Assembly (NCBI GenBank): GCA_024280895.1
Contig: JAJRPI010000013.1
Coordinates: 1 to 37,058 of the forward strand
Reading direction: 5' to 3'
Origin: Alphaproteobacteria bacterium
GTDB taxonomy: Bacteria > Pseudomonadota > Alphaproteobacteria > Rhizobiales > JAKIUO01
Length of the DNA: 37,058 nucleotides
Shown here: in pieces, positions 1-37,058 of the stretch
Layout of the letters: every line of letters begins with the position of its first letter
Numbering within the stretch: position 1 is the first letter of the stretch
Position numbers and translations under genes: made by a program
Notes under the pieces: generated by a model
The model's database searches: none
The model's input: only the letters and a program-made list of their open reading frames with translations
Told to the model about the DNA's origin: nothing

Positions 1-101
1 AGAAAACCCGCGAGTATGGTTTTCGAATTGGTCTTGCTCTCGTTCTTATGCTTATGATTTTCGCCACGTTAAACGACCTCATACACATCAAGGTGCTGTA
101 G
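1..101 (+). CDS. rseP: RseP-type site-2 protease, C-terminal end only (partial)
   Basis: The reading frame enters from the left edge (first whole codon at base 3) and stops with TAG at 99-101, giving the last 32 residues. The end reads YGFRIGLALVLMLMIFATLNDL, split here as YGFRIGLALVLM then LMIFATLNDL: a last transmembrane helix followed by the N-D-L/I-H tail that ends RseP/RasP intramembrane metalloproteases. This family cleaves membrane-anchored anti-sigma factors and leftover signal peptides. The catalytic HExxH region lies outside the window. The position directly upstream of bamA is the usual one for rseP in proteobacteria and supports the call, which otherwise rests on a short fragment. 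Confidence 0.8.
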   Translation, partial: KTREYGFRIGLALVLMLMIFATLNDLIHIKVL

Positions 102-360
102 GTCTGGCGAACAGCTGTTACTCATTAGTTACAAGCGTCGTGAAAACAACCCATATTTGGGATTATTGGCTATTAACCTCGTCAAGAATTCGGTAAACAT
201 GGTGTCAAGTGAGTATCTTCTAAAATAAAGAAGGACTCCAACGAGTATTTAGACGTCAATGGCAATTACAGCGTGGGGCTGTGCCAGCGGTTCAAGACAA
301 TTAAAAACTGTTCGCCTGGTATGAATTATGTCCAGGCAATTCGGGGACAAGAATTACAGT
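102..360. other. Gene-free stretch between rseP and bamA
   Basis: About 225-260 bases without a convincing reading frame, depending on which bamA start is used. I see no tRNA, no strong hairpin followed by a T-run and no clear -35/-10 pair. It presumably carries the bamA leader and possibly a promoter, but nothing specific can be pointed to. Confidence 0.5.
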
Positions 361-2697
361 ATGAACGTGCAAAAAATTAATTGGCGGGGGATGAAGTTGC
401 TGCTGGCAGTAATGCTATCATTTCCGTTGCTGGCTACGCCAGGAACAATGATCGGAGCAAGCCAGGTTCAGGCTGCTTCAGTTGGTAAAATTATTGTCAA
501 CGGCAATCAACGTGTGGAAGATGAGACTGTGCTCTCTTATCTTCAATTCGTGCCGGGTGACAGATATGATGCTTCCAAAGTTGACAGCTCGCTGAAATCA
601 CTGTTCGCAACAGGTTTGTTTAGCGACGTCAATATTTCACGCAAAGGACGCGTTGTTACAATAAGGGTTGTTGAAAACCCGATTATCAACAAAGTCGTCT
701 TTGAAGGAAATTCTGAAGTCGATGATGCAACACTGGTCGCCGAAATTCAGTTAAAACCTCGTTCGGTTTATACAAGGGCACGTGTTCGCTCTGATACGCG
801 CCGTGTTTTGAACGTCTATCAGCGCCAGGGTCTATTCGCAGCCAATGTCGAGCCCAAAATCATCAGAATCAATCATAATCGGGTTAATCTTGTCTTCGAA
901 GTTGATGAAGGGTCCAAGACCACCGTCAAAAACATCAATTTCATTGGTAATAGGGCCTTCTCTGATAGCCAGTTGCAAGATATTGTTACGACAAGTGAAA
1001 CCGGCCTGTTCAGCTTTATGAGCAGCAGTAATATATATGACCCAGACCGTCTCAATCTTGATCGGGAACTGTTGCGTCAATATTATATTAAAAACGGCTA
1101 TGCCGATGCACGGGTTATATCTGCTGTGGCTGATTTGGCTCCAGATGGTCAAAACTTCTTTATTACCTTCACGATTGACGAGGGTGAACTTTACAGGTTT
1201 GGCAATATCGATCTGGAAACCTCATTGGCTTCCCTTAATCCTGAATTGCTCCGAAACGAGATCACCACCTTTCCTGGCGAGATATACAATGCTGGTAAAA
1301 TCGATAAGACAACTGAGGCGATCACTCTGAAAACGGCGGAAGAAGGTTTCGCCTTTGCTCAAGTTCGTCCTGTCGTGCACAGAGACCCTCTGGCGAGAAC
1401 GATTGATATCAATTTTGTCGTCGAACAGGGGCCGCGGGTTTATATTGAGCGTATCGACATTACCGGCAATACCCGCACGAGAGATTACGTTATTCGTCGC
1501 GAATTTCGTCTCGCAGAAGGCGATGCCTATAATCGTTTGCTTGTTAAACGGGCAAAAGACAGGCTTAAAGGTCTTGGCTTCTTGAAAAAAGTAACGATCA
1601 AGCGGTCACGTGGTAGCGCGCCAGACCGGGTCGTTCTCAATGTGGCCGTCGTTGAAGATAGTTCTGGTGAACTTGGCTTTAGTGCTGGTTACTCCACATC
1701 GGATGGTGTAATTGGCGATGTGAGCGTTACCGAGCGTAACCTCATGGGGCGCGGACAGTTCCTGCAGCTTAAAGTGAAGGGTAGCTTTACCGGTAAAGGT
1801 CAGATCGACCTTAGCTTTACTGAACCAAGATTTCTTGATCAAAATCTGGCAGCTGGCTTTGATATTTTTCATCGGATTGCTGATCTCAGTAGTACGCTTG
1901 GATATGAGAAAATCGAAACTGGCGGTAAACTTCGTCTTTCAATGCCACTCAATGATGAAGTCAGATTGACTACCTATTATCGCTTTTTGCGTAGGGAAAT
2001 CACGAGCGTTGATTTTGACATCAATAATAATTCTTTGGCCGCCGATGACATTATAGACGGTGATGTAACGATCACATCCGCTGTAGGCTATGGTTTGACT
2101 TATGATACCAGGAACCATTTTAAAAAGCCGACACGTGGTTTGTTTGGGTCCGTTGCACAAGAATTTGCAGGTGTAGGTGGAGACAAGCAATATATACGTT
2201 CCTATCTTGAAGGGCGTGCATATTATCCGATCACCGAGAAAATCACCTTCGCTAGTCGTGCTAAAGCTGGCCACATTTCGGGCTGGGGCAGTAAAAGTCT
2301 TGATAGTACGGATGGCTTTACGAGTAGCGCTGATTGTGTGCGCGGCTTTGAAGCTGGTGGTTTTGGTCCCCGGACTGATAACGCAGGAGTATATGGCAAT
2401 GCTGTTGGCACTGACGCCTATGCCTGTGCAACAGCTGAAATCAGGTTTCCCTTCCCTTTCATCCCGGATAATCTGGGACTTTCAGGGGCCGTATTTGCTG
2501 ACGCAGGTATGATGTTTGATCCAGTATTGTCATCAAGTACAATCATTGATGACGACACGATAAGGGCCTCTGTTGGCGTTGGCCTCTTGTGGGATTCACC
2601 TATGGGTCCGTTGCGCATGGACTTTGCCTATGCTCTTCAAGAAGAGAAACATGATAAGACACAACTCTTTAGTTTTGGAGCGCAAACGAAATTCTAA
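361..2697 (+). CDS. bamA: Outer membrane protein assembly factor BamA
   Basis: BamA is the central beta-barrel of the BAM machine that folds proteins into the outer membrane. From the 361 start the protein has about 778 residues, normal for the family. A signal peptide with a hydrophobic core (LLLAVMLSFPLLA) ends near VQA-AS. Five POTRA repeats follow (roughly residues 40-430), opening with IIVNGNQRVEDE, and then a 16-strand barrel to the C-terminal FSFGAQTKF, whose final Phe is the usual BAM signal. Start choice is uncertain: ATG 361 has GGGGA 13 bases upstream, ATG 328 in the same frame has no visible ribosome site, and ATG 391 has a G-rich tract directly against it. A strong intrinsic terminator follows at 2721. 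No skp/ompH gene sits between bamA and lpxD. Confidence 0.97.
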   Translation: MNVQKINWRGMKLLLAVMLSFPLLATPGTMIGASQVQAASVGKIIVNGNQRVEDETVLSYLQFVPGDRYDASKVDSSLKSLFATGLFSDVNISRKGRVVTIRVVENPIINKVVFEGNSEVDDATLVAEIQLKPRSVYTRARVRSDTRRVLNVYQRQGLFAANVEPKIIRINHNRVNLVFEVDEGSKTTVKNINFIGNRAFSDSQLQDIVTTSETGLFSFMSSSNIYDPDRLNLDRELLRQYYIKNGYADARVISAVADLAPDGQNFFITFTIDEGELYRFGNIDLETSLASLNPELLRNEITTFPGEIYNAGKIDKTTEAITLKTAEEGFAFAQVRPVVHRDPLARTIDINFVVEQGPRVYIERIDITGNTRTRDYVIRREFRLAEGDAYNRLLVKRAKDRLKGLGFLKKVTIKRSRGSAPDRVVLNVAVVEDSSGELGFSAGYSTSDGVIGDVSVTERNLMGRGQFLQLKVKGSFTGKGQIDLSFTEPRFLDQNLAAGFDIFHRIADLSSTLGYEKIETGGKLRLSMPLNDEVRLTTYYRFLRREITSVDFDINNNSLAADDIIDGDVTITSAVGYGLTYDTRNHFKKPTRGLFGSVAQEFAGVGGDKQYIRSYLEGRAYYPITEKITFASRAKAGHISGWGSKSLDSTDGFTSSADCVRGFEAGGFGPRTDNAGVYGNAVGTDAYACATAEIRFPFPFIPDNLGLSGAVFADAGMMFDPVLSSSTIIDDDTIRASVGVGLLWDSPMGPLRMDFAYALQEEKHDKTQLFSFGAQTKF

Positions 2698-2720
2698 TCA
2701 TTTCGAAGATCAACCATAAA

Positions 2721-2751
2721 AACGCTGCTCCAACTGGAGCAGCGTTTTTTT
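2721..2751 (+). terminator. Intrinsic terminator after bamA
   Basis: A perfect 11-bp stem, AACGCTGCTCC (2721-2731) with GGAGCAGCGTT (2736-2746), encloses the four-base loop AACT and runs straight into seven T residues. It starts 23 bases after the bamA stop codon. This is a textbook Rho-independent terminator and implies that lpxD and later genes have their own promoter or depend on read-through. Confidence 0.95.
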
Positions 2752-2887
2752 GTTTACAATGGTTCTTTGGTTGCGATTGTGCAGGGGATGATTTTGAATT
2801 TACGGGATTAAATGCTATTTCCTTGTTATCGATTCAAGACCATCGTTGCGCTTGAGCAAGCTTTACGGACAGGAGTGATATACAAGT

Positions 2888-3931
2888 ATGGATCATCCCG
2901 GATTTTTTGAGAATAAAGGACCTTTTTCCTTAGCGGAAATTGTCAATCTTATTGATGCCGAACTTGTTGGTTCGTCTGGCCCGTCTGGGGATGATGGCAC
3001 CATAAGGGATATCAAATCGCTTGATCTGGCTGGCGATGGACACCTCACTTTTTTTGAAAATAAAAAATATCGCAGACAATTTGAAACAACCAGCGCGTCG
3101 GTTTGTATTGTCTCCCCAGCTTTCAAGGATCACGATACCAGCGCCACGATGCTACTGGTGGTTCCCGATCCGTACCGGGCTTACGCCATGGTGCTTGGCC
3201 TGTTTTATCCCACAGCTGCCAGACCCTTATCTTATGGACCTGTTGCCGAAGGTAACTCGTCCCTTGTTAACCCCACCGCTGAAATAGAAGATGGGGCAAT
3301 CATCGAACCTGGTGCGGTGATCGGGGCCGGGGCTAAAATTGGCAGGGATAGTATTATATCGTCGGGCGCGGTGATTGGCGCACGTTGCTATATCGGCCGC
3401 AATTGTTCAATCGGCGCCAATGCAAGCATTAGTTGCTCGCTGATTGGCGATGGTGTGATTATCCATCAGGGCGCTGCGATCGGACAAGATGGGTTTGGCT
3501 TCGCCATGGGCGCACAGGGGCATTTAAAAGTCCCACAGATTGGCCGGGTTATTATTCAAGACCATGTGGAAATTGGCGCCAATACGACCATTGACAGAGG
3601 AGCGTTGAAAGATACAGTTATTGGCCAAGGGACCAAAATTGATAATCTCGTTCAGATCGGCCACAATGTCATAATTGGTCAGAACTGCGTGATTGTTTCT
3701 CAAGTTGGCATCTCTGGAAGTACAGAGCTTGGAGACTTCGTTATATTTGGCGGGCAGGGTGGTTGTGTCGGTCATATCAAAATTGGCGATGGTGTGAAAA
3801 TTGCAGCTAACGGAAAAATCGTCAATAATGTTGAACCTGGTGCGATTATCGGTGGCGCTCCCGCCGTTCCCATCATGCAATGGAAGAGGCAAATAGTCGC
3901 GATCAAAAAATTGGCTGCAAAAAAGAAATAG
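2888..3931 (+). CDS. lpxD: UDP-3-O-(3-hydroxyacyl)glucosamine N-acyltransferase LpxD
   Basis: LpxD adds the second acyl chain (amide-linked) to UDP-3-O-acylglucosamine in lipid A synthesis, in the cytoplasm, using acyl-ACP. The protein has 347 residues, typical for LpxD. The N-terminal domain (about 1-110) binds the uridine nucleotide. From about 115 it is a left-handed beta-helix built of hexapeptide repeats ([14 protein letters not shown] and many more). The likely catalytic His259 lies in the QIGHNV motif. The C-terminus is Lys-rich. AGGAG at 2871-2875 precedes the ATG by 12 bases. It heads the lpxD-fabZ-lpxA-lpxI-lpxB cluster and is separated from bamA by a terminator. Confidence 0.97.
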
Positions 3932-4057
3932 ACCAACAGTGACGATAAATCATGGGTTTAACTCCTCTCCATTATTGAATATAGATAGAGCAAAGGATTG
4001 GTGCAGATTGCTCAAACAAGCACGATGCTTGCGGCCAACGCCAGTGAAGGACCAGAT

Positions 4058-4540
4058 ATGACAGAACAACAAAAAAACCTTGAGACTACCGATATTATAG
4101 AGATTATGAAGCTGCTGCCCCATCGCTATCCCTTTTTGATGGTGGATCGCATTACCGATATCGATGGTGATGAAAGCGCGATTGGGCTTAAAAATGTCAC
4201 CTATAATGAGAATTTTTTTCAAGGGCATTTTCCTGCATTTCCGGTGATGCCGGGGGTCTTGCTTATTGAGGGCATGGCTCAGACAGCAGGAGCGCTTTGT
4301 GTGCACAATATGGAAGAGAGTTATGAGCCAAGCCTCGTCTATTTCATGACCATCGACAAAGCTCGGTTTCGCAAGCCTGTGGTGCCGGGGGATCAGGTGC
4401 GTTATCACGTAAAAAAAATTCGTAATCGAGGTAAAGTCTGGCGTTTTCGCTGCGAAGCCAAGGTGGATGGTGATCTCGTCGCTCAGGCAGAAATCAGTGC
4501 CATGGTAACAGTGGATATTGATGCAAAGGCGATGTCTTGA
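4058..4540 (+). CDS. fabZ: 3-hydroxyacyl-ACP dehydratase FabZ
   Basis: FabZ dehydrates 3-hydroxyacyl-ACP in fatty acid elongation. It competes with LpxA and LpxD for 3-hydroxyacyl-ACP, which explains why it lies among lipid A genes. The chosen ATG at 4058 has GAAGGA six bases upstream and gives 160 residues, the normal size. The frame is open back to a TTG at 3998, but that would add 20 residues of low-complexity sequence. Seen in the protein: [11 protein letters not shown], then [20 protein letters not shown], which holds the catalytic pair His57 and Glu71 of the hot-dog fold. The stop codon TGA shares its last base with the lpxA ATG, so the two are translationally coupled. Confidence 0.96.
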
Positions 4541-5328
4541 TGTCCGACATTCATTCCTCTGCTATTATAAGCGACGGTGCAAAAATTGACGATGACGTTT
4601 TCGTTGGGCCGTTTTGTGTGATTGGTGACGGCGTCACTCTTGGTGCCGGCGTCAAAATACATGCTCATGTTGTTGTCGAGGGAAATACCCGCATTGGCGC
4701 AGGGACCCAGATTTTTCCTTTCAGTGCCATTGGTCTGGCACCTCAGGACAAGAAATTTGCTGGCGAAGAAAGCCAGCTGGAGATTGGCGAAAACAATGTT
4801 ATTCGCGAACATGTCACCATGAATCCTGGGACCAGTGGCGGTGGTAACCTCACCAAGGTTGGCTCGAACGGCCTCTTTATGGTTGGCTCTCATATCGCTC
4901 ATGATTGTGTCATCGGTGACCATGTGATTCTCGCCAATAATGCCACCGTGGCAGGACATTGTCAGATTGGTGATCATGTTATACTTGGCGGCCTTTGTGC
5001 GCTGCATCAGTTTGTTCGGGTTGGTGATTATGCTTTTGTCGGCGGAATGACAGGCGTCGAAGCTGATATCATTCCCTTTGGCATGGCGCTTGGCAATCGA
5101 GCAGCGCTGGCGGGCCTTAATCTTGTTGGTATGCGTCGTCATGATATTCCGCGTGAACAGATCCATGCGGTTCGTAAGGCTTACAAAGAGCTGTTTGCAG
5201 GTGAAGGCACATTGATGGAGCGCGTTGAACTCGTCGATAACGAATTTAGTTCAGATGCCAGCGTGCAAAAAATTATAAACTTTATAAAATCTGCATCTGA
5301 TCGATCTTTTTGCATCCCGCAAAAATAA
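4540..5328 (+). CDS. lpxA: Acyl-ACP--UDP-N-acetylglucosamine O-acyltransferase LpxA
   Basis: LpxA catalyses the first step of lipid A synthesis, 3-O-acylation of UDP-GlcNAc, as a cytoplasmic trimer. The protein has 262 residues, the usual length. The first two thirds are hexapeptide repeats of a left-handed beta-helix (for example GDGVTLGAGVKI), with the conserved HIAHDC motif containing the catalytic His121. A helical C-terminal domain begins around residue 190 (MRRHDIPREQIHAVRKAYKE). The ATG overlaps the fabZ stop by one base (TGATG). A TTG directly upstream at 4537 could also be read but is less likely. Confidence 0.97.
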   Translation: MSDIHSSAIISDGAKIDDDVFVGPFCVIGDGVTLGAGVKIHAHVVVEGNTRIGAGTQIFPFSAIGLAPQDKKFAGEESQLEIGENNVIREHVTMNPGTSGGGNLTKVGSNGLFMVGSHIAHDCVIGDHVILANNATVAGHCQIGDHVILGGLCALHQFVRVGDYAFVGGMTGVEADIIPFGMALGNRAALAGLNLVGMRRHDIPREQIHAVRKAYKELFAGEGTLMERVELVDNEFSSDASVQKIINFIKSASDRSFCIPQK

Positions 5329-5344
5329 CCCTGATTTCTGGAAA

Positions 5345-6193
5345 GTGTCACAATCCGTGGAAAAGCTGGGCATAATTTCAGGGGGCGGGGGGTTACCCTG
5401 TGATGTTGCGCGAGCAGCGGCAGCCGGTAATCGGCCCGTTCATCTCATTGGCATAGAGGGGGAAGCAGATCAGCAGATCGGCGAATTTTCCCATAGCTGG
5501 GTCAAGTGGGGGGAAATCGGGCGCTTGTTTGCCATTCTACGCGAAGAAAATTGTGTTGATGTGGTGATTATCGGCCATGTAAAGCGCCCTGACCTTTCAC
5601 AGGTCCGCATGGATCTAGGCGCTTTGAAGCTGTTGCCTTTTATCATGAAATTGAAAACAGGTGGTGACGATAGTATTTTATCCAAAATCGCAGGCCTGTT
5701 CGAAGATAAGGGCCACCGCGTTTGTTCTGTTCTCGATCTTGTTCCCTCTCTAGCGGCGGACCTTGGCGAGATGAGCGACTCAAAACCTGGTGCGAGTGAT
5801 CGAGAGGATATCGCAACGGGGCTCGATGTCGTGGCTGCAATGGGCCGTTTTGACGTGGGGCAGGCGGTTGTAGTTGTTAATGGTCATGTCATTGCTGTTG
5901 AAGGGGCTGAAGGCACAGATCAGATGCTCGAGCGCTGCCAGACCTTGCGGCAATGGGGGCGCAAAGGACGCCATGGAGTGCTTGTAAAGGCTCCTAAACC
6001 CTCACAGGATCGACGTATTGATTTACCAACAATTGGTCCAAAAACCGTTGATCGGGCGCTTGCCGCTAATCTTGCCGGGATCGCTATTGCCGCCGGGGAA
6101 ACATTGATCGCAGATAAGTCAGCGACGATCAAGGCGGCCAACATGGGCAAGCTTTTTTTACACGGTGTAAATTTTCCTGGGGACGGATCATGA
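5345..6193 (+). CDS. lpxI: UDP-2,3-diacylglucosamine pyrophosphatase LpxI
   Basis: LpxI (formerly DUF1009) hydrolyses UDP-2,3-diacylglucosamine to lipid X. It does the job that LpxH, an unrelated enzyme, performs in gammaproteobacteria. The protein has 282 residues and starts LGIISGGGGLP, the glycine-rich N-terminal motif of the family. Conserved acidic and glycine-rich segments follow, including VVNGHVIAVEGAEGTDQML and LIADKSATIKAANMGK. The start is GTG at 5345; a second GTG at 5357 is possible and neither has an ideal ribosome site. It lies 16 bases after lpxA and overlaps lpxB by four bases (ATGA), the standard alphaproteobacterial arrangement. Confidence 0.95.
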   Translation: MSQSVEKLGIISGGGGLPCDVARAAAAGNRPVHLIGIEGEADQQIGEFSHSWVKWGEIGRLFAILREENCVDVVIIGHVKRPDLSQVRMDLGALKLLPFIMKLKTGGDDSILSKIAGLFEDKGHRVCSVLDLVPSLAADLGEMSDSKPGASDREDIATGLDVVAAMGRFDVGQAVVVVNGHVIAVEGAEGTDQMLERCQTLRQWGRKGRHGVLVKAPKPSQDRRIDLPTIGPKTVDRALAANLAGIAIAAGETLIADKSATIKAANMGKLFLHGVNFPGDGS

Positions 6194-7368
6194 CGGCGCG
6201 CAAACGCATATTCATTGTGGCAGGAGAACATTCCGGTGATTTTTTGGGAGCGTCTTTGATGCGCTCTCTGAACCGTGAGCTCGAACAACCCCCCATTTAT
6301 GCTGGTGTCGGCGGCTCTTCAATGGAATTGGAGGGATTGCATAGCCTGTTTCCTTTGCGTGATGTTGCCGTTATGGGGCTCACAGCCATCATTTCCCGGC
6401 TTCCAACGGTGGTAAAGCGCGTCTACCAAACCGTGGATGCGGCGATTTCATTTGATCCAGATATTGTCGTGATCATCGATAGTCCGGAATTTACCCATCC
6501 AATCGCCAAGCGAATCAGGCGAAAATTGCCCGAAGTTCCGATCATCGACTATGTGTCTCCCAGCGTATGGGCTTGGCGTCCCGGGCGCGCGAAAAAAATG
6601 AACAGATATGTCGATCATGTTTTGGCCCTGTTGCCTTTTGAACCGGCAGCTCATCAACGGCTTGGCGGTCCAGCTTGCAACTATGTTGGCCATCCTTTGA
6701 TCGAAAAAGTTGATTTTATCAAGCAATGCTCGGCGCAGGCGTTGCAAAGCAAACTGTCAATATGTGATGAAGCGATTAAGCTGGTAGTTTTGCCTGGAAG
6801 TCGTCCAAATGAAGTTAAGCGTCTTATGGCTCCGTTCGGGGAGGCCATCGACAAGCTCCGCCTAAAACACAAAAATCTCGAAATACTAATTCCAGTCATG
6901 CCAACGGTAGAGACATTGATCGTTGAGCTCAGCTCCAATTGGTCGGTTATCCCCCATTTGTTACGCGGAGAGAGCGACAAATATGCAGCATTTAATCTGG
7001 CGAATGCCGCGTTTGCGGCGTCTGGCACTGTGACCCTGGAACTTGCTCTCACAAAGGTCCCTATGGTTGTGGCGTATATTATGGGTAAACCGGAATACAG
7101 CCTACGCAAAATGGTGAGTGTCCAATCCATTGTGCTTGCCAATCTCGTGCTTGGCGAGAATGTTTTTCCTGAATTTCTGCAAGAAAAGTGTACGCCAGAC
7201 AATCTGCTAGCGGCTATGGATGAGCTGTTAAGTGAGACACCAGCTCTTGCCGCTCAACAAGATGGTTTGAACTTGGTGCACGAGAAAATCATGTTGAAGG
7301 GGACGACACCAAGCCGTGAAGCAGCGAAAATCGTCAACTCATATATCAATGGTCAAGCCAGCCAGTGA
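6190..7368 (+). CDS. lpxB: Lipid-A-disaccharide synthase LpxB
   Basis: LpxB joins UDP-2,3-diacylglucosamine to lipid X (the LpxI product) to form the lipid A disaccharide at the inner face of the inner membrane. The protein has 392 residues, the normal length. Seen: IFIVAGEHSGDFLGASLM at the N-terminus, IDYVSPSVWAWRPGRAKKM in the middle, VLPGSRPNEVKRL at the start of the second Rossmann-like domain, and AFAASGTVTLELAL, all hallmarks of this GT-B glycosyltransferase (GT19). The ATG overlaps the lpxI stop as ATGA. It is the last gene of the cluster; the next gene converges on it from the other strand with 20 bases between. Confidence 0.97.
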   Translation: MTARKRIFIVAGEHSGDFLGASLMRSLNRELEQPPIYAGVGGSSMELEGLHSLFPLRDVAVMGLTAIISRLPTVVKRVYQTVDAAISFDPDIVVIIDSPEFTHPIAKRIRRKLPEVPIIDYVSPSVWAWRPGRAKKMNRYVDHVLALLPFEPAAHQRLGGPACNYVGHPLIEKVDFIKQCSAQALQSKLSICDEAIKLVVLPGSRPNEVKRLMAPFGEAIDKLRLKHKNLEILIPVMPTVETLIVELSSNWSVIPHLLRGESDKYAAFNLANAAFAASGTVTLELALTKVPMVVAYIMGKPEYSLRKMVSVQSIVLANLVLGENVFPEFLQEKCTPDNLLAAMDELLSETPALAAQQDGLNLVHEKIMLKGTTPSREAAKIVNSYINGQASQ

Positions 7369-7388
7369 CTCGCCGAGCACATTCATCT

Positions 7389-7820
7389 TCATTTTATGGA
7401 ACTACCGAGATAATGAAGAGCAACCTCCCTCGTGTGGGGCATCGCGCGATGTTCGATCACAAACACTCCTTGCCAGGTGCCCAAAGCCATCTGGCCCTCT
7501 TGCACGGGGACGGCTAGCTGTGTTTGCGTGACCATGCTTTTGATGTGGGAGGGCATATCGTCAGGGCCCTCACTGCAATGGCGATAATCTGTTCGCTCAG
7601 GGGCGAGGCCGTCGAGGGCATCAACAAGATCCAGTGCAACGGTCGGGTCAGCATTTTCCTGCACGGTCAGGGAAGCAGATGTGTGCCGAATAAAAATGGT
7701 CAAAAGCCCATCTTTGGCTTGTATGCGATCAAGCCAGCTCTGCAATTGCAGGTTAATTTCGAATAACCCCTTGCCGGTCGTGGGCACATTAATCGTATGC
7801 AAGTTCTGGCTTAATGGCAT
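7389..7820 (-). CDS. YjbQ/UPF0047 family protein (secondary thiamine-phosphate synthase enzyme family)
   Basis: The protein has 143 residues, the usual size for this small beta-rich family. Seen: IFIRHTSASLTVQENADP near residue 45, EGPDDMPSHIKSM near 86 and GTWQGVFVIEHR near 115. These carry the conserved His, Asp and Glu residues that form the presumed metal-binding active site. The E. coli member YjbQ was reported to have weak thiamine-phosphate synthase activity, hence the family name; the true role is not settled. It is the second gene of a two-gene unit, 38 bases after the small secreted protein, and converges on lpxB. No terminator hairpin is visible in the 20-base gap. Confidence 0.92.
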   Translation of the reverse strand: MPLSQNLHTINVPTTGKGLFEINLQLQSWLDRIQAKDGLLTIFIRHTSASLTVQENADPTVALDLVDALDGLAPERTDYRHCSEGPDDMPSHIKSMVTQTQLAVPVQEGQMALGTWQGVFVIEHRAMPHTREVALHYLGSSIK

Positions 7821-7858
7821 GGTGGTTTTTCTTGGTATCCTTTTAGGGAGATATAGAT

Positions 7859-8296
7859 TTACAGAGGCACACCTTCTTCGTGCTTTTTATCTTTTTTCAG
7901 ATCCTCAACCATACCCTTAAAGCGATGAAGCAGCTTCTCCATAAAATCCATGGCCTTATCCACGTCCTCCTCAGTGGGGACTTCGAGTTTGCCACTATTA
8001 CCCGGGGCAGGGGCTAGTCTTGCGGCGTCCAGTTCCGCGCGCAAACTATCATTTTCCTGTTCCAGACGACGCAGCTTTTCTTGAAGGGAACTACTTTCTC
8101 CTTCGACTCCCTGGCATTTCAATCGCCCAGAAACGTGCGCGCACAGGGCAACTTCGCCAGTTTTGGTATCCAGTCTTAATATTCCGTCTTTGGTTGGTGT
8201 CATGGAATAGCGACCTGTCTCTGCTTGGGCAATTGATGCAACGACAAGAAAAGACCCCGCGATAAAGGTGGATGAGATCAGCTGGACTTTGGTCAT
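7859..8296 (-). CDS. Small secreted coiled-coil protein, function unknown
   Basis: The protein has 145 residues. A signal peptide (core FIAGSFLVVASIA, probable cleavage after AQA at about residue 25) is followed by a short domain GRYSMTPTKDGILRLDTKTGEVALC with a second Cys a few residues on (RLKC), suggesting a disulfide. Residues about 65-95 form a coiled coil (SLQEKLRRLEQENDSLRAEL), then a helical, Lys/Glu-rich tail. From memory the GRYxM-(x)-DG-LRLDT-TG pattern recurs in uncharacterised Hyphomicrobiales proteins; I know no assigned function. GGAG sits seven bases before the ATG. It is upstream of, and probably co-transcribed with, the YjbQ-family gene. Confidence 0.85.
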   Translation of the reverse strand: MTKVQLISSTFIAGSFLVVASIAQAETGRYSMTPTKDGILRLDTKTGEVALCAHVSGRLKCQGVEGESSSLQEKLRRLEQENDSLRAELDAARLAPAPGNSGKLEVPTEEDVDKAMDFMEKLLHRFKGMVEDLKKDKKHEEGVPL

Positions 8297-8729
8297 GTTC
8301 TACTCCATTGGAATCATTGATGCGTTTTAAGCGAGATCTGCTTTGTAAAAGTTTGTGAATTGACCTTAGTATATGGCCAATACGCCTATAATTACAAAGG
8401 TTCTGCGTTGCGAAACGATGGTGACAGTTAAGCACACCATATTTTTGCTGCGAGCATTTAATTTTCAACATTGAAAAATGGCTATTTTTTGCCTCTCAGG
8501 CAGAGTGTATTAACCGTTTTTTCACTCCGATCATCAAGAGTGTATTTAGACCTTCCGCTGTGTTCATCGTGCGGGATTTTTCGCGCGTATTTGCGATGGA
8601 GAGACGATGAGTGTGCTTCAGGCTGGACTGGCAATGCCACTATTACCCGCATTTTCAGGGGTTGTATTTTCCACGTGAATATCAATTTTGTGTTCTGGCC
8701 ATATTTCTATGGCCTGCAAGGAGATCGTT
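8297..8729. other. Gene-free region between two divergent genes
   Basis: These 433 bases separate the secreted protein (-) from the PodJ-like gene (+) and must hold both promoters. Visible: a TATAAT at 8387-8392 without a well-spaced -35 (a TTGACC at 8360 is 21 bases away); a GAATC methylation-type site at 8311; TTAACC near 8510, resembling a CtrA half site; and a 7-bp inverted repeat TCATCGT/ACGATGA (8564-8570, 8604-8610) in the probable leader. None is strong alone. Short open frames here lack ribosome sites and family resemblance. Confidence 0.5.
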
Positions 8730-11700
8730 GTGGCTCATTCCAGCGACCGAGATGATACGAAATGCAATGACGAGGACGGCTCAACGCAAGCCGAGCAAAT
8801 ATTGGACAGTATTATCGAACATATAGAATCTACGGACGACTCTGTGACGCGAGAAAAGCCAACCCTTACCGAGACAGTCCAATCTGACGATGCACAGCAA
8901 GACCATCAAATTTCAAAGCGCGATTCAAATTCCGACTTCAAGAATATTGAAAAACGCGCAGCAGCCCTTGCATCAAAGCTTGGCGGAGCTGGATTGTCTT
9001 ACAGTAAAGGTGTCAAAAAGCATCTGGAACAAATGCAGGAACCTGAAGAGCAGCATGTCGAGCAAGAAACGCCCGTCGTCAAAGCTGCCATTCATCACGA
9101 CGATCTTGATATTGACAATGAACGGTTTGGACTCTCGCATCGTGATGAGCCTGAACTCGCTGGACAAGAACCGGGTGAGTTGAGCGAAACACAGGCCATT
9201 CAGCAGAAGAAAAACGTCAGCGAATGGGATGCCGAGCTACAGGCAAAAGATGGCACCGAAACAACGCCTCCATTGGAAGTCGAACTATCAGAAGTCGATT
9301 TGTGTATTCCTGACGCACAGATAGGAACCGTTCTTGCGCCATTGTCCGTCGTCGACGTGGTGCCAAAGGGGTTGTCCAAATCAACCGAAAATATAAAACA
9401 AGTCGTTGAAACTGTTGAGTTTGATCCAGACCTTCAGCATATTGAAAGAAATATTGAGGCTCTCTCTTCTTCCATGAACAGCAATGTGTCGGATCCGATC
9501 GTCAAAAATGTGGATATTGTCAGTGCGGCAATCGGTGAGGTTATAGCAACTCCCAGCGTACCGTCTAAAGAATTGGAATTGCGTATATCGGCGCTTGAAA
9601 CAAACATTGTGAAGCTTCTGGATGATGTCAGTCTTTCAGAAAGTAAAATGGGCGATTTGGTTGAGGATATTGTGCGGACGCAGACGCAAGAAGCGGTGCG
9701 CGAAACGCTCGAAAAATCTGATGTATTCAGCGCTATGAAAGCAGAATTGGCGCAAGCAGCTGAGCAGCGCCATATTCAGGATGTGCGAATGTCTGATTCA
9801 CTTGACGCATTACATGATGCTTTAAAAGACGTTGGTGACCGCGTGAAAGCCATGGAATCTGGAAGTTCAGTCGGCCCTCAATCGGGTGAAATGGCATTGC
9901 CTGCTGGTGCAGGTATTTTATCGTCAGTTCTCGGCTCCTCGATGTCTCTTGGTTTATCGACTGCTGAAAGTGAATATGAAGAGGCTTCAGAGACGAGTGA
10001 AGTCAAAGCGCAGATATCGAATAATGTTTCTGAACCAGCCGCACACGACGAATTGCCGGCTTGGCTATCTGATGCAACACAGGATTTGCACGCTGATCAA
10101 CTGGATGCACCCTTAGAACCAGCGGACGTTTTTGCGCCAATAGCCAAGCAATCAGATGGTATTCTGGACAAGGTTATTATTGCGGATGTAAATGCGGATG
10201 CCACCGAAAAACTCTCTTTGAACGAAGCCGAAGAGCTTGCGTATATCGCGACATCAAGCGAGGGCGAGCAGGTGCTCCAGCCAAAGCAAGGTATCGAGCA
10301 AATGTCTATTGAGCCTGATCCCGAAGGCGGAGAAAAGAAACTAGAAGGCGAGGAGCAGGAGGCAGCGCAAGAATGTTTAGAAGCAGAGAAAGAAAAAACG
10401 GCGAGTAATGACTTTCTTCGTTCTGCAAGAGCCGCGGCGCGCGCTGCAAATGAGCGAGCCCGCGAACCCGAACTAACAAATAATGCAGCTGACCGAAAAT
10501 CAAAATCTATCGCAAAAATTGGAGATTTTATAGAGGCTGCAAAGCAAAAGGATATAGGCGTGGAACCAGAACCAATCGTCGAGAGGGTTAAACCTGCGCC
10601 AAAAAACAGCTTGTTTACAGATAAGGTTCAAGGGCCAAATTCATTGTTGGTTTTCACGTCGTTGATACTTTTTGGTACGAGTGCGTTGTTGCTTTATGGC
10701 ATGTCCAGAAATAATGTTGATACCGGTTCGATCGTGAAGCTGAATGCGGTCGAGAAAACGGCAAAGCAAAAAACAATTGGGTTTGGGAATGAAATTGGGT
10801 CGTCGGGCACGTTGAAATTCAATGAAATTCAAAAGCCTCGACAGGTGGGTGGTGATGAGCGATCGAAAATCGCAGTTGTAGCTGTCAAGCAGGTAAAAGC
10901 AAGCAGCGGTTCTGATATGTCGACCGATCTAGACAAAATAAATAGCTCGCGAACCGTTGTTTTGGCTATAGAACCTAATGCAATCCGCCACACTGGCTCA
11001 ATTGCTCGCACGAATAACGGCGTTGAACCAGGTTCCTTGTTTGATCAATATATTAGTTTTTCGGCGCCGTCGACAGCCAGCGATCAGACAGGGGTGAAAA
11101 CTTCCCCCCCCGTTAGCAAGGCAAAAATTCCTGCAAAAATAAGCGGGCCAACAGGCTTGTTACATTCTGCAAGTGGTGGCGATGCCCAGGCGCAATACGA
11201 GGTTGCTCGTAGATTTGGTCAGGGCATTGGCGTGCGAAAGAGCCCCGCAATATCTGTCGAATGGTATGAGAAATCTGCAAAAGCTGGATATGCTCCAGCG
11301 ATCTATCGTCTGGCCACCATGTATGAAAGAGGTAAGGGCGTTGCAAAGGACTATAAACGCGCGATGAAACTCTATATTTCTGCAGCCAATAAAGGCAATG
11401 TGAAAGCCATGCACAATCTTGCCGTACTCTATACTGGCGGAAACCTTGGTAAAGCAGACTATTCCAACGCCGTTACCTGGTATAGGAAAGCCGCTCAATA
11501 TGGGGTCAAAGATAGCCAGTTTAATTTGGCAATCATTTACCAAAATGGCATGGGCGGTAAACTCGATCTTGAACAGGCCTATAAATGGTATTCGCTTGCA
11601 GCACGTGCTGGCGACAAGGAAGCAAAGGGTATGGTTGAAGATCTGCGCAGCCAGCTTCCTAGTGCGAAACGAAAGAAATTGGACGAGAAAATACGCAACT

Positions 11701-11789
11701 GGAAGCCAAAGTCTCCTGATAAAAACGCTAATGTTGTTGGCCAATATCGCAAGGCGAGCTTGGCTGGTGCTACTGGTAAGAAGACATAA
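8730..11789 (+). CDS. podJ: PodJ-like polar localisation protein with Sel1 repeats
   Basis: A bitopic membrane protein of 1019 residues. The start is GTG at 8730 because a perfect AAGGAG (8718-8723) lies six bases upstream; in-frame TTG 8688 and ATG 8709 have no such site. Residues 1 to about 630 are acidic, Gln/Glu/Ala-rich and largely disordered, with coiled-coil stretches (near 283-330 and 540-590). One transmembrane helix lies at about 637-657 (LLVFTSLILFGTSALLLYG). The periplasmic part carries four Sel1-type helical repeats (about 808-977), including AMHNLAVLYTGG and DSQFNLAIIYQNGMGG, and ends 40 residues later in a Lys-rich tail. This layout matches PodJ, which marks a pole in Caulobacter and rhizobia. 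The peptidoglycan-binding C-terminal domain of Caulobacter PodJ is not seen. Sel1 proteins of other function are the alternative. Confidence 0.8.
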   Translation: MAHSSDRDDTKCNDEDGSTQAEQILDSIIEHIESTDDSVTREKPTLTETVQSDDAQQDHQISKRDSNSDFKNIEKRAAALASKLGGAGLSYSKGVKKHLEQMQEPEEQHVEQETPVVKAAIHHDDLDIDNERFGLSHRDEPELAGQEPGELSETQAIQQKKNVSEWDAELQAKDGTETTPPLEVELSEVDLCIPDAQIGTVLAPLSVVDVVPKGLSKSTENIKQVVETVEFDPDLQHIERNIEALSSSMNSNVSDPIVKNVDIVSAAIGEVIATPSVPSKELELRISALETNIVKLLDDVSLSESKMGDLVEDIVRTQTQEAVRETLEKSDVFSAMKAELAQAAEQRHIQDVRMSDSLDALHDALKDVGDRVKAMESGSSVGPQSGEMALPAGAGILSSVLGSSMSLGLSTAESEYEEASETSEVKAQISNNVSEPAAHDELPAWLSDATQDLHADQLDAPLEPADVFAPIAKQSDGILDKVIIADVNADATEKLSLNEAEELAYIATSSEGEQVLQPKQGIEQMSIEPDPEGGEKKLEGEEQEAAQECLEAEKEKTASNDFLRSARAAARAANERAREPELTNNAADRKSKSIAKIGDFIEAAKQKDIGVEPEPIVERVKPAPKNSLFTDKVQGPNSLLVFTSLILFGTSALLLYGMSRNNVDTGSIVKLNAVEKTAKQKTIGFGNEIGSSGTLKFNEIQKPRQVGGDERSKIAVVAVKQVKASSGSDMSTDLDKINSSRTVVLAIEPNAIRHTGSIARTNNGVEPGSLFDQYISFSAPSTASDQTGVKTSPPVSKAKIPAKISGPTGLLHSASGGDAQAQYEVARRFGQGIGVRKSPAISVEWYEKSAKAGYAPAIYRLATMYERGKGVAKDYKRAMKLYISAANKGNVKAMHNLAVLYTGGNLGKADYSNAVTWYRKAAQYGVKDSQFNLAIIYQNGMGGKLDLEQAYKWYSLAARAGDKEAKGMVEDLRSQLPSAKRKKLDEKIRNWKPKSPDKNANVVGQYRKASLAGATGKKT

Positions 11790-11837
11790 TAAGAAGAACC
11801 ATAGATAGCGCAATCAGTTGCAGACGCATAAAAATAG

Positions 11838-11868
11838 GGGAGCAATTCATATTGCTCCCTCATTTTTG
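11838..11868 (+). terminator. Intrinsic terminator after the PodJ-like gene
   Basis: A perfect 9-bp stem GGGAGCAAT (11838-11846) / ATTGCTCCC (11851-11859) with loop TCAT is followed by TCATTTTTG. It lies 48 bases after the podJ stop. The T-run is interrupted by C and A, but stem and position support termination. Confidence 0.85.
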
Positions 11869-12009
11869 TTTGTATATTAGAGAAATCCAGCTTATCTGCT
11901 ATCCATACAGATATATATTGGATGGTTTGCGGGATAGAATATCAAGGGTGATTAGGGAGTTCGTCCTGCTTCATTTTTGATATAAGCTGCGCGAAAGGCA
12001 GGAGAGACT

Positions 12010-12276
12010 ATGGAAAGATTTATTGGTGGTAGCCCGACCGGCGTACTTGTTCGCTTGATCATATTGTCGGTCATTGTCGGTGTCGTTCTCGCAGCTTTGG
12101 GTTTAGAACCATTTGATGTTTTTGATGGCGTAAGAAGACTGGCCGAACGCATTTATAATATGGGCTATGACGCTTTTGAAAAAGGCGTTTCATACTTCTT
12201 GACTGGCGCTCTCCTCGTCGTGCCAATCTGGTTTTTTGCCAGATTGTTTAAAACTGGTCGTTCGAAGAAAAGCTAG
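12010..12276 (+). CDS. Small inner-membrane protein, DUF6460-like
   Basis: The protein has 88 residues with two predicted transmembrane helices (about 13-31, VRLIILSVIVGVVLAALGL, and 62-80, YFLTGALLVVPIWFFARLF) and a basic C-terminus. The opening RFIGGSPTGVLVRL and the two-helix layout match the DUF6460 family, common in Hyphomicrobiales and without known function. AGGAGAG lies just upstream of the ATG (GGCAGGAGAGACTATG). It stands alone, preceded by the podJ terminator and converging on lexA. Confidence 0.8.
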   Translation: MERFIGGSPTGVLVRLIILSVIVGVVLAALGLEPFDVFDGVRRLAERIYNMGYDAFEKGVSYFLTGALLVVPIWFFARLFKTGRSKKS

Positions 12277-12287
12277 GGTTTTCCGGT

Positions 12288-12317
12288 AACAAGGCACATC
12301 TTTCAATATGCCTTGTT
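12288..12317. repeat. Inverted repeat between convergent genes
   Basis: AACAAGGCA (12288-12296) and TGCCTTGTT (12309-12317) form a perfect 9-bp stem with a 12-base loop, between the DUF6460-like gene and the end of lexA. It could be a shared transcription end for both convergent genes, but neither side has a proper T-run, so it is recorded only as a repeat. Confidence 0.5.
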
Positions 12318-12417
12318 GCTGGCGCTGGTACAAAAGCAATGTGTTGCAGGGTAAGCGCTTGCGTCAATAATCGTGAAGTGTCGCAAGCTTCAGAAATTAC
12401 CTTTGCAGCATTGAGTT

Positions 12418-13104
12418 CTAATAGTTGCGCAACAATCCAATCAAGCGTCCTTGGACAACCACCTGGTCGGGACCGTATATGCGGGTCTCATAGGCGGGAT
12501 TAGCTGCTTCCAGAGCGATGCTAGCTCCTTTGCGGCGCAGCTTCTTCAGCGTTGCTTCTTCTTCTTCGACAAGATAGGCGACGACTATATCCCCATTATT
12601 TGCGGAGCTGGTCTTGTGGATTATCACGGTATCACCATCGAGAATTCCCGCATCAATCATCGAATCGCCTTTTACCTCAAGGGCGAAATGTGCCCCCTTG
12701 GAGACCATCTCGGGGGGAACAACAACGCTGTGGCTTTGTTCTTGAATGGCTGAAATCGGTACGCCGGCGGCGATGCGGCCCATAACCGGTACATTCGTGC
12801 CAATAGGTTGACCAGAGTTTACTCCCCCGGAAGAACCAAATTCACCTGATAGCACAGAGCCGCCCTCGCCAGTACTATCTGGAATAACTGAATCAGGGAG
12901 TTTGACGATTTCCAGTGCCCTGGCACGATGGGCCAGCCGCTTGATAAAGCCTCGTTCTTCAAGTGCGGTAATCAAGCGATGAATACCAGATTTGGATTTA
13001 AGATTCAAAGCTTCCTTCATTTCTTCGAAGGAAGGAGAAACGCCTTTTTCGCTGATCCGCAGATGAATAAACATCAACAGGTCTTTTTGCTTTTGGGTCA
13101 ACAT
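12418..13104 (-). CDS. lexA: SOS repressor LexA
   Basis: LexA represses DNA-damage genes and cleaves itself when RecA filaments form. The start is ATG at 13104: it gives the family opening [13 protein letters not shown] and has AAGGGAG eight bases upstream, although the frame stays open further back. The protein has 228 residues. The N-terminal winged helix is about 1-65. Cleavage should fall between Ala113 and Gly114 (GRIAAGVP). The catalytic dyad is Ser148 (KGDSM) and Lys187 (ATLKKL). The linker between domains is long and Gly/Ser-rich, as in other alphaproteobacteria. Two LexA boxes in its promoter indicate self-repression. It follows moaC at 112 bases. Confidence 0.97.
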
Positions 13105-13135
13105 CGAATAAACTCCCTTTTCAGCATCGTAAACA

Positions 13136-13150
13136 GTTCTTAGAATGTTC
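13136..13150 (-). promoter_or_regulatory. LexA (SOS) box, lexA-proximal
   Basis: On the + strand the site reads GTTC-TTAGAAT-GTTC, an exact match to the alphaproteobacterial direct-repeat operator GTTC-N7-GTTC. It ends 32 bases upstream of the lexA ATG, where it would block transcription or its start. Confidence 0.9.
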
Positions 13151-13179
13151 TTGTACAAAACATGAACATATTTATAGCT

Positions 13180-13194
13180 GTTCTGATTGTGTTC
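13180..13194 (-). promoter_or_regulatory. LexA (SOS) box, lexA-distal
   Basis: On the + strand the site reads GTTC-TGATTGT-GTTC, a second exact GTTC-N7-GTTC match, 44 bases (about four helical turns) from the first and on the same DNA face. It lies in the moaC-lexA gap, 22 bases after the moaC stop. Confidence 0.88.
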
Positions 13195-13216
13195 TGCAAG
13201 GAAAAAGACAGTCATT

Positions 13217-13702
13217 TTACGGTTTCGTGGAAAAAGATCCTGATTTTCCACCATGCTTTTCAAGCAATTTGATTTGTGAAATGACCATACCGCGATCGAC
13301 TGCTTTGAGCATATCATAAAGGGTCAGGCAGGTGATGCTGACGGCCGCAAGAGCTTCCATTTCAACGCCGGTTTTACCGGATACACAGGCCGTTGCCGTG
13401 ACTTTATATCCGGGTAAATCAGGATCGGATTCTATATCGACACTGACTTTCGTGAGAGCCAAAGGGTGGCACAAAGGAATAAGATCAGATGTCTTTTTTG
13501 CAGCCAAAATCCCTGCAATACGGGCGGTTGCCAATACATCACCCTTTTTAGCCTTGCCGCTTTCAACCAGCTCCAATGTCTCTTTGAGTGTCGTGATTTG
13601 TCCAAAAGCAATGGCAGTACGAGAGGTTATTTCCTTGGCCCCGACATCCACCATGTGGGCTGCGCCGCGCTTATTGAGATGGGACAGTTTATCATTGCTC
13701 AT
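13217..13702 (-). CDS. moaC: Cyclic pyranopterin monophosphate synthase MoaC
   Basis: MoaC, acting with MoaA, converts GTP to cyclic pyranopterin monophosphate, the first step of molybdenum cofactor synthesis. The protein has 161 residues, the usual size. Seen: [13 protein letters not shown] near residue 75, [14 protein letters not shown] near 109 and [14 protein letters not shown] near 127, the conserved active-site segments. The ATG overlaps the trpC stop as ATGA, so moaC is coupled to the trp operon. In many alphaproteobacteria moeA comes next; here lexA follows instead. Confidence 0.97.
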
Positions 13703-14505
13703 GATGAAATTGGTTCTCCAGACAAGAGGGTTTTTGTGGCCAGTGTGACATCGTCTTGGCGCATCAGACTTTCGCCAACCAGAAAGGTGCGCACTTTTGA
13801 GGTTGAAAGGCGGCTGAGATCATCATTGGTTGAAATGCCTGATTCGCTGACGATAATATAGTCGTCAGGAATAAGCGGAGCCAGCTGTTCGGTCGTATGC
13901 AGACTGGTTTTAAATGTTTTGAGATTGCGGTTATTGATGCCGATGATTTTATTGTCGAGCTGTAGCGCCCGCTCCAGCTCGTTATTATCATGCACTTCAA
14001 CCAGCACATCCATGCCGAGTTTATGGGCGTGGTCGGTGAGTTCTGCGGCAAGGCGATCGGTGAGGCAGGCCATGATGACCAATATGCAATCTGCTCCCCA
14101 TACTCTGGCTTCGACCACCTGATAGGAGTCAATCATGAAATCCTTGCGTAGTACTGGCAAGGTGCAACTGTTTTTCGCCTGCTTAAGATAATCGGGATGG
14201 CCTTGAAAAGAGGGCGTATCGGTCAGAACAGACAGGCATGCGGCACCACCTTGCTCATAGGCCTTGGCAAGGGAAGCGGGCGTGAAGTCCTCGCGGATAA
14301 GCCCTTTGGAGGGCGATGCTTTTTTGATTTCGGCAATCAGGGCGAACTCACCCGCATCGTGCTTTGATTCGAGAGCCGTTGAAAAACCGCGCAAAGGAAG
14401 GGCATTGGGAAGTTGCGCTTCGAGATCATTTAGAGAGATCTTGCTCTGCGCTCTGGTGATCTCGTCTCGTTTATAAGCGATGATTTTATCAAGTATATCG
14501 GCCAT
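13699..14505 (-). CDS. trpC: Indole-3-glycerol-phosphate synthase TrpC
   Basis: TrpC closes the ring of the carboxyphenylamino-deoxyribulose phosphate to give indole-3-glycerol phosphate in tryptophan synthesis. The protein has 268 residues and is a stand-alone TIM barrel, not fused to TrpF. Seen: [13 protein letters not shown] (catalytic Lys), [10 protein letters not shown] (second catalytic Lys), [11 protein letters not shown] and IVSESGIST (phosphate-binding end). It lies 12 bases after trpD and overlaps moaC by four bases. Confidence 0.97.
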
Positions 14506-14517
14506 AAAAAGCGAAAC

Positions 14518-15531
14518 CTAGCTATTGGATGTTGCGACAAGCTTGTCGAGGGCTGATTTTGCAGCGCCAGAATCAATTGCCTGGGACGCAAGAGCGGCCC
14601 CTTCGGCGATGTTTTTGGCCTTGCCCGCGACGATAAGGGCCGCAGCTGCATTTAGGATCACCACATCGCGGAAGGGTCCTGCGTTGCCATCTAGCACATC
14701 AAGGATGGCTTTTGCATTATGTGCGGCATCGCCGCCAATCAAGTCGTCGGGGTTAGCCTCTGAAAGGCCTGCATCTGCTGGCGATATTGTGAAATTTGAA
14801 ACGACACCATTTTTGAGTTCGCTGACATAAGATATGCCGGTGGTCGTCAACTCGTCCATGCCATCAGAGCCGTGCACGACCCATACATGATCCGAACCAA
14901 GATGTTTAAGCACATTGGCCAGTGGTTCAACCCAGTCTTTCGAATAAACGCCCATGAGCTGGCTTTTTACACCTGCTGGATTGGTCAGCGGGCCAAGCAG
15001 ATTGAATATGGTGCGGGTGGCGAGTTCAGCCCTGGCGGGCATGACGTGTTTCATGGCCGAATGATGAGCGGGCGCAAACATAAAGCCCACATTGGCCTCA
15101 TTCACACATTGCGTGACCAGTTCGGGGGCAATGCCAAGTTTGACGCCAAGCGCGTCGAGCACGTCACTGGCCCCTGATTTTGAGGAGACGGCCTTGCTGC
15201 CATGCTTGGCGACAAGAGCACCAGCACCAGCTGCAACAAGGGCGGTGCAGGTTGAAATATTATAGGTGCCCTTGGCGTCCCCGCCGGTACCGACAATATC
15301 AATCGAACCTTGGGGTGCCTGTACGCCGGTGGCCTTGGCACGCATGGTACGGGCGGCTCCTGTTATTTCATCAACGGTTTCGCCTTTCAGGCGCAGGCCG
15401 ATGAGAAACGCGCCGATCTGAACATCGCTTGCGTTCCCTGACATTATGATGTCAAAAGCCTGCGCGGCCTCGCTTTCGCTCAAGGAGTTTCCCTCGGTAA
15501 TCTTAGCAATAAATGTTTTCATGTCTGCCAT
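14518..15531 (-). CDS. trpD: Anthranilate phosphoribosyltransferase TrpD
   Basis: TrpD transfers phosphoribosyl from PRPP to anthranilate. The protein has 337 residues. Seen: VGTGGDAKGTYNIST (PRPP-binding glycine loop), KHGSKAVSSKSGASDVLDALG, and RTIFNLLGPLTNPAG, all conserved in the family. A second in-frame ATG three codons in (giving MKTFIAKI) is a possible start. It lies 18 bases after trpG and 12 before trpC, within one transcription unit. Confidence 0.97.
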   Translation of the reverse strand: MADMKTFIAKITEGNSLSESEAAQAFDIIMSGNASDVQIGAFLIGLRLKGETVDEITGAARTMRAKATGVQAPQGSIDIVGTGGDAKGTYNISTCTALVAAGAGALVAKHGSKAVSSKSGASDVLDALGVKLGIAPELVTQCVNEANVGFMFAPAHHSAMKHVMPARAELATRTIFNLLGPLTNPAGVKSQLMGVYSKDWVEPLANVLKHLGSDHVWVVHGSDGMDELTTTGISYVSELKNGVVSNFTISPADAGLSEANPDDLIGGDAAHNAKAILDVLDGNAGPFRDVVILNAAAALIVAGKAKNIAEGAALASQAIDSGAAKSALDKLVATSNS

Positions 15532-15549
15532 AAGGATAAATCCAATAGG

Positions 15550-16182
15550 TTATACGACGGCGATGGCCGGTCGATTGAAGGAAAATTTCTTGGGTGTCTT
15601 GCATTTGATGGCTGCCAGTTCCAGGAAATTGGCCAGCAATTTGTGGCCGTGTTGCGAGGCGATGCTTTCAGGATGAAACTGCACGCCGTGAATTGGATGC
15701 TCAACATGTTCAAAAGCCATGATCAATCCATCGCTGGTTTGGGCAGTAACGTGAAGGCAGTCGGGCAGGCTGTCACCTTCGACAATCAACGAGTGATAGC
15801 GCGTGGCTTCAAAGGGTGAGGGCAGGTCTTTGAATATGCCTTCTCCCTTGTGGTGAATGTGTGAAAGTTTGCCGTGCATGAGCTTTGGGGCGCGCACTAC
15901 TTTTCCACCAAATGCCTGGCCAATACTTTGATGGCCAAGACACACGCCCAATATGGGTAGATCGCGTGGCGCTTCTTTGATCAAATCGAGCGTGATGCCG
16001 GCTTGGTCAGGCTCGCAGGGACCAGGCGAGAGGACCAGAGCCGCTGGTTTTTGCGCCAGAATTTCGCGCACTGTTTTGGCGTCATTGCGATAGACCGTGA
16101 CGTCACTGCCAAGCTCGCCAAGATAGTGGACGAGATTGTAGGTAAAGCTGTCATAATTATCTATGAGAGTAATCTGGGCCAT
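15550..16182 (-). CDS. trpG: Anthranilate synthase glutaminase component TrpG
   Basis: TrpG is the class I glutamine amidotransferase subunit that supplies ammonia to TrpE. The protein has 210 residues and is not fused to TrpD or TrpE. Seen: [15 protein letters not shown] at the N-terminus, [12 protein letters not shown], the nucleophile Cys81 in ILGVCLGHQ, and the His-Glu of the triad in [11 protein letters not shown]-terminal extension of about 20 residues follows the usual end. It is separated from trpE by a phosphatase gene. Confidence 0.96.
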
Positions 16183-16200
16183 AGGTGATTTGTTGCTTCT

Positions 16201-16725
16201 TCAAGAATTCAGATTGAGGCTTTTGGGAGTTGTGAAAATCGCCAGCTCTCCCGCTTCACTATCAATGTTTTGCCATTGCGTTGCATTTAATTTGATAACA
16301 CACAGCGTACCTGTTGGGTATCTTTGGCTGAGAGTAACTAAATCATGTCTATCCCCCGTGTCGGCCAGGGAACTTGCCAGCATGTGAAACCCAGGATTAT
16401 GACCGACGATCATGATATGGTTTGCACTCGTTCCATATTCTTCAAGTAGCGATAAAATGGTGCTGGTCGATGCCAGATAAAGTCGATCTTCCAAGACGAT
16501 TTTCGCATCAGTTTGCCAGATTTTCGAGACTTGTTTGAGAGTTTGTCGTGCCCGTTTGGCGCTTGAACAGATAATCAGATCAGGATCGATGCTTTGTTGA
16601 AAGAGATACTCTCCCATTAGCTTGGCCTGAGATTTTCCTCGCGCATTTAATGGGCGATCCCTGTCTTTTAGCAAGGGGTCCCCCCAGCTTGATTTGGCGT
16701 GACGAAGCATGGTCAGTGTCAACAT
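16201..16725 (-). CDS. SixA-type histidine phosphatase
   Basis: The protein has 174 residues and belongs to the histidine phosphatase superfamily. The N-terminal LTMLRHAKSSW holds the phosphorylated His9 in the RHAKS form typical of SixA-like enzymes. Also seen: DRPLNARGKSQAKLMG, ICSSAKRARQTLKQV, and IMIVGHNPGFHMLA with the second active-site His. E. coli SixA removes phosphate from phospho-His on PtsO (nitrogen PTS) and was first linked to ArcB; the substrate here is unknown. The gene lies five bases after trpE and 18 before trpG, so it is almost certainly translated from the trp transcript. It shows no clear tie to tryptophan synthesis. Confidence 0.9.
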   Translation of the reverse strand: MLTLTMLRHAKSSWGDPLLKDRDRPLNARGKSQAKLMGEYLFQQSIDPDLIICSSAKRARQTLKQVSKIWQTDAKIVLEDRLYLASTSTILSLLEEYGTSANHIMIVGHNPGFHMLASSLADTGDRHDLVTLSQRYPTGTLCVIKLNATQWQNIDSEAGELAIFTTPKSLNLNS

Positions 16726-16730
16726 GATAT

Positions 16731-18251
16731 TTATTGCCCCGTCTTGGCTTGCGAGGCGAATCGGACTGCTTCAGAGGCGGCCTTGAATAGAGCCTTGGCC
16801 TTGTTAATACATTCTTTTTGCTCAAGTTTAGGTTGGCTATCGGCGACGATGCCGGCTCCGGCCTGCACATACATCATGCCATCCTTGACGATACTGGTGC
16901 GCAATATGATGCAGGTATCCATTTCACCGTCAGCTGTGAAATAGCCAACACAACCGGCATAAATGCCGCGCCGATCCTTTTCCAACTCGTCGATGATTTC
17001 CATGGCGCGCACCTTGGGAGCCCCCGATACAGTGCCTGCCGGGAAGCCAGCCATTAGAGCGTCAATGGCATCATGTTTTTTTGGATCAACCTGGCCCGTG
17101 ACATTGGAGACGATGTGCATGACATGGGAATAATATTCCAAAAAGAAACTGTCTGTGACCTCAACGCTGCCTGGAATGGCGACACGCCCCACATCATTGC
17201 GGCCAAGGTCCAGTAACATGAGATGTTCTGAAAGCTCTTTGGGATCGCTCAACAGCTCGTCCGACATTTCCTGATCTTCTTTGGGAGTGCGCCCCCGTAT
17301 CCGCGTTCCCGCGATGGGTCTGATGGTGATTTCATTGTCGCGAAGCCGCACGAGAATTTCGGGGCTGGAGCCAATAACGCAAAAATCGTCAAATTTTAAA
17401 AAATACAAAAAGGGCGAGGGGTTGGTGCGCCGCAAGGCCCGATAGAGAGAAAACGGGGGCAGGGTAAAGGGTGCCTCAAAGCGCTGTGACAGGACCACCT
17501 GAAAGACATCTCCAGCTTCAATATATTCTTGCGCCCGGGCCACCATCTGTTTGTATTTGGCGGGTGTGGTATTGGACACTGGTTCGCTGGCGGTGGCTTC
17601 TTGATATTGCTCGTTATCACCATGTGAAATGGGGGTCTCAAGACGGTTGATCACCAGTTCGAGGCGATCAATCGCCTGACTATATGCCGCCTTTGCCGTG
17701 ACATTTTTCTTGCACCTGACCGGTGTGACAACGGTGATTTCATCCTTGACGGCATCAAAGATCAAAATAAGGGTCGGGCGGATCATCAAGCTTTCTGGAA
17801 GACCCAGTTGATCCTCATTATCGTCAGGAAGCTCCTCGATCAGACGTACGGTGTCATAGCCCATATAGCCAAACACGCCAGCCGCCATCGGAGGCAGGTT
17901 TTCAGGTAGGTCAATGCGGCTATCATCAAGCAATTCGCGCAAGGATTTAAGAGACGTGGTTTTGGTTTTGACATATTTGCGCGGAGTGGCTGCGGGATCT
18001 TTGCAGATCTCAACCTTGTTGCCGCCCGAGCGCCAGATGAGATCAGGCGCCAGACCAATGACGGAATAGCGCCCGCGTGTTGTGCCGCCTTCAACCGATT
18101 CTAGTAAAAATGCAAATGGCTCATGAGCCGCAATGCGTAACATCGCGGAAACAGGGGTCTCAAGATCGGCGACAAGCCGCATTGTGACGACTTGCGCGAT
18201 GCCTTTTTTATATTTTTTCAGGAATTTTTCGTATGATGGATCGCTTTGCAC
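16731..18251 (-). CDS. trpE: Anthranilate synthase component I TrpE
   Basis: TrpE makes anthranilate from chorismate with ammonia from TrpG, the first committed step to tryptophan. From the GTG at 18251 the protein has 506 residues and opens with QSDPSYEKFLKKY, the usual family beginning. A TTG at 18272 would add seven residues. The LLES motif (FAFLLESVEGG), part of the tryptophan feedback site, is present, so the enzyme is probably inhibited by tryptophan. Chorismate-binding core motifs seen: LSQRFE, GTRIRGRTP, HLMLLDLGRNDVGRV and FPAGTVSGAPKVRAMEI. The 35-base gap to ppiD leaves no room for a leader-peptide attenuator directly in front. Confidence 0.96.
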   Translation of the reverse strand: MQSDPSYEKFLKKYKKGIAQVVTMRLVADLETPVSAMLRIAAHEPFAFLLESVEGGTTRGRYSVIGLAPDLIWRSGGNKVEICKDPAATPRKYVKTKTTSLKSLRELLDDSRIDLPENLPPMAAGVFGYMGYDTVRLIEELPDDNEDQLGLPESLMIRPTLILIFDAVKDEITVVTPVRCKKNVTAKAAYSQAIDRLELVINRLETPISHGDNEQYQEATASEPVSNTTPAKYKQMVARAQEYIEAGDVFQVVLSQRFEAPFTLPPFSLYRALRRTNPSPFLYFLKFDDFCVIGSSPEILVRLRDNEITIRPIAGTRIRGRTPKEDQEMSDELLSDPKELSEHLMLLDLGRNDVGRVAIPGSVEVTDSFFLEYYSHVMHIVSNVTGQVDPKKHDAIDALMAGFPAGTVSGAPKVRAMEIIDELEKDRRGIYAGCVGYFTADGEMDTCIILRTSIVKDGMMYVQAGAGIVADSQPKLEQKECINKAKALFKAASEAVRFASQAKTGQ

Positions 18252-18286
18252 CCTGGCCCGCCCTGAATTCAAGTTTAATCTAAGTG

Positions 18287-20218
18287 CTACATGCCTGATC
18301 GGTTATTACTTGGCGCAGAACCGTTATATGGTGTCGTGCCGTTGAGACGCTGAAATACCTGTTCGTTAATAGTGACAGGATAAGATTTGCGGATATCGGC
18401 AACATATTGTGCCACAACGTCATTTTCCAAAGCCCGACTGATATTCTGAGCAAGCTTGTCATTTTCTTCCTTGCCAGGTTGTTTGGCAATGCCTTTTTCA
18501 AGCACTTTAAAGATCACTCGTCCCTTGCCACCGGCGATAGAGTTCATGCCAACACCACCAGCTGCGAGTACAAAAGCCTGATTGACGGCAGCCACTGGAA
18601 TATCGTCATGTTCCTGAGAGCGTTTGAATGGTTTTGAGGTCAAGATTTTTGCCTTGTACTTCTTGGCATATTTTTTCAGTTTTTCGCCGTTGCGAAGGGC
18701 GGTTACAGTATCGCTGGCGATTTTGCTCAGTCTGATTTCACGTTGGCGATCTTTCCACAAGCCTATGAGTTGGTCTTTGACTTCAGCAAGCGGTTTGGTG
18801 CGCTCGCCAGTGACACCAAGAACCTCGAACCAGTTGACAACCCCGCCGGCTGCTTCAATCGGCTCATTTTCCACACCAATATCGCTGTCAAAAGCGGTCG
18901 TGAGCAGGCGAGGGGCGGTTGGAAAGTTAGCTATTTTCTCACCTTTTTTATTGAGTCCAGAGCGATCAATCGCATCTGCAACGACGTATCCAAGTTCAAA
19001 ATCTTTGGCAATGTCTGCAAGGGACTTGCCACCGGCTCGCTCGTCTTCAATCGTATCGTGGAGACTGCCGATCTTGTCAGAGGCCCGTTCATTGATCAAA
19101 TAGGTGCGGACTTCTTTTTCGACATCTTCCAGTTTTTTCTGGATGGTACCTTGTTTAATATCAACGACCTGCAAAATGATGGTGCTCAAAGTGCTTACCA
19201 CGGGTTGTGATATATCACCTTTTTTGAGTGAAAAGGCCGTATCAGCGACGCGCGGATCAAGCAACTGGGTCTTGTTGATGAAGCCCATATCCGTTCCGTC
19301 AGTTTTAAAACCGTATTTTTTGGCAACTGCCATAAAATCAGCCCCGCCGGTCAGCTCGAGCCGGGCCTCTTTGGCTTTTTCGCGATCAATGAACGACATG
19401 CGCCGGATGTGACGCTTGCCGGGAGTGGAAAACTGATCAATGCGCTCCGCATAGTTCGCAGCTATATCTTCTTTGGTGACCTTGATGGATTTTTTAACAA
19501 GCTCGGGCGAGAGCGTCAGGACGCCGATTTTACGATATTCGGGTGCCGTGAAAGTGCGCTTGTTGGCGGCCAGAAAATCGGTTTGGGTTTTTTCATCGGG
19601 TTCTTCGATTTTTTTTGTGACGGTTTTGGGAAGGATGAAATATTCAAGCGTTCTGGTGTCATTGTCAAAACGGTTGAGATTTTCCTTCATGCTTGTTGGC
19701 ACAAACAGATCGCTGGACAGGGACGCGATCAGCTGCTCGCGGACGGTTCCAATACGCTGCTCGGCGATATACGTATTTTCATTCATGTTGTTATTGCGCA
19801 GCACTTCGTCAAACTGGATGCGCGAGAATTTACCATCTCCCCCTTTGAAGGCGGGGCTGTTGAAAATACTATCACGTATGGCGGCATCGGAAATACCAAG
19901 TCCCAGCTGTTGAGCGTGGGAGGATACAGCGGCATTGGTGATCAAGCTGTTCAGGACCTGACGGTCCAGACCAAAGGCCCGCGCCTGCTCGCTGGTGATG
20001 CGTTGACCGATGCGATTGGAAACGGTTCTGATCTGGCGTTGGTAGACGCGCTCATATTCCTGGGGAGAGACTTCAATATCGCCGACTTTTGCCAGAACGC
20101 GGTTGCCGTAGCCCGTAAAAATATCAGCAATGCCCCAGACGGCAAAGCTTAAGACGAGCAGTCCGATGAATATTTTGGCGATCCAGGTACCGGCGCCTTT
20201 TCGAAGTTGATTTAGCAT
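18287..20218 (-). CDS. ppiD: Membrane-anchored periplasmic foldase PpiD (SurA_N/PpiC domains)
   Basis: PpiD-type proteins are inner-membrane-anchored chaperone/prolyl isomerases that receive proteins leaving the Sec channel. The protein has 643 residues, normal for the family. It has a short cytoplasmic N-terminus, one transmembrane helix (about 15-35, IFIGLLVLSFAVWGIADIF), a SurA-like N-terminal chaperone region (about 45-190) and a degenerate PpiC-type domain (about 265-370, including ADFMAVAKKYG and GDISQPVV). The sequence is typical of the divergent alphaproteobacterial form, so catalytic activity cannot be assumed. It heads the trp-moaC block on the - strand and is divergent from tpiA. 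The ribosome site is weak. Confidence 0.93.
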   Translation of the reverse strand: MLNQLRKGAGTWIAKIFIGLLVLSFAVWGIADIFTGYGNRVLAKVGDIEVSPQEYERVYQRQIRTVSNRIGQRITSEQARAFGLDRQVLNSLITNAAVSSHAQQLGLGISDAAIRDSIFNSPAFKGGDGKFSRIQFDEVLRNNNMNENTYIAEQRIGTVREQLIASLSSDLFVPTSMKENLNRFDNDTRTLEYFILPKTVTKKIEEPDEKTQTDFLAANKRTFTAPEYRKIGVLTLSPELVKKSIKVTKEDIAANYAERIDQFSTPGKRHIRRMSFIDREKAKEARLELTGGADFMAVAKKYGFKTDGTDMGFINKTQLLDPRVADTAFSLKKGDISQPVVSTLSTIILQVVDIKQGTIQKKLEDVEKEVRTYLINERASDKIGSLHDTIEDERAGGKSLADIAKDFELGYVVADAIDRSGLNKKGEKIANFPTAPRLLTTAFDSDIGVENEPIEAAGGVVNWFEVLGVTGERTKPLAEVKDQLIGLWKDRQREIRLSKIASDTVTALRNGEKLKKYAKKYKAKILTSKPFKRSQEHDDIPVAAVNQAFVLAAGGVGMNSIAGGKGRVIFKVLEKGIAKQPGKEENDKLAQNISRALENDVVAQYVADIRKSYPVTINEQVFQRLNGTTPYNGSAPSNNRSGM

Positions 20219-20503
20219 ATTTCTATCTAGTTTTCATTTGCCGCATTGATTTTTTGTGCAATTTCGGTCATTTGGTTGACGTGAATGACATCATAAGAAC
20301 TACAAGCCCTCCCGGCAATACAACAATTTTTGTCCTTATGTGACAGATTATTGGCATATGACAGGGGGTCTTTTGAATTATGTTGTGGGGAAACAGGTAA
20401 AGCTTTGAGGAAATAGGATCAAGTGCCGAATGGGCAGATTCGTGTTTTGAATGTAATGAAGGGCTCATTTAGGGCCAAGATTGTGATAAATCGGGAGACA
20501 TAA

Positions 20504-21265
20504 ATGTCAAAGAATACACCATTGGTTGCTGGTAACTGGAAAATGAATGGTCTGAGAGAAAGTGCTAGCGAACTGGTAAAACTTTCAGAAAGCTTGAAAA
20601 ATGAGCCAGTCGACGGTGTTGATGTTATGATCTGCCCGCCAGCCACCCTCGTATTGGCTTTTTCCGAATTGATGAAAGACAGTATCGTTCAAATTGGTGC
20701 CGAGGATTGCCACACACTGGTTTCGGGAGCCAATACCGGTGATATTTCTGCCGAGATGTTTGCTGATTGTGGAGCTACTGCCATTATTGTCGGGCATTCC
20801 GAGCGCCGTGCTGATCATGGCGAAGCTGATGCGCTTGTCCACGAAAAAGCGCAAGCTGCGTGGCGTGCAGGGCTCGTTGCCATTATATGTGTTGGGGAAA
20901 CAGCGGGACAGCGCCAATATGGACTCACCCTTGATGTTGTACGTCGGCAATTAAAAAATGCCATACCTGATGCAGCAACAGCCAAGAACACGGTTATTGC
21001 CTATGAACCCGTCTGGGCCATAGGCACCGGTCTTACACCAACCGTTGAAGATGTGACAAAGGTACATGATGATATCAGGAAGGTGCTGGTTGAACGCTTT
21101 GGCGCTGAAAATGGCGGTGGCATGAATTTGCTTTATGGCGGATCAGTGAAGGCCTCCAATGCCAAGGAACTGATGGCAGTTGAAAATGTTGATGGCGCTC
21201 TTGTTGGCGGAGCCAGCCTCAAAGCCGACGATTTTATGGGTATCATCAACAGCTATAAAAGTTAG
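20504..21265 (+). CDS. tpiA: Triosephosphate isomerase TpiA
   Basis: TpiA interconverts dihydroxyacetone phosphate and glyceraldehyde 3-phosphate in the cytoplasm. The protein has 253 residues. Active-site residues are all present: Lys13 in AGNWKMNG, His98 in GHSERR and Glu168 in [11 protein letters not shown]. The phosphate-binding [12 protein letters not shown] and GALVGGASL follow. CGGGAGAC lies just upstream of the ATG. Its 285-base gap to the divergent ppiD holds the promoters of both, but I could not assign them. Confidence 0.98.
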
Positions 21266-21308
21266 AAAACTGCCGACAACGCGTTTTATCAACCTCAAGG
21301 AGAATAGC

Positions 21309-21815
21309 TTGCATATTCGATCAAAAGTCGTTTTCCTTTTGGCGGGCTTGTTATTGTTGACAGGCCCGACGGCGCAGTTGGCGTTGGCGGCCCCCCTGTC
21401 GTCCGAACAATGCACTGGTTTGCGTCAGCTCCGACATGAGCTGGAAACTCGAGGCGTTGGGACAAAAGTTACCAAAGGAGCCAAATGGGCGGCAGATAAC
21501 CTGAGCGCCGAGCAGCTCAGCGAAGTTGGTGCCTTCCTAAAGCTTGGGGAAGAAATCAGATTTCGTTGTGGAAGATCCACCATCGACAAAAAGAAACAAA
21601 CGGCTCTTCATGCCAATATCCCGCTGCCTGTGCGAAATTCCCGTCGATTGTTGCAAGGCAAGACCAAAAAGAACAAACAGGCCGCGTCTGGCTTGATGCG
21701 GCCAACCATGGGTGGCGAAGAAATGTCACCTGAGGAAAAATCGGTACTTTCAGCGGTTACGAATGGCAAAAAAGACGACACTGCCAGCACAGTGGCAAAA
21801 CCGCCTTCAAAATGA
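21309..21815 (+). CDS. Small secreted protein, function unknown
   Basis: The frame is open from 21180, inside tpiA, but the start is best placed at TTG 21309: a perfect AAGGAG (21297-21302) sits six bases upstream and a signal peptide begins there (core VVFLLAGLLLLTG, cleavage probably after ALA at about residue 27). This gives 168 residues. The mature protein has a Leu/Glu-rich helical part with two Cys (EQCTGL and RFRCG) that could form a disulfide, then a Lys-rich, probably disordered C-terminus. I do not recognise the family. It follows tpiA by 43 bases and precedes secG, so it may share the tpiA transcript. Confidence 0.78.
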   Translation: MHIRSKVVFLLAGLLLLTGPTAQLALAAPLSSEQCTGLRQLRHELETRGVGTKVTKGAKWAADNLSAEQLSEVGAFLKLGEEIRFRCGRSTIDKKKQTALHANIPLPVRNSRRLLQGKTKKNKQAASGLMRPTMGGEEMSPEEKSVLSAVTNGKKDDTASTVAKPPSK

Positions 21816-21999
21816 GTTTTGCGCGCTTTTATGACTAGCCTATTGACGAATTTAAACGGGCCGCTGTAAAAGTGGTTCTTCTTGTGCTTGCCTGTTGGCA
21901 ATCTTAACTATGTGAAGTCCGCTATTTGGTGCGGGCTATAATTGAAATAACCATTATCGACTTCGCTTGTAGAAGTCCTTGAGGGATGGAACCTTTATC

Positions 22000-22374
22000 A
22001 TGGCAACTGTTTTGCTCGTTATTCACCTGATGATCGCTTTGGCATTGATTGTCATGATATTGCTGCAACGCTCGGAAGGCGGAGCCCTTGGCATGGGCGG
22101 CGGTGGTGCTGGTGGAGGTATGATGTCGGGACGTAGTGCTGCTAATATGCTCACACGTACAACGGGCTATCTGGCCGCGATATTTTTTGCCACAAGTATC
22201 ACTCTGGCAATTCTTGCCAAAAGTGATCGGACGCCAACATCCATCCTTGATACCTTGTCGCCAACCGGTCCTGTCAAAACGATTGATAGCAAACCAGTCG
22301 TGCCAACGCCGCCAGCTTCCAGCTTGATTGTTCCAGAGAAACCAACAGCGCCAAGTGTGCCCAATTCCAATTAG
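22000..22374 (+). CDS. secG: Preprotein translocase subunit SecG
   Basis: SecG is the small accessory subunit of the SecYEG channel. From ATG 22000 the protein has 124 residues. Two transmembrane helices (about 3-22, VLLVIHLMIALALIVMILLQ, and 53-73) flank the typical loop QRSEGGALGMGGG with a glycine-rich stretch and NMLTRTTGYLAAIFF. The C-terminal 50 residues are Pro/Thr-rich and variable, as in other alphaproteobacteria. The frame extends seven codons back to a TTG at 21979, which is less likely. It lies upstream of pyrG, a very common alphaproteobacterial pairing. Confidence 0.95.
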   Translation: MATVLLVIHLMIALALIVMILLQRSEGGALGMGGGGAGGGMMSGRSAANMLTRTTGYLAAIFFATSITLAILAKSDRTPTSILDTLSPTGPVKTIDSKPVVPTPPASSLIVPEKPTAPSVPNSN

Positions 22375-22529
22375 ACGGCCTTGATTTCTGTTTGATTGGT
22401 TGGCTGCGCTTCTTTCAAAGGTAGAGCAGGCGCACAAAAATGGCCGTGTTTTCGCGTCTTCAACAGAAAAATCGTCCAAACTGAAAAAAGCACTTCGAAT
22501 CAGTGCGGTTATGTGTATTCTACAAGCCC

Positions 22530-24161
22530 ATGGCGCGATATATTTTCATAACTGGCGGCGTGGTATCTTCTCTTGGAAAAGGCATCGCTTCTGCTGCACT
22601 TGGTGCACTGCTACAGGCGCGCGGTTATACCGTCCGTCTACGCAAACTCGATCCCTATCTCAATGTTGATCCCGGCACGATGAGCCCCTATCAACATGGC
22701 GAAGTTTTCGTCACTGATGATGGCGCGGAAACCGATCTGGACCTTGGTCACTATGAGCGCTTTACAGGCGTATCTGGTCGCCAATCAGACAATGTGACGT
22801 CTGGGCGGATCTATCAGGATATATTGGCCAAGGAGCGCCGGGGTGATTTCCTTGGCGCTACCGTGCAGGTCATTCCCCATGTGACACAGGCGATCAAGGA
22901 TTTTGCTTTATCGAATACTGATGATGTTGATTTCATTTTATGTGAGATCGGCGGCACGGTTGGCGATATTGAAGCATTGCCATTTTTTGAAGCTATCAGA
23001 CAGATTGGTCAAGAATTGCCACGCGGCGATACGGTCTTCATTCATCTGACGCTCATTCCTTTTATATCGAGCGCTGGCGAGTTGAAAACCAAGCCAACCC
23101 AGCATTCGGTCAAAGAATTGCGCTCTATCGGTATCCAGCCAGATATTTTGATGTGCCGTTGTGATCGTGAAGTGCCAGCTTCTGAGCGCAAAAAGATTGC
23201 TCTGTTTTGTAATGTGCGGCCCGAATCGGTCATTCAGGCGCTCGACGTGGCCAGCATTTATGATGTGCCTGAGGCCTATCACAATGAAGGGCTGGATCGC
23301 GAAGTGCTGCGCGCTTTCGATCTTGACTATAAAACCAAACCTAATCTGGAAACCTGGCAAAAAATATCCAAACGGATCGCCAATCCTGACGGTGAAGTCG
23401 ATATTGTTATTGTTGGTAAATATACAGGCCTTTTGGAGGCCTATAAATCGCTTAATGAAGCGCTTGTTCATGGTGGCATTGCCAATAAAGTCCGCGTTAA
23501 GCCCAGATGGCTCGAAGCCAGTGACCTTGAAGAGGGAGACCTGGCGCAGATTATCGGTGAAGCTGATGGCGTTTTGGTGCCCGGTGGCTTTGGCAAGCGC
23601 GGCTCTGAGGGAAAAATTGCGGCGGTTGAATTTGCCCGCACCCGTAACATCCCTTATTTTGGCATTTGTCTGGGCATGCAGATGGCGATCGTTGAAGTCG
23701 CGCGCAATCTGGCTGGCATCGAGGGCGCTGGATCAAGTGAATTTGGCAAACCCGCCGTTCCCATTGTTGGCCTGATGACCGAATGGATGAAAGGTGAAGA
23801 TCTTGAAATGCGAGAGCAGGGCGGAGACCTTGGCGGCACGATGCGACTGGGTGCCTATGATGCCCGTTTGGCAAAAGGCTCCTTGATCCGCTCAATCTAC
23901 GGCGAGGGCGAGATAATCAGCGAGCGCCATCGCCATCGCTATGAAGTGGATATGAGCTATTGCGAGCAGCTGGAGCGCCATGGTTTGATGTTTGCTGGCC
24001 GCTCACCAGATGGATTGCTGCCAGAGACGGTTGAATTGAAAGACCATCCCTGGTTCGTTGGTGTTCAATTTCATCCAGAACTCAAATCTCGCCCCTTCGA
24101 CCCACACCCCTTGTTCGCTTCGTTTATTGCGGCAGCGGTCAAACAAAGCCGACTGGTTTAA
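22530..24161 (+). CDS. pyrG: CTP synthase PyrG
   Basis: PyrG aminates UTP to CTP using glutamine and ATP. The ATG at 22530 gives 543 residues and the invariant opening [18 protein letters not shown]; the open frame further back is not part of the gene. The synthetase domain (about 1-265) includes [15 protein letters not shown] and the Mg/ATP residues of [11 protein letters not shown]. The class I glutaminase domain (about 290-543) has nucleophile Cys380 in GICLGMQ and the His-Glu pair in GVQFHPEL. Ends three bases before the next gene. Confidence 0.98.
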
Positions 24162-24164
24162 GTC

Positions 24165-24593
24165 ATGAGGCCGTGTCGGACATTGCTTTATGCCTTAAGC
24201 ATTTTTGCAATGGTCCTGACGTTTCGAGGACAACAGGCATTGGCGCAGACTTTTACAGTTGGTCAACTTGATAAACATTGCCGTTCCTATCTCAAGCTGA
24301 TTAAAAAGACCAGCAAGGGCAAGCTGGCGAAAAATCAGGCTGTGGATGTGGTTAAATGCACCAGTTACATTGCCGCTTTTCACTATGGCAAAACACTTGC
24401 CAATATGGAAAACAACACGTTTGGACCATACTGTTTGCCTAAACGCCAACAAATCACGAATTGGCTGGTCCAAAATTTCGTACGCTGGGTGGCGGCTCAT
24501 CCAGAGCAGAGAACTAAAGTCGCTGGTATTGGTATAATGAAATCATTACAGGAGCGTTATGGCTGTGATGAACGGGACAGGGTGAAAGAATGA
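24165..24593 (+). CDS. Rap1a/Tai-like small secreted protein
   Basis: The protein has 142 residues with a signal peptide (core LLYALSIFAMVLTF, cleavage probably after ALA near residue 27). The mature part has four Cys (HCRSY, VKCTSY, GPYCLP, RYGCDE), likely two disulfides. The order Cys-x-x-Tyr-Ile-Ala, then YCLP, then VRWVAAHPEQR and a final Cys resembles the Rap1a/Tai family. Founding members are immunity proteins against type VI amidase effectors, but many homologues are orphan periplasmic proteins. No effector gene is nearby. It starts three bases after pyrG and overlaps kdsA by four bases (ATGA), so it is firmly within that transcript. Family assignment is by eye. Confidence 0.75.
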   Translation: MRPCRTLLYALSIFAMVLTFRGQQALAQTFTVGQLDKHCRSYLKLIKKTSKGKLAKNQAVDVVKCTSYIAAFHYGKTLANMENNTFGPYCLPKRQQITNWLVQNFVRWVAAHPEQRTKVAGIGIMKSLQERYGCDERDRVKE

Positions 24594-25429
24594 CACAAGA
24601 TACAAAACCGGATGCCGTTGTTAAGTTTGGGAATGTCGAAATTTCCAACGCGTTGCCATTTGCGCTATTTGCCGGGCCATGTCAGATGGAAAGTCGCGAT
24701 CACGGACTGGAAATGGCACACGGCCTAAAAGAAATATGTGACCGCTTGGGAATAGGACTGATTTTCAAAGCCAGTTTTGACAAGGCAAATCGCACGAGCA
24801 TCAGTAGCCAGCGCGGACTGGGTTTTAAGGGCACCTTGCCGGTTTTTGCCGAGATCAAGGAAAAATATGGGCTGGCAATTGTCACAGATGTTCATGACGC
24901 GGCTCATTGCCAACCTGCTTCTGAAGTCGTTGATGTCCTGCAAATTCCAGCCTTTTTGTGCCGACAGACTGACCTGTTGGTGGCGGCCGCAAAGACCGGT
25001 GCCGTGATTAAGATCAAAAAGGGTCAGTTCTTGGCACCTTGGGATATGAAGAATGTCGTTGGCAAGGTGCTAGCAGCCGGTAATAGCCGTATCCTTGTGA
25101 CTGAGCGAGGGGCAAGCTTTGGCTATAACACTTTGGTTTCGGATATGCGCTCGCTGCCTATTTTAGCGCAAACCGGCTGCCCTGTGGTGTTTGATGCGAC
25201 CCATAGTGTGCAGCAACCTGGCGGTCAGGGGGAAACCAGTGGCGGTCAGCGAGAGTTTGTTCCGGTGCTGGCACGTGCCGCTTTGGCAGTTGGCGTTGCC
25301 GCTTTGTTTGTTGAGACACATGAGGACCCAGATAATGCTCCCTCTGATGGCCCCAATATGGTTCATTTGTCAAAATTGGAAGATCTGTTGCGCCAATGGC
25401 AGCAAATCGACGGCATCATGAAGGCATAA
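24590..25429 (+). CDS. kdsA: 3-deoxy-8-phosphooctulonate synthase KdsA
   Basis: KdsA condenses arabinose 5-phosphate and phosphoenolpyruvate to Kdo-8-phosphate, precursor of the Kdo sugars added to lipid A. The protein has 279 residues. Seen: FAGPCQMES, FKASFDKANRTS, TDVHDAAHCQP, IPAFLCRQTDLL, DATHSVQQPGGQG and FVETHEDPDNAPSDGPN. Cys31 in GPCQ, with His205 and the Glu and Asp of the last motifs, are the metal ligands of the metal-dependent (class II) type; the metal-free E. coli type has Asn in place of the Cys. It serves the same end product as the lpx genes at the start of the window. Confidence 0.97.
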   Translation: MTQDTKPDAVVKFGNVEISNALPFALFAGPCQMESRDHGLEMAHGLKEICDRLGIGLIFKASFDKANRTSISSQRGLGFKGTLPVFAEIKEKYGLAIVTDVHDAAHCQPASEVVDVLQIPAFLCRQTDLLVAAAKTGAVIKIKKGQFLAPWDMKNVVGKVLAAGNSRILVTERGASFGYNTLVSDMRSLPILAQTGCPVVFDATHSVQQPGGQGETSGGQREFVPVLARAALAVGVAALFVETHEDPDNAPSDGPNMVHLSKLEDLLRQWQQIDGIMKA

Positions 25430-25651
25430 TATTTGGACTATCTTGCGGATTGTGGATAAGATTTATCTGAAATGTATGTATAAGTCATTTTGAATAGCTG
25501 GCGCAGTTTTCTGCATCGGCGAAATGCAAAAATGCTTCGTGAAATTGCAGGGGATTGCAAAGGGGGGCTTGGGCGTTCTAAAGTGGATTTCCAAGAACAG
25601 TTCAGGCTGTTTTGATTGTCGAGCTGACCAAGCCAAAATTGATCAAAGAGA

Positions 25652-25678
25652 ATCAATCATTGTCAAATATTGATTGAT
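25652..25678. repeat. Perfect inverted repeat before the methyltransferase-like gene
   Basis: ATCAATCA (25652-25659) and TGATTGAT (25671-25678) are perfect 8-bp arms around an 11-base A/T-rich centre. The repeat ends four bases before the ribosome site AAGGGGAA (25683-25690). It could be a dimer-binding operator or a hairpin in the leader. It is not followed by a T-run, so it is not a terminator. Confidence 0.6.
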
Positions 25679-25693
25679 ACCCAAGGGGAAATA

Positions 25694-26368
25694 ATGAGCG
25701 AGTACCAAATCCAGCGAGCCAATATGGTGGATAGTCAGCTGCGGACCAATCAGGTGACAGACCACCGTATATTGCGGGCTATGCTAGATATTCCGCGCGA
25801 AAAGTTTGTGCCCGACACCAAGCAGGGCCTCGCCTATATGGACCAAGATATCCTTGTCGATCGTGATCAAGAGGGCACGGATCGGTATATGATGTCCCCG
25901 ATGACCATTGCGCGACTGGCGCAGCTGGCGCGAATTGATGACAAGGATATGGTGCTGATCATTGGCTGCACCTCAGGCTATGTTGCCGCGTTGTTGGCAA
26001 GCCTTGCAAGTAGCGTCATTTGTCTTGAAACGGATGATCGTTTGGCGGAAGCTGCTGCGGTCCGTCTGGAAGAACTTGGTTGTGATAATGTCGCAACAGT
26101 CAGCGGTCGTTTGGAAGAAGGCTATTCTAAAGAAGGTCCCTATGATGTTATATTGGTCAATGGTAGCGTGGAACTGATTCCTCAAAGCCTGTTTGATCAG
26201 TTGAAGGATAATGGTCGGTTAGTAGCTGTTCAGTTGACGCAAGCTGGCGTTGGCAAGGCGCATCTATACCGTAAAATCGGGAATAGTATTGGCGAGAATC
26301 GCATTTCATTCGATGCCTCAGCTCATCCATTACCCGGATTTAAGCGTGATCAGTCATTTGTTTTTTGA
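25694..26368 (+). CDS. Protein-L-isoaspartate O-methyltransferase family protein (divergent)
   Basis: From ATG 25694, with AAGGGGAA just upstream, the protein has 224 residues. It has the overall Pcm-like layout: an N-terminal helical part (RANMVDSQLRTNQVTD and PREKFVP), MMSPMTIARLAQLA where Pcm has its active-site segment, and a Rossmann-type methyltransferase core. Motif I reads VLIIGCTSGYVAALLA: the acidic residue before the glycines (VLEIG in E. coli Pcm) is Ile here. The isoaspartyl-repair activity is therefore uncertain. Such divergent Pcm-like genes sit in front of tolC in many alphaproteobacteria, suggesting an envelope-related role (inference). Confidence 0.88.
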   Translation: MSEYQIQRANMVDSQLRTNQVTDHRILRAMLDIPREKFVPDTKQGLAYMDQDILVDRDQEGTDRYMMSPMTIARLAQLARIDDKDMVLIIGCTSGYVAALLASLASSVICLETDDRLAEAAAVRLEELGCDNVATVSGRLEEGYSKEGPYDVILVNGSVELIPQSLFDQLKDNGRLVAVQLTQAGVGKAHLYRKIGNSIGENRISFDASAHPLPGFKRDQSFVF

Positions 26369-26552
26369 TGATTTGATTGTCACATTAGGCCAGTTTCTTA
26401 ATTCTCAGTAAGTAAAGTTCACTCTTGCTTAACCTTATGGAAAGAGAAGAGTAAGTCGGCAATGCCGGTTTGTTTCGTTTAGTTGTTGTTTCGTTGTAGC
26501 ACGTAGTTGCGCTCAATATGGGAATAACAATAGCGGCGAAAGAGGTTGGGTT

Positions 26553-27989
26553 ATGTTGGAATTTAGAAACGGGTTTTTATCTGGCGCATTGGCTTTTGCA
26601 GGCATATTGTGCCTCATACCGATGAGCGCCAACGCAGAATCGTTGGATTCGGTCCTAGCAAGCACCTATTTAAGCAATCCCAATATAAATGCTGAAAGAG
26701 CAAAGCTGCGGGCACTTGATGAAGAAAACCCAAGAGCACGCTCAGGTTACCGTCCCAAGGTCAACTTTAACGCCGATATCACAAGCCAACGGGTAAAAAC
26801 CCGCCCATCGTTGCCAACAGATGGCAAGCGCCGTCATGGAGGCTACACAGTGAGCCTGGTGCAGCCGATTTTTCGAGGGTTGAGAACGATCAATTCAATT
26901 CGCAGGGCGGATGCCAGCATTTACGCTGGTCGTGAAGACTTGCGCTCAGTCGAGCAAAGTATCTTTTTGGATGCCGTGACTGCCTATGTGGATGTGATTC
27001 GTGATCGTGCCATTTTACGACTTCGCAGAAGTAATGTTGGGGTCATTGCAGAGCAACGCAGAGCCACAGATGATCGCTTTAAAGTAGGTGAAGTGACCAA
27101 AACGGATGTTGCGCAAGCCAGGGCTCGCTACAGTGGTGCTGTTTCCAGTCTCAATCTTGCTCAGGCCAATCTGAAAACCAGGAGGGCGATCTTCGAACAG
27201 ATTATCGGTCGGACCCCAAATGGTTTGCGGAACCCAAAGGGCATCGTTAAATATTTACCGCGCTCTCTCAATGGATCCCTGAAACGGGGGATGGACGAAC
27301 ATCCCGCCATTCTTGGCGCGACTTACCGCGAAATTTCGGCAACTCACAATATTCGCATTATCAGGGGTGAGCTTTTGCCAGAGATCAATCTTGAAGGAAG
27401 TTGGACTAGGCGTTTTCATCCAGTTGATGGCATTGATCAGCAAAGAACAGGCATTATCAAAGGCACGTTCAAGATGCCGTTTTATGCCGGTGGTGAAATT
27501 TCTGCACGCGTGAGACAGGCCAAGCAGACGGTTCTGCAAAGACGTCAGGAACTGCAAGCTGCTAAACGAAGAGTGCGCGCTGATGTCATTTCAAGTTGGG
27601 GGCAGGTGTCTTCAATCATTGCCCAATTGAGAGCCGACCGCTCCCAAGTGAGCGCGACAAGAACAGCTCTTGATGGTGTGAAGGAAGAAGAAAAAGTAGG
27701 CCAGCGAACGGTTCTTGACGTTTTGGATGCCCAGCAAGAATCTCTTGATGCGCAGGTGGCGCTTGCTATTACACAAAGAGATCTGGTCGTCGCTAGATAC
27801 CAGTTGTTGGCTGCGACGGGGCGTTTGTCCGCCGTTGAACTTGGACTGCGTGTTCAACGTTATGAATCTAGTGCTCATTATGAGCGGGTCGAACGTAAAT
27901 GGATTGGCACTCGGGTTGAGGAATATAATGATGAGGTGGAAAACAGAGCAATTGTAAATGATCGCTATTTTCCAACCAGTTATAAATAG
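26553..27989 (+). CDS. tolC: TolC-family outer membrane efflux protein
   Basis: TolC trimers form the outer-membrane exit duct for type I secretion and multidrug efflux. The protein has 478 residues. A signal peptide (core LAFAGILCLIPM, cleavage probably after SANA near residue 27) is followed by two repeats of the outer membrane efflux domain: strands such as PKVNFNADIT and GYTVSLVQPIF alternate with long helices (EVTKTDVAQARARYSGAVSS and, later, EEEKVGQRTVLDVLDAQQE). The matching GEVTKTDV and GQRTVLDV turns are typical of TolC. It follows the methyltransferase-like gene by 184 bases. Confidence 0.95.
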   Translation: MLEFRNGFLSGALAFAGILCLIPMSANAESLDSVLASTYLSNPNINAERAKLRALDEENPRARSGYRPKVNFNADITSQRVKTRPSLPTDGKRRHGGYTVSLVQPIFRGLRTINSIRRADASIYAGREDLRSVEQSIFLDAVTAYVDVIRDRAILRLRRSNVGVIAEQRRATDDRFKVGEVTKTDVAQARARYSGAVSSLNLAQANLKTRRAIFEQIIGRTPNGLRNPKGIVKYLPRSLNGSLKRGMDEHPAILGATYREISATHNIRIIRGELLPEINLEGSWTRRFHPVDGIDQQRTGIIKGTFKMPFYAGGEISARVRQAKQTVLQRRQELQAAKRRVRADVISSWGQVSSIIAQLRADRSQVSATRTALDGVKEEEKVGQRTVLDVLDAQQESLDAQVALAITQRDLVVARYQLLAATGRLSAVELGLRVQRYESSAHYERVERKWIGTRVEEYNDEVENRAIVNDRYFPTSYK

Positions 27990-28227
27990 TAATCTGCTAG
28001 TCCTCTTGCGCGTATCTGTATCCATTTTCCGTGTAGCGTGAATTGGATCGAATGGACAGTACCCGGGCTTGTAAAAATTATAGCTCGAATGATCACTCAT
28101 CTCTGGATTTCATTCGCTACCTATGGCAATACTCATACCTACAAATATAACGTCTTTTGCCCATGAGCTGGCCACATTTGCGGGTTAAATGCTTATTGCA
28201 GGTGGGGAATAATTGAGGGATTGCAGG

Positions 28228-29424
28228 ATGAATAGCGCGGAAAAAAAAGCTCCAGAACCGAGCATGGATGATATTATAAGCTCGATCAGAAATATCATTG
28301 CTGATGATGCGCAAGAAACGGTGCCAGTTCCAAAAACCCCCGCTTCAGAAAGTCTCGCCCCAGAAACAAACCCCGCAGTGGAAGTTCCATCTCCTGCCAT
28401 CGTCCAACTGACAGAAAATCAAATTGCAGAACCTGCTATAGAGCAAGTTAACGGTGCGCCCGCTTCACCTGATGCGGCAGTGCCAGCTCCAGAACCTGCA
28501 GCTATTCCCGAACCAGCGATTGCGCCATCTACTCCTGACCTTGAGGTCGCCAACGAAATTGATGCGGTGCCTGGCCTTGCGGCCGCGCCTGAGGCGCTGG
28601 CTGCTGTTGCTGCACCCGAGCCGATACCCACACCACCCGTAGCCCCTGAATTGACGATATCTGAACCCCTTACTCCTGCAACACAGCTTGGGGCCGCCCC
28701 GATCAATGATCTGACCGTTGCTTCGCCTTTACCAACTGTTGCGCCGGCAGCACCAGAGGCCATGATGGCTCCTGCACCCAGCGGTGCAATGGCGCCTGAG
28801 CCAGCTCTGCCGGAATTGAACGAACAAGAGCCAGCGGCGATCATCGAAGATGATATTGCTTTCGTAACTCCAGAGGTTTCGCCAAATTCACTTGCAGAGG
28901 TCGCTCCTGTATCTACTGCTCCTCCCATGTCCGCAACCAGCGACCCCGTCGAAGAGATGATGCAATCCGTAAATGCAGATCAAGCAGATAGCGAGCAGGT
29001 CAATAATGGCGTTGATCCTGATAAAATTCTGGAAGGTATGGAACCTTCTGGCGCCGAGGTTGCTATTAAGGCTGCTCTTATGGAACCAGCACCCGTTGAG
29101 CAAGCGCCGGTTATCGATCCAGCACCTAGCGTAAAAGCTGTTGCCGATGAGGCTCCTGTCGTATTGGATGCCAGTCAAGTGACCCCGGAAGATGCGGTAG
29201 CGATCACAGCTGTTGCAGACGCCACAAAGAAAGCTCTGACTGGTGCCAGTCCCTCTGAAGTAGTGGCTGATGTGCCGCAAAAGAAGGCCGGAAATAGCCT
29301 CGAAGATAGCGTCAAAGCAATGCTTAAGCCGATGATCAAAGATTGGCTCGACGATAATATGCCTAGGATTCTTGAAGGCGCGATCAAGGAAGAAGTTGAT
29401 CTCCCGGACAGTGACAAGACGTAA
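28228..29424 (+). CDS. popZ: Polar organising protein PopZ
   Basis: PopZ self-assembles into a pole-localised network that anchors chromosome origins and recruits cell-cycle regulators. From ATG 28228, with GAGGGA (28215-28220) seven bases upstream, the protein has 398 residues. The conserved N-terminal helix EPSMDDIISSIRNIIADD (about 10-27) binds partners. A very long Pro/Ala/Glu-rich acidic disordered linker (about 30-345) is followed by the C-terminal oligomerisation helices (about 352-390, LEDSVKAMLKPMIKDWLDDN). The linker is much longer than that of the 177-residue Caulobacter protein; rhizobial PopZ proteins are also long. It lies between tolC and valS, its usual place in alphaproteobacteria. 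Confidence 0.93.
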   Translation: MNSAEKKAPEPSMDDIISSIRNIIADDAQETVPVPKTPASESLAPETNPAVEVPSPAIVQLTENQIAEPAIEQVNGAPASPDAAVPAPEPAAIPEPAIAPSTPDLEVANEIDAVPGLAAAPEALAAVAAPEPIPTPPVAPELTISEPLTPATQLGAAPINDLTVASPLPTVAPAAPEAMMAPAPSGAMAPEPALPELNEQEPAAIIEDDIAFVTPEVSPNSLAEVAPVSTAPPMSATSDPVEEMMQSVNADQADSEQVNNGVDPDKILEGMEPSGAEVAIKAALMEPAPVEQAPVIDPAPSVKAVADEAPVVLDASQVTPEDAVAITAVADATKKALTGASPSEVVADVPQKKAGNSLEDSVKAMLKPMIKDWLDDNMPRILEGAIKEEVDLPDSDKT

Positions 29425-29463
29425 GTTATTTCATTCATCGAAGCCAATTTATAAAACAAGAAT

Positions 29464-29497
29464 CAGCTGCTTCGTTTCCGAAGTGGCTGTTTTTTTG
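29464..29497 (+). terminator. Intrinsic terminator after popZ
   Basis: CAGCTGCTTCG (29464-29474) pairs with CGAAGTGGCTG (29479-29489) through 11 pairs, two of them G-U, around the loop TTTC, and is followed at once by seven T residues. It lies 40 bases after the popZ stop and separates popZ from valS. Confidence 0.92.
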
Positions 29498-29613
29498 TGG
29501 TCCCGTTCAGGCGATCGGCACAACATCGAAAAAATTGATCGGCAATAGTATTTGACTGGCCGTTGCGAGTATGTTTTTTCAGGACAAAATGAAACTATGG
29601 ATCATGAGGCGAT

Positions 29614-32448
29614 ATGCTCGAGAAACAATTTATACCCGGCGAAGTCGAACAGCGTATTTACCAGCAATGGGAAGATGCCGGTGCTTTTAAAAGCCAACCG
29701 GATCGTGTCGCAGCGGGAGCCAAGCCCTATTGTATTGTGATCCCCCCTCCCAATGTCACAGGGTCGTTGCATATGGGGCATGCCCTCAATAATACCATTC
29801 AGGATATTCTAATTCGGTTTGAGCGTATGCGTGGCAAGGATGTTTTGTGGCAACCGGGGATGGATCATGCCGGTATCGCCACGCAAATGGTTGTGGAGCG
29901 CCAGCTTGCCCAGAACGAGGAACCGGGGCGGCGCGACATGGGCCGAGAAGCCTTTGTTGAACGTGTCTGGGAATGGAAAGAAAAATCCGGGGGCACCATC
30001 ATTAACCAGCTGCGCCGCCTTGGGGCATCTTGCGACTGGTCGCGTGAGCGCTTTACGATGGATGAGGGACTGTCCAAGGCTGTGCGCAAAGTATTTGTGG
30101 AACTATATGAAGCTGATCTGATCTATCGTGATAAGCGCCTTGTTAATTGGGACCCTGTCTTTCAAACCGCTATTTCCGATCTCGAAGTTGAAAATATCGA
30201 AGTAGATGGGCATTTCTGGCATTTTAAATATCCGCTGGAGAATGGTGAGACCTATGAGTTTCCAATCGCTCATAACGACGAGGGCGAGCCAATCGAGTGG
30301 GAGACACGCGATTATATCTCCATTGCCACAACTCGCCCCGAAACCATGCTGGGAGATGGCGCGGTCGCCGTTCATCCAAGCGATACGCGTTATGCGCCGA
30401 TTGTTGGCAAGCGCGTTTTGCTACCATTGGCAGATCGCTATATCCCGATCATCACAGATGAACATCCTGACCCTGATTTTGGCTCCGGTGCCGTGAAGAT
30501 CACGGGCGCACATGATTTCAATGACTATGCAGTGGCCCGGCGCCATGATTTGCCCTTGCTCATCATCATGGATGAACAGGGCCGGATGGCCGGGGAGATT
30601 CCTGAAAAATATATCGGCATGGATCGCTTTGAAGCCCGCAAGCTGATTGTCGAAGATATCGATAAGCTTGGTTTGCTGCTGGAAGTCGAGGACAAGAAAA
30701 TCGTGCAGCCGTTTGGTGATCGCTCCCATGCGGTGATTGAGCCGATGCTCACCGACCAATGGTATGTCAACGCCAAGGAACTCGCTAAGCCAGCCATAGC
30801 TGCCGTGAAAGATGGCCGCACGAAATTTGTGCCTGCTAACTGGGATAAAACCTATTTCCAATGGATGGACAATATCGAACCTTGGTGTATCTCGCGCCAG
30901 CTTTGGTGGGGACATCGTATTCCGGTCTGGTACGGGCCGGATGAAAAAGTTTTTGTGGCCTACACAAGTGAAGAGGCTCATGAGCAGGCCGCCAAACATT
31001 ATGGCAAAGCGGTTGAGCTGCGCCAGGATCCAGATGTGCTGGATACCTGGTTCTCGTCTGGCCTATGGGCATTTTCGACGCTGGGTTGGCCAGACAAAAC
31101 ACCCGAACTTGAGCGTTACTATCAGACCGATGTATTGGTCACAGGGTTTGACATTATCTTTTTCTGGGTCGCCCGCATGATGATGATGGGGCTGCACTTC
31201 ATGGATGAGGTGCCGTTCCATACCGTTTATGTGCATGCGTTGGTACGCGATGAAAAGGGAGCCAAAATGTCCAAATCCAAGGGCAATGTGATGGATCCTC
31301 TTGATCTTTTGGATGGCATTGAGCTTGAGCAGCTTGTCGAAAAGCGCACCATTGGATTGGTGAAGAAAGACGCCAAAGCGATAGCCAAATCAACGCGCAA
31401 GGAATATCCCGACGGCATTCCGTCTTATGGCACAGATGCTCTGCGGTTTACATTAGCGGCCATGGCAGCGCAAGGGCGCGATGTGCGCATGTCATTACCG
31501 CGGGTTGAGGGGTATCGCAATTTTTCCACTAAACTATGGAATGCCGCCCGTTTTACACAAATGAACGAATGCGTACGTCAAGAAGATTTTGACCCGGCCG
31601 CCTGCAATGAAACCATCAACAAGTGGATTGCCGGTGAGATGCAAAAGGCTGCTAACGCCGTGACTTTGGCCATTGAGTTACATCGTTATAATGAGGCGGC
31701 CAGTGCTATCTACAACTTTATCTGGCATGTCTATTGTGACTGGTATCTCGAATTGATCAAAACCGTTTTGAACGGCAAAGATATCGAAGCGCAGGCCGAA
31801 ACAAGAGCGATGGCGGCCTTTGTCCTTGATCAGATTCTCAAGCTGTTGCACCCGTTCATGCCCTTTATTACCGAGGAGCTTTGGCAAAAGCTTGCCGAGC
31901 AGGGGCCCGAACGCGACAGCCAGTTGATCCTTGCGCAGTGGCCAACCTTTTCGGGGCTAGAAGATGAGGCAGTCAATCGTGAAGTCGATTGGCTGATCCG
32001 TTTGATTACAGAAGTGCGCTCTGTTCGTGCTGAAATGAATGTACCTGCTGGAGCCAAGGTGCCTTTGATCTTTACAGGAGCGGGAGATGAGATAAAAGGC
32101 TGGATCGAAACGCACGATGAAACGCTTCGGCGTATTGCAAGGCTTGAAGAGCTGAGCTTCAGCACGCAGACACCTGATGGCGCTATCCAGATGATCCTTG
32201 ATGACGTTACTATAGCAATGTCATTAGAAGGCATTATTGATGTCGGCGCCGAGCAGGCACGGTTGAACAAGGAAATTGACAAACAGCGCGGTGATATCAA
32301 AAAAATCGAAGCCAAGCTGGGCAATGAAAATTTTACAGCACGCGCACCGGCCGAAGTCGTTGAAGAGCAAAAACGCCGTAAGAATGAGGCGGAGCAGGCA
32401 GTGGAAAAACTGCAAATAGCGCTCAAGCGCGTGGAGGCACTTGGTTAA
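29614..32448 (+). CDS. valS: Valyl-tRNA synthetase ValS
   Basis: ValS charges tRNA-Val. The protein has 944 residues, normal for bacteria. The class I signatures are both present: the HIGH motif as HMGH (residues 53-56, in NVTGSLHMGHALN) and KMSKS (551-555, in KMSKSKGN). The editing domain inserted between them includes TTRPETMLGD and GSGAVKITGAHDFNDY. An anticodon-binding domain follows, and a C-terminal coiled coil (about 875-944, EQARLNKEIDKQRGDIKKIE) typical of ValS. It is the last + strand gene; no clear terminator hairpin follows directly. Confidence 0.98.
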   Translation: MLEKQFIPGEVEQRIYQQWEDAGAFKSQPDRVAAGAKPYCIVIPPPNVTGSLHMGHALNNTIQDILIRFERMRGKDVLWQPGMDHAGIATQMVVERQLAQNEEPGRRDMGREAFVERVWEWKEKSGGTIINQLRRLGASCDWSRERFTMDEGLSKAVRKVFVELYEADLIYRDKRLVNWDPVFQTAISDLEVENIEVDGHFWHFKYPLENGETYEFPIAHNDEGEPIEWETRDYISIATTRPETMLGDGAVAVHPSDTRYAPIVGKRVLLPLADRYIPIITDEHPDPDFGSGAVKITGAHDFNDYAVARRHDLPLLIIMDEQGRMAGEIPEKYIGMDRFEARKLIVEDIDKLGLLLEVEDKKIVQPFGDRSHAVIEPMLTDQWYVNAKELAKPAIAAVKDGRTKFVPANWDKTYFQWMDNIEPWCISRQLWWGHRIPVWYGPDEKVFVAYTSEEAHEQAAKHYGKAVELRQDPDVLDTWFSSGLWAFSTLGWPDKTPELERYYQTDVLVTGFDIIFFWVARMMMMGLHFMDEVPFHTVYVHALVRDEKGAKMSKSKGNVMDPLDLLDGIELEQLVEKRTIGLVKKDAKAIAKSTRKEYPDGIPSYGTDALRFTLAAMAAQGRDVRMSLPRVEGYRNFSTKLWNAARFTQMNECVRQEDFDPAACNETINKWIAGEMQKAANAVTLAIELHRYNEAASAIYNFIWHVYCDWYLELIKTVLNGKDIEAQAETRAMAAFVLDQILKLLHPFMPFITEELWQKLAEQGPERDSQLILAQWPTFSGLEDEAVNREVDWLIRLITEVRSVRAEMNVPAGAKVPLIFTGAGDEIKGWIETHDETLRRIARLEELSFSTQTPDGAIQMILDDVTIAMSLEGIIDVGAEQARLNKEIDKQRGDIKKIEAKLGNENFTARAPAEVVEEQKRRKNEAEQAVEKLQIALKRVEALG

Positions 32449-32506
32449 ACATTGTATTTTGTGGATAAGTAGCGAGAGTTAAGGTGTGATCGAGAGCACT
32501 TTTAAT

Positions 32507-32546
32507 ATTCACCCATAAGGTCGCCAATTTACATTGGGTGAATTGG
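32507..32546. repeat. Nested inverted repeats downstream of valS
   Basis: ATTCACCC (32507-32514) and GGGTGAAT (32536-32543) are perfect 8-bp arms. A second overlapping pair, CCAATT (32524-32529) and AATTGG (32541-32546), would compete with it. There is no T-run, so it is not a clear terminator. It lies about 60 bases after valS in the long gene-free stretch. Confidence 0.5.
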
Positions 32547-32695
32547 TGCAATAATTCAGTATTGCCGAATTTGATCTATATTTTAAAGACTTCTATATAG
32601 TCAGTAGGAGGATGAATAAAGCGGGAAGCTATTCACGTAATAATTCAGGATAAACAGATCTTTATAAATTTTTTACAATATTCGATTTGATACTC

Positions 32696-32725
32696 TTGAC
32701 AAGGTACACACACTTGATCTTAAGT
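32696..32725 (+). promoter_or_regulatory. Putative sigma-70-type promoter in the valS-rpmG gap
   Basis: A consensus -35 hexamer TTGACA (32696-32701) lies behind an A/T-rich tract (32661-32692) that resembles an UP element. The -10 is weak: CTTAAG (17-base spacing) or TTAAGT (18-base spacing). Transcription would start near 32731 and run to the right into the hairpin cluster, towards no protein gene on that strand. Confidence 0.5.
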
Positions 32726-32730
32726 GAAGA

Positions 32731-32974
32731 AAGTAGAAATATTTGAATTCCCAAGTCTGTTACAGGTCCGCCGCATCTCCTGAGACTTGGGATGTGTGGG
32801 TTAGATTTTATTCGGTGTGAGTGGCCTCCTCAATATCACCGATTAGCTGTTTAACCTGATATGAGCCTAATTTATTGGCTCATGAAACAGACTTCTGAGT
32901 ATCCTGGTTCGGATTTTACCCCGCTGCCGAAGGGATATGAAGAGGTCTGTTTCGTATTCTGGGCACCCTTTTTT
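32731..32974 (+). ncRNA. Candidate structured small RNA, no recognised family
   Basis: Four hairpins follow the promoter-like element. H1: TCCCAAGTCT (32749-32758) with AGACTTGGGA (32783-32792), plus inner CAGG/CCTG. H2: TCGGTG (32812-32817) with CACCGA (32837-32842), plus inner TGAG/CTCA around a pyrimidine-rich loop. H3: ATGAGCC (32861-32867) with GGCTCAT (32877-32883). H4: 14 pairs (32882-32895 with 32942-32955, two G-T), plus inner TATCC/GGATA and TTCGG/CCGAA. Six T residues follow at 32969-32974, 14 bases beyond H4, so the end is not a classic terminator. No open frame with a ribosome site covers it. I could not match tmRNA, RNase P RNA, SRP RNA or 6S RNA. Strand and ends are inferred. 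Confidence 0.45.
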
Positions 32975-33079
32975 CAACATCTCCAAGCATGACTGATTAT
33001 GCCGATGATCAAGGCGCAAAAATATGCGCAACAGATCATACACGGTTCACGCAAGCGATCCTGTGTGTAAATGTAGTAT
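32975..33079. other. Remainder of the gene-free stretch before rpmG
   Basis: This holds one further compound hairpin: ATGATC (33005-33010) with GATCAT (33034-33039), enclosing GCGCA (33014-33018) with TGCGC (33025-33029). It is not followed by a T-run on either strand. No gene or tRNA is visible. Confidence 0.45.
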
Positions 33080-33117
33080 TTAGAAAATAGAAAACGGAGC
33101 TATTTTATTTTAGCTTC
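33080..33117 (-). terminator. Possible terminator of rpmG, overlapping its last codons
   Basis: On the - strand GAAGCTA (33117-33111) pairs with TAGCTCC (33102-33096), with one G-T pair, around an A/T loop, and the U-rich stretch GTTTTCTATTTTC follows. The stem overlaps the final codons and stop of rpmG. The stem is short, so the call is tentative. Confidence 0.4.
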
Positions 33118-33267
33118 TTTGAAATCGCAATGTTTGCGAATGACGGGGTCGTATTTTTTCAAAACGAGTTTTTCCGTAATATTTCTAGGGTTTTTCTTCG
33201 TGACGTAGAAATATCCAGTACCCTCTGTGCTTACCAGACGGATTTTTTGAACAGCCGATTTTGCCAT
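33100..33267 (-). CDS. rpmG: 50S ribosomal protein L33
   Basis: A 55-residue protein of the large ribosomal subunit. It begins [20 protein letters not shown], continues [20 protein letters not shown] and ends with a single Cys-containing tail ([12 protein letters not shown]). With only one Cys it is the zinc-free (C-minus) form; the zinc form has four. AAGGAAG lies just upstream of the ATG. A good promoter is found 65 bases upstream (33332-33359), so it is transcribed on its own, separately from rnr. Confidence 0.96.
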
Positions 33268-33331
33268 TTTACTTCCTTAAGAAATTAGGTGCGGCCGAAC
33301 AAGGTTCTAAGAGCACGCGATTTGATATCAG

Positions 33332-33359
33332 AATTTATCCTTTTGGCGCTGCTTGTCAA
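33332..33359 (-). promoter_or_regulatory. Promoter of rpmG
   Basis: Reading the - strand, TTGACA (33359-33354) and TAAATT (33337-33332) are separated by 16 bases. Transcription would begin near 33325, giving a leader of about 58 bases before the rpmG ATG. The -35 is a perfect consensus match. Confidence 0.75.
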
Positions 33360-33448
33360 GCATAGTCTTGAGGATCTACCATGATGGCCAGTGGTTTTTG
33401 CCAGTTAATTTTACAATGGCAGCAAATTCAAGCGTAAAAGACCATTAT

Positions 33449-35809
33449 TCAGCGAGGTTTTCTGGCTTTTCGTTTGCTCTTATGTGCCGATCTGCCGCGC
33501 CCGGGATTCTTACCGCGATTGCTGCCACCGCGCCCAAAACGCTTGCTAGGCGAGCCATCCTTGCTGCTTGATGCTTGCCCTTTGGAGATCAACTCAAAAC
33601 GAAGGGCGCCAGCTGTCGGCACTGCTTCCACCAGCCTCACCGAGACGGTCGCGCCCATACGGTGCGTTTCGCCGCTATTTTCGCCGATCAGTGATTGCTT
33701 TTGCTCATCATAATAGAAATATTCGCGACCAATGGTGGAAATGGGAATGAAACCATCGGCCCCCGTATCTTGCAGGCGCACAAACAGGCCAGAGCGCGTG
33801 ACGCCAGAAATGCGCCCCTGAAAGGTTGCGCCGATATTATCGGCCAGATGATAGGCGATGAGCCGATCTGTGGTTTCTCGTTCCGCCGCCATAGCGCGGC
33901 GCTCAAGGTCAGATATGTCAGAGGCAATATTGCTCAAACGTTCAACCTGTATGCCTTCTAGCCCATCCGCACCAAAGCCCATTGCAAGGATCAAGGCGCG
34001 ATGGACAATAAGGTCAGCATAGCGTCTGATCGGGGAGGTGAAATGGGCATACTGGTTTAGATTGAGCCCGAAATGTCCCTCGTTTTTTGTGCTGTAGATC
34101 GCCTGTGACTGCGAGCGTAAGATGGTTTCATTGACCAGATCATTGAGATCACCTCCTTCGACTTTGGCAAGGATCTCATTGAGTTGTTTGGCCTTGATCT
34201 GCGCATTGCGGGCGAACTTGATTTTGAGGGTCTGTAAAAAATCGGCAAGAGACTGCATTTTTTCAAATGAGGGGGCGGGGTGAATACGGTAGATGACCGG
34301 TGATTTGGCATTATCGAGTGTTTGCGCTGCACAGACATTGGCCTGGATCATGAACTCTTCAATGACTTTATGGGCGTCTAGCCGCTCTGGAGTTAGGATA
34401 TCCTTGATACGCCCGCCATCATCCATAATGATTTTACGCTCAGGCAGGTCGAGCTCAAGGGGGTGGCGTCTGGCACGGGCCTTCAGCAGCCCCTTCCAGG
34501 CGCTCCACAACGGTTTGAGAACTGGTTCCAGCAAAGGCAGTGATATCTCATCTCCATGACCATCTATGGCCATCTGGGCCTGCTCATAGGAGAGCTTGGC
34601 GTGCGAGCGCATTATGGCGCGCATGAATTTGTGATCAACTTTCTCACCATGCTTGTCAAACCGCATTTTCACCGCGAGACAGGGGCGCTCCTCGTGCTCG
34701 CGCAAAGAGCAAAGGTCGTTGGAGATTTTCTCGGGCAGCATGGGGACAACCCGGTCTGGGAAGTAGACGGAATTACCGCGTTTTAGCGCTTCGACATCCA
34801 ACCGTGATCCCGTATTAATGTAATAAGCCACATCGGCAATGGCTACGATGACGATAAATCCGCCCTCGTTTGCAGCGTCTTCGTCCTCATAGGCATAGAC
34901 GGCATCATCATGGTCGCGAGCATCGGATGGATCAATCGTGATGAGCGGCGTATCTCGCAAGTCTTCTCGATTGTCTTCGCTCAAGATTGGTAACGTGTCG
35001 AGTTCTTCAAGCACATCCTTGGGGAAATGATCCGGGATACCATGGCGATGAATGGCGATTAAGCTGATGGCGTTTTGGTCATCTGGATTGCCAAGGCGGG
35101 CTTTGATGGTGGCGAGCGAGGGGCCATGTCGACCAGATTTTGCAGGTAAGAAACGAACGAGTTCCCCTTCTGCTACATCAAGGCAGTCTTTGGTTTGAAC
35201 GGTCCATTCGCGCAGTATTTTGCGATCCACTGGGTCAATCTGACCGCTGCCATCGTCAAGTCGCCGGAATATGCCGAGCAGTTCTCGGTCTTCTTTTGGT
35301 AATTTTTTGATGATGCGCGCTTGATAGGGCGGCGTTCCTTGTTCGGCATCCTCTAATTTACTGATGCGTGCAAGAATGCGATCGCCAACCCCCGCGCTTT
35401 CGCGGCTGTTACGCTGGCTTTCAAACAGGATCAGGATTTTTGGTGGTTCACTATCGTCTAGCCATTTTTCGGGGCGGGCAATGAGATCGCCTTCATCATC
35501 AAGGTGAGTGATCGCAAGTACGGTCACAGCCGGTAGTTCGCCAGGACGCGTGATTTTCTTACGAGGGCCAGAAATCAGGCCTTCATCCGCCATTTCGCGC
35601 AATAGACGTTTGAAGGGAATCCTTTGCGCCCCCTTGATGCCAAAGGCCCGACCAATTTCGCGTTTACCGGTTTTTTGCTGAGAAGACTGAATAAATTCCA
35701 GAATCTCCGATTTTTCGGGCAAGGGCCGCTGTTGCGGCGTTGGCTTTGGGGAAGTGGTTTTCCCTTTGCGTTTTTGCGAGGTTTTTTTACGTCGGTTTTT
35801 GTCGGCCAA
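33449..35809 (-). CDS. rnr: Ribonuclease R
   Basis: RNase R is a processive 3'-to-5' exoribonuclease that degrades structured RNA. The protein has 786 residues. A basic N-terminal tail (about 1-30) is followed by a winged-helix region, cold-shock domains, the RNB catalytic domain with the acidic cluster IDPSDARDHDDAVY (near 295) and the signature FTSPIRRYADLIVHR (near 590), then an S1 RNA-binding domain (about 660-735). It ends in a very basic Lys/Arg/Gly/Ser-rich tail typical of RNase R. It starts 12 bases after topA ends, so the two are probably co-transcribed. The DUF983 and Nudix genes often found between rnr and rpmG in alphaproteobacteria are absent. Confidence 0.96.
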   Translation of the reverse strand: MADKNRRKKTSQKRKGKTTSPKPTPQQRPLPEKSEILEFIQSSQQKTGKREIGRAFGIKGAQRIPFKRLLREMADEGLISGPRKKITRPGELPAVTVLAITHLDDEGDLIARPEKWLDDSEPPKILILFESQRNSRESAGVGDRILARISKLEDAEQGTPPYQARIIKKLPKEDRELLGIFRRLDDGSGQIDPVDRKILREWTVQTKDCLDVAEGELVRFLPAKSGRHGPSLATIKARLGNPDDQNAISLIAIHRHGIPDHFPKDVLEELDTLPILSEDNREDLRDTPLITIDPSDARDHDDAVYAYEDEDAANEGGFIVIVAIADVAYYINTGSRLDVEALKRGNSVYFPDRVVPMLPEKISNDLCSLREHEERPCLAVKMRFDKHGEKVDHKFMRAIMRSHAKLSYEQAQMAIDGHGDEISLPLLEPVLKPLWSAWKGLLKARARRHPLELDLPERKIIMDDGGRIKDILTPERLDAHKVIEEFMIQANVCAAQTLDNAKSPVIYRIHPAPSFEKMQSLADFLQTLKIKFARNAQIKAKQLNEILAKVEGGDLNDLVNETILRSQSQAIYSTKNEGHFGLNLNQYAHFTSPIRRYADLIVHRALILAMGFGADGLEGIQVERLSNIASDISDLERRAMAAERETTDRLIAYHLADNIGATFQGRISGVTRSGLFVRLQDTGADGFIPISTIGREYFYYDEQKQSLIGENSGETHRMGATVSVRLVEAVPTAGALRFELISKGQASSSKDGSPSKRFGRGGSNRGKNPGRGRSAHKSKRKARKPR

Positions 35810-35821
35810 GGCGGTTCCCTA

Positions 35822-37058
35822 CTAGGCCGGTTTGGCCGCTGCGGCTTTCTTTTTCGCCGGTGGTTTCTTTTTGGCTGCCGGTTTTTTCTTGGCGGCGGCC
35901 TTCTTTTTTGGAGCTGCTTTCTTGCGAGCTGGTTTCTTTTTGCCAGTTTTGGCGGCCCGCTCGGTAATCAGTTTGACCGCTTCTTCCATAGTGACGTCTT
36001 GCGGGTCGGTCCCCTTGGGGATGGTGGCGTTTACTTTGCCATGTTTGACATAGGGACCATAGCGCCCATCAAGCACCTGCACAGCGCCTGTTTCATCTGG
36101 ATGTTCACCAAGTTCTTTCAAGACTGTAGCACCGCGGCTCTGCTTGGTCTTCTTTTCCGCAAGAACAGTCACAGCGCGGTTAATACCGATGGTAAAGACT
36201 TCTTCGGGATTGTCCTTGTCAAGATTGGCGTAGACGCTTTTGTGCTTAACAAAAGGCCCATATCTGCCGATGCTGGCCGTGATCATCACGTCATCTTCGG
36301 GATGTTTGCCAACATCTCGTGGTAGTGACAATAGTTTTTGTGCCTGCTCGAAATCAACAGCAGCCGGCTCCATACCCTTGGGCAGGGACATGCGTTTGGG
36401 TTTTTCTTTTTTCTTTTTGTCATAATCGTCTGCTTCGCCCAGCTGCACATAAGGGCCAAAGCGGCCGGTCTTGAAAAATACGTTAAGACCGGTGTCTGGA
36501 TCGGCTCCCAGCATGCGGTATTCATTGCCGCTACTTTCTCCAGCTTCCTCATTGCTCTCTGAAAACTGGCGCGTAAAGCGGCATTCGGGATAGTTGGAGC
36601 AGCCAATGAAAGCACCAAAACGTCCAACTTTCAAAGAGATGCGGCCATCGTCGCATTTAGGACATTTGCGCGGATCAGTGCCATCACCAGCATCTGGAAA
36701 GACATGTGGCCCAAGCATTTCGTTGAGGGCATCAAGAACTTCCGTGACGCGCAGGTCCTTGATCTCGTTGACCTTGGCGATGAACTCAGTCCAAAATTCA
36801 TTGAGGACCTGTTTCCAGGAGAGTTTGCCTGCTGAAATGATGTCGAGTTTTTCTTCCAGCCCGGCCGTGAAATCATACTCCACATAGCGCTCAAAAAAAC
36901 TTTCAAGGAAGGCGGTCACAAGGCGTCCCTTGTCTTCAGGTATCAGCTTCTTTTTATCGATGCGTACATATTCGCGGCTCTGTAGCACCGCAAGTGTGGA
37001 GGCGTAAGTGGACGGGCGTCCGATGCCAAGCTCTTCCATTTTCTTGACCAGCGTCGCT
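35822..37058 (-). CDS. topA: DNA topoisomerase I, C-terminal part (partial)
   Basis: Type IA topoisomerase that relaxes negative supercoils. The frame runs off the right edge; about 411 C-terminal residues are present. Seen: LVKK then MEELGIGRPSTYASTL, the conserved segment after the active-site region, then a zinc-ribbon with CPKC and CSNYPEC, followed by several repeats of the C-terminal DNA-binding type (ending in motifs such as GRFGPYVQLGE, GRYGPFVKH and GRYGPYVKHGK). The last 40 residues are a Lys/Ala/Pro-rich tail, as in many alphaproteobacterial TopA proteins. The catalytic Tyr lies outside the window. The internal ATG at 37039 is not the start. Confidence 0.95.
   Translation of the reverse strand, partial: ATLVKKMEELGIGRPSTYASTLAVLQSREYVRIDKKKLIPEDKGRLVTAFLESFFERYVEYDFTAGLEEKLDIISAGKLSWKQVLNEFWTEFIAKVNEIKDLRVTEVLDALNEMLGPHVFPDAGDGTDPRKCPKCDDGRISLKVGRFGAFIGCSNYPECRFTRQFSESNEEAGESSGNEYRMLGADPDTGLNVFFKTGRFGPYVQLGEADDYDKKKKEKPKRMSLPKGMEPAAVDFEQAQKLLSLPRDVGKHPEDDVMITASIGRYGPFVKHKSVYANLDKDNPEEVFTIGINRAVTVLAEKKTKQSRGATVLKELGEHPDETGAVQVLDGRYGPYVKHGKVNATIPKGTDPQDVTMEEAVKLITERAAKTGKKKPARKKAAPKKKAAAKKKPAAKKKPPAKKKAAAAKPA

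Follow-up and report, generated by a model that had tools for sequence, protein, structure and literature searches.

What is held by the protein-free gap between valS and rpmG in this window, by which we mean the whole stretch of 37,058 nucleotides that was analysed? A sequence-only reading had placed there, in 651 bases, a TTGACA box, four hairpins and a T-run, and had proposed an undescribed stand-alone regulatory RNA. The gap does measure 651 bases exactly (32449-33099), with valS on one side and rpmG on the other; the TTGACA box lies at 32696-32701 as read, and the orientation of the flanks was also correctly described, valS being on the + strand and ending before the gap and rpmG lying on the - strand. 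The features on which the argument draws are as follows.

29614-32448, + strand: valS, the left neighbour of the gap
32696-32725, + strand: probable promoter, with TTGACA at 32696-32701, 18 nt, then TTAAGT at 32720-32725
32732-32974, + strand: predicted transcript of ~243 nt, starting ~7 nt downstream of the -10-like box and ending with the T-run, deduced from the boxes, the conserved structure and the T-run
32749-32792, + strand: SL1 of EcpR1, 10+4 pairs, with CAGGUCCGCCGCAUCUCCUG at 32763-32782, placed by the RF02500 alignment
32798-32856, + strand: SL2 of EcpR1, with the anti-Shine-Dalgarno-like loop GAGUGGCCUCCUC at 32819-32831, placed by the RF02500 alignment
32860-32883, + strand: SL3, 7 pairs, first hairpin of an extra 3' module (models R1 and R2 match 32859-32951)
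32884-32953, + strand: SL4, an outer helix of 13 pairs with further helices inside it; the conserved tip UCGGAUUUUACCCCGCUGCCGA is at 32909-32930, and the stem probably serves as a terminator (models R1 and R2)
32969-32974, + strand: T-run of six Ts, separated from the SL4 stem by 15 nt, where transcription may end
33100-33267, - strand: rpmG (ribosomal protein L33; Pfam PF00471, 58.7 bits), convergent, the synteny marker of EcpR1

Fold and ends of the predicted transcript

On the + strand the folding energy of the segment 32720-32976 is -96.4 kcal/mol (z = -6.35; none of 200 shuffles did as well), and the predicted fold comprises four hairpins, at 32749-32792, 32798-32856, 32860-32883 and 32884-32953, a unit that is present entire in relatives from the genus. 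The four hairpins of the earlier reading are thus borne out by folding, as they are by compensatory changes in relatives (see below). The minus strand of the same segment also folds well (z = -3.96). Among all window gaps scanned this region has the lowest z (-5.83), so that the claim of a structure far above that of other gaps held for its rank but was overstated, there being rivals at -5.24 (2698-2887, a plain terminator hairpin) and at -5.22 (12190-12389 on the minus strand, overlapping a small ORF). Both of these look ordinary.

We note that the window carries a strong intrinsic terminator, AAAACGCTGCTCC...GGAGCAGCGTTTTTTT, at 2718-2752 (+), between an Omp85 (bamA-like) gene and an lpxD gene, and an uncalled 88-codon ORF, MERFIGGSPTGVLVRL..., at 12010-12276 (+), which probably encodes a small membrane protein and occupies what looked like a gap ahead of a lexA-like gene (12418-13317, -). 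No tRNA or tmRNA was found in the window. The sRNA locus itself is chromosomal and single-copy in the window's genome, and a search of the plasmid collection gave no match.

With regard to the ends of the transcript, the TTGACA and TTAAGT/TTTAGT boxes, at a spacing of 17-18 nt, are kept in all six genus copies, the -10-like box reading TTTAGT in most relatives. A generic sigma-70 scan did not list the TTGACA/TTAAGT pair, and so a promoter function is something we infer from the boxes. The T-run is likewise present as first read, at 32969-32974, but it does not lie directly behind a hairpin and the terminator scan found no classical terminator there. In two relatives (L008 and L010), a T-run stands right behind SL4, and families without SL3-SL4 have other hairpins after SL2 that are terminator-like, some of them with T-runs; from these two observations we infer that SL4 may double as the terminator stem.

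The 5' half and EcpR1

A whole-window search of Rfam at the gathering score returned no match. At the E-value threshold, 32746-32861 matches RF02500 (Atu_C6, EcpR1) with 38 bits and E = 0.0011, which is below the gathering threshold of 60 bits, a curated detection limit and not a biological trait, so a standard scan misses the EcpR1 of the window. We think that the low score reflects its A/T-rich, diverged stems, in which it differs from known EcpR1. Matches to the Avashort thermometer and to satBaMV in the same E-value search were set aside as weak chance matches.

What is shared lies in the loops. The 20-nt SL1 segment CAGGUCCGCCGCAUCUCCUG (32763-32782) is identical to the RF02500 consensus and recurs unchanged in every copy from the genus and at most of the order's loci; the window thus carries the segment C16-G36 with loop UCCGCCGCAUCU that is identical in the described homologues. 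The SL2 loop GAGUGGCCUCCUC is common to the window and RF02500, and SL2 has the variable stem and UCCUCG-like loop of EcpR1, here GAGUGGCCUCCUCA, with A and not G as its last base; within the genus, 5 of the 17 pairs of its main helix are changed on both sides. The RNA described as EcpR1, SmelC291, SmrC10 or Sra33 (RF02500, Atu_C6) accordingly resembles that of the window in its SL1 loop segment and its SL2 CCUCC loop, and it too adjoins rpmG in the order Rhizobiales/Hyphomicrobiales. Relatives of RF02500 occur in 284 of 397 sampled genomes of the order (223 pass the cut-off and 61 fall below it), including all five of the genus, and a convergent downstream L33 gene (rpmG), as in the window, accompanies 71 of 83 EcpR1 loci and is never on the same strand. 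The identical SL1 loop, the shared SL2 and the synteny together mark the 5' half, by sequence comparison, as an orthologue of EcpR1, and this half of the molecule is therefore already known.

In Sinorhizobium meliloti the EcpR1 gene is flanked by divK-pleD and rpmG; the RNA is induced under stress and during stationary phase, consists of SL1, SL2 and a terminator, and represses gcrA and dnaA via the SL1 loop independently of Hfq (PMC4414408). The EcpR1 of Methylosinus sporium, detected as a transcription unit, is described with two stem-loops only, SL1 and SL2 (PMC12403871), as compared to the four of the window. The 2015 EcpR1 study, which included a Rhodomicrobium homologue, spoke of two hairpins and a terminator. 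Relative to known EcpR1, the window has SL3 and SL4 in place of an ordinary terminator, and a predicted length of ~240 nt as compared to 171 nt for the full-length known form.

The SL3-SL4 module

The segment 32860-32953 lies outside the RF02500 model and matches no Rfam family. Ten sequences, none of them from the window or its genus, were used to build a covariance model of SL3-SL4 (R1), which recovers the window at 32859-32951 (26.3 bits, E = 9e-4) as well as every genus copy; an enlarged model (R2) scores the window at 46.1 bits. Order-wide, R1 matches 52 genomes, and R2 matches 57 of 397, drawn from 26 genera and 13 families; in 270 genomes drawn from the class, R2 found only the window's own genome and none of the ~267 other Alphaproteobacteria. 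Named carriers among the matches listed are Rhodomicrobium udaipurense, Rhodomicrobium sp. R_RK_3 and bacterium MnTg02. By pattern search the SL4 tip motif TCGGATTTN{0,1}ACCCCGCTGCCGA occurs in five genera and five families of the order; the matches listed by the contig pattern scan for this motif are mostly chance ones.

Outside the genus, 42 of 43 loci have the SL1 and/or SL2 motif of EcpR1 just upstream of SL3-SL4 on the same strand. Loop conservation is equally high, CCCUYUU in SL3 and ACCCCGCU in SL4 each being retained at 42 of the 43. The stems have changed in a compensated manner. An alignment of 50 sequences (A3, fitted to the model, with one row an antisense match) has 92.4% of SL3-SL4 cells paired and both-sided changes in 35 of 38 SL3-SL4 pairs, including all ten of the SL4 outer helix; its covariation score of 0.635 compares with 0.222 +/- 0.010 when shuffled and with at most 0.10 when partners are slid. 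Single-sequence folds independently give the same SL3-SL4 hairpins. Within the genus, where the entire RNA was aligned with plain MAFFT, 9 pairs are compensated; shuffles give 3.4, and none of 500 reaches 9. All four stems are kept in relatives with compensatory changes, and this is not chance; covariation and conservation, whose absence had been named beforehand as grounds for rejecting the RNA, were both found. Loops kept while stems are replaced are the pattern expected of loops that touch other molecules. The spread of R2 matches, their position after EcpR1 and the compensated pairs point to EcpR1 being a four-hairpin RNA in much of the Hyphomicrobiales.

The label "undescribed" thus applied to one half only: the new part of this regulatory RNA is its 3' half, for which no description was found in the open-licence literature searched, either of SL3-SL4 or of the SL4 motif as text, and an earlier description elsewhere is possible. 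When the sequence behind short EcpR1 genes was searched for traces of SL3-SL4, the scores were all low, the better ones falling mostly where SL1-SL2 itself folds.

Proposed function, rival explanations and lineage variants

We consider it very probable, judging from the sequence comparisons, that the segment is an extended EcpR1 orthologue of ~240 nt, acting in trans as an antisense sRNA and folding into four hairpins. The computed support consists of the conserved covarying structure, the EcpR1 loops, the EcpR1 synteny and the wide occurrence of the 3' module. The stand-alone character originally proposed gains support from the conserved structure, the genus-wide promoter-like boxes and the gene neighbourhood shared with a known sRNA that is transcribed independently. 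By analogy with EcpR1, the TTGACA promoter would drive transcription, probably in slow growth or stress as in Sinorhizobium, and the exposed C/U-rich loops of SL1 and SL2 would pair with mRNAs of cell-cycle regulators and block their translation; transcription, stress induction and repression in this organism are all presumed from that relationship. In this lineage the SL2 loop would most likely pair at the ribosome-binding site of gcrA and give antisense repression, with SL1 as the conserved loop through which other targets are contacted. A probable role of SL4 is to terminate the RNA and shield its 3' end, and the invariant SL4 tip, together with the SL3 loop in other families, may offer further contacts, of which the SL3 contact would be lost in the window's genus.

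The prediction for gcrA derives from a ranking of 255 genes (20 sampled genome stretches plus the window, with simple ORF calls), in which gcrA and dnaA were the candidates taken from the literature. The gcrA start region ranks first of 255 for the SL2 loop (-21.7 kcal/mol, against a mean of -12.3 and sd of 2.8); with two candidates and four loops tried, this rank corresponds by our estimate to ~0.03 after correction, which is suggestive. The best predicted gcrA contact is thus SL2, as compared to SL1 in S. meliloti, and dnaA is unremarkable (rank 32 of 255 for SL1). In the window's genome gcrA UGAGGAGGC followed by AUUC would pair with the SL2-loop GCCUCCUCA and GAGU, with one bulged G, covering the gcrA Shine-Dalgarno. 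Genomes G002 and G004 have the same pairing, G000 keeps it, and G003, G019 and G166 come close to it; it is weaker in G001, where there is a mismatch, and in G051. Across the order the gcrA-SL2 pairing was not significantly better in genomes with EcpR1 than in those without (Mann-Whitney p = 0.10), while GAGGAGGC occurs at gcrA sites in 8 of 28 genomes with EcpR1 and 0 of 10 without, the genomes not being independent. The SL2 loop is anti-Shine-Dalgarno-like, and hence many ribosome-binding sites match it in part.

Several other explanations of the locus might be entertained. For instance, it might consist of two adjacent elements, a standard EcpR1 (SL1-SL2) and a separate SL3-SL4 with its own function, either as a second sRNA or as a processed 3' fragment. 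EcpR1 of S. meliloti is indeed processed to a dominant 101 nt form made of SL1-SL2 (PMC4414408), and one family (f2) has second SL3-SL4-like copies without a canonical SL1; against this stand the near constant spacing at which the module directly follows EcpR1 in 42 of 43 outside loci and the fact that no other terminator is seen between the two, and we think such a division unlikely. Alternatively, SL3-SL4 might be a mere elaborate terminator of a standard EcpR1, with no regulatory role, as the long 3'-end stem of SL4, the T-runs right behind it in relatives such as L008 and L010, and the ordinary terminator-like hairpins at the same place in module-free families would allow. A terminator has no need of the invariant loops that persist at 42 of 43 loci while the stems around them are replaced, which makes this reading doubtful in our view. 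The gap between the convergent genes valS and rpmG might also contain just a terminator working in both directions, or a palindromic array, and have no function as RNA. This would fit the convergent-gene position, the palindromic elements and the good minus-strand fold, but it is contradicted by loops conserved while stems vary, by the conserved promoter-like boxes, by the strand-specific identity with EcpR1 and by the single genomic copy, and we regard it as highly improbable.

Beyond the extended EcpR1 orthologue in the window, we give about even chances to a broader proposal, namely that in much of the Hyphomicrobiales EcpR1 is four-armed, with SL3-SL4 a second regulatory module whose own invariant contact loops, CGCCCUCUU and UUACCCCGCUG, act on further mRNAs or on a protein, and that the Sinorhizobium form is without it. 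EcpR1 is among the few sRNAs tied to the core of alphaproteobacterial cell-cycle control; should 13 families or more carry a second module, Rfam's model and the published target predictions would describe only half of the RNA in them, with partners still to be found for two invariant loops. The annotation of EcpR1 could be repaired at once, and as Rhodomicrobium is culturable the idea is testable there.

The window itself has SL3-SL4 directly behind SL2, as in the extended form elsewhere, and each of the six genus copies retains the loops of SL1, SL2 and SL4. The usual SL3 loop CAACGCCCUCUUUG is replaced in the window by UAAUUUAUU; the SL3 loop motif CGCCCUCUU, present in 42 of 43 other loci, is absent from the window and from all six genus copies, which makes the window a lineage variant of the extended EcpR1. 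In Rhodomicrobium and relatives (family f30; L118, L181-L183 and L188), SL2 is without its CCUCC loop and the SL1, SL3 and SL4 loops are kept, so that loops have been lost singly in different lineages.

We also note that genome G002 has two different extended EcpR1 copies (L012 and L002, on contigs C64 and C242), each with a convergent rpmG; its 6% contamination suggests that two strains are mixed, the alternative being a duplication. In family f2, the SL3-SL4-like copies that have no canonical EcpR1 SL1 upstream (L319, L320, L322 and L323, in genomes G219, G343, G199 and G239) carry the conserved CCCCGCUGCCG tip and a CCCUCU loop, occur as second copies in three or more of these genomes, and possibly represent a paralogous sRNA family.
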